Assembly (NCBI GenBank): GCA_905478365.1
Contig: CAJQIK010000150.1
Location: 1 to 36,764, forward strand
Direction of reading: 5' to 3'
DNA: 36,764 nt
Source: an uncultured Burkholderiales Genera incertae sedis bacterium
GTDB taxonomy: Bacteria > Pseudomonadota > Gammaproteobacteria > Burkholderiales > Eutrophovitaceae
Shown here: in pieces, positions 1 through 36,764 of the stretch
How the letters are laid out: each line of letters starts with the position of its first letter
Numbering within the stretch: the first letter of the stretch is position 1
Notes under the pieces: generated by a model
What the model was told of the DNA's origin: nothing
The model's database searches: none
The model's input: the letters and a program-made list of their open reading frames with translations, nothing else
Program-made: the position numbers and the translations under genes

Positions 1-573
1 TTATCTTGTTTTGATTGTGAATGAATCAACGGGCAAGCCTGTACCATCGTCAAATTCTGCTGCGGCTTCTATACTTTTTCTTGCGATCGTTTCTGCGCTT
101 ATGTCTTGCGAATCATACGTTGTCCACATAGATCCAAGTGCATAATCACTGCCACTGCCATAGGCATAGAATCGAGAGAATTCTTGAACAGTACGATGGC
201 CAGAAACTCCAAATATTCCATATGGATTAGCGATGAGCACATCCATTCTGGAAGATTCAATTGCATCTTCTTTGTCTTCCTCAGGCATAAGAAAGTACTT
301 CTCTTTAAGCTTTAAATGTAATTGGTTCCAAGTCCGAAAAATATCATCAACCGATTGAAGCGATATCAATTGTGCATTATCAACAAAGTATTCTTTCAAA
401 ATCATCTTGAATGTTGCGTTACCGGTCACCGCGATAAAGTTGTCGTCGATCCGGATAATTTTTTCAGAATTTAGTATGTATTTTGCGCTTTCCTTCCCTG
501 AGCCCCATTTGGTTAGCGTGTCCGCTGCAATCGCGGTTTGCCCAGCTTTTCTAACGACGGAAATCGTAGTCAT
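1..573 (-). CDS. HslV-like stand-alone Ntn-hydrolase (20S proteasome A/B family)
   Basis: A 190-residue protein of the proteasome beta / HslV fold. The start MTTISVV would expose Thr after Met removal, the catalytic N-terminal nucleophile of the family. The IAADTLT stretch carries Asp18, NSEKI carries Lys38 (the usual Asp17/Lys33 pair of the mature enzyme), and [10 protein letters not shown] near residue 138 matches the HslV GSGGNYAL loop. It is slightly longer than HslV (about 175 residues) and no hslU ATPase lies beside it, so it is probably not the housekeeping HslV. From memory it resembles the Betaproteobacteria proteasome homologue (BPH) type of ring peptidase; that assignment is inference. 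Its ATG overlaps the argG stop in an ATGA, indicating translational coupling and shared expression with arginine genes. The gene is complete, its stop being the first three bases of the window. Confidence 0.82.
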
Positions 574-1805
574 CGCTTTTTAGTTTTAATTTTAGAGGTT
601 TGTTTTGCGTTCATCCTCAGTCGCAGGGCATTTAACTTTATAAATCCTTCTGCATCTGCCTGATTGTATGCCCCTTTATCGTCCTCGAAGCTAGCAATGC
701 GGCCGTCGAATAACGAGTGGCGAACCGACTTTCGTCCCAAAATTTGGACGTTTCCTTTATACAGCTTTAATTCCACTGAACCATTTACTGGAGTCTGGGA
801 ATCATCTATAAGATTTTGAATTAAGACTCTTTCTGGGCTGAACCAATATCCGTTGTAGATTAACCTGGCGTATCGGGGCATCAGGTCGTCTTTAAGCGCT
901 AACACTTCTCGGTCAACAGTAATGGATTCCATAGCGCGGTGGGCCTTGAGCATGATGGTGCCTCCGGGTGTCTCGTAACAGCCTCTTGACTTCATACCCA
1001 CATATCGATTTTCGACCAAATCTAAACGGCCAATACCGTGTTTCCCACCCAATCTATTTAATTCACTCAATACTTTCGCCGGCGATAGTTTCTTACCGTT
1101 AATCGCAACAATATCTCCACGTTTATATGTTAATTGGATAGCTTCTCCTCGGCTAGGTGCTTTTTCCGGAGACACTGTCATCCGCCACATACTGTCTTCT
1201 GGAGATACGTTTGGATCTTCGAGAACTCCACCTTCATATGAGACGTGTAGTAGATTGGCATCCATTGAGTAGGGTGCAGCTCCTTTTTTCTTTTTGAAGT
1301 CAACCGGAATACCATGTTTTTCTGCATAGGCAATTAATTTTTCCCGGGATAGCAGATCCCAATCACGCCAAGGCGCGATCACTTTGACATCTGGCATTAG
1401 CGCATAGGCGCCCAACTCAAACCTTACTTGATCATTTCCTTTGCCTGTGGCGCCGTGAGATATCGCATCAGCTCCTGTTTTTCTCGCGATTTCTATCAAT
1501 CGTTTTGCTATTAAAGGCCGTGCAATTGACGTGCCTAAGAGGTACTCACCTTCATACACCGTATTTGCTCTAAACATTGGGAAGACGTAATCACGAACAA
1601 ATTCTTCCTTTAAATCCTCGATGAAGATTTGCTTGACCCCAGCTGCTTTAGCTTTTTTTCGTGCTGGTTCAACCTCTTCTTTTTGTCCGAGATCAGCAGT
1701 AAATGTAACAACTTCGCATTCATAGGTTTCTTGTAGCCACTTTAAAATGACTGACGTATCCAAACCCCCTGAGTAAGCTAAGACAACTTTTTTTACTTTT
1801 TTCAT
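570..1805 (-). CDS. argG: Argininosuccinate synthase
   Basis: Catalyses ATP-dependent joining of citrulline and aspartate to argininosuccinate, the penultimate step of arginine synthesis, in the cytoplasm. The N-terminal PP-loop AYSGGLDTS (residues 10-18), the TADLGQ strand, [26 protein letters not shown] and [12 protein letters not shown] are all family signatures, and the 411-residue length is normal (about 400). The C-terminus ends in a short Lys-rich tail ([11 protein letters not shown]) beyond the usual end. It is the fourth gene of a minus-strand run argD-argF-MORN-argG-HslV-like. Twenty-four bases separate it from the MORN gene, and its TGA overlaps the next ATG by four bases. No frameshift is seen. 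Confidence 0.97.
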
Positions 1806-1829
1806 ACGTAATTTTCGTTCTTTAGTAGT

Positions 1830-2351
1830 TTAAATTCTTCTGCCATCCGGCTCATCCAGAGGTTCTCCGTTCCGCCACTCGCCCTCGAAAATTTCACCAT
1901 TGGCGGACCTAAATCTTCCCCAGCCATGAGCACGACCATTCAGCCATTCTCCATCATAAGCACTGCCGTCCGGATTAAGTTGAACGCCTCGACCATTCTG
2001 TCTACTGCGAACCCATTCCCCATCGTATTGAGTGCCATCGTAGGAGGTATACACGCCATTACCTTCCGCCCAACCGCTTACAAGGTTACCAACGTAATGC
2101 TCTTTCAACTCGCCGTTTATAAACCATTTTAGTGTTCCTTTTCCATCCGCAAACCCTTTGAGGCAAGCACCATCCCAACTAATTGACTCACCATTTTGAG
2201 GCATCGGATTGTAGACTTTGCATCCATTTTCATCAGCAATAGTTGTCGTATCGTGATCGTTAACGTGTATGAGTTTAACGTCGTGGTGATGGGCAAAAGC
2301 GGTGGACGTACTAAAGACTAATATTGCGAAGTAAATAAAACGTTTGAGCAT
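1830..2351 (-). CDS. Periplasmic MORN-repeat protein
   Basis: A 173-residue secreted protein. MLKRFIYFAILVFSTSTAFA is a Sec signal peptide, with cleavage expected after Ala20. The mature N-terminus is His-rich (HHHDVKLIHVNDHD), which might bind metal. From about residue 60 on there are at least four MORN-type repeats (YVGNLVSGWAEGNGVY, YDGEWVRSRQNGRG, YDGEWLNGRAHGWG, FEGEWRNGEP). Such repeats form beta-hairpin stacks used for binding lipids or proteins. It lies inside the arginine operon between argF (105-base gap) and argG (24-base gap), an unexpected place for an exported protein. Any link to arginine metabolism is unknown; it may simply be co-transcribed. The start ATG with a signal peptide directly after it is convincing. 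Confidence 0.85.
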   Translation of the reverse strand: MLKRFIYFAILVFSTSTAFAHHHDVKLIHVNDHDTTTIADENGCKVYNPMPQNGESISWDGACLKGFADGKGTLKWFINGELKEHYVGNLVSGWAEGNGVYTSYDGTQYDGEWVRSRQNGRGVQLNPDGSAYDGEWLNGRAHGWGRFRSANGEIFEGEWRNGEPLDEPDGRRI

Positions 2352-2456
2352 ACTGAAGTTTCTCCTTCATCAATTAATGAGATAGTTAATATCTCACATG
2401 TTAAGAGGTGCGGATGATTAACGCTGCGTAAACCGCATAATTGGCATCATTTAGTG

Positions 2457-3368
2457 CTAACTTTTGGATGGTCCCAATAATAATGTTTCCATTAATGCTT
2501 TTTGAACATGTAAACGATTTTCCGCTTCATCCCAGACAACACTTTGATCTCCGTCTATTACCTCTGAGGTTACCTCCTCCTCTCTGTGAGCAGGGAGACA
2601 ATGCATGAAGATTGCATTTTTTGCGGCTTGTGCCATCAAGGCCTTATTTACTTGCCACTTTTGAAAGGCTAACTTCCTAAGTTTTGTCTCTTCCTCGAAA
2701 CCCATACTTGCCCAAACGTCTGTTGTGACTAAATCTGCATTACGAACAGCGGCGTCAGGAGTCGGAAAGAACTTCGTGCAACCCGATTCGCTGAGGTTTG
2801 TTGGCTCGTACCCTGGTGGTGATGAGATGTTGAGGTTGAATTCAAGAATCTCGGCAGCCTCGATCCAACTATTGCACATATTATTAGAATCGCCAATCCA
2901 AGCTACTGTCGCGTCGCGTATGGATCCTTTTTTCTCGATAAACGTGAATACGTCTGCAAGGACTTGGCATGGATGATGTTGGTCAGTTAAGCCGTTGATA
3001 ACAGGAACGGAGCTGTTGTTCGCAAATGTTTCAATCATCTCTTGTTCAAATGTCCTAATCATGACCAAATCACACATTCGAGAAATAACGCGAGCAGAAT
3101 CTGCAACTGGTTCACCTCGACCGAGTTGTGAGTCTTTTGTATTTAGGTAGACTGAGCTTCCTCCTAGTTGACTCATGCCAAGTTCAAATGACAGACGGGT
3201 TCTAGTGCTACTCTTTTCAAAGACCATGACTAGAGTCCTGTCTTCAAGTGTGTGGTGTCGTTCAAAGGCTTTATATTTCTTTTTGATCTCGCTCGTTAAC
3301 TTAAATAGCGAGTCCAGTTCTTCGCGAGTGAGATCGCTAAACCGTAGAAAATGCTTTACGTCTTTCAT
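2457..3368 (-). CDS. argF: Ornithine carbamoyltransferase
   Basis: Transfers the carbamoyl group from carbamoyl phosphate to ornithine to give citrulline. The carbamoyl-phosphate site SSTRTR (residues 53-58), DQHHPCQVLAD for the HPCQ motif, WIGDSNNMCNSW, and the ornithine-loop motif HCLPAHR near residue 257 are all intact. At 303 residues it matches the usual length. Its ATG overlaps the stop of argD in a 4-base ATGA, so the two genes are translationally coupled. Co-location of argD, argF and argG supports a biosynthetic rather than catabolic (arcB) role. Confidence 0.97.
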   Translation of the reverse strand: MKDVKHFLRFSDLTREELDSLFKLTSEIKKKYKAFERHHTLEDRTLVMVFEKSSTRTRLSFELGMSQLGGSSVYLNTKDSQLGRGEPVADSARVISRMCDLVMIRTFEQEMIETFANNSSVPVINGLTDQHHPCQVLADVFTFIEKKGSIRDATVAWIGDSNNMCNSWIEAAEILEFNLNISSPPGYEPTNLSESGCTKFFPTPDAAVRNADLVTTDVWASMGFEEETKLRKLAFQKWQVNKALMAQAAKNAIFMHCLPAHREEEVTSEVIDGDQSVVWDEAENRLHVQKALMETLLLGPSKS

Positions 3369-4543
3369 TTCGATTCTTCGAGAAATTTGTTAATCACTGT
3401 GGTCAGCCTAACTATTAGAAACTTGATTTGCTCGTCATCCAAAATTAATGGAGGTAATAGTCTGATGACGCTATCAGCGGTAACATTGAGTAGTAATCCC
3501 GCTTCAAGTGCATGATCAACGATACTTACACATGGTCTATCCAGCTCAATACCAATCATGAGACCTTTGTTTCGTATATCAACGATAGAGGCCTCGTCAC
3601 TAAAGTTAGTCCTTAGGCCTTGAGCAATTGCATTACCGATAAATGTTGCTCTATCAATTAGTGAGTCTGATTCGATAGCATTTATTGTGGCCAAGGAAGC
3701 GCGACTCACGAGAGGGTTACCGCCAAATGTGGAGCCATGAGTTCCTGGGGCCAAGATTTCTGCCGCTTTATCTCGGGCGAGGCAAGCGCCGATGGGCACG
3801 CCATTACCCAATCCTTTCGCTAATGTCATGACATCAGGAGCAATGCCGTTGTGTTGGTGAGCAAACCACGCACCCGTCCGACCCATACCGGTTTGAACTT
3901 CATCAACCATTAGGAGCCAGTCTTGTTTATCTGTGATTGTTCTGAGGTTGTTTAAGTATTCAGGATGAGGAATCTGTATCCCACCTTCGCCTTGAATAGG
4001 TTCGACAAAAATAGCAACTACATTTTTGTTGTTCAAAGCCACTTGGTTTATCGCTTCAACATCGCCGTACGGTACCCTTGCAAACCCTGATAGAAGGGGC
4101 TCAAATCCAGCTTGTACTTTACGATTTCCCGTTGCGGACAAGGTTGCCATTGTTCTGCCATGGAAAGATTGTTCGGCAACGATGATGACGGGTGTCTCTA
4201 TACCTTTATTGTGCCCGAAAAGTCTGGCTAGCTTTATAGCTGCTTCGTTTGCTTCGGCTCCTGAATTCGAGAAGAAAACAGTTTCCATGTTGGATAGTGA
4301 GCATAGTTTCGTCGCCAGAGCCTCTTGTTCCGGAATTTGATATAAATTTGAGCAGTGAATGAGCGCGCCGGCTTGTTCTTGAATCGCTTTTGTGATTTTA
4401 GGGTGATTGTGACCCAGCCCAGTCACTGCAATCCCACAAAGCGCATCGAGATAGCGTTTGCCGGAGGTATCATAGATCCAAGCTCCATCGCCATGGGTAA
4501 ATGCGATCGATTTTCTCCCATATGTCTTCATGACGTGGCGCAT
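3365..4543 (-). CDS. argD: Acetylornithine aminotransferase
   Basis: A 392-residue class III PLP aminotransferase converting N-acetylglutamate semialdehyde to N-acetylornithine; members often also serve succinyldiaminopimelate in lysine synthesis. Signatures are GIAVTGLGHNHP near the N-terminus, FFSNSGAEANEAAIKLAR, SFHGRTMATLSATG, EPIQGEGG, MVDEVQTGMGRTG, and TLAKGLGNGVPIG carrying the Schiff-base lysine. The ATG at 4543 is preceded on the minus strand by GGGAG about six bases upstream, a good ribosome binding site. It is the first gene of the arginine run, so a promoter should lie in 4544-4628. I could not pick out a convincing ArgR box there. Confidence 0.96.
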   Translation of the reverse strand: MRHVMKTYGRKSIAFTHGDGAWIYDTSGKRYLDALCGIAVTGLGHNHPKITKAIQEQAGALIHCSNLYQIPEQEALATKLCSLSNMETVFFSNSGAEANEAAIKLARLFGHNKGIETPVIIVAEQSFHGRTMATLSATGNRKVQAGFEPLLSGFARVPYGDVEAINQVALNNKNVVAIFVEPIQGEGGIQIPHPEYLNNLRTITDKQDWLLMVDEVQTGMGRTGAWFAHQHNGIAPDVMTLAKGLGNGVPIGACLARDKAAEILAPGTHGSTFGGNPLVSRASLATINAIESDSLIDRATFIGNAIAQGLRTNFSDEASIVDIRNKGLMIGIELDRPCVSIVDHALEAGLLLNVTADSVIRLLPPLILDDEQIKFLIVRLTTVINKFLEESK

Positions 4544-4628
4544 AATAACTCCCTAACTAACTCCTTAATTTCTTTGGCGTGTTTCGTATTACTCTTAATG
4601 CTATGAGAACAGCATACCCTTAAATGAA

Positions 4629-4654
4629 AAACCCGCAGGACCAGCTGCGGGTTT
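4629..4654 (-). terminator. Intrinsic terminator of rpsT
   Basis: A perfect 10-base inverted repeat, AAACCCGCAG and CTGCGGGTTT, around a 6-base loop. Read on the minus strand the stem is followed directly by further T residues (GGGTTTTT). It starts 26 bases beyond the rpsT stop codon, so it should end the rpsT transcript and insulate it from argD downstream. Confidence 0.9.
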
Positions 4655-4679
4655 ATAAAAACTTTGAGCAGCTGATGAT

Positions 4680-4943
4680 TCAGCCCATGCTTTTAATCGC
4701 ACGAGAAAGTTTACTTTTTTGACGTGCTGCTGTGTTTTTGTGAATAATTTTTTTATCCGCAATTGAGTCAATCCTGCTCTGGGCACTTGTGTATGTTGTG
4801 GTCGCTACATCTTTGTCCCCGGCATCTATTGCTTTGCGTACCTTCTTGATCATGGTACGGAGTTCCGATCTTAAGGATGCATTATGCGAATTACGCTTCT
4901 CGGTTTGACGAGCTCTCTTCTTGGCTGATGCAATGTTTGGCAT
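4680..4943 (-). CDS. rpsT: 30S ribosomal protein S20
   Basis: A small basic protein that binds 16S rRNA during early 30S assembly. The translation [23 protein letters not shown] is the canonical S20 N-terminus, and the product is 87 residues, the usual size. The ORF track begins 15 codons earlier ([15 protein letters not shown]); I reject that start because those residues are not part of S20 and the conserved protein begins exactly at the ATG ending at 4943. Monocistronic: it has its own terminator 26 bases downstream and diverges from murJ across a 181-base region that must hold both promoters. Confidence 0.97.
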
Positions 4944-5124
4944 GTTATTCTTGTAATCCCGCTTAGCGGCTATATGAAAAGCCGACAATTATAACGTTGG
5001 AGCTTAGCTAAGGCAACATAACTGGAATTATTATACGATTGCTGAGGAAAAGCTGATATGGTGAAACGAGCAGGTCTAATTCGCCTTACAAATAGCATTT
5101 TTAATGTAAAAAATATTTAAAATC

Positions 5125-6672
5125 ATGGGTTTATTTAAGTCCCTATCTGTCGTCAGTTTTTTTACACTAGTATCCCGGCTGCTAGGTTTAGTTAGGGAAA
5201 TGGTTATTGCTGCAAAATTTGGCGCTAGTGCGTCTACAGATGCGCTCTTCGTCGCTTTTCGCATACCAAACTTGCTGCGGCGGTTGTTTGCCGAAGGTGC
5301 CTTTGCTCAGGCATTTGTCCCAATATTGGCAGAGTACAGACGTACAGAAGGAGACGAGAGAGCCAAGCTACTCATCGCACATGTCGCCAGTTTGCTCTCG
5401 CTACTACTACTCATTATTTCCATTCTGGGAGTTCTTTTCGCTCCCTATTTGGTGTACCTCATTGCAACGGGATTCAATGATTCATCTGGTCAGGCTGAGC
5501 TTACCGCCAGTTTGATGCAGCTCACCTTTCCTTATTTGTTGTTTATCTCTTTGACGAGTCTTTTTGCCTCGGTGCTTAATACGTGGGGTCGATTTGCGGT
5601 GCCAGCTTTCACTCCAGCATTATTAAATATTAGTTTTATTCTGTCAGCGCTCTACCTGACACCATACTTTGACCCACCAATTATGGCTTTAGGTTTGGCA
5701 ATATTTTTGGGTGGTATCGCACAACTCGCGTTTCAGATCCCATTTTTGTTGCGGCTTAAGCTGTGGCCAAAATTGAAATGGAAGCCCAATGACCCAGGTG
5801 TACTTCAAATTTTAAAAAAAATGGCTCCTGCCGTTATCGGTGTATCCGCCGCGCAAATATCTTTGGTTATCAACACAAATATTGCTTCAAGAATGCAAAC
5901 AGGGAGCGTGAGTTGGTTGACCTTCGCAGATAGATTGATGGAGTTGCCCGTTGGTCTTCTCGGGGTTGCAATGGGCACTGTAATTCTTCCGGCGTTATCG
6001 GTTTCGGTCGCCGATAAAAAGGCTGAAGAATATCAAGCAACTCTTCAATGGGGCCTAATTCTTATGTTGGTTATCTCAATTCCAAGTGTCGCCGGATTAA
6101 TCGCTCTATCAAAACCTATTCTAATAACATTGTTTATGCGAGACCAGTTTTCAATTGAGGACGTATCGATGACTCAAGTCGCTTTTTGGGGATATGGTGT
6201 TGGTTTAGTTCCTATCGTGATGATCAAACTTTTTGCCCCGGTTTTTTATGCAAACAAGGACACGCAGACGCCTGTGCGAATCGCCATAAAGGCAGTGATT
6301 GTCACTCAGCTTCTTAATGTTATTTTTTGGATGTTGATGCCTAATCACATTAAGCATGCCGGTTTGGCTTTAGCTATTTCTGGGGGTGCTTGGTTGAACG
6401 CTATCATGCTAGTTGTCGAGCTTCGTCGAAAGGGACTGTTTGTATTGACGAATAAGTGGGTTCTGGTCTGCAGAGATTGTGTCATTGCTACTGCAATAAT
6501 GACGTTGGTCGTTAGTTTTGTGGCGACAAAAATTGACTGGTTAACTCATGATTCGTGGGAGCGTGCGGGCCTGCTCTTTAGTGTGATATTAGTTGGTTTT
6601 GGGATTTATGTAATCGGGCTGAAAGTTCTTGGGCGTAGATTAAAAGATCTTCTCGCGCCTAGTGAAAACTAG
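5125..6672 (+). CDS. murJ: Lipid II flippase MurJ (MviN)
   Basis: A 515-residue polytopic inner-membrane protein of the MOP superfamily that moves lipid II across the membrane for peptidoglycan synthesis. The N-terminal half has the family hallmark LVSRLLGLVREMVIAAKFGASASTDALFVAFRIPNLLRRLFAEGAFAQAFVPIL, with conserved charged residues in the central cavity. About fourteen hydrophobic segments follow, and the length is normal. Adjacent rpsT (divergent) is a common proteobacterial arrangement. No clear Shine-Dalgarno sequence precedes the ATG; the upstream bases are almost pure A/T. It is convergent with cysB, with only six bases between the stop codons. Confidence 0.97.
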   Translation: MGLFKSLSVVSFFTLVSRLLGLVREMVIAAKFGASASTDALFVAFRIPNLLRRLFAEGAFAQAFVPILAEYRRTEGDERAKLLIAHVASLLSLLLLIISILGVLFAPYLVYLIATGFNDSSGQAELTASLMQLTFPYLLFISLTSLFASVLNTWGRFAVPAFTPALLNISFILSALYLTPYFDPPIMALGLAIFLGGIAQLAFQIPFLLRLKLWPKLKWKPNDPGVLQILKKMAPAVIGVSAAQISLVINTNIASRMQTGSVSWLTFADRLMELPVGLLGVAMGTVILPALSVSVADKKAEEYQATLQWGLILMLVISIPSVAGLIALSKPILITLFMRDQFSIEDVSMTQVAFWGYGVGLVPIVMIKLFAPVFYANKDTQTPVRIAIKAVIVTQLLNVIFWMLMPNHIKHAGLALAISGGAWLNAIMLVVELRRKGLFVLTNKWVLVCRDCVIATAIMTLVVSFVATKIDWLTHDSWERAGLLFSVILVGFGIYVIGLKVLGRRLKDLLAPSEN

Positions 6673-6678
6673 TTTTAA

Positions 6679-7608
6679 TTAATTACCCTGTTTATTGACG
6701 ATTGAATCTATGGATTCCCTATTTAAGTGCGGCGCAAACATTGAGATGAAATCATAGACAAATCCGCGCATATATGAGTTTTTGCGGATACCGATCCCTG
6801 TTGTGCTCGATTCAAATAGATGGCTGGCGTCCATAGCCCTTATCTTGGTATCTCGTGCCGGGTCATAGGCCATCATAGATACAATGCCGATACCGAATCC
6901 AAGTTCGACATAGGTTTTGATGATATCTGCATCGATGGCTGTTAAAACGACATCAGGTTTTAACCCATGAGCTTCAAATGTTTGTTTAATAACGGGACGA
7001 CCGGTGAACGTAAAATCATAGGTGATGATTGGGTATTCACAGATTTCTTCCAAGGAGAGTGCCTTTGATTTAAGGAGAGGGTGTTTTGGAGGCGTTAAAA
7101 CACATCGATTCCATTGATAGCAAGGTAACATGGCGAGCTCGCTGGTTAAGGACGTAGCCTCGGTCGCTATGGCAAGATCAGCCTCACCCGAGCAAGCCAT
7201 TTCAACAATATGGGCGGGACTTCCTTGATAAACGGACAATCGTACTTCAGGATATTTTTCTCTAAATTGCTTAATGACAGGGGGAAGCGCATAACGCGCC
7301 TGCGTGTGTGTTGTCGCGATTGTTAAGTTTCCCAGCGTTTTGTTTGAGTATTCGCTTCCAATTGATTTGAGATTATTTAAATCACTGAGTGCTGCTTGAG
7401 ATTTGTTAATTATTTCTTTTCCCGGCTCCGTTATTCCAACAAAGCGTTTACCTCGTCTAATAAAAATATCGACACCAAGTTCTTCCTCCAGTGCCTTAAT
7501 TTGTTTGCTGATTCCGGGCTGAGATGTGAATAGCTCGTTGGCTGCCTTGGTTAAGTTGAGATTATGTTTGGCGACTTCGCAGATAAATCTGAGTTGTTGT
7601 AGTTTCAT
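6679..7608 (-). CDS. cysB: LysR-type regulator CysB
   Basis: A 309-residue transcriptional regulator. The N-terminal winged helix (MKLQQLRFICEVAKHNLNLTKAANELFTSQPGISKQIKALEEELG) and the inducer-domain strings IATTHTQARYALPPVI, YQGSPAHIVEMACSGEADLAIATEA and LPCYQWNR are diagnostic of CysB rather than of other LysR proteins. CysB activates sulfate assimilation genes in response to N-acetylserine; the THTQ stretch forms the sulfate/inducer pocket. It is a little shorter than enterobacterial CysB (324), as in many relatives. No cys structural gene lies in the window. It sits convergent with murJ and divergent from ribF, splitting two blocks that are often close together. Confidence 0.93.
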   Translation of the reverse strand: MKLQQLRFICEVAKHNLNLTKAANELFTSQPGISKQIKALEEELGVDIFIRRGKRFVGITEPGKEIINKSQAALSDLNNLKSIGSEYSNKTLGNLTIATTHTQARYALPPVIKQFREKYPEVRLSVYQGSPAHIVEMACSGEADLAIATEATSLTSELAMLPCYQWNRCVLTPPKHPLLKSKALSLEEICEYPIITYDFTFTGRPVIKQTFEAHGLKPDVVLTAIDADIIKTYVELGFGIGIVSMMAYDPARDTKIRAMDASHLFESSTTGIGIRKNSYMRGFVYDFISMFAPHLNRESIDSIVNKQGN

Positions 7609-7791
7609 GGCTTGTTCGATTCAATTCGTAAGCGATGCACTTTTTTCATTTGTCAGCATTTAATTAACAGAATTTGATTCTATCCACTTTTCTCATTCGA
7701 GGATACTAGTTGAGTCTGCGTCCTGACTATAGAGTGCTCTAAAAGGAGTTAGAATTACGCCTTACTTACCTTTTAAAGACTGAACCGTGAA

Positions 7792-8724
7792 ATGCGTTTG
7801 TTAGAGCTAAACAATTCGGGGACTAAAAGTGCGCGAGCTCTGACCATAGGAAACTTTGACGGAGTTCATCTTGGGCACCGTGCAATACTAGATCGTCTGG
7901 TATCGGTTGCGCTCAAAAAAAATCTAATTCCTTCCGTATTAACTTTTCAACCACACCCAGCAGAGTTTTTTGCGCGAGAGAAAGCTCCAGTGAGACTGTA
8001 CGGCAATCGAGAGAAGCTGAATTCATTTTCTGAGGCTGGTGTTGCGCAGGCCATATTACTTCCCTTCAATAGGAAATACTCGAAGATGTTACCCGAGCAG
8101 TTTATTCGCGACATACTGGTATCAAGATTATCGGTGAAGTGGTTGTTAGTCGGCGATGACTTTAGATTTGGTATGGATAGGCGGGGCGACTATGACATGC
8201 TGCGTGTAAAGGGGGTTGAATTTGGTTTTGAGGTCGAAGCGAACAGCAGCGTTAAGGTTGGTCAAGTGCGAGTATCGAGTACTGCTGTACGAGAGGCTTT
8301 ATCGAAGGGAGATCTCGAATTTGCGGAACAACTATTAGGCAAGCGTTACAATGTCTGTGGAAGAGTAATTCACGGTGACCAGATTGGAAGGACTCTTGGA
8401 TATCCGACAGCAAATATCCATTTTACAAGAGACTTGTTCCCGCTAAATGGAATTTTCATGGCGTTCATTGATGGGCCTGCATTCACACAAAAGCCAGCAT
8501 TGGTGAGCGTTGGTAAGAGACCGACAGTGACAAATAATGGGATTGTTTGCGTGGAGGTAAATATTTTAGATTTTTCTGGAGATTTATATGGCGAAAAACT
8601 CAACGTTCAGTTTGTTCGTAAGATACGTGATCAAGAGGCTTTTGCTAGTAAAGATGAATTGATAGTGGCAATGAAGCAAGATGAAAGAATCTCCCGAAAA
8701 TTTTTTAAAGTAAATAGCGGTTAA
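7792..8724 (+). CDS. ribF: Bifunctional riboflavin kinase / FAD synthetase
   Basis: Converts riboflavin to FMN and FMN to FAD. The N-terminal adenylyltransferase domain has the nucleotidyltransferase signature IGNFDGVHLGHRAIL (about 22-36), then LLVGDDFRFG and STAVREAL. The C-terminal kinase domain shows GRVIHGDQIGRTLGYPTANI and the Mg/flavin region NGIF. At 310 residues it is full length. It opens the ribF-ileS-lspA-ispH series, with 69 bases to ileS. No strong ribosome binding site is seen before the ATG. The 183 bases upstream separate it from divergent cysB and should contain both promoters. Confidence 0.96.
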   Translation: MRLLELNNSGTKSARALTIGNFDGVHLGHRAILDRLVSVALKKNLIPSVLTFQPHPAEFFAREKAPVRLYGNREKLNSFSEAGVAQAILLPFNRKYSKMLPEQFIRDILVSRLSVKWLLVGDDFRFGMDRRGDYDMLRVKGVEFGFEVEANSSVKVGQVRVSSTAVREALSKGDLEFAEQLLGKRYNVCGRVIHGDQIGRTLGYPTANIHFTRDLFPLNGIFMAFIDGPAFTQKPALVSVGKRPTVTNNGIVCVEVNILDFSGDLYGEKLNVQFVRKIRDQEAFASKDELIVAMKQDERISRKFFKVNSG

Positions 8725-8793
8725 AAATGGGTGGCTTATAAGATAGGCATTGCCCTTGACGTTTTGAATTTTTACAGATGGTTATTGAAATAA

Positions 8794-11553
8794 ATGGATT
8801 ACAAAAAAACATTAAATCTTCCTGATACAACATTTCCAATGCGTGCGAATCTAGCAAAGCGTGAACCGCTTTGGGTTGAGCAATGGCAGCAAGGTGGCCT
8901 GTACCAAAAAATTCGTGAGAAAGCGAAAGGTAGACCTACGTTTGTGTTGCATGATGGGCCGCCGTATGCCAATGGAGATATCCATATCGGCCATGCTGTC
9001 AACAAGGTCCTAAAGGATATTATTGTTAAGTCAAAAACTCTTGCGGGTTTCGATGCGCCGTACGTGCCTGGATGGGATTGTCATGGATTACCTATTGAGC
9101 ATCAAATTGAAAAAAAACATGGCAAGGGTCTAGAGGCCGCAAAATTCCGTGCCTTGTGCCGGACATTTGCTGAGGAGCAGATCAACAGGCAAAAGAAAGA
9201 TTTTATTCGTCTCGGAGTATTAGGCGATTGGGATAACCCTTACAAGACGATGGCATTCCAGACCGAAGCAGACACTATCCGTTCCTTAGCTAAAATTCAG
9301 AAAAATGGGTTTCTTCAAGAGGGTGCGAAGCCAGTCCATTGGTGTCTCGACTGTGGCTCTGCATTAGCTGATGCGGAAGTTGAATATGAAGATAAAAAAT
9401 CTCCCGCCATAGATGTTGGTTTCTCAGTTGTTGATGCGGAAGCTTTTGCTTCGGCTATGGGCTTCACGCATTTATATGAGCCAGTCTTTGCGGTAATTTG
9501 GACAACAACGCCGTGGACGCTTCCCGCAAATAGGGCGGTTGCAGTCGGAGCAGATATTGAATATGTGCTTGTGCGAATTGCCGACGGACTATTAATACTT
9601 GCTAGGGAGTTAGTTGACACGTGTCTTCAACGCTACGGTATTGAGCAGTTTGAGGTTTTGTCAAATTTCACTGGAGATAAACTAGAGGGTCTCTTACTTC
9701 AGCACCCTTTTTATGATCGACAGTCATTGGTGATTTCCGGTGAGCACGTGACTCTGGATGCTGGGACTGGTTTGGTTCATACGGCACCCGCCCACGGGGT
9801 GGATGATTTTATCGTCGGACAGCGATATGGCCTAGAGGTTGACAATCCGATAAATGATGAGGGTAAGTTTCATAGTTCAGTACCAATCGTTGGTGGCATG
9901 CTGGTGTGGGAGGCAAACAAAAAAATCATTGAGGTGCTGAGAGAAAACCACAAATTGTTGCACGTCGTCACTTACGAGCATAGTTATCCAGTTTGTTGGC
10001 GACATAAGACACCCATTATTTTTCGAGCGACTAAACAATGGTTTGTGGGTTTGGACGCCGGCAATGATTCGATCAGGGATCGAGCGGCTAAAGCTATTGC
10101 TGAGACCTCTTTTTATCCAAGCTGGGGTCGTGCTCGCTTGGAGGGGATGATCAAGAATCGGCCGGACTGGTGCGTGTCGAGACAGAGAAGTTGGGGAACT
10201 CCTATGTCATTAATTGTTCATTCTGAGACTGGAGATTTGCACCCAGATACGTCGAGGTTGTTAGAGGTCGTAGCACAACGCGTCGAGGAGAGGGGTATCG
10301 ATGCGTGGTTTGAACTTGATTTAGAGGAGTTATTGGGCAAAGAAGCTAAAGACTGGAAAAAAGTACGGGATACACTTGATGTTTGGTTTGACTCAGGGAC
10401 AACCCATAACAGCGTCCTTTCAAGACGTGATGATCTTTCGAAGCCTGCAGACCTTTATTTAGAGGGCTCAGACCAACACAGAGGCTGGTTTCAATCAAGC
10501 TTGTTGACCGGATGTGCGATCGATGGAAAGGCGCCGTATAAGAGTCTACTGACACATGGCTTCGTCGTAGATGGGAATGGTCGAAAAATGTCCAAGTCGA
10601 TGGGTAATGTAATCGCACCACAAAAGATTTCAGACACCCTAGGCGCCGATGTCTTGCGGCTTTGGGTTGCGGCGACGGATTATTCCGGTGAGCTAAACAT
10701 TTCTGATGAAATATTGAAACGGGTTGTAGAAAGCTATCGACGTATTCGTAATACATTGAGATTCTTGCTCGCAAACCTTAGTGATTATGACGTGGATGCG
10801 GATAAGCTGGAGCTAAATCAGTGGCTTGAGGTGGACCGCTACGCAGTGCAGATGACTCAGCGGTTACAGGAAAATATTGAAACTGACTACGAGCGTTTTG
10901 AGTTTCACCATGTTGTACAAAAGTTTCAAACTTTTTGCTCCGAAGATCTGGGCGGGTTTTATTTGGATATCCTTAAAGACCGTCTATACACAAGTGCTGA
11001 AAACTCGATCGAGAGGAAGTCGGCGCAAAATGCAATGTGGCACATTACACATTCTTTGTTACGACTGATGTCTCCGGTGTTGAGTTTCACGGCAGACGAA
11101 GCTTGGTCAATATTTTCCAGAGACGACAAAGATTCGGTTCTGTTACATACGTGGTATGAGTTTCCTCAAATAGATGAGGATCTTCTTGTAAAGTGGGATA
11201 GGCTTAGGTTAATGCGAACAGTTGTTCAGAAGAAATTAGAGGAAATACGGAGTGCGGGCGATATAGGTTCTTCGTTACAAGCTGAAGTGGTAGTCACTGC
11301 TTCGGGCGACGATTACGATGCATTAAGTTCCCTCGAGGATGATTTACGTTATTTGTTCTTAACATCTTCATTAGAGTTAGTTAAGAATGATGCTCGAGAA
11401 TTTACGGCAGAAGTTAAAAAGAGCACGCATAAGAAGTGCGAGCGATGTTGGCATTACAGACCAGATGTCGGCGCTGCGCTTCAGCATGAGACGATTTGTG
11501 GTCGGTGTATTAGTAATTTATCAGGCGGTGGCGAGCAAAGACGGCATGTTTAG
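8794..11553 (+). CDS. ileS: Isoleucyl-tRNA synthetase
   Basis: A class I aminoacyl-tRNA synthetase of 919 residues. HIGH lies at residues 64-67 in [12 protein letters not shown] and KMSKS at 598-602 in [13 protein letters not shown]. The editing (CP1) domain shows [15 protein letters not shown] and the [12 protein letters not shown] motif. The C-terminal zinc finger has Cys882, Cys885, Cys902 and Cys905 (CERCWHY, CGRC). This is the bacterial short-form IleS, not the eukaryal-like mupirocin-resistant type. The stop codon overlaps the lspA start by eight bases. Confidence 0.98.
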
Positions 11554-12049
11554 TCCATCCCAGTCTTTAGGTGCTCGAACTTTTTTAAGATGGTTAGCCT
11601 TAACATTAATTATCGTTTGTCTTGATCAATACACAAAGCGAATCATCATTGCAACGATGGGACCATATGACGTAAAAGAGGTCTTCCCATTTCTGGCGAT
11701 TGTGTTTACGATGAACCCGGGAGCGGCTTTTAGTTTTTTGGCTGATGCTTCAGGCTGGCAAAGGTGGTTTTTTTCAATTGTCGCAATGATTGCAGTTGTG
11801 CTGTTACTGGTTATGCTTTTTCGAAATACTAAAGATCGATTTTTGTCCCTTGGGTTTGTTTTGGTGCTTGCAGGTGCTATCGGTAATCTCATTGATCGAA
11901 TTATGCTTGGGGCGGTTGTAGATTTTATTTTGATTCATTGGCGTGACTTTCGCTGGCCAGCATTCAATGTTGCAGATTCTTGCATCACAATAGGCGCTGG
12001 CATCCTTTTATTTGATGGCTTGTTTAGAAAACGGATTGAGCGTGCGTAG
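11546..12049 (+). CDS. lspA: Prolipoprotein signal peptidase (SPase II)
   Basis: A 167-residue inner-membrane aspartic protease that cleaves lipoprotein signal peptides after diacylglyceryl transfer. There are four hydrophobic segments. The family blocks are [24 protein letters not shown] (catalytic Asp117), VVDF and FNVADS (catalytic Asp144). The ORF track starts at 11387, inside ileS, but those first 53 residues are an out-of-frame reading of the ileS zinc-finger region. The ATG at 11546 gives the normal length and an 8-base overlap with the ileS stop, a coupling common in this operon. A substrate with a lipobox is encoded further along, at 24886. Confidence 0.95.
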
Positions 12050-12060
12050 CGAGTTGATAT

Positions 12061-13014
12061 ATGAGTATTACTGATTCATCTTTAGCGGAATTACATCTAG
12101 CGAATCCCCGCGGCTTCTGTGCCGGCGTAGACCGAGCGATTGAGATTGTTGAGCGAGCTATCAACAAATACGGAGCGCCAATTTACGTCAAACATGAGGT
12201 TGTCCACAACAAATATGTCGTTGATGACCTAAAAGCAAAAGGAGCAATTTTTATTGAGGATCTGGATGATGTTCCAGTCGGTAAAACGTTAATATACAGT
12301 GCACACGGTGTCTCACTGCAAGTTAGAACGGATGCGAAGAAGAGGAAATTACGTGTTTTTGACGCCACTTGTCCGCTGGTTTCGAAGGTCCATGCCGAGG
12401 TAATCCGTCATCGTAAAAAAGGCTTGGAGGTGATTATGATCGGTCACAAAGGACACCCTGAAGTTGAGGGAACAATGGGTCAGGCGTCGAGTGGTATTTT
12501 ATTGGTTGAGAGTATCGATGATGTAACTAAGTTGGTTGTGGCGGATCCGGAAAAGCTGGCGTACGTAACCCAGACAACGCTCAGTGTCGACGATGCCGCA
12601 AAAATCGTCGAAGCTCTGATTTTAAAATACCCTAAGATCAAGGTGCCCGCGAAAGAGGACATTTGTTACGCGACACAGAATCGTCAAGACGCGGTTAAAT
12701 CGTTAGCTGAACATTGTGATTTGATTGTTGTCGTTGGTTCGTCTAATAGTTCAAACTCTAATAGACTCCGTGAAGTAGCTGAGACTAAAGGTGTTCGCGC
12801 ATTTTTAATTGATAATGAGGCTGACCTTAAGACCGAATGGTTGGATGGCGTGACTAAGGTTGGTGTAACAGCTGGTGCTTCTGCTCCAGAGGTGCTCGTT
12901 TCTGCAGTTGTAGAGCGGTTAAGAAGCTTAGGTGTTGGTGTTGTAAAGGAGTTCTCGGGTATTCAAGAAAAGGTTGTTTTCCATGTGCCAGGCTCTTTGA
13001 AGAGAAAGACCTAA
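12061..13014 (+). CDS. ispH: 4-Hydroxy-3-methylbut-2-enyl diphosphate reductase
   Basis: The last enzyme of the MEP isoprenoid pathway, reducing HMBPP to IPP and DMAPP with an iron-sulfur cluster. The three cluster cysteines are Cys20 ([12 protein letters not shown]), Cys104 (DATCPLV) and Cys202 ([11 protein letters not shown]). The substrate-binding [10 protein letters not shown] and the glutamate-bearing [11 protein letters not shown] are present. The length, 317, is typical. It starts 11 bases after lspA. In many gammaproteobacteria fkpB lies between lspA and ispH; here it is absent. Confidence 0.97.
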
Positions 13015-13068
13015 ACATTTCTGGTATCGTAATTGAAGATGTTATGAACGTTAAATGAGCACTCTGTC

Positions 13069-13491
13069 ATGGAACCACTTGTAGCTAAACCGAATTTGGC
13101 TGGTCATTTAAGGGCTTGCGGTGTTACCCCTACCCAGCAACGCTTAATTATTTCCGAAGTCCTTTTTGACAAGCGACAGCACCTGAGTGCCGAACAAATA
13201 TTGAGGAAGGTCGCTCACAGGGACGCCAGTGTCTCTAGAGCGACGGTTTATAACACTCTTAATTTATTTGTTGATAAAAAGCTTATTAAAGCGTTAATCA
13301 TCAATAAGTCTAAAGTTTTCTACGATACGAATGTTTCAAATCATCATCATGTGTACAACGTCGATACCGGCGAGTTGGTAGACGTTTGCGCTGATCACGT
13401 TGTCATCTCAGCGTTGCCGCCCTTGCCCTCTGGAATCGAGTTGGAGGGAGCGGATGTTGTTATTCGAGTTCGACAGGCACCGGTCGCTTGA
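13069..13491 (+). CDS. Fur-family transcriptional regulator, Irr/PerR-like
   Basis: A 140-residue metalloregulator. The N-terminal winged helix is clear (LRACGVTPTQQRLIISEVLF, HLSAEQILRKV, VSRATVYNTLNLFVDKKLI), followed by the dimerisation domain (KVFYDTNVSNHHHVYNVDTGELVDV). The HHH triplet is the regulatory metal or heme-linked motif seen in Irr-type proteins. The two C-terminal CxxC zinc motifs of PerR and many Fur proteins are missing, and the only cysteine pair is non-clustered. Iron or oxidative-stress control is therefore likely, though the exact ligand cannot be told. It lies 54 bases after ispH and 92 before a crotonase gene, and the nearby IspH Fe-S enzyme makes iron sensing plausible. 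Confidence 0.85.
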   Translation: MEPLVAKPNLAGHLRACGVTPTQQRLIISEVLFDKRQHLSAEQILRKVAHRDASVSRATVYNTLNLFVDKKLIKALIINKSKVFYDTNVSNHHHVYNVDTGELVDVCADHVVISALPPLPSGIELEGADVVIRVRQAPVA

Positions 13492-13536
13492 TTGTTTAAA
13501 AACACAAATTTGTATGCTATTCATGGTTAACGTTTA

Positions 13537-13570
13537 AATTCTTTTTAAAGAATTGAGGCGCTTTTTTTTT
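13537..13570 (+). terminator. Possible weak terminator after the Fur-family gene
   Basis: AATTCTTT and AAAGAATT form an 8-base inverted repeat with a 2-base centre. A run of nine T residues begins seven bases past the stem. The stem is A/T-rich and the T-run is offset and abuts the ribosome binding site of the next gene, so termination would be inefficient. It may only be chance. Confidence 0.25.
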
Positions 13571-13583
13571 GGAAGGAATTACA

Positions 13584-14366
13584 TTGAATTACGAAAATAT
13601 ATTGGTTGAAAAGCGTGGCAAAGTCGCGATCATTACGTTAAACCGTCCTAAGGCACTGAATGCGTTATCGCCGGATCTTATGAGAGAGGTATCACTTGCA
13701 GTGGATGAATTAGAACGTGACTCAAGTGTGGGTTGCTTAGTCGTTACCGGAAGCGAAAAAGCGTTCGCTGCAGGCGCCGATATCAAAGAAATGAAAACAA
13801 AAAGCTATATGGACGTATACATGTCCGATTTTATTACCGCTGAGTGGGAACGAATAGCCCGCTGTCGAAAACCGGTTATCGCTGCCGTCGCGGGATATGC
13901 ACTTGGCGGTGGATGCGAATTGGCGATGATGTGTGATTTCATACTTGCTGCAGAAAACGCCAAGTTCGGTCAACCTGAGATTAATCTTGGAATTATTCCT
14001 GGAGCGGGCGGTACTCAAAGGCTGCCTCGCTTCGTAGGGAAGTCAAAAGCAATGGAGATGGCGTTGTTAGGTCAGGCTAGGATGATGGATGCAGAAGAAG
14101 CAGAGCGATGCGGTTTGGTCAGTCGTATTATACCTTTGGCTGACCTTGTTGATGAGGCTGTTAATACAGCTCAAAAAATCGCTGAATTGAGCCAGCCGAT
14201 TGTAATGATGGCCAAGGAGAGTGTGAACCGAGCGTATGAAACAACATTGAGTGAAGGTGTGCGTTTCGAGCGGCGTTTATTCCATTCGGCGTTCGCTACT
14301 GAAGATCAAAAAGAGGGTATGGCTGCTTTCGCAGAAAAACGTAAACCCAACTTTCAGCATAAGTAG
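13584..14366 (+). CDS. Enoyl-CoA hydratase (crotonase family)
   Basis: A 260-residue short-chain enoyl-CoA hydratase of fatty-acid beta-oxidation, strikingly like the mitochondrial ECHS1 type. Both catalytic glutamates are present, in [11 protein letters not shown] and [10 protein letters not shown], and the oxyanion-hole strings AAGADIKEM and [12 protein letters not shown] are intact. The C-terminal helix [24 protein letters not shown] also fits. The ORF track starts at a TTG at 13569, but GGAAGGA lies just after that codon. The next TTG, at 13584, has this Shine-Dalgarno sequence at proper spacing and gives the family's usual N-terminus ([21 protein letters not shown]), so I take 13584. No other beta-oxidation gene is adjacent. 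Confidence 0.92.
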
Positions 14367-14413
14367 AGATCTTCACAACAAAGATCATCGGATCTTATAG
14401 ATTCCTCCAGACG

Positions 14414-14419
14414 TATAAT
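14414..14419 (+). promoter_or_regulatory. Probable -10 element for tRNA-Thr
   Basis: A perfect TATAAT lies 11 bases before the mature tRNA 5' end, a reasonable position for a tRNA promoter. No good match to TTGACA is found 16-18 bases upstream (GATCTT is there), so the call rests on the -10 box and its location. Confidence 0.45.
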
Positions 14420-14430
14420 ATGAGATCAAT

Positions 14431-14506
<76 letters not shown>

Positions 14507-14529
14507 TTGTGTGTTTTTGAAATTAAACG

Positions 14530-14560
14530 CTCCCGACGGCCTCGGGAGTTCTTGTGTTTG
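14530..14560 (+). terminator. Intrinsic terminator after tRNA-Thr
   Basis: A 7-base GC-rich perfect stem, CTCCCGA and TCGGGAG, with a 5-base loop, followed by the T-rich tract TTCTTGTGTTT. It sits 24 bases past the tRNA CCA end and upstream of the next gene's own ribosome binding site. Confidence 0.75.
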
Positions 14561-14606
14561 GTTTGTCGAGTATTCGATATTGGTAGCTAATAAGGAGGTT
14601 GAGGTC

Positions 14607-14987
14607 ATGACGGATGGTTTGACAACAGAGAACAGAGAGTTATTGCATAGTGTTGCTGACCGGTTCCAGAGGGTATGCGGGACTACGTTGGGAGACCTAA
14701 TTTGGGTATACGCTGAGAGCGAAGCGTCTAAAGGTATGGAGTATGGATGCTATTTGATTGGCAGAATGACGGGTATGCATAATAATTTATTTGAGGGTGA
14801 AACCCGAATATTAGAAGATCATTGGGAATTTGCCGAGAATTTATTTTTACCCTTTGTACGATGGACGATTTTAGAAAGAGTTATTTTTTTAGAAAGGTGG
14901 GTGCAAGGCCTTAGTGCTGACTTTCCGGATCAGGTGAAACAGGAATATTTGGAGGCAATCGATAGACTCAAGCTGGAAATAAATTAG
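14607..14987 (+). CDS. Hypothetical protein, 126 residues
   Basis: I do not recognise the family. The predicted protein (MTDGLTTENRELLHSVADRFQRVCGTT...) is soluble, acidic and probably mostly helical, with aromatic-rich segments (HWEFAENLFLPFVRWTILERVIFLERWV). The ORF track extends it back to 14511, but that stretch contains the tRNA terminator hairpin. The ATG at 14607 has an excellent ribosome binding site (AAGGAGG, nine bases upstream) and is clearly the real start. No signal peptide or metal motif is evident. It stands alone between tRNA-Thr and a small secreted protein. The strong ribosome binding site and uninterrupted frame argue that it is a real gene. Confidence 0.65.
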   Translation: MTDGLTTENRELLHSVADRFQRVCGTTLGDLIWVYAESEASKGMEYGCYLIGRMTGMHNNLFEGETRILEDHWEFAENLFLPFVRWTILERVIFLERWVQGLSADFPDQVKQEYLEAIDRLKLEIN

Positions 14988-15113
14988 ATGAGCGCCAGTC
15001 AAATTTAAATTATGAAACTTAATGTTGATATTTAAGTCATTGGTTTTGTATGAAGATGGTAGGTAAGTGGCGGTACTTGACAAGCTTGCTCATTAAAAAA
15101 TTGGGGGAACAGA

Positions 15114-15425
15114 ATGAAATTAGTGAATGTTATAGTGTGTTGTTTTTTGCTATTCCCGGCTTTATCAAAAGCGGAGACCGATGGCAATGAACTGCTTGAG
15201 ATGATGCAGCATCCAAAGGGCCGAGATGCAAGTCAACCCTTTATCGATGACGTGTGGTTGAAATGGAATAATGGTCTGTTTTGTATTCCTGAGGAAAATA
15301 TTCAAGACACGACATTTGCTGCTGTATTGGAGTATCTAGAAACGCATCCTGAGGTGCTTTTTCGGCCAAGGCGGTATGTGATCGTTCAAGCACTTAGGGC
15401 TGGGTTCCCATGCAGCAAAGACTGA
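15114..15425 (+). CDS. Rap1a/Tai-like small secreted protein
   Basis: A 103-residue protein with a Sec signal peptide (MKLVNVIVCCFLLFPALSKA). The mature start DGNELLEMM and the C-terminal block FCIPEENIQDTTFAAVLEYLETHPEVLFRPRRYVIVQALRAGFPC match the Rap1a/Tai family. That family was named for type VI secretion immunity proteins but is also common in genomes without such systems. Typical members carry two disulfides; here the mature part keeps only Cys57 and Cys100, and the middle segment with the CxGYxxG-type region is missing, so it is a short variant. GGGGGAA precedes the ATG. No secretion-system or toxin gene is nearby, so a true immunity role is unsupported. Confidence 0.75.
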   Translation: MKLVNVIVCCFLLFPALSKAETDGNELLEMMQHPKGRDASQPFIDDVWLKWNNGLFCIPEENIQDTTFAAVLEYLETHPEVLFRPRRYVIVQALRAGFPCSKD

Positions 15426-15439
15426 ACCGCGCGAAGCTC

Positions 15440-15880
15440 TTAGCGATAAACGAGTACCGCGATTGAGCTATGCGTTAAAACTTTCATAGTTTCGCTACCA
15501 AGCAAAAGGTTAGCGAGACCGCGCCTGCCGTGGGATGCCATAAAAATGAGATCGCAGCTGTGTGCTGTTGCGGTCTCAATTATGCCTTTCCATACGTGGT
15601 CAGTTTTATGACACACTGCTTCTGCTCTAATCCCAGCGGTTTGAGCATGATCGATAATTTTGGCAACAAACAGGTTTGCACGTTGATCCGCCTCTTTTTC
15701 AAATCTATCGATAATAGAGTCACTTGGGCCAGATTCAGGAAATAACATATAGGATGTTGTGGGAATTGCGTGAAATGCGACGACCTTCGCATCATTTGCT
15801 TTCGCAAATCGAATTCCTTCTTGCGCGGCTTTCCAACATAAATCAGAACCATCAGTCGGGATCAGTATTTTCTGGTACAT
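15440..15880 (-). CDS. Universal stress protein, UspA family
   Basis: A 146-residue single-domain USP. The N-terminus MYQKILIPTDGSDLCWKAAQEGIRFA and the C-terminal nucleotide loop ASHGRRGLANLLLGSETMKVLTHSSIAVLVYR match the ATP-binding subgroup; the first Gly of the G-2x-G-9x-G-S motif is replaced by Ala, which is common. A cytosolic stress or growth-arrest factor of unspecified target. It is convergent with the Rap1a-like gene and divergent from the enolase-superfamily gene across 85 A/T-rich bases. Confidence 0.93.
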   Translation of the reverse strand: MYQKILIPTDGSDLCWKAAQEGIRFAKANDAKVVAFHAIPTTSYMLFPESGPSDSIIDRFEKEADQRANLFVAKIIDHAQTAGIRAEAVCHKTDHVWKGIIETATAHSCDLIFMASHGRRGLANLLLGSETMKVLTHSSIAVLVYR

Positions 15881-15965
15881 GTTACTTCCTTACAATAACT
15901 GAGTAATATAAACATATCTTAGTTTTACTCGTTTAATCAATTTTTTGCATTGAATTGAGAGGCAC

Positions 15966-17117
15966 ATGAAGATTACTGACATTAGAGTTCATATTTTGCA
16001 AAGTGAGTTAGAGCAACCTTTTGCTTTTTCGCAAGGATGGGTGAAGGCGAGATCGGCTACTATTGTCGAGATTCATACCGATCATGGCTTAATAGGGTGG
16101 GGTGAGGCCTTCGCTCAAGGGTTGGAGTCCCCACAAATAGCAGCCTCGGCTATTGAATATTCCTTGAAACCTTTGATTTTAGGTCAAGATCCAAGAAATA
16201 TAGAGGTGTTGTGGCACAGCATGTACAACCACACGCGTGATTTTGGACGTAAGGGCTCAATTATCGCCGCAATTAGTGGGATAGATATCGCTTTGTGGGA
16301 CCTCTTAGGTAAAGCGTATGAAGCACCGGTAAGTCAATTGATGGGGGGGCGATTTAGGGATGTGGTGCAACCTTATGCAACAGGTTTCTACAGACTTAAA
16401 GGTCAAAATGAGGCTGATCGTTTGGCGGAAGAGGCGGTCGCGCACAACGACGCAGGCTTTAAAGCTATGAAAATTAAGCTGGGTTTTGGTGTGAACGACG
16501 ATATAAAAGTAATGCAGCAGATTGGACGCGCTATAGAAGGACGGACTGTTGAGCTTATGGTTGATACTAATCACGCGTATGGGCGCACTGAGGCATTAAG
16601 ATTAGGGCGAGTTCTTGACGAATACGATTTACGTTGGTACGAGGAACCAGTGCCAGCGGAGGATGTTGGCGGTTATATTGAATTGCGTCAAAAACTAAAA
16701 ACACCAATCGCGGGTGGAGAAAATGAGCATTCAATTTATGGTTTTCGTGAATTATTGAACTGTCACGCAGTTGATATAGTTCAACCGGATATTGGATCTT
16801 GTGGCGGAGTCACTGGAGCGAGACACGTTGCCGCCTTAGCCCAAGCGAATGGAATTGAAGTAAATCCTCATGTTTGGGGATCTGGAGTTGCCCAGGCAGC
16901 ATCTCTTCAAGTCTTAGCAGCGCTGCCGACTGCAGTCCATTCTCTATATGCCAGACAACCTATCTTGGAGTATGACCGTTCATCGCATCCATTCCGAGAT
17001 GACTTAGTTGATAGGCCGTTGTCACTTAATACGAACGGAATGGTTGAAATATCCGAAAAGCCAGGTCTTGGTATAGAAGTTAACCAAGAGGTAGTTAACA
17101 AATATAAGATCAATTAG
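15966..17117 (+). CDS. Enolase-superfamily sugar-acid enzyme, galactarolactone cycloisomerase-like
   Basis: A 383-residue mandelate-racemase-subgroup enzyme. The N-terminal capping domain is followed by a (beta/alpha)7-beta barrel with the catalytic KxK (Lys169, Lys171 in MKIKLGFG), metal ligands Asp200 (MVDTNHAY), Glu226 (YEEPVP) and Glu252 (AGGENEH), and the Asp275/His302 dyad (QPDIGSCGG, NPHVWGSG). From memory the layout and the C-terminal YDRSSHPFRDDL and KPGLGIEVNQ strings closely resemble D-galactarolactone cycloisomerase (Gci) of the galacturonate oxidative pathway. The substrate cannot be fixed from sequence, and related dehydratases are possible. GAGAGG precedes the ATG. It is followed after 19 bases by the DUF3293 gene. 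No uronate dehydrogenase or transporter is adjacent. Confidence 0.85.
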   Translation: MKITDIRVHILQSELEQPFAFSQGWVKARSATIVEIHTDHGLIGWGEAFAQGLESPQIAASAIEYSLKPLILGQDPRNIEVLWHSMYNHTRDFGRKGSIIAAISGIDIALWDLLGKAYEAPVSQLMGGRFRDVVQPYATGFYRLKGQNEADRLAEEAVAHNDAGFKAMKIKLGFGVNDDIKVMQQIGRAIEGRTVELMVDTNHAYGRTEALRLGRVLDEYDLRWYEEPVPAEDVGGYIELRQKLKTPIAGGENEHSIYGFRELLNCHAVDIVQPDIGSCGGVTGARHVAALAQANGIEVNPHVWGSGVAQAASLQVLAALPTAVHSLYARQPILEYDRSSHPFRDDLVDRPLSLNTNGMVEISEKPGLGIEVNQEVVNKYKIN

Positions 17118-17136
17118 AATTTGGCAAGAAGCGAAT

Positions 17137-17556
17137 ATGTACGCTAAAGATCTCTACGAGGCGTCTTATCTTAAGACAAATTACAGGGCTCTCGTCGGCC
17201 GGAACTATATCGATTTTCGGATAGATAAGGTTAAACGACATCAACCTTGGTCTATTACCAATGACTACGTTCAAGAGTGGACTTTTGTTTCTGCAGAAAA
17301 TCCTCGTTCGGTTCGACTAACTGAGCGAGAAAATGCACTCAAGAGCACAATGTTATTGCGCTACTTGCATAGAAGAAAGTTAGGATATTTCTTCGGGCTA
17401 GGTATACCAGATGCGGAGACTTGGCCCGTAGAGTTAGGTTTTTTTGTGATAAATGTCAGTCTTTTAGAAGCAAAAAGTATAGGGCGAAAATTTCATCAGA
17501 ATGCGATTGTTTTTTCCAAGGTGCTCAAGCCAATAGAGTTGATCTGGTTAATTTAG
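17137..17556 (+). CDS. DUF3293 domain protein
   Basis: A 139-residue soluble protein. The core FVSAENPRSVRLTERENALKSTMLLRYLHRRKLGYFFGLGIPDAETWPVELGFFVINVSLLEAKSIGRKFHQNAIVF fits DUF3293: an asparagine-proline pair near the start, a Glu-Asn helix, a WP-E strand, and a terminal GRKFxQNAIV. The molecular function of the family is unknown. It lies 19 bases downstream of the enolase-superfamily gene on the same strand, so it is probably co-transcribed, and is convergent with the gene at 17573. Confidence 0.75.
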   Translation: MYAKDLYEASYLKTNYRALVGRNYIDFRIDKVKRHQPWSITNDYVQEWTFVSAENPRSVRLTERENALKSTMLLRYLHRRKLGYFFGLGIPDAETWPVELGFFVINVSLLEAKSIGRKFHQNAIVFSKVLKPIELIWLI

Positions 17557-17572
17557 ATCTTTTCTTCATATT

Positions 17573-18688
17573 TTATTGGAATTTTTTAACGAATTTTCGA
17601 TCGACATGATCCTTCCATTTCCAAATCCACCGACCACTGGCGCATAAAATATGTTTCGAAGCCACTGCATTTTTATCGCCGGTACTAATTAAGGCAAGCG
17701 AGCTTTTCTGTGGAGTATACGACTGAAGCGGTGCGCCGCTTAACTTACTCCTGATGTTAGCCTCTAGAATACGTGCTTGTTTGATTGCGTAAACCCCAGA
17801 TTTCGGATAAGTCAGACCTTCAATGGAGGCGATGTCTCCAGTGGCGAAGAGGTTATTAATATCTTTTACCTGAAGAAAATTATCTGTCTTTATATACCCA
17901 TCTTCGGTTGTGGGCAGTCCGGATAATTTTGGCCAATGACTCGGGGATGCTCCCGTTGCCCAAATTACAAAGTCTGATGGAATGATTTTTTTTGATCCTG
18001 TTTTTAGGTAATCCTTATTTACTTCAATAACAGGAGCGTTATAGTAAGTCGTTATACCCCGTTGATGAAGAATCCTATGAAACTTTCTTTTCACGGGTAG
18101 TGCGTGAGTCTCCAATATATCGGTTGCCGCTGTTATCAAACATAATTGTAGATTGGTATAACCTCGAGTAGTAGCTTGATATTGTAAAGCCAACAATACC
18201 TCGATACTCGCCGCTCCGCCGCCCACTACAGATATTCTATGAGTAGAATTTTTTGGGGCACGACCAATTCGATCGAGTAAGTTTTGAATATTATTAACCA
18301 AACCTTTAATGGGTTTTACGGGGATAGCGCAGTCTTTAAGTCCGGCTATGGTCTTAGAGTTTGGGGTAGAACCTGTATTAATGGATGCAAGATCGTATTG
18401 ATAAGTCCCACTCTCGGTATGTATTGTTTGCTCATTTGATGAGATTTTTAATACTGTTTGTTGTACGAATTCATAGTCATATTTTCCGCATAATTTTTGG
18501 AGATCAATATGGCATTCGTTAGATTTGTAATGGCCCGAAATTAATCCGGGGACCATTCCTGAGTAAGGTGTGTGTACTTCACTGCTAATTAATATTAATT
18601 TATAATCTTGAGCAAATGAACGCTCACCCAAGCGTTGAATTGTTTCTAAATGGGTGTGTCCACCGCCGATGAGTACGATTTTCTTCAT
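17573..18688 (-). CDS. FAD-dependent NADH-dehydrogenase-like oxidoreductase, TIGR03169 (SelD-partner) type
   Basis: A 371-residue two-dinucleotide-binding-domain flavoprotein. The N-terminal FAD site is IGGGHTHLE (residues 7-15), followed by the diagnostic TPYSGMVPGLISGHYKSNECHIDL. The NAD site is VVGGGAASIEVLL near residue 155, then IWATGASPSHWPKLSGLP and LFATGDIAS. The end GRWIWKWKDHVDRKFVKKFQ matches the domain that in cyanobacteria and others is fused in front of selenophosphate synthetase. No SelD domain or selD gene is present here. It is the last gene of the minus-strand arsenosugar-type cluster, 67 bases beyond the TIGR04282 gene, so it may supply electrons for an arsenic (or selenium) step; that is inference. 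Confidence 0.82.
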   Translation of the reverse strand: MKKIVLIGGGHTHLETIQRLGERSFAQDYKLILISSEVHTPYSGMVPGLISGHYKSNECHIDLQKLCGKYDYEFVQQTVLKISSNEQTIHTESGTYQYDLASINTGSTPNSKTIAGLKDCAIPVKPIKGLVNNIQNLLDRIGRAPKNSTHRISVVGGGAASIEVLLALQYQATTRGYTNLQLCLITAATDILETHALPVKRKFHRILHQRGITTYYNAPVIEVNKDYLKTGSKKIIPSDFVIWATGASPSHWPKLSGLPTTEDGYIKTDNFLQVKDINNLFATGDIASIEGLTYPKSGVYAIKQARILEANIRSKLSGAPLQSYTPQKSSLALISTGDKNAVASKHILCASGRWIWKWKDHVDRKFVKKFQ

Positions 18689-18755
18689 GCGCTTATTTTA
18701 GGTACTAGTTTCTAATTGTGTAGATCTGATGATTAACAACGTCTGAGCCACTGTG

Positions 18756-19394
18756 TCAAAGACCTCTTGTTAAATGTGGCATGTGCAGTGATAACCGTTT
18801 GTAGTCAACAAATTCATCAACATCCCAGAGCGTGGGTAGTTCTGCCCAAGAATAGTGAAATTTCTTTAAATTCTCTCTGATCTGTGACATCACTAAGTTA
18901 CTGTTCCATGGAACGTTTTGAAAGATTTGAGGTGAGAATAGGACCGATCCGATTAACGCGAAGCCTCCATCCTCTACCGGTATAAATACATAATTATGTT
19001 GATCTAATATAGAAATCGCTCTGACTAAGGTTGCCTCATCGATGACAGGGCAGTCACATCCGACTAGTATGACTTTCTTATATTTTTCTAACCCGTCTGT
19101 TAGAGAGCAACTCATGCGGTCAGCAAGCGATTCACCAATTTGCATTTTAATTTCATGGGCTTGGCTTAAGTTTGCAAGAAAAGGGTGATTAATATCAGGC
19201 GTACACCAAATTTGTACCGCTGGCGCTGCGTGGGTGGCGACTTGGAGAGTATGAAGTGTCATACGCTTATGGAGTTCACACGAGCCTTGTGCACCTAATT
19301 CAGGAATAAGTCTCGTCTTCACCTCTCCCTCGATGGGCGTGCGGGTGAATATCTGTATTAATGTATCCCTGTTTTGCTCAGTTTTGCTCATCAT
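18756..19394 (-). CDS. TIGR04282-family glycosyltransferase-like protein (CofC/DUF2064 type)
   Basis: A 212-residue nucleotidyl/glycosyltransferase-A-fold protein. Family marks are the N-terminal IFTRTPIEGEVKTRLIPELG with the KTRL nucleotide loop, ILVGCDCPVI, PVEDGGFALIG and the C-terminal WDVDEFVDYKRL. In many genomes this family sits next to TIGR04283 and ArsS, and the set is annotated as arsenosugar biosynthesis; the precise reaction is not established. Its start overlaps the stop of the TIGR04283 gene (4-base ATGA, with a second ATG directly following), so the two are translationally coupled and likely work together. Confidence 0.9.
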   Translation of the reverse strand: MMSKTEQNRDTLIQIFTRTPIEGEVKTRLIPELGAQGSCELHKRMTLHTLQVATHAAPAVQIWCTPDINHPFLANLSQAHEIKMQIGESLADRMSCSLTDGLEKYKKVILVGCDCPVIDEATLVRAISILDQHNYVFIPVEDGGFALIGSVLFSPQIFQNVPWNSNLVMSQIRENLKKFHYSWAELPTLWDVDEFVDYKRLSLHMPHLTRGL

Positions 19395-20077
19395 TTTTTG
19401 TTGTACTGCTTATTCAACCAGTTTGGTGACGCACCTAAAAAAAATAATAACCTCAAGGTCCACATTTTAAAAATTGTACGTATTGGTCCATCCTCCTCCC
19501 ACCTTCTGGCCGATGTTTCTAATGGCGTATCACTTATGAATGGTGACTCTGAAGACCTTATTTTTTTTGAAAACTTAACGTCCTCCATCAATGCAATTGA
19601 TGGGAAAAGCCCCTGTTCTATGAAGATATTTTTATGAATAAAAATCCCTTGATCGCCTGTAGCGACAGACGTAATTTTTGACCGGTAGTTCATCATCGAT
19701 TCAATTACGCGAAAAATTATTTTGGTATTACTTAAACGGACGTTGAACCATCCCCACTTTTTATTTTTTAGACCCGATTCAATGATGCTCTCAAAGTCGA
19801 AGTCAACCTTAGAGTCGGCGTGTAAGAACCATAAATATTTCCCCTTGGCATGCCGAGCGCCAGTGTTCATTTGTTGTGCTCGGCCAGGTTCTGAGTGGAG
19901 AATACGATTTTTTTTATGACAGATGACATTCAGGGTGTCGTCTTCGCTGCATCCGTCGACAACGATAACTTCTGTGTTGTCAGACTTTCTTTTTTGTAAT
20001 GCGTTTAGTAAAGAGGGTAGATGACTCGCTTCATTACGAACGGGAATGATTATCGACAATGAGATTTTTTTTTGCAT
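19391..20077 (-). CDS. TIGR04283-family arsenosugar biosynthesis glycosyltransferase
   Basis: A 228-residue GT-A glycosyltransferase (GT2-like). It has SIIIPVRNEASHLPSLLNAL at the N-terminus, VIVVDGCSEDDT, EPGRAQQMNTGARHAKGKYLWFLHADS (metal-binding DxD-like HAD), TGDQGIFIHKNIF and ALMEDVKFSKKIR, all typical of the family that co-occurs with ArsS. A C-terminal hydrophobic segment (MWTLRLLFFLGASPNWL) may tether it to the membrane. It begins 12 bases after the DUF547 stop. The acceptor is unknown; in this setting a dimethylarsinoyl-ribose product is plausible but inferred. Confidence 0.9.
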   Translation of the reverse strand: MQKKISLSIIIPVRNEASHLPSLLNALQKRKSDNTEVIVVDGCSEDDTLNVICHKKNRILHSEPGRAQQMNTGARHAKGKYLWFLHADSKVDFDFESIIESGLKNKKWGWFNVRLSNTKIIFRVIESMMNYRSKITSVATGDQGIFIHKNIFIEQGLFPSIALMEDVKFSKKIRSSESPFISDTPLETSARRWEEDGPIRTIFKMWTLRLLFFLGASPNWLNKQYNKK

Positions 20078-20089
20078 CTAAAGACCGTT

Positions 20090-20911
20090 TTACATTTGGT
20101 CACGTGTATTGAGTGACCAATCGTAGTCGGTGTATTCGATAGCAATATTACTGCGGTTCACTAAATCAAACTTAGTATCCAACGCAAATGAGTAACTCTT
20201 AAGCCATTCGAGTACTGAGCCAGACATTTTTTGGAAGTCAGCCTTGTACCATTTGAATATCGGTGAGACAAATAAAACTCCATTCTTAATAAAGTTGCGA
20301 CTGCTATCCGATAGGAAGCGCAGAGTGCTATCGTGAAGTTGATCCTCAATACGCCAAGGTTGATATGCTTCTGGACGTAGCGCTGGGCAACTAATTGAGG
20401 CGCAGTTGACAACCATATGAATTCGCGGCTCATCGAAACGTCCTTGTTCTCGTATTAACTTATGCTCTATGTAATCCAAGCTGACGATTTTGCCGAGAAG
20501 ATTAAAGCGTTTGTACTTCCAGGGGCTTTTTAAGAATGAACCTAGGTCCTTTATAGAATCTATTGTTTCGTGATGTTGTGAAACCCAGAAGACCGTGTAA
20601 GCGTTATAGGTATTTATTAAAAATGCCAGTTGCTCTTCCATGTTAAAAGATTCAAATTCAAGTTTAGAAACAGCAGCAATTCCCCCTAAGTACTCTGTCA
20701 TGATTTCTTGATCTTCTTTGAAGCCGAAGTAGTTGACTGTGCTGTTGTGACCGCCTTCATTCCAAGTCACATGTTTTTTTAGTAGTGCATCAAATTTACT
20801 GTGAGTATGATCGAAAGCATATGTTATTGAGACAGTGAGAAAACTAAATAATAAAAATAGTAACTGACTAAATTGTTTACGCTGAAAGACTTGGCGAATT
20901 GGATTTGTCAT
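20090..20911 (-). CDS. Exported DUF547 protein
   Basis: A 273-residue protein with an N-terminal signal or anchor (MTNPIRQVFQRKQFSQLLFLLFSFLTVSITYAF). The DUF547 core shows EQLAFLINTYNAYTVFWV, NLLGKIVSLDYIEHKLIR, FDEPRIHMVVNCASISCPALRPEAY and a conserved Cys-Pro-x-Leu. The ORF track starts 69 bases earlier; I choose the ATG ending at 20911 because it overlaps the upstream stop as ATGA, gives a proper signal peptide and avoids a 73-base overlap. The function of DUF547 is not known. It sits between the TVP38-FAD fusion and the glycosyltransferases; an envelope role in the same pathway is inferred. Confidence 0.88.
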   Translation of the reverse strand: MTNPIRQVFQRKQFSQLLFLLFSFLTVSITYAFDHTHSKFDALLKKHVTWNEGGHNSTVNYFGFKEDQEIMTEYLGGIAAVSKLEFESFNMEEQLAFLINTYNAYTVFWVSQHHETIDSIKDLGSFLKSPWKYKRFNLLGKIVSLDYIEHKLIREQGRFDEPRIHMVVNCASISCPALRPEAYQPWRIEDQLHDSTLRFLSDSSRNFIKNGVLFVSPIFKWYKADFQKMSGSVLEWLKSYSFALDTKFDLVNRSNIAIEYTDYDWSLNTRDQM

Positions 20912-23085
20912 TTGCGCATGATGCGGTGATATATTTTTAGGATCTTTAAAATTGTATTGGGAGCATGTTTTCTTTTCCATTCGCCCGCTACATATTTGTT
21001 GGCTTCGGAAAAGGTGGGGTAAATATGAGTAGTCGATAGAATTTTATTTAGTCCGAGTTTGTGTTTCATGGCTAGTACAAACTCAGAAATTATTTCTGAG
21101 GCATTTTCACCGACGATAGTTACTCCAATAAGTTGATCTGAATTCGGACGAGTTAGGACTTTGACAAAGCCATGATCCTCCGAATCTGCAATAGCACGGT
21201 CTAAATCATCGAGTCCGTATACAGTGACCTCGTAGTCTATATTTTGTTTCTTTGCATCGTTCTCGCTTAATCCTACCCGGGCAACTTGTGGGTGAGTAAA
21301 GGTAGCCCATGGGACAGATGAAAAATCGACAGTGAACTTTTTAAAACGACCGAAAAGTGCATTAACCGCCGCATACCAGGCTTGGTGAGCGGCCGCATGG
21401 GTGAATTGCATTCTTCCTGTTACGTCACCGCACGCATATATATTCGGAAATTTGGTTTCAAGAAAATCATTGGTAGGCAAAACCTTATCATTTTGAGAAA
21501 CAGCATCTATATCTTCCAGACCATATCCTAGGATGTTCGCTTGTCTGCCAATCGCAAAAAGGACCTGATCAAAGTTCAGCCTGACTTCGCCGTTAGGGCT
21601 ATCACAGACTAGCGTCTGGACATTTTTCTCTTTTATAAAGCCTTTGGCTCGATGTCTAGTGAGTATTGCTACACCCTCATCCGATAATTGATTGCTGATC
21701 GCCTCTGCAACCTCTATATCTTCTTTCATGAGAATACGATCTGCAGATTCAATTAAAATTACATTCGAACCTAAACGCTGAAATGCTTGGGCTAATTCCG
21801 AGCCGATTGCGCCACCGCCAATAACAATCAATTTTTCTGGCAGGTCGGTTAAGTCCCAGACAGTATCAGATGTAGCATATTTAACTTCGCTGAGATTTGG
21901 TAAAGGCGGCACTATAGGTCTTGCTCCAGCCGCAATAATGATTGAGCGAGCACTAATCTCTTGCTGCCCATCTGGTCCGTCGTACGAGACTACCCACGGT
22001 GATACCACTCTTGCATTACCCTGAAGGCAGGTTACTCCTAACTCCGTATACCGCTCTATTGAATCATGGGGCTCTATTTTTTTTATAATTCGGTGTACTC
22101 GTCTCATTATTTCTGAGAATTCAAAGGTGATCTCGGCCTTATGAATGCCTAATCGTTTGGATTGTCTAGCCTCTTCAACGAAGTGTGCGGTTTTAATGAG
22201 TGCCTTTGAAGGGACGCATCCGGTATTGAGGCAATCACCTCCCATTTTATGTTTTTCGATGAGAGCAACTTTCGCATTTACAGCCGTGCCAATGTATGAG
22301 GATACAAGTCCAGCCGCACCTGCCCCAATAACTATAATGTTGTAATCAAATTTTTTGGGTTTCGGCCAGTTAGCGTAGACCCTTCGTCTACTAATGAGAT
22401 CTGATACTAATTTTGCGACTATTGGAAATATACCGATGATGCAAAGCGAAATAACTAGATTTGCAGATAAGATATCTCCCGTTGAATTCAGATTGGCCAG
22501 CTGAGTTCCGGCGTTCACAAATATGATTGTTCCAAGAAGCATACCAATCTGACTCGCGATATAAAATGTATGCGTCTTGATTGGCGTCAGTGCCATCAGT
22601 ACATTAATCGCAAAGAATGGAAAAATAGGAACTAATCTGAGCGTTAAGAGATAAAATGCCCCATCTTTCTTAATGCCATCATTGATAGTTCTTAATTTGT
22701 CACCGAAGCGGGCCCTCACAGAGTTACGAAAAAAATAGCGGGTAATTAAAAAAGCAACTGTCGCTCCAATAGTCGAGGAAAATGATACGAGAACTGTACC
22801 CCAAAATAATCCAAATATAGCTCCTCCAGCGATTGTCAAGATTATGGCGCCTGGAATCGACAGGGCGGCAGCTAAGATATATATAGATACATATATTAGG
22901 CTCGATTCAATTGGGTGGTCTTCAAAAAAAATCTGTAATTCCGAGTAATTTTCCTTTAGGGATTGAAGATTTAATTGTGCTAACAAATTGAGAACGTTGT
23001 CACGGAATAAAGTAAATGATATGAGAACTATTGCAAAGGCAATGATTACGCTAATCCATTTTTTTTGAAGTTTCGTAATTTTCAT
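20908..23085 (-). CDS. TVP38/TMEM64 membrane domain fused to FAD-dependent disulfide oxidoreductase
   Basis: A 725-residue fusion. Residues 1-235 form a SNARE-associated/DedA-like (TVP38/TMEM64) membrane domain with about six hydrophobic segments (LSIPGAIILTIAGGAIFG, LTLRLVPIFPFFAIN). Residues 247-725 are a mercuric-reductase/lipoamide-dehydrogenase-type flavoprotein: the FAD site is VIGAGAAGL, the redox disulfide is Cys285/Cys290 in GGDCLNTGCVPSKAL, the NAD site is VIGGGAIGSELAQAF, then YACGDVTG and the C-terminal HIYPTFSE with the His/Glu base pair. The mercuric-reductase C-terminal CC and N-terminal HMA domain are absent, so mercury reduction is unlikely. The next start overlaps its stop by four bases. 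An arsenic-linked or membrane-thiol redox role is inferred from the neighbours. Confidence 0.9.
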   Translation of the reverse strand: MKITKLQKKWISVIIAFAIVLISFTLFRDNVLNLLAQLNLQSLKENYSELQIFFEDHPIESSLIYVSIYILAAALSIPGAIILTIAGGAIFGLFWGTVLVSFSSTIGATVAFLITRYFFRNSVRARFGDKLRTINDGIKKDGAFYLLTLRLVPIFPFFAINVLMALTPIKTHTFYIASQIGMLLGTIIFVNAGTQLANLNSTGDILSANLVISLCIIGIFPIVAKLVSDLISRRRVYANWPKPKKFDYNIIVIGAGAAGLVSSYIGTAVNAKVALIEKHKMGGDCLNTGCVPSKALIKTAHFVEEARQSKRLGIHKAEITFEFSEIMRRVHRIIKKIEPHDSIERYTELGVTCLQGNARVVSPWVVSYDGPDGQQEISARSIIIAAGARPIVPPLPNLSEVKYATSDTVWDLTDLPEKLIVIGGGAIGSELAQAFQRLGSNVILIESADRILMKEDIEVAEAISNQLSDEGVAILTRHRAKGFIKEKNVQTLVCDSPNGEVRLNFDQVLFAIGRQANILGYGLEDIDAVSQNDKVLPTNDFLETKFPNIYACGDVTGRMQFTHAAAHQAWYAAVNALFGRFKKFTVDFSSVPWATFTHPQVARVGLSENDAKKQNIDYEVTVYGLDDLDRAIADSEDHGFVKVLTRPNSDQLIGVTIVGENASEIISEFVLAMKHKLGLNKILSTTHIYPTFSEANKYVAGEWKRKHAPNTILKILKIYHRIMRK

Positions 23086-23186
23086 ATTTTAGACTTTGTT
23101 ATAAACAGGGTCTTTATAAGCAGTTTATCGTTGAATGCAATCTTCATTCTATTCGAACCAAGGCTACATGGACATCTTTGAATATT

Positions 23187-23217
23187 TCTTTTAGGGGGAT
23201 TTTAAGTCCCCGAAAGA
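23187..23217 (-). other. Hairpin between arsS and the TVP38-FAD gene
   Basis: An inverted repeat in the 157-base gap: GGGGA/TCCCC around a 7-base loop, extended past a small internal loop by TCTTT/AAAGA. It has no T-run directly after it on the minus strand, so it may be a partial terminator, a processing site or an mRNA-stabilising structure that sets the ratio of arsS to downstream message. Confidence 0.35.
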
Positions 23218-23242
23218 TACGCTTTTGAGGCGTTATCGGACG

Positions 23243-24202
23243 TTACTGTAAAGCCCCGCTGCAGCTTGAGCCGCGTCCGGCTGTACAGCCAAAGCAATGA
23301 TCCCTGACAGCAATTGACTTACCCTCTATTTGATTTGTATTTAAGTCTCGGATATGAGTTTTACGCCTTAAGTTACCGAACGGGAGACCAAGCATTTGAT
23401 TAAAATCACAATCAAACAGATAACCTTCCCAATCAATCGAAATTAATGTCTTGCACATGACGGAGTTAAGATTTTCCTCGCTATAGTTATCCTTTAACAA
23501 TTGCATGTAGTTTTCAAATTCGCCACGGCTTACCAAGGTGCTCCCAAACCGCTTAATAGGCATATTAGTAATTGTGAGCAGCACATCAAACTGCACACCA
23601 TAGGTTTTGGCTAAATATTCCTTGTACTCAATCTCTAGTGTCTCTTGGGGTGGAGGCAGAAATGCCCCTAGAGGGTTATAAACTAAATGTAGTTGAAGAT
23701 CTGGATTGGAATGTCCATAGCCTACCTCATTGAGTAGGCGTAATCCGTTAATACTTTTTTTGAATACGCCATCCCCCCTCTGAGAATTAACGTTATCTTC
23801 CGTATAGCAGGGCAGAGAAGCAGTGACGATTACCTGATGTTGGGCGAGAAACTTGTGTAGATCTTCTTGGCCATGCTCGAATAAGATTGTTAAATTGCAT
23901 CTGTCAATCACTGCGATTCCTCGATCTCGTATCTCAGAGACGAGTTCACGAAAGTGAGGGTTCAATTCTGGAGCACCACCAGTCAGGTCAACTACTGCAG
24001 GTTTGACCTTATCAATGAATTGAATCACCTGCCTGATGGTATCGATTGACATTTGCTCTTTGCGGTCTGGGCTGGCATTGACGTGGCAGTGAAAGCAAGC
24101 TTGATTACATCGATAACCGAGGTTGATCTGAACGGTTTTGACCTCTTCCCTGTTAATGGGTGGGAACTCTCGGTTATTAAGAAGTGATAATGTGTCGTGC
24201 AT
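23243..24202 (-). CDS. arsS: Arsenosugar biosynthesis radical SAM protein ArsS
   Basis: A 319-residue radical SAM enzyme. The [4Fe-4S] motif CNQACFHC (Cys32, Cys36, Cys39) is followed by VDLTGGAPELNPHFRELV, the ArsS-typical VIDRCNLTIL and HLVYNPLGAFLPPPQ, and the C-terminal cysteine-rich region SIDWEGYLFDCDFNQMLG and CFGCTAGRGSSCSG. ArsS is known to join a 5'-deoxyadenosyl unit from SAM to dimethylarsenic, giving the precursor of oxo-arsenosugars. The substrate is normally made by the methyltransferase ArsM, which is not in this window. It is the first gene of the cluster, transcribed away from the SRPBCC gene at 24289. The full-length, intact motifs and matching partners make the call strong. 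Confidence 0.93.
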   Translation of the reverse strand: MHDTLSLLNNREFPPINREEVKTVQINLGYRCNQACFHCHVNASPDRKEQMSIDTIRQVIQFIDKVKPAVVDLTGGAPELNPHFRELVSEIRDRGIAVIDRCNLTILFEHGQEDLHKFLAQHQVIVTASLPCYTEDNVNSQRGDGVFKKSINGLRLLNEVGYGHSNPDLQLHLVYNPLGAFLPPPQETLEIEYKEYLAKTYGVQFDVLLTITNMPIKRFGSTLVSRGEFENYMQLLKDNYSEENLNSVMCKTLISIDWEGYLFDCDFNQMLGLPFGNLRRKTHIRDLNTNQIEGKSIAVRDHCFGCTAGRGSSCSGALQ

Positions 24203-24288
24203 AGATTACTGTTTTAGTACCTGGTTGTAATGTTTGATGTTAACAAAATTTAGTACTACCTATTTATCGATTATTTGTGGGTCTTTAT

Positions 24289-24885
24289 ATGAAAAATAAT
24301 AAACAATTGATATTGATTTTATTCTCTTTTACATGTTTTGCGACAAGCCCCGTAACTACTTGGAGTGAGGATGATGGACTGCGAGTCGATTCCTCAATCG
24401 ATAATGGTGTCGTCTACGTTGAGGTTGAAAGCTTAATCGAGGCGCCGCACGAACTGATATGGGAGGTTTTGACAGATTACAATCGATTGGCAGAGTATAT
24501 TCCAGGGATGCATTCGAGCCGACTATTGCGCTATGAGGGACAAACTGCGTTTGTGGAGCAACACGGAGTATCAGAGCTTCTTTTCTTTAAGATCCCAATT
24601 GATGTTGTCGTTAAAACTATAGAATTTAAGCCTTATTCTATTTCTATTGAATTGGTATCGGGAAATCTTGACTATTTATCGGGCGGGTATCACTTGACTC
24701 AGATCGGGGATGAGGACCTGTGGGTTTTGTCATGGTCAGGTTTCTTGGATCCATCATTACCCATTCCTAATTTTATAGCGGAGCGATTCATCCGAAATAA
24801 TATTAAGAGCCAATTTTTGGGAATTATTTCTCAGATTGAAAAGGAGAAGAGGAGGTCAGGAAATTATGCTGAGAGTGAGAATTAA
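24289..24885 (+). CDS. Secreted SRPBCC (START/cyclase-dehydrase-like) protein
   Basis: A 198-residue protein with a Sec signal (MKNNKQLILILFSFTCFATSPVTTWS). The mature part has the Bet v1/START-type ligand-binding pattern: VYVEVESLIEAPHELIWEVLTDYNRLAEYIPGMHSSRLLR, then alternating strands and a long C-terminal helix (FIAERFIRNNIKSQFLGIISQIEKEK). The ORF track uses a GTG at 24277; the ATG at 24289 gives a cleaner signal peptide and is preferred, though neither has a strong ribosome binding site. The stop is followed immediately by the ATG of the lipoprotein gene, so the pair is co-expressed. A hydrophobic-ligand carrier in the periplasm is likely. Confidence 0.83.
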   Translation: MKNNKQLILILFSFTCFATSPVTTWSEDDGLRVDSSIDNGVVYVEVESLIEAPHELIWEVLTDYNRLAEYIPGMHSSRLLRYEGQTAFVEQHGVSELLFFKIPIDVVVKTIEFKPYSISIELVSGNLDYLSGGYHLTQIGDEDLWVLSWSGFLDPSLPIPNFIAERFIRNNIKSQFLGIISQIEKEKRRSGNYAESEN

Positions 24886-26376
24886 ATGCTGATAGGTCTG
24901 CGGTTCGTGTTTGTTGTGAGTTTAATCGTCCTGATGACCGGTTGTGCGACGCAAAGAACATCACATCTGGATTTTGAAGATCAATCCTCTGTTGAACTAT
25001 CGCTAGATTTTTGTCGTAATTGGTCGGAACAACTTGATGTCGTTATTGCGCAATATGAAGCTCGCGATTTTGGAGCTACTAAAGTTAAAGATTATGTTTA
25101 TCTACGAGCTGATCGATTTCTTGCCGCTTTTTCGGACTTAGTTTATGACGATCCAAACCTTTTTCGCGCGTGGGTTTCGGCTATGGTTGATCTCGACCAG
25201 GAGAGTCGTCAAATTGAAGTCAATAATTTGAATGAGGCCGCACTTCGATTGCTAGGTAAGGACCGGTTAACGATTAAGGATGTTACTAAGCGGTGCTCCG
25301 TTTTTTTTAAAGAGCATTATTTAGAAGAACCATTTGATGATCTTGAAAAGTTGACCTCGGTTGTGTTTATTCCCGATGACTATAGCAGCGCTAAAAGAGC
25401 GTTGGGTCTATATCCGTTGTTGAAAATCCCGTTCATTAAAGGTATCAAAGAGTGGCATAAGCAAGCGAGGGATACATTTGAGCGATATGCGCAAAAGGAT
25501 GTCAAAGTAGTTTCTACAAGGCAATACGAACCTACTAAGAAAAATATATTTCGGCCGCAAGAGGTGGCTCGGTTAATGAGTCAGCGTGATGCGCTTGGTC
25601 AGTTAACTTTGAGCCCGGATCTTCTATCGAGATTATTTGTTACATATGCCCCTATATTTACGATCGAGGACTCAGGTGAATTTGATAGGGTTGGCGCGGT
25701 AGATTTTACAAAAGAAGGCGCTGTGACGGTTAACGTCTTGGAGCCCACCGTTTATACCCATTTGACTCACACTCGGTTTGAGGGCAGGACACTGCCGCAG
25801 CTTGTTTATGTCGCTTGGTTCTTAGCAAGGCCTAAAGAGGGAGTGGGTGATCTCCTTGGCGGTAATTTAGACGGCATTATATGGCGCGTGACATTAGATC
25901 ACGACGGAACGCCATTACTTTTCGATTCGATCCACCCATGCGGTTGTTACCACATGTTTTTCCCGACCGATCGCTTAGTACCAAATGCTGCGCCCAGTGA
26001 GTTCGTTGAGTGGGCTTTCTCGCCCAAGCAATTAAATGAGATTGAAACGGGTATGACGGTCAATATTACAGTCCAAACAAAAACACATTATTTAGCTGGA
26101 GTGACCTTAGATAACTTTAGGCAAGAGGCACAACAATATTCTTTGAGAGCTTATGATGAGCTTCGCTCCATTGAGACCTCTCAGGGGCGAAGAAATTTAT
26201 TTGGCGTTAACGGTATCGTTTCTGGATCTGAGAGAGGCGAACGCTATCTGTTGTGGCCTTCGGGTATCGAGAGTCCGGGCGCCATGCGTCAATGGGGTCG
26301 ACACGCCACTGCATTTGTCGGACGCCGTCATTTTGATGATGTTGATTTATTAGACAAATATTATATACGTCGCTAG
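24886..26376 (+). CDS. Large unrecognised lipoprotein
   Basis: A 496-residue protein I cannot assign. MLIGLRFVFVVSLIVLMTGC is a lipoprotein signal with lipobox LMTGC, making Cys20 the lipidated residue. Asp is absent at +2 (ATQ follows), so outer-membrane sorting is expected. Visible features are a helical first third, a VFIPDDYSSAKRALGLYPLLKIPFIKGIKEWH segment, YVAWFLARPKEGVGDLLGGNLDGIIWRVTLDHDGTPLLFDSIHPCGCYHMFFPTD with a possible metal-binding HPCGCYH, and a C-terminal RHATAFVGRRHFDDVDLLDKYY. It directly abuts the secreted SRPBCC gene (zero-base gap), suggesting that both act in one periplasmic or outer-membrane process. ATG at 24886 is the natural start. Confidence 0.82.
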   Translation: MLIGLRFVFVVSLIVLMTGCATQRTSHLDFEDQSSVELSLDFCRNWSEQLDVVIAQYEARDFGATKVKDYVYLRADRFLAAFSDLVYDDPNLFRAWVSAMVDLDQESRQIEVNNLNEAALRLLGKDRLTIKDVTKRCSVFFKEHYLEEPFDDLEKLTSVVFIPDDYSSAKRALGLYPLLKIPFIKGIKEWHKQARDTFERYAQKDVKVVSTRQYEPTKKNIFRPQEVARLMSQRDALGQLTLSPDLLSRLFVTYAPIFTIEDSGEFDRVGAVDFTKEGAVTVNVLEPTVYTHLTHTRFEGRTLPQLVYVAWFLARPKEGVGDLLGGNLDGIIWRVTLDHDGTPLLFDSIHPCGCYHMFFPTDRLVPNAAPSEFVEWAFSPKQLNEIETGMTVNITVQTKTHYLAGVTLDNFRQEAQQYSLRAYDELRSIETSQGRRNLFGVNGIVSGSERGERYLLWPSGIESPGAMRQWGRHATAFVGRRHFDDVDLLDKYYIRR

Positions 26377-26420
26377 GCTATAGCTTAAGAGGATATGAGT
26401 CATTAATATGCTGCAACTTG

Positions 26421-26444
26421 TATACGGGTATATTCATGTGAATA
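26421..26444. promoter_or_regulatory. Two adjoining palindromes upstream of the amidohydrolase gene
   Basis: TATAC-GG-GTATA (26421-26432) and TATTCA-TG-TGAATA (26431-26444) are perfect half-site pairs with 2-base centres, sharing two bases. They lie about 40-60 bases before the ATG at 26484, where an operator would be expected. The regulator is unknown. Confidence 0.3.
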
Positions 26445-26483
26445 GGCTCATGTCAGTACGCCGATATCATTGAGAGATTTACT

Positions 26484-28163
26484 ATGCTTGATATTCGATT
26501 CGATAATGTAACGATTATTAACGGTAGCGGGGAGCCTGGTTTCTTGGGTTCTCTAGGCGTCCTCGATGGTCGTATCGCTGAGGTTGGCACCTTTGAGGCA
26601 TCCGCGAAGGAAACTATTGATTGCTCCGGGTTATCTATCATGCCGGGTATCGTTGATAATCATACTCATTATGATGCCCAAGTAACTTGGGATCCGTATT
26701 GTAATCCGTCACCTGCACTTGGCGTAACTACTCTTGTGATGGGAAATTGTGGTTTCACAATTGCGCCATGTCGTCCAAACGACCGTGATATCACCATGAA
26801 AAACTTGACTCAAGTAGAAGGCATGTCTATCGATGCCCTTCAAACAGGTATTGATTGGAGCTTTGAGACATTTCCACAATATTTAGATATGCTCGAAAAA
26901 AGAGGGGTCGCTCCCAACGTTAGCTGTTTCGTTGGACACTCAAGTGTGAGAACTTACGTACTTCAGGGAGATGCTTCGAAAAGAGCGGCGACACCAAAGG
27001 AAGTCGAACGAATGAGAGCCATTGTCGTCGAGGCCATGGAGGCTGGAGCTTGCGGTTTTGCGACAACACGGTATCCAGGACACAATGGAGAAAATGGGAT
27101 TCCGATGCCCTCTCGATTGGCAGATGAGGTCGAAATGTTGAGTCTTTCCAGCGCGTTGAAAGATATCGGGCGTGGTGTTTTGATGATGACCAAATCCTTC
27201 GATATGCCCATTTCTGATATTGAAAAGCTCAGCGAAGCAGCGCAGAGACCTTACTTGATTGCCGCACTACTACATTCTCGCCTTGATCCAAATAAGACTT
27301 TCTCTGATTTATCTGAGATAAGGGCCGCCCAGTCGCGTGGTAATCGTTTATATGGGGCGGTATCGCCATGTCCGTTGAATATGGATTTTTCTTTTCGATC
27401 TCCGTATCCCTTGGAGGGTTTTGCGTGTTGGAAGCCGATGATGAGTCTTAGTGGTGACGCATATAAGCAAGCTTTAGCTGATCGGAGTTTCCGCGAGTCG
27501 TTCATGGATGAGTTGAATAACGGCGAGGTGAAAGTATTTAGCGGGGAGTGGGACAAAGTTTACGTTGCTCAGGTTGCTGATGCTGATAATTCAGAGTTCG
27601 AGGGAAAATCAATTTCTGTGTTGGCGGAAGAGGCCAAACAGCTTCCTTTTGATTTTATGTTGGATTTAGCGCTCAAGGAAAACCTTGAGACTATGTTTAC
27701 AGCAACCATAATGAATTCGGATGAAGATGCCGTTGGTAAGTTGATGTGTGACGAAAATGCAATTATTTCATTGTCTGATGCGGGAGCTCATTTAACGTTT
27801 TTGTGTGACGCAGGCTTTGGCTTACATGTTCTTGGCCACTGGGCGAGGGATAAAGGAATAATGCCGTTAGAAAAGGCGGTGTATAAATTAACTTTGGAGC
27901 CCGCTAAATTATTTGGGATCAAAGACCGGGGCTTTATCGATAAGGGTGCTTGGGCAGATTTGCTGCTTTTCGATCCTAGAACGGTAAATCGAGGTCCCTC
28001 GCATCGTTTGCATGATCTTCCGTCGGGTGCCTCACGTCTAACAACACCGTCGATTGGCGTTCATGGTGTTTGGGTTAATGGACGTAAGGTTGCCGATGAA
28101 GGGGGCTTGATTCCCAAGGCCCCTTTGTCCGGTCAAGTTATTCGAGAGTACGACAGTTTTTAG
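26484..28163 (+). CDS. N-acyl-D-amino-acid deacylase-type amidohydrolase
   Basis: A 559-residue amidohydrolase (family 3, D-aminoacylase type). The N-terminal beta-sandwich is followed by the metal motif PGIVDNHTHYDAQ (His60, His62), GVTTLVMGNCGFTIAP with the Cys89 metal ligand typical of D-aminoacylases, and the C-terminal LSDAGAHLTFLCD with the catalytic Asp and EPAKLFGIKDRGFIDKGAWADLLLFD. Known members hydrolyse N-acyl-D-amino acids or dipeptides, and some act on other amides. At 559 residues it is in the longer range of the family. It stands alone on the plus strand, convergent with the glutathione peroxidase gene, with a possible operator upstream. Confidence 0.9.
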   Translation: MLDIRFDNVTIINGSGEPGFLGSLGVLDGRIAEVGTFEASAKETIDCSGLSIMPGIVDNHTHYDAQVTWDPYCNPSPALGVTTLVMGNCGFTIAPCRPNDRDITMKNLTQVEGMSIDALQTGIDWSFETFPQYLDMLEKRGVAPNVSCFVGHSSVRTYVLQGDASKRAATPKEVERMRAIVVEAMEAGACGFATTRYPGHNGENGIPMPSRLADEVEMLSLSSALKDIGRGVLMMTKSFDMPISDIEKLSEAAQRPYLIAALLHSRLDPNKTFSDLSEIRAAQSRGNRLYGAVSPCPLNMDFSFRSPYPLEGFACWKPMMSLSGDAYKQALADRSFRESFMDELNNGEVKVFSGEWDKVYVAQVADADNSEFEGKSISVLAEEAKQLPFDFMLDLALKENLETMFTATIMNSDEDAVGKLMCDENAIISLSDAGAHLTFLCDAGFGLHVLGHWARDKGIMPLEKAVYKLTLEPAKLFGIKDRGFIDKGAWADLLLFDPRTVNRGPSHRLHDLPSGASRLTTPSIGVHGVWVNGRKVADEGGLIPKAPLSGQVIREYDSF

Positions 28164-28199
28164 ACGTCATATTTGCGCGATAGACGCATCGTGCATGAC

Positions 28200-28736
28200 T
28201 TAAAGGAGTTCCTCTAGGCGTTTCACGAGCTTCGCATTCATGGGATCCATAGACGCCGTGAAACTAAACGCTTGATCGCCATTACGAGAAATTAGATATT
28301 TGTGGAAATTCCACTGGGGTGCATCACCTGTCATTGTTTGTAACTCTTTGAAGATTGGATTTGTGTTTGGGCCGACTACATCCGTTTTCTCAATCATTGG
28401 GAAGCTCACCCCGTAGTTAAGTTTGCAGAAGTTTTGGATGTCCTCGTTCGACCCAGGCTCCTGGTTCCCAAAATTATTAGCTGGAAACCCGATGACGACA
28501 AAATCTTTTTCGCTGTATTTTTGGTACAACGCTTCTAGTGCTTCATACTGAGGAGTATTTCCACAGTAGCTGGCTGTGTTAACAGCAAGGATGACTTTGC
28601 CACGGTAGTTGCAAAAATCAACGGACTCGCCTGTTAGGTTATTTAATTTGGTGTTCAGTACTTTAGGGCAATCGTTTGACATGGCAGTTTGAGAGATTAA
28701 TAGGGTGAATACAAAAACAAAAATATTTTTGCGCAT
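28200..28736 (-). CDS. Exported glutathione peroxidase-family protein
   Basis: A 178-residue thiol peroxidase. An N-terminal signal peptide (MRKNIFVFVFTLLISQTAMS) directs it to the periplasm, unlike cytosolic BtuE. The catalytic tetrad motifs are NTASYCGNTPQY (Cys58), GFPANNFGNQEPGSN (Gln) and PQWNFHKYLIS (Trp, Asn). The peroxidatic residue is Cys, not selenocysteine. No reductant partner is adjacent; thioredoxin-type electron supply is usual for Cys-GPX. It is divergent from the CoA-transferase gene over 67 bases. Confidence 0.93.
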   Translation of the reverse strand: MRKNIFVFVFTLLISQTAMSNDCPKVLNTKLNNLTGESVDFCNYRGKVILAVNTASYCGNTPQYEALEALYQKYSEKDFVVIGFPANNFGNQEPGSNEDIQNFCKLNYGVSFPMIEKTDVVGPNTNPIFKELQTMTGDAPQWNFHKYLISRNGDQAFSFTASMDPMNAKLVKRLEELL

Positions 28737-28776
28737 TGGAAAAAACTCCTTATATCGAATATCGTAGTCTAGTTCT

Positions 28777-28782
28777 TATAAT
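28777..28782 (+). promoter_or_regulatory. Possible -10 element for the CoA-transferase gene
   Basis: A perfect TATAAT lies 22 bases before the ATG at 28804 in the 67-base divergent region. No recognisable -35 box is found at 16-18 base spacing, so this is a weak call. Confidence 0.35.
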
Positions 28783-28803
28783 AGTAATTCTGAGAGATAA
28801 CAT

Positions 28804-29991
28804 ATGGATGGACCTCTTAAAGATGTAAAGGTTCTTGAATTAGGCCAATTAATTGCGGGACCATTTTGTACGAGAGTAATGGCTGAATTTGGTGCGCAAG
28901 TCATCAAAGTCGAGTCGCCCAACGGGGGTGACCCACTTCGGAAGTGGCGGAAACTATACAAGGAAAAGTCGCTTTGGTGGTTGCTGCAGGCTAGAAACAA
29001 ACAATCCGTAACGATTAACTTAAAAGAAAAAGACGGTCAGGAAATCGTGCGACGTTTAGCGAAGGATGCGGATATTTTGGTAGAGAATTTTCGGCCTGGC
29101 GCTCTGGAGAAGTGGGGTTTAGGTTATGACTCACTTGCTAAAGAGAATTCTGGCTTGGTTATGGTTCGTCTATCAGGTTACGGCCAAACGGGTCCTTATA
29201 GGGATAGGCCCGGATTCGGCGCGATTGGGGAGGCCATGGGTGGGCTACGTCACGTCACAGGCTATCCTGATCGGCCGCCTGTAAGAGTAGGTATCAGTCT
29301 AGGTGATGCGGTGGCATCGCTTTATGGCGTCATCGGCGCGTTAATGGCTCTAAAGCAGCGCGAAGCCAGTGGAAAGGGGCAGGTGGTAGATGTTGCTCTG
29401 TACGAGGCTGTTTTTAGTTTAATGGAAAGCATGGTGCCTGAATTTGACTATTATGATTTTGTTCGTCAACGTACAGGTTCGTCGCTCCCAGGAATTGCGC
29501 CATCGAACTCATACTTGACCAAGGATGGGAAGTACGTGGTTATTGGCGCTAACGGCGATTCGATTTTCAAGAGAATGATGCTTGCTATTGATCGAAAAGA
29601 CCTAGCTGATGACCCTGATCTATCGCACAACGATGGACGTGCGGAGCGCAGTGATGAACTGGATTCTGTGATTGGTGCATGGTGCGCATCACATGATCTT
29701 CTTCACGTTTTGGATGTGCTCGAGAAGGCTGAGGTTCCCTCCGGGAAAATATATGATGTGGCAGATATTGTCTCTGATGTCCATTATCGCGCGAGACATA
29801 TGATCCAAGAGCATAGGTTATCAGAAGATGAAAGTTTACTGATTCCGGGGATTGTTCCAAAGTTATCGGATACTCCAGGTAAGACTAATTGGCTAGGGCC
29901 TGACCTCGGTGAGCATACAGATAATGTGTTGACCGCTGCAGGATATGAAGTAGAGGAAATTGAAGATTTTCGGCGTCGTAAGATAATTTAA
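28804..29991 (+). CDS. CaiB/BaiF family (class III) CoA-transferase
   Basis: A 395-residue enzyme that moves CoA between carboxylic acids. Signatures are the N-terminal LKDVKVLELGQLIAGPFCTRVMAEFGAQVIKVESPNGGDPLR, NLKEKDGQEIVRRLAKDADILVENFRPG, LSGYGQTGPYRDRPGFGAIGEAMGG, and GQVVDVALYEAVFSLMES with the catalytic Asp. The substrate pair cannot be deduced. It lies 44 bases upstream of the UMF1-type transporter on the same strand, so the two may form a small uptake/activation unit. Length is normal for the family. Confidence 0.93.
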   Translation: MDGPLKDVKVLELGQLIAGPFCTRVMAEFGAQVIKVESPNGGDPLRKWRKLYKEKSLWWLLQARNKQSVTINLKEKDGQEIVRRLAKDADILVENFRPGALEKWGLGYDSLAKENSGLVMVRLSGYGQTGPYRDRPGFGAIGEAMGGLRHVTGYPDRPPVRVGISLGDAVASLYGVIGALMALKQREASGKGQVVDVALYEAVFSLMESMVPEFDYYDFVRQRTGSSLPGIAPSNSYLTKDGKYVVIGANGDSIFKRMMLAIDRKDLADDPDLSHNDGRAERSDELDSVIGAWCASHDLLHVLDVLEKAEVPSGKIYDVADIVSDVHYRARHMIQEHRLSEDESLLIPGIVPKLSDTPGKTNWLGPDLGEHTDNVLTAAGYEVEEIEDFRRRKII

Positions 29992-30035
29992 AGTTACTCC
30001 GGTCGTTTTCCGCCAACTTTAAGAAGGAGTTGAAT

Positions 30036-31331
30036 TTGAGTATTAGCAAAGTATCTAGTTTGTTAAACGACGGCTATACAAAACGTCATCTTTGGGCGTG
30101 GTCAATGTATGATTTTGCTAATTCTGGTTATACGACGGTCGTTATTACGGCTATCTTTAATGCCTATTTCGTATCTGTTATCGCAGAAAACGTTGTTTGG
30201 GCAACTTTCTTATGGACATCAGTGCTCTCAATTTCTTACTTAATTGTAATGATTGTAGGGCCAATACTCGGTGCTTATATTGACGTTATCGGGTCGCGCA
30301 AAAAGGTATTGGTAATACTCACAATCGCTTGTGCGTCAAGTACCGTTTTTTTGTCAACTGCAGGTCGAGGAGACCTTTGGTTTGCCGCGTTACTGCTAGT
30401 GTTGTCGAATACCTTTTTTAGCCTTGGGGAAAATGTAATTGCATCTTATCTTCCTGATCTTGCGAAAAAAGAATCAGTTGGTCGTGTGTCCGGGATAGGG
30501 TGGGCAGTCGGGTATTTTGGCGGGATCCTTACGTTGGCGTTGTGTCTTGTTGTTATTTTTCAGTTGAAAGGGATGGGGTGGGAGGCTGAGCAATATGTAC
30601 CTATCACCTTAATTATCACAGGGCTACTTTTCCTTTTTGCCGCTTTACCCACGTTTCTCTTCCTGAGGGACTGTGAAGGTAAAAAGGTAACTAAAGTAAG
30701 TTTTTCATCAGTCAACAAAAGGTTCCTCGACACTCTTGCACAAGGTCGTCAGTTGACCGATCTACATCGTTTTTTATTAAGCACAGTTTTTTTTCAAGGA
30801 GGGGTCCAGGCAGTGATTGCCCTGGCTGCGATTTACGCCCAACAAGTAATCGGCTTTAACTTTACTGAAACCATATTATTGATCATGGTTGTTAATGTGA
30901 CAGCTGCTTTAGGGGCGTATATTTTTGGTCGTTTACATGACATGTTGGGTCACCGAAATTCACTAGTCATTATTTTGTGCGGATGGATTGGTACAACTAT
31001 ATTGGCATGGCTATCTGAAGACCGGTCAAGTTTTTGGTTTGCAGCAAATCTCGTGGGATTGTTGCTCGGAGCATGCCAATCGAACGCTCGTGCATTTGTC
31101 TCAGTTCTCACACCAGCAACTAGGCAGGCTGAATTCTTCGGCTTGTGGGGTCTCTCGGTTAAGTGTGCGTCAATTGTCGGGCCGCTCACTTATGGTGGCC
31201 TCACTTGGTTGACGGGAGGGGATCACCGAAATGCTATTTTGTCTCTTGTTGTGTTGTTCGTGATAGGCCTTGCGATATTGCTCACAGTCGATACCGAGCG
31301 AGGTATGCTGGCCGCAGACCGAAAGTATTAG
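30036..31331 (+). CDS. MFS transporter, UMF1-like family
   Basis: A 431-residue permease with about twelve membrane segments. The N-terminal WAWSMYDFANSGYTTVVITAIFNAYFV is the hallmark of UMF1/Atg22-like MFS proteins, and GAYIDVIGSRKKVLV is the loop 2-3 MFS signature. The ORF track begins at TTG 30030, but AAGGAG ends at 30029, leaving no spacing; the TTG at 30036 is six bases downstream and is the likelier start. The substrate is unknown; family members include amino-acid exporters in vacuoles. It follows the CoA-transferase gene and is convergent with mogA. Confidence 0.9.
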   Translation: MSISKVSSLLNDGYTKRHLWAWSMYDFANSGYTTVVITAIFNAYFVSVIAENVVWATFLWTSVLSISYLIVMIVGPILGAYIDVIGSRKKVLVILTIACASSTVFLSTAGRGDLWFAALLLVLSNTFFSLGENVIASYLPDLAKKESVGRVSGIGWAVGYFGGILTLALCLVVIFQLKGMGWEAEQYVPITLIITGLLFLFAALPTFLFLRDCEGKKVTKVSFSSVNKRFLDTLAQGRQLTDLHRFLLSTVFFQGGVQAVIALAAIYAQQVIGFNFTETILLIMVVNVTAALGAYIFGRLHDMLGHRNSLVIILCGWIGTTILAWLSEDRSSFWFAANLVGLLLGACQSNARAFVSVLTPATRQAEFFGLWGLSVKCASIVGPLTYGGLTWLTGGDHRNAILSLVVLFVIGLAILLTVDTERGMLAADRKY

Positions 31332-31346
31332 GCGAAACTATCTGAA

Positions 31347-31937
31347 TCAGTTTTTGCTACGCCTGGCTGATTTGGGTCGAAAAGCCTTACAGAAATTCTC
31401 TCGACAATCAATATAAGGGCCCCCGATTAAATCGATACAGTATGGGACGGCGGCGAAAATACCGTGTGCTATTGCTTCTCCATTATCATTCCTCAAGCCC
31501 TCGAGCGTCTCTTTTATCGCTTTCGGTTGTCCGGGTAGATTGATTATGAGGCTTTGTTTTCTAATAACCGCCACTTGGCGAGAAAGAATCGCTGTGGCCA
31601 CAAAATTAAGACTGATCTGACGCATTTGTTCACCAAAACCTGGCATTATTTTGTCTGCGACCGCTAAAGTTGCTTCAGGGGTAACGTCTCGTGGCGAGGG
31701 TCCGGTACCACCAGTTGTTAGGATAAGGTCACATTCGGCCTGATCTACGATCTCTATCAAACTGGATTCAATCACCGCTTGCTCATCGGGTATTAGCTTT
31801 TCTACATATTCGATCGGATTGATTATGGCACTATTAAGCCACTGCCTTAAAGAGGGCAACCCTTCGTCTTTATAGACTCCGCTAGAAGCTCGGTCGCTAA
31901 TAGATACAAGTCCAATGCGTAATTTTTCTTCGCTCAT
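31347..31937 (-). CDS. mogA: Molybdopterin adenylyltransferase
   Basis: A 196-residue MogA/MoaB-fold enzyme that adenylates molybdopterin before molybdate insertion. It shows LRIGLVSISDRASSGVYKDEGLPSL, LILTTGGTGPSPRDVTPEA, IMPGFGEQMR and LIINLPGQPKAIKETL, as in E. coli Mog. The ORF track starts at a TTG four codons earlier; the ATG ending at 31937 has AAGG five bases upstream and is preferred. No other molybdenum cofactor gene is in the window. It neighbours darP (74-base gap) and pmbA, an arrangement I recall from betaproteobacteria. Confidence 0.93.
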   Translation of the reverse strand: MSEEKLRIGLVSISDRASSGVYKDEGLPSLRQWLNSAIINPIEYVEKLIPDEQAVIESSLIEIVDQAECDLILTTGGTGPSPRDVTPEATLAVADKIMPGFGEQMRQISLNFVATAILSRQVAVIRKQSLIINLPGQPKAIKETLEGLRNDNGEAIAHGIFAAVPYCIDLIGGPYIDCRENFCKAFRPKSARRSKN

Positions 31938-32011
31938 GTTCACCTTCAACCATTGAGTAATTTAATGCTAAGTAAATTTATCAGAACTATAACAAATCGA
32001 AATACCAGGTT

Positions 32012-32500
32012 TCAGTCCTTTTTTTCTTCTATATAACGAGAAATGACTCTGAATAAGCTTCGGTAAGAACTTTTTGAAGAAGAGGTTGCTGGTCCGCGAC
32101 AGCTCGAAATCAGTTCCTTCAACTTAGTTGAGTCCGCTGTTTGGTAAATATCAATAAATTCTTTGTAGCTCTCATCGTTTTTTATCATTTTTTCGCGCCA
32201 GGATTCTGTCGCATGTAAGAGCTTCACCTCTTGTGCTGAAGGTTGCTTGAGCTGCTCTAATTGTTCTCGGATTGGATCTACCTCAATCTTTCGCATTATT
32301 TTTCCGATGAATTGTAACTGTCTTCTTTTAGCTCCATTTTGAGGAATGTTCTTTGCTTCTAGTACCTCATCTCTTAGGTAATCTGGGAGATCTAATTTTT
32401 TTAAAACATCTTTAGGAAGCTCAACAAGGGCTTTGCCGATGTTTTGCAGCTCTTCCATTTGTTTTTTTTGTTTTGTTTTGCTTGGCCGTGACGATTCCAT
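32012..32500 (-). CDS. darP: Ribosome-associated protein DarP (YjgA, DUF615)
   Basis: A 162-residue highly charged helical protein. It begins with a basic SRPSKTKQKKQMEELQNIGKALVELP, followed by LDLPDYLRDEVLEAKNIPQNGAKRRQLQFIGKIMRKIEVDPIREQLE, which is the DUF615 signature, and ends with RGPATSSSKSSYRSLFRVISRYI. The family (dual-action ribosomal maturation protein) binds late 50S precursors. It is divergent from pmbA, a very common proteobacterial pairing that supports both calls. Confidence 0.93.
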   Translation of the reverse strand: MESSRPSKTKQKKQMEELQNIGKALVELPKDVLKKLDLPDYLRDEVLEAKNIPQNGAKRRQLQFIGKIMRKIEVDPIREQLEQLKQPSAQEVKLLHATESWREKMIKNDESYKEFIDIYQTADSTKLKELISSCRGPATSSSKSSYRSLFRVISRYIEEKKD

Positions 32501-32616
32501 AAGTCTGATAGTAAATTGATGGTGGTGATATCATGGACTACTTAGCTCGTATTGAGAGTCCTACAGTTTTTAGCATTGTTAGTCAGTGCTAAGTTAATGG
32601 TGAGTAATTGAATATA

Positions 32617-33963
32617 ATGTCCCAAAAAGAATTCGCATATAGCATAGACCAATTCAAAGAAATTGCCCAACAAACCATACAAATGGCGAAAGGCCTGGGA
32701 GCGAGCTCTGTTGAGGTGGATCTCAACGAAGGGCTTGGCAGTGCCGTATCGGTGCGCAAGGGTGAAATTGAGAATTTAGAGTACAACCGAGATAAGGGTT
32801 TAGGTGTCACGGTTTATGTTGGGCATCGGAAGGGCTTTGCCAGCACTTCGGACCTCAGAGAAAGTGCTATCAAGCACACAGTCGAAGCGGCCGTAGCGAT
32901 CGCCCAATTGACTGCGGAGGATCCTTTCTCTGGATTAGCGGACCCCGACCAGTTGGCTAAAGAAATCACTGAGCTGGACCTTTATCATCCTTGGGATATA
33001 TCAATGGAGGAGTCAATCAGTCTTGCGCGCGAATGTGAGCAAGCAGCATTCGATGTCAGCTCGGAAATTAAAAACTCTGAGGGAGCAAGTGTCTCTCTTC
33101 AAGAGGGTCAATTCGTTTACGCTAATTCAAACGGTTTTATTCAAGGATATCCCAGCACTCGACATTACATTAGTTGCTCCGTCACTGCGGGTGAGGGGGA
33201 TCAAATGCAACGAGACGGATGGTGGAGCACTGCACGGTGTGCTGATGATATGGAGCCAGCCCTCGATATTGGAAAACAGGCGGGTCGCCGCGCGCTTGGT
33301 AAGGTGGGAGCAAAAAAAATTAGTACAAAAAAAATCCCAGTTGTCTTCGAAGCTCCAATTGCCTCGGGTATGTTGAGGCATTTTGTATCGGCTGTGAGTG
33401 GCGGAAACCTATATCGTCAACAATCTTTTCTCGAAGGTGCAATTGGAGAAAGTGTTTTTCCTGATTTTTTCTCAATTGAAGAGGATCCATTTGTGCTGCG
33501 TGGATTATCTAGCTCTGCTTTCGATAATGAGGGCGTACAAACTGAAAAACGCTCAATTGTTTCATCTGGGCGGCTAGAGGGTTTATTCTTGAGTACATAT
33601 TCTGCTAAAAAACTTGGTTTGGCCTCGACCGGAAACGCCGGTGGTGCTCACAATTTGTCCGTTCATGCTCGAGACCACACGCATGAATTTGGTGATTTAT
33701 TAAAAATGATGGACACAGGCTTCCTTGTTACCGACTTGCTTGGTCACGGAACGAATATGGTAACCGGAGATTATTCTCGTGGAGCATCTGGTTTTTGGGT
33801 GGAGAACGGAGAAATACTTCATCCAGTACAGGAAGTCACGGTAGCCGGAAACCTAAAAGATATGTTTAAAGCAATTCGAGGGGTTGGTAACGATCATTTA
33901 AATCGCTCTTCATTTAAAGTTGGCTCTTTACTGATTGATTCAATGACGGTCGGTGGTGATTAG
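32617..33963 (+). CDS. pmbA: TldE/PmbA subunit of the TldD/E metalloprotease
   Basis: A 448-residue protein matching E. coli PmbA along its length: VSVRKGEIENLEYNRDKGLGVTVYVGHRKGFASTSDL, VYANSNGFIQGYPSTRHYISCSV, SAVSGGNLYRQQSFLEGAIGESVFPDFFSIEEDP, GDYSRGASGFWVENGEI. PmbA pairs with TldD, which supplies the zinc HExxH; no HExxH is present here and tldD is not in the window. The complex processes peptides such as microcins and antitoxins. The ORF track starts at TTG 32608; I prefer ATG 32617, although GGTGAG at 32599 could serve either. The stop overlaps the next MFS gene by 11 bases. Confidence 0.94.
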   Translation: MSQKEFAYSIDQFKEIAQQTIQMAKGLGASSVEVDLNEGLGSAVSVRKGEIENLEYNRDKGLGVTVYVGHRKGFASTSDLRESAIKHTVEAAVAIAQLTAEDPFSGLADPDQLAKEITELDLYHPWDISMEESISLARECEQAAFDVSSEIKNSEGASVSLQEGQFVYANSNGFIQGYPSTRHYISCSVTAGEGDQMQRDGWWSTARCADDMEPALDIGKQAGRRALGKVGAKKISTKKIPVVFEAPIASGMLRHFVSAVSGGNLYRQQSFLEGAIGESVFPDFFSIEEDPFVLRGLSSSAFDNEGVQTEKRSIVSSGRLEGLFLSTYSAKKLGLASTGNAGGAHNLSVHARDHTHEFGDLLKMMDTGFLVTDLLGHGTNMVTGDYSRGASGFWVENGEILHPVQEVTVAGNLKDMFKAIRGVGNDHLNRSSFKVGSLLIDSMTVGGD

Positions 33964-35245
33964 ACCAAGCGAAGATGCCTCGACTTTGAATCCCGAAGGG
34001 AACGGATATTCAATTTCTATGCGGCAAGCATTACTGGTGTTCCTGCCATTTGCCTGTGGATATTTCTTATCTTATTTGTTTCGTTCTGTTAATGCAGTTA
34101 TAGCACCAAACCTCATTTCAGAATTTGACTTGAGTGCCAGTCAGTTAGGGCTCTTAACGTCGGTTTATTTTTTAACGTTCGCATCATTACAAATCCCAAT
34201 CGGACTTTTTTTAGATAGATTTGGTCCAAGGCGTGTAAACGCGACTCTTTTAATTTTGGCCTCGATTGGTGCCTTGATATTTTCCAAAGCGGATGACTTC
34301 CAAACGCTCTTGCTGGGTCGTGCGTTTATAGGTTTTGGTGTGGCTGCTTGCCTTATGTCAAGTATCAAGATTTTTTCCCAATGGTTTCCAAAGGAAAAAC
34401 TCCCGGAGATGACAGGAAGGATTATGTTCGTCGGTGGGCTTGGTGCAATTTCTGCGACAGCACCAGTAGAGTTTATGCTGTCTTTTACCGGATGGAGAGA
34501 GTTGTTCGTTGCGTTGTTTTTTGCGACCGTTATTGCCTCAGCTATCATTTTCTTCTTTGCTCCTGATAAAAAAAATATCCATGATATCGGTTCGACTAAG
34601 GATCAATTACTTGGTGCGCTGAACGTATATAAAGCGCCAATATTTTGGCGTATAGCCTTAGGTTCCGTGCTGCCGCAAGCGTTTAATATGTCTGTTCAAG
34701 GATTATGGGCAGGGCCTTGGTTATCTGATGTGGCTGGATTAGAGCGATCCGGTGTTGCATTACACTTGTTTGCGTTGGGAATGGCCACGATGCTCGGGTT
34801 TCTTTTTTGGGGCGCATTTGCGACGCGCATGAGTCGCCGTGGTATCCAACCGATAGTGGTTCTTATCTGGGCTACCATTGCTTACATGGCTCTGCAGCTT
34901 CTCCTGGTCTTTGAGGTCACTCAGATGTCATGGGTGATATGGATCGGTTGGGGTTTGCTTGGTACATCTGGTAGCCTTGCATTCTCAATAATTTCCCATA
35001 GCTTTCCCGCCCATTTGACTGGGCGCGCTACGACCGCTTTGAACTTGTTGGCATTCCTGACTGCCTTCGCGTCTCAATGGCTATTCGGTATCATACTAAA
35101 TCAGTGGGATGCTTTGGATGGTGGTGGGTATGCTCCAGAGGGTTATGTTCAAGCATTTAGTATTTTTTTAGTGCTTCAGGTGTTAGGCTTCACTTGGATG
35201 TTTCGCGGATATTTAAAAGATCGACATGCTCAAAAAGCTTTATAA
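33953..35245 (+). CDS. MFS transporter, ACS/sugar-phosphate-permease-like
   Basis: A 430-residue MFS permease with about twelve membrane segments. FACGYFLSYLFRSVNAVIAPNLISEFDLSASQLGLLTSVYFLTFASLQIPIGLFLDRFGPRRV is the first-helix block plus the loop 2-3 signature (LFLDRFGPRR) typical of the anion:cation symporter or GlpT-like branch. The start is uncertain: GTG at 33953 or 33956 overlaps pmbA, while ATG at 34019 would begin just before the first helix (MRQALLVFLPFACGYFL). No start has a strong ribosome binding site. The substrate is unknown. It is likely co-transcribed with pmbA, and the membrane protein at 35259 follows after 13 bases. Confidence 0.88.
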   Translation: MVIRPSEDASTLNPEGNGYSISMRQALLVFLPFACGYFLSYLFRSVNAVIAPNLISEFDLSASQLGLLTSVYFLTFASLQIPIGLFLDRFGPRRVNATLLILASIGALIFSKADDFQTLLLGRAFIGFGVAACLMSSIKIFSQWFPKEKLPEMTGRIMFVGGLGAISATAPVEFMLSFTGWRELFVALFFATVIASAIIFFFAPDKKNIHDIGSTKDQLLGALNVYKAPIFWRIALGSVLPQAFNMSVQGLWAGPWLSDVAGLERSGVALHLFALGMATMLGFLFWGAFATRMSRRGIQPIVVLIWATIAYMALQLLLVFEVTQMSWVIWIGWGLLGTSGSLAFSIISHSFPAHLTGRATTALNLLAFLTAFASQWLFGIILNQWDALDGGGYAPEGYVQAFSIFLVLQVLGFTWMFRGYLKDRHAQKAL

Positions 35246-35258
35246 CGATCGTTAATAC

Positions 35259-36068
35259 ATGACAGAGAACACAAATAGTAAGTTACCGTTGTTGAAATTG
35301 ATATTCGGGGCAGCAATTTTTGCCTACGAGAAGCGCTTCGTGCTTGCTCGTTCACTTTGGCTGCCATTTGTGATTGGTATGTCCTTATCTTTTGCTGATT
35401 CATTCGGAGTTGATGTTGGCGGAGATCTTGGTGTTACCGAAGAGGGGGGTGAACTTAATCCTAATGCCAAGAGTTTCGGGCTGATGTATTTTGTTGTTAT
35501 TGCTATGTTTTTTATTACAATCATAGCTTCGGTTCGCGCGTATCGAGTGTTGTTAGAGTGTGATCTTGCTGAACGCTCGCCAATTTCATGGGGTTTATCT
35601 GAGACTAAATTCACGTTGGCTATGTTTTCCCTAGGGATGATTTTCATGTTTGTGTTAGCCATCTCAAGCACTATTCTCGTTAGTATTTTTAACGTGTTTG
35701 GAGATGTCGGTTTTTTTGCAATGCTCAACTTTTTACCACCGATTTATATCGCTGCGCGCTTGATACTCGTTTTCCCTGAGGTTAGTAGGAATCCCGATAT
35801 TGGCGTTTTCGAGGCTTTGAAATGGTCTTGGTTGGTGACCAAGGGAAATGGTTTAGTGTTAATGCTGCTTGCTGTAATTTTTCCCTTGGCGATTGCTCTT
35901 GGCATTAATTGGTTTAGCTCTACAGGATTGCCCCTAGCAGAGTTTATTGGTGCCGCACTGGTATGGTTAGTCCTGCCTTTTGAGGTGGCGCTGATTGCTC
36001 TGAGCTACTCAACGATACAAAAAATTCAGTCGATAGCTGTAGATGCTCCGGAGGACACTAACGACTAA
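35259..36068 (+). CDS. Six-helix membrane protein of unknown function
   Basis: A 269-residue integral membrane protein with about six hydrophobic segments (LWLPFVIGMSLSF, LMYFVVIAMFFITIIASV, LAMFSLGMIFMFVLAISSTILVSIF, AMLNFLPPIYIAARLILVF, LVLMLLAVIFPLAIALGI, FIGAALVWLVLPFEVALIAL). YIAARLILVFPEVSRNPDIGVFEALKWSWLVTKGN resembles the repeated amphipathic region of DUF-type bacterial YciC/GDPD-membrane-domain proteins, but I do not claim membership. It begins 13 bases after the MFS gene, so it is co-transcribed. The frame is intact and hydrophobicity is clear, so the gene is real. Confidence 0.82.
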   Translation: MTENTNSKLPLLKLIFGAAIFAYEKRFVLARSLWLPFVIGMSLSFADSFGVDVGGDLGVTEEGGELNPNAKSFGLMYFVVIAMFFITIIASVRAYRVLLECDLAERSPISWGLSETKFTLAMFSLGMIFMFVLAISSTILVSIFNVFGDVGFFAMLNFLPPIYIAARLILVFPEVSRNPDIGVFEALKWSWLVTKGNGLVLMLLAVIFPLAIALGINWFSSTGLPLAEFIGAALVWLVLPFEVALIALSYSTIQKIQSIAVDAPEDTND

Positions 36069-36081
36069 GTCCTGATTTAAC

Positions 36082-36603
36082 TTAACGTGCCGAGATGATT
36101 GGTAGGAGCTTGCTATGTGCATCAAGCAAAGTTTTTTCAGTGACGTCCCAATCAACGCAGGCATCGGTAATAGAAACGCCATATTCCATTTGGCTTAAGT
36201 CTTCGAGAAGTTTTTGGTTCCCGGGACCTATGTTGCTCTCAAGCATCATGCCTGTAATGGATTTGTTTCCATCAACTACTTGATTGACGCAATCGTTAAA
36301 AACGAGTGGCTGTAAGTTGTGATCTTTATTCGAGTTGGCATGACTACAATCAACAATGATATTGGACGGTAACTTCGCTTCTTTAAGTTCTTTTTCGACT
36401 AACGAAATAGAGACCGAGTCATAGTTTGGACCATTTGATCCTCCGCGTAGCACAATGTGTCCATATCGATTGCCTTTGGTATGCGTAATCGCTACTTGGC
36501 CGTCGCTGTTAATACCCAAAAAACTGTGTGGATTAGAAACTGAGTGAAGTGCATTAACTGCTACTGAAAGACCGCCATCAGTCCCGTTTTTAAATAAACC
36601 CAA
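36082..36603 (-). CDS. 3-Deoxy-7-phosphoheptulonate (DAHP) synthase, C-terminal half only
   Basis: This is the C-terminal half of a class I (AroF/G/H-type) DAHP synthase, the entry enzyme of the shikimate pathway. Visible are [33 protein letters not shown] (metal His), [12 protein letters not shown] (metal Glu) and [10 protein letters not shown] (metal Asp). The full family has about 350 residues; roughly the first 185 are missing. Homology stops at FKNGTDG near 36595, where the sequence switches to an alanine dehydrogenase fragment in the opposite direction. The TTG used by the ORF track (36603) lies in that foreign part, so the true 5' end is absent. It is better read as a gene cut by a chimeric junction than as a functional short enzyme. 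Confidence 0.9.
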
Positions 36604-36764
36604 TCAATTATTATTCACTTATTTTCATTTTGCTTCTAGCGAGACACTTACAAAAGCAATGATTAAGTCCGGTGCAGTTTGTTTAGCTTATGAAACAGTT
36701 GAAGATAATGGAACTTTACCGCTACTAATTCCTATGTCTGAAGTTGCTGGTAGAATGGCTACTC
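36599..36764 (+). CDS. ald: Alanine dehydrogenase, internal fragment
   Basis: A continuous plus-strand frame reads [16 protein letters not shown], then [18 protein letters not shown] and [17 protein letters not shown] to the end of the window. These are the conserved strings of alanine dehydrogenase (compare LFTYLHLA and AIAYETV...[15 protein letters not shown] in well-known members), roughly residues 85-140. Neither start nor stop is present: it begins abruptly at the junction with the DAHP synthase gene and runs off the window. The ORF track misses it because it has no in-frame start or stop in range. The codon choice looks more A/T-rich than its neighbours, and the wording resembles Bacteroidota versions from memory, hinting at another source organism. 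Confidence 0.85.

Follow-up and report, generated by a model that had tools for sequence, protein, structure and literature searches.

The window, i.e. the whole stretch of 36,764 nucleotides analysed here, carries on its minus strand a gene (20908..23085) for a 725-residue fusion of a TVP38/TMEM64 (VTT) membrane domain with a pyridine-nucleotide disulfide oxidoreductase. The gene belongs to a cluster on the same strand: directly upstream of it lies the gene of an ArsS-type radical SAM protein (23243..24202; TIGR04167, 447.6 bits against a cut-off of 300), and downstream follow a DUF547 protein of 273 residues recognised by Pfam (20090..20911), a TIGR04283 glycosyltransferase (19391..20077) and a TIGR04282 CofC-like transferase (18756..19394), both arsenosugar biosynthesis-associated NCBIfam families, and a TIGR03169 Nterm_to_SelD pyridine nucleotide-disulfide oxidoreductase family protein (NCBIfam, 17573..18688). 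The start codon of DUF547 at 20911 overlaps the stop codon of the fusion (ATGA), and the start of TIGR04282 overlaps the TIGR04283 stop by 4 bases. An arsenosugar-type cluster was recognised by ArsS over its cut-off together with TIGR04283 and TIGR04282, and all three are found here. The fusion of Acinetobacter portensis has the same neighbours, namely ArsS, DUF547, TIGR04283 and TIGR04282.

The 157 bp gap between ArsS and the fusion (23086-23242) contains a block conserved in five congeners, with GGTTCGAATAGAAT as its core (23146..23159, minus strand), which is perhaps a promoter or a regulator site. DUF547 begins with an export signal and is therefore expected outside the membrane, on the face opposite to the flavin; its His165, Cys170 and Cys175-Pro176 are invariant among the aligned homologs. 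The AlphaFold model of DUF547 reached a mean pLDDT of 92 and found no counterpart in the PDB at E below 1, thus the fold is without a solved relative by that search; rows from plasmid records were left out of the alignments used for folding. Divergently from ArsS, a START-like gene (Polyketide_cyc) and a gene for 496 amino acids, the latter lacking any Pfam or NCBIfam match, occupy 24277-26376, and their position is kept in three congeners. PADLOC gave no hit, and a defence system was rejected on this ground.

Architecture and active site of the fusion protein

The original prediction of a single 725-residue frame joining a DedA-superfamily domain to a disulfide reductase is borne out, since the translation has no internal stop and the Pfam domains score over their cut-offs. 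The membrane half is N-terminal, with a VTT domain of the COG0398 type delimited by Pfam and conservation (residues 77-194, 22504..22857, minus strand; 76.9 bits against a cut-off of 33.9). It is followed in the same chain by the FAD/NAD(H) disulfide oxidoreductase with its dimerisation domain, recognised by Pfam and by fold (residues 248-697, 20995..22344, minus strand), in which Pyr_redox_2 covers residues 248-569 (190.9 bits) and Pyr_redox_dim residues 591-697 (104.5 bits). The active site reads GGDCLNTGCVPSK, with the redox-active Cys285-x4-Cys290 (22216..22233, minus strand), and the C-terminal motif HIYPTFSE contains the acid-base dyad from His687 to Glu694 (21004..21027, minus strand); the fusion therefore has both the CxxxxC and the HxxPTxxE dyad of Lpd/GR-type flavin disulfide reductases. 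Cys285, Cys290, His687 and Glu694 do not vary across 73 aligned fusions. Inspection of the C-terminus, ending in ...HAPNTILKILKIYHRIMRK, revealed no terminal Cys pair, and an HMA domain is absent from the 725 residues, in agreement with what had been claimed from the sequence. Additionally, the beta strand of the NAD site ends in a Glu (Glu446) in 60 of the 73 fusions; a Glu at this position is a mark of the NADH-dependent enzymes of this fold.

The AlphaFold2 model of the fusion (mean pLDDT 80) shows a membrane half made of helices, followed by the oxidoreductase half, which matches best in Foldseek to lipoamide dehydrogenases and MerA, with E values down to 5e-40 and target-normalised TM scores of 0.86-0.90. 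The confidence falls near residues 630-635 and 686-691; the second stretch lies at the His687 motif, where the lack of the partner subunit in the model may be the cause.

In the membrane half there is no Asp or Glu in the first re-entrant segment (71-92) and R150 is present, while by our own reading of the motif Pro156 presumably occupies the second basic position of the known DedA motif. The fusion thus lacks an acidic residue in the first re-entrant helix and a basic residue in the second. According to Todor et al. 2023 (PMC10127716), COG0398 DedA proteins have no acidic residues in the first of these helices and lack one or both basic residues in the second. The same paper presents phospholipid scrambling as shown in eukaryotic relatives and as merely proposed for bacterial COG0398 proteins, so the suggested family tie to lipid scrambling holds for the former and is a proposal for the latter. 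The sole Cys of the membrane half, Cys215, is kept in 40% of the aligned sequences. With no conserved Cys in this half, thiols are unlikely to relay electrons through the membrane, and that candidate was dropped; the earlier idea that a membrane disulfide is reduced is likewise improbable in its across-membrane version, since the exported DUF547 would also be placed opposite to the flavin.

Spread of the fusion and its enzyme class

Full-length fusions with 77-88% identity were found in congeners, and more distant full fusions or homologs (46-57% identity) in Pseudomonadota, Thermodesulfobacteriota, Bdellovibrionota, Myxococcota, Campylobacterota, Spirochaetota and Fidelibacterota. A chimeric contig, which had been raised as a possible origin of the fusion, is therefore ruled out. 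In MAG UBA3031 the fusion gene is present as two overlapping frames (L023, 9001-11269) with a break near residue 500, which is a frameshift either in the gene or in the assembly. The architecture is already known: the RefSeq family 'bifunctional TVP38/TMEM64 family protein/FAD-dependent oxidoreductase', to which the A. portensis protein belongs, aligns over 90-94% of the query at 50-54% identity, with the identical two domains in identical order and no qualitative difference, its name carrying no assigned function. Furthermore, Todor et al. 2023 (PMC10127716) name PF07992 and PF02852, the domains seen here, as those to which COG0398 DedA proteins are most often fused; in contrast to the context described here, ArsS, DUF547 and a substrate find no mention in the available text of that paper. 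No experimental function or study of the fusion was found in the open-access literature. It should be emphasized that the new element of the present analysis is the ArsS-cluster context.

The phylogeny of fused and split versions, which had been proposed as a check, showed that in most members of the clade the oxidoreductase half is fused. Several Bdellovibrionota and the loci L045 and L088 have the two halves as neighbouring separate genes; in the trees these are nested among the fused forms and are thus probably secondary splits. Four further loci (L101, L102, L103, L105) form a separate group of unfused flavoproteins beside TVP38 genes. The two halves are repeatedly associated, whether joined or not, which supports a functional link between them.

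None of the NCBIfam oxidoreductase models reaches its own curated cut-off on the fusion. The top model was NF004991, the FAD-containing oxidoreductase PRK06370 (469 bits, cut-off 620); lipoamide dehydrogenase TIGR01350 gave 390.7 bits (cut-off 408.8) and MerA TIGR02053 364.5 bits (cut-off 454.45). With MerA the fusion has in common the fold and the CxxxxC active site; it differs in the missing C-terminal CC and HMA, in the retained His of HxxPTxxE and in the membrane domain. Dihydrolipoyl dehydrogenase is similar in fold, CxxxxC, HxxPTxxE and the Glu at the NAD site, but the fusion has a membrane domain, does not stand beside dehydrogenase complexes and, in the trees of the oxidoreductase half, its fused and split forms are set apart from the lipoamide dehydrogenases with an SH-aLRT support of 100%. 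Two other genes of the host genome, at 510 and 537 bits, exceed the E3 cut-off, making an E3 role for the fusion superfluous. The assignment to neither MerA nor the ordinary lipoamide dehydrogenases was accordingly correct. As regards the NF004991 type, several of the unfused flavoprotein relatives inspected have Ala where the fusions keep His687, therefore the fused clade looks like a true disulfide-reductase type. In the unfused flavoproteins of L133, L136, L101 and L105 APYPT replaces HxYPT, with loss of the catalytic His, and two of these four adjoin ArsS.

Association with ArsS and the arsenic question

ArsS was detected over its cut-off in 21 of 41 relatives, and all 21 have the fusion, the split pair, or parts of the fusion lying at contig ends or around a frame break; of the 20 ArsS-negative relatives a single one, G031, has it (Fisher p = 8e-11 for the co-occurrence in the 41 relatives, with shared ancestry ignored). 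In a phylum sample of 299 genomes, all 11 ArsS-positive genomes of Gammaproteobacteria contain the fusion, 19 of the 30 fusion-bearing Gammaproteobacteria have no ArsS, and outside this class many ArsS-positive genomes are without the fusion. At the ArsS loci of the latter genomes an unfused flavoprotein may adjoin ArsS (L133, L136) or lie nearby (L124, L139), or an unfused TVP38 adjoins it (L131, L135); 14 of 20 such loci inspected have neither of the two. In L103 and L088 ArsS stands beside the flavoprotein and TVP38 as separate genes. Within 6 kb of 87 loci of the fused clade, a convenience sample partly chosen by us, DUF547 was found in 40, TIGR04283 in 30, TIGR04282 in 25, ArsS in 24, TIGR03169 in 22, and ynjB or ynjF in 16. 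The co-occurrence with ArsS suggests that the fusion is a reductase of the ArsS pathway, and together with the neighbourhood it marks the fusion as a concrete candidate for what supplies reductant to a pathway of the arsenosugar type.

A review (PMC12159101, citing Cheng et al. 2021) describes ArsS as responsible for arsenic adenosylation in arsenosugar synthesis. The host genome, represented by an assembly that is 94.7% complete, was searched for ArsM with NF008823 and with an ArsM protein of the cluster type as queries, and no ArsM was found over the cut-off (best NF008823 score 46.6 against 263 bits); the cluster-type ArsM is absent from it as well and was present in 3 of the 41 relatives. 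TIGR04345 was rejected as an ArsM model because it is the model of OvoA. ArsS is expected to require trivalent dimethylarsenic. As no ArsM was recognised in the host and the cluster type occurs in few relatives, 'arsenosugar' is here a family label resting on names, and methylated arsenic is then imported by these bacteria, or else the substrate of ArsS is a different one in them; the occurrence of ArsS in bacteria without a recognisable ArsM raises the question of its role there. The arsenical substrate that had been suggested for the fusion is thus favoured by the position of the gene in an ArsS cluster and by the co-occurrence with ArsS, and weakened by a genome without recognisable ArsM. 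An MTAP-type purine-nucleoside phosphorylase gene was observed near TIGR04283/TIGR04282 in L069, L072, L016, L088 and L107, in all but L072 also near ArsS, and it is plausible that it serves the next step after adenosylation.

Possible roles of the fusion and its second operon context

The reading we prefer, to which we give about an even chance, is that the fusion is a disulfide reductase of the Lpd/GR/MerA fold, anchored in the inner membrane, probably NADH-dependent and accessory to an ArsS-type (arsenosugar-like) pathway. In the cycle that we infer, NADH would reduce the FAD, and FADH2 the Cys285-Cys290 disulfide, after which the Cys285 thiolate, together with His687 and Glu694 from the other subunit of a dimer, could reduce a cytosolic disulfide or a thiol-bound substrate. 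In the operon this would most likely serve to hold a thiol partner in the reduced state, or else the substrate of ArsS, be it a trivalent arsenical or the adduct of one with a thiol. The TVP38 half would anchor the enzyme at the membrane, and it may handle a lipid or an exported product.

The fusion could also be a general membrane-tethered electron supplier, Lpd-like in its action, that reduces a lipoyl group or an AhpD- or peroxiredoxin-like thiol protein, with arsenic being incidental; we consider this unlikely, though credible. The lipoamide dehydrogenase score just under its cut-off and the intact HxxPTxxE are in line with it, as are genes of the AhpD, thioredoxin or peroxiredoxin type that lie close to several copies of the fusion and the fact that Gammaproteobacteria have the fusion more often than ArsS. 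An AhpD-like gene is, however, absent from the present operon, the genome has two true E3s, and the close co-occurrence with ArsS among the relatives also speaks against it.

More doubtful is the idea that the main activity resides in the membrane half, which would scramble lipids or carry a small molecule and be regulated or energised by the flavoprotein half, for example in making arsenosugar phospholipids. R116, R150, P153, N161, S178 and M182 of this half are invariant or nearly so in the aligned fusions, and genes for a CDP-alcohol phosphatidyltransferase, a fatty-acid hydroxylase and glycosyltransferases are found near homologs; against this, the present operon has no lipid enzyme, the unfused flavoproteins of L133 and L136 stand beside ArsS without TVP38, and bacterial scrambling by COG0398 proteins is at the stage of a proposal in the text cited above. 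Doubtful too, and in our estimate still less probable, is a redox-coupled DedA protein, in which flavin redox chemistry would be joined directly to a lipid or solute mover of the DedA type: the TVP38 half would present or move an organoarsenical or arseno-lipid in the membrane, and the reductase would reduce it at the cytosolic face.

That the fusion reduces quinones or metal ions at the membrane is quite improbable: the membrane attachment, MerA among the nearest folds and metal-related genes near some plasmid copies might point in this direction, but the fusion stays under the MerA cut-off, has neither the C-terminal CC nor HMA, keeps His687, and a known quinone-site feature was not identified in it. 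An ordinary lipoamide dehydrogenase, to which the fold and active site would correspond, can practically be dismissed in view of the sub-threshold E3 score, the fully supported separate clade and the two true E3s of the genome, and so can an artefact of the contig, given the full-length fusions in many genomes.

The preferred role in an ArsS-type pathway would apply to one of the settings of the fusion. Arsenic is not its only setting, as shown by the fusion-bearing Gammaproteobacteria without ArsS and by a second operon, found in Alteromonadales and others, in which a TonB receptor, the fusion, DUF547, an ABC transporter (substrate-binding protein NF008633, permease and ATPase), a CDP-alcohol phosphatidyltransferase and a fatty-acid hydroxylase follow in that order. 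The transporter and transferase proteins are related to YnjB, YnjD and YnjF of E. coli at about 40-58% identity and to YnjC at about 30%, and this TonB receptor-fusion-DUF547-ynjBCD-ynjF-fatty acid hydroxylase type was recognised in L070, L084, L091, L094, L096 and L108, in L091 without the TonB receptor gene. ArsS and ynj genes were never found together among the 87 loci. The ydjX-ydjY-ydjZ-ynjABCDEF locus of E. coli is similar in that it has two DedA genes and that relatives of its ynjB, ynjC, ynjD and ynjF accompany the fusion elsewhere, and through this context a part of the question of the fusion becomes approachable in E. coli K-12. The E. coli locus differs in that its DedA genes, ydjX and ydjZ, are unfused, with ydjY, the gene of a 4Fe-4S protein, between them, and that it contains no ArsS.
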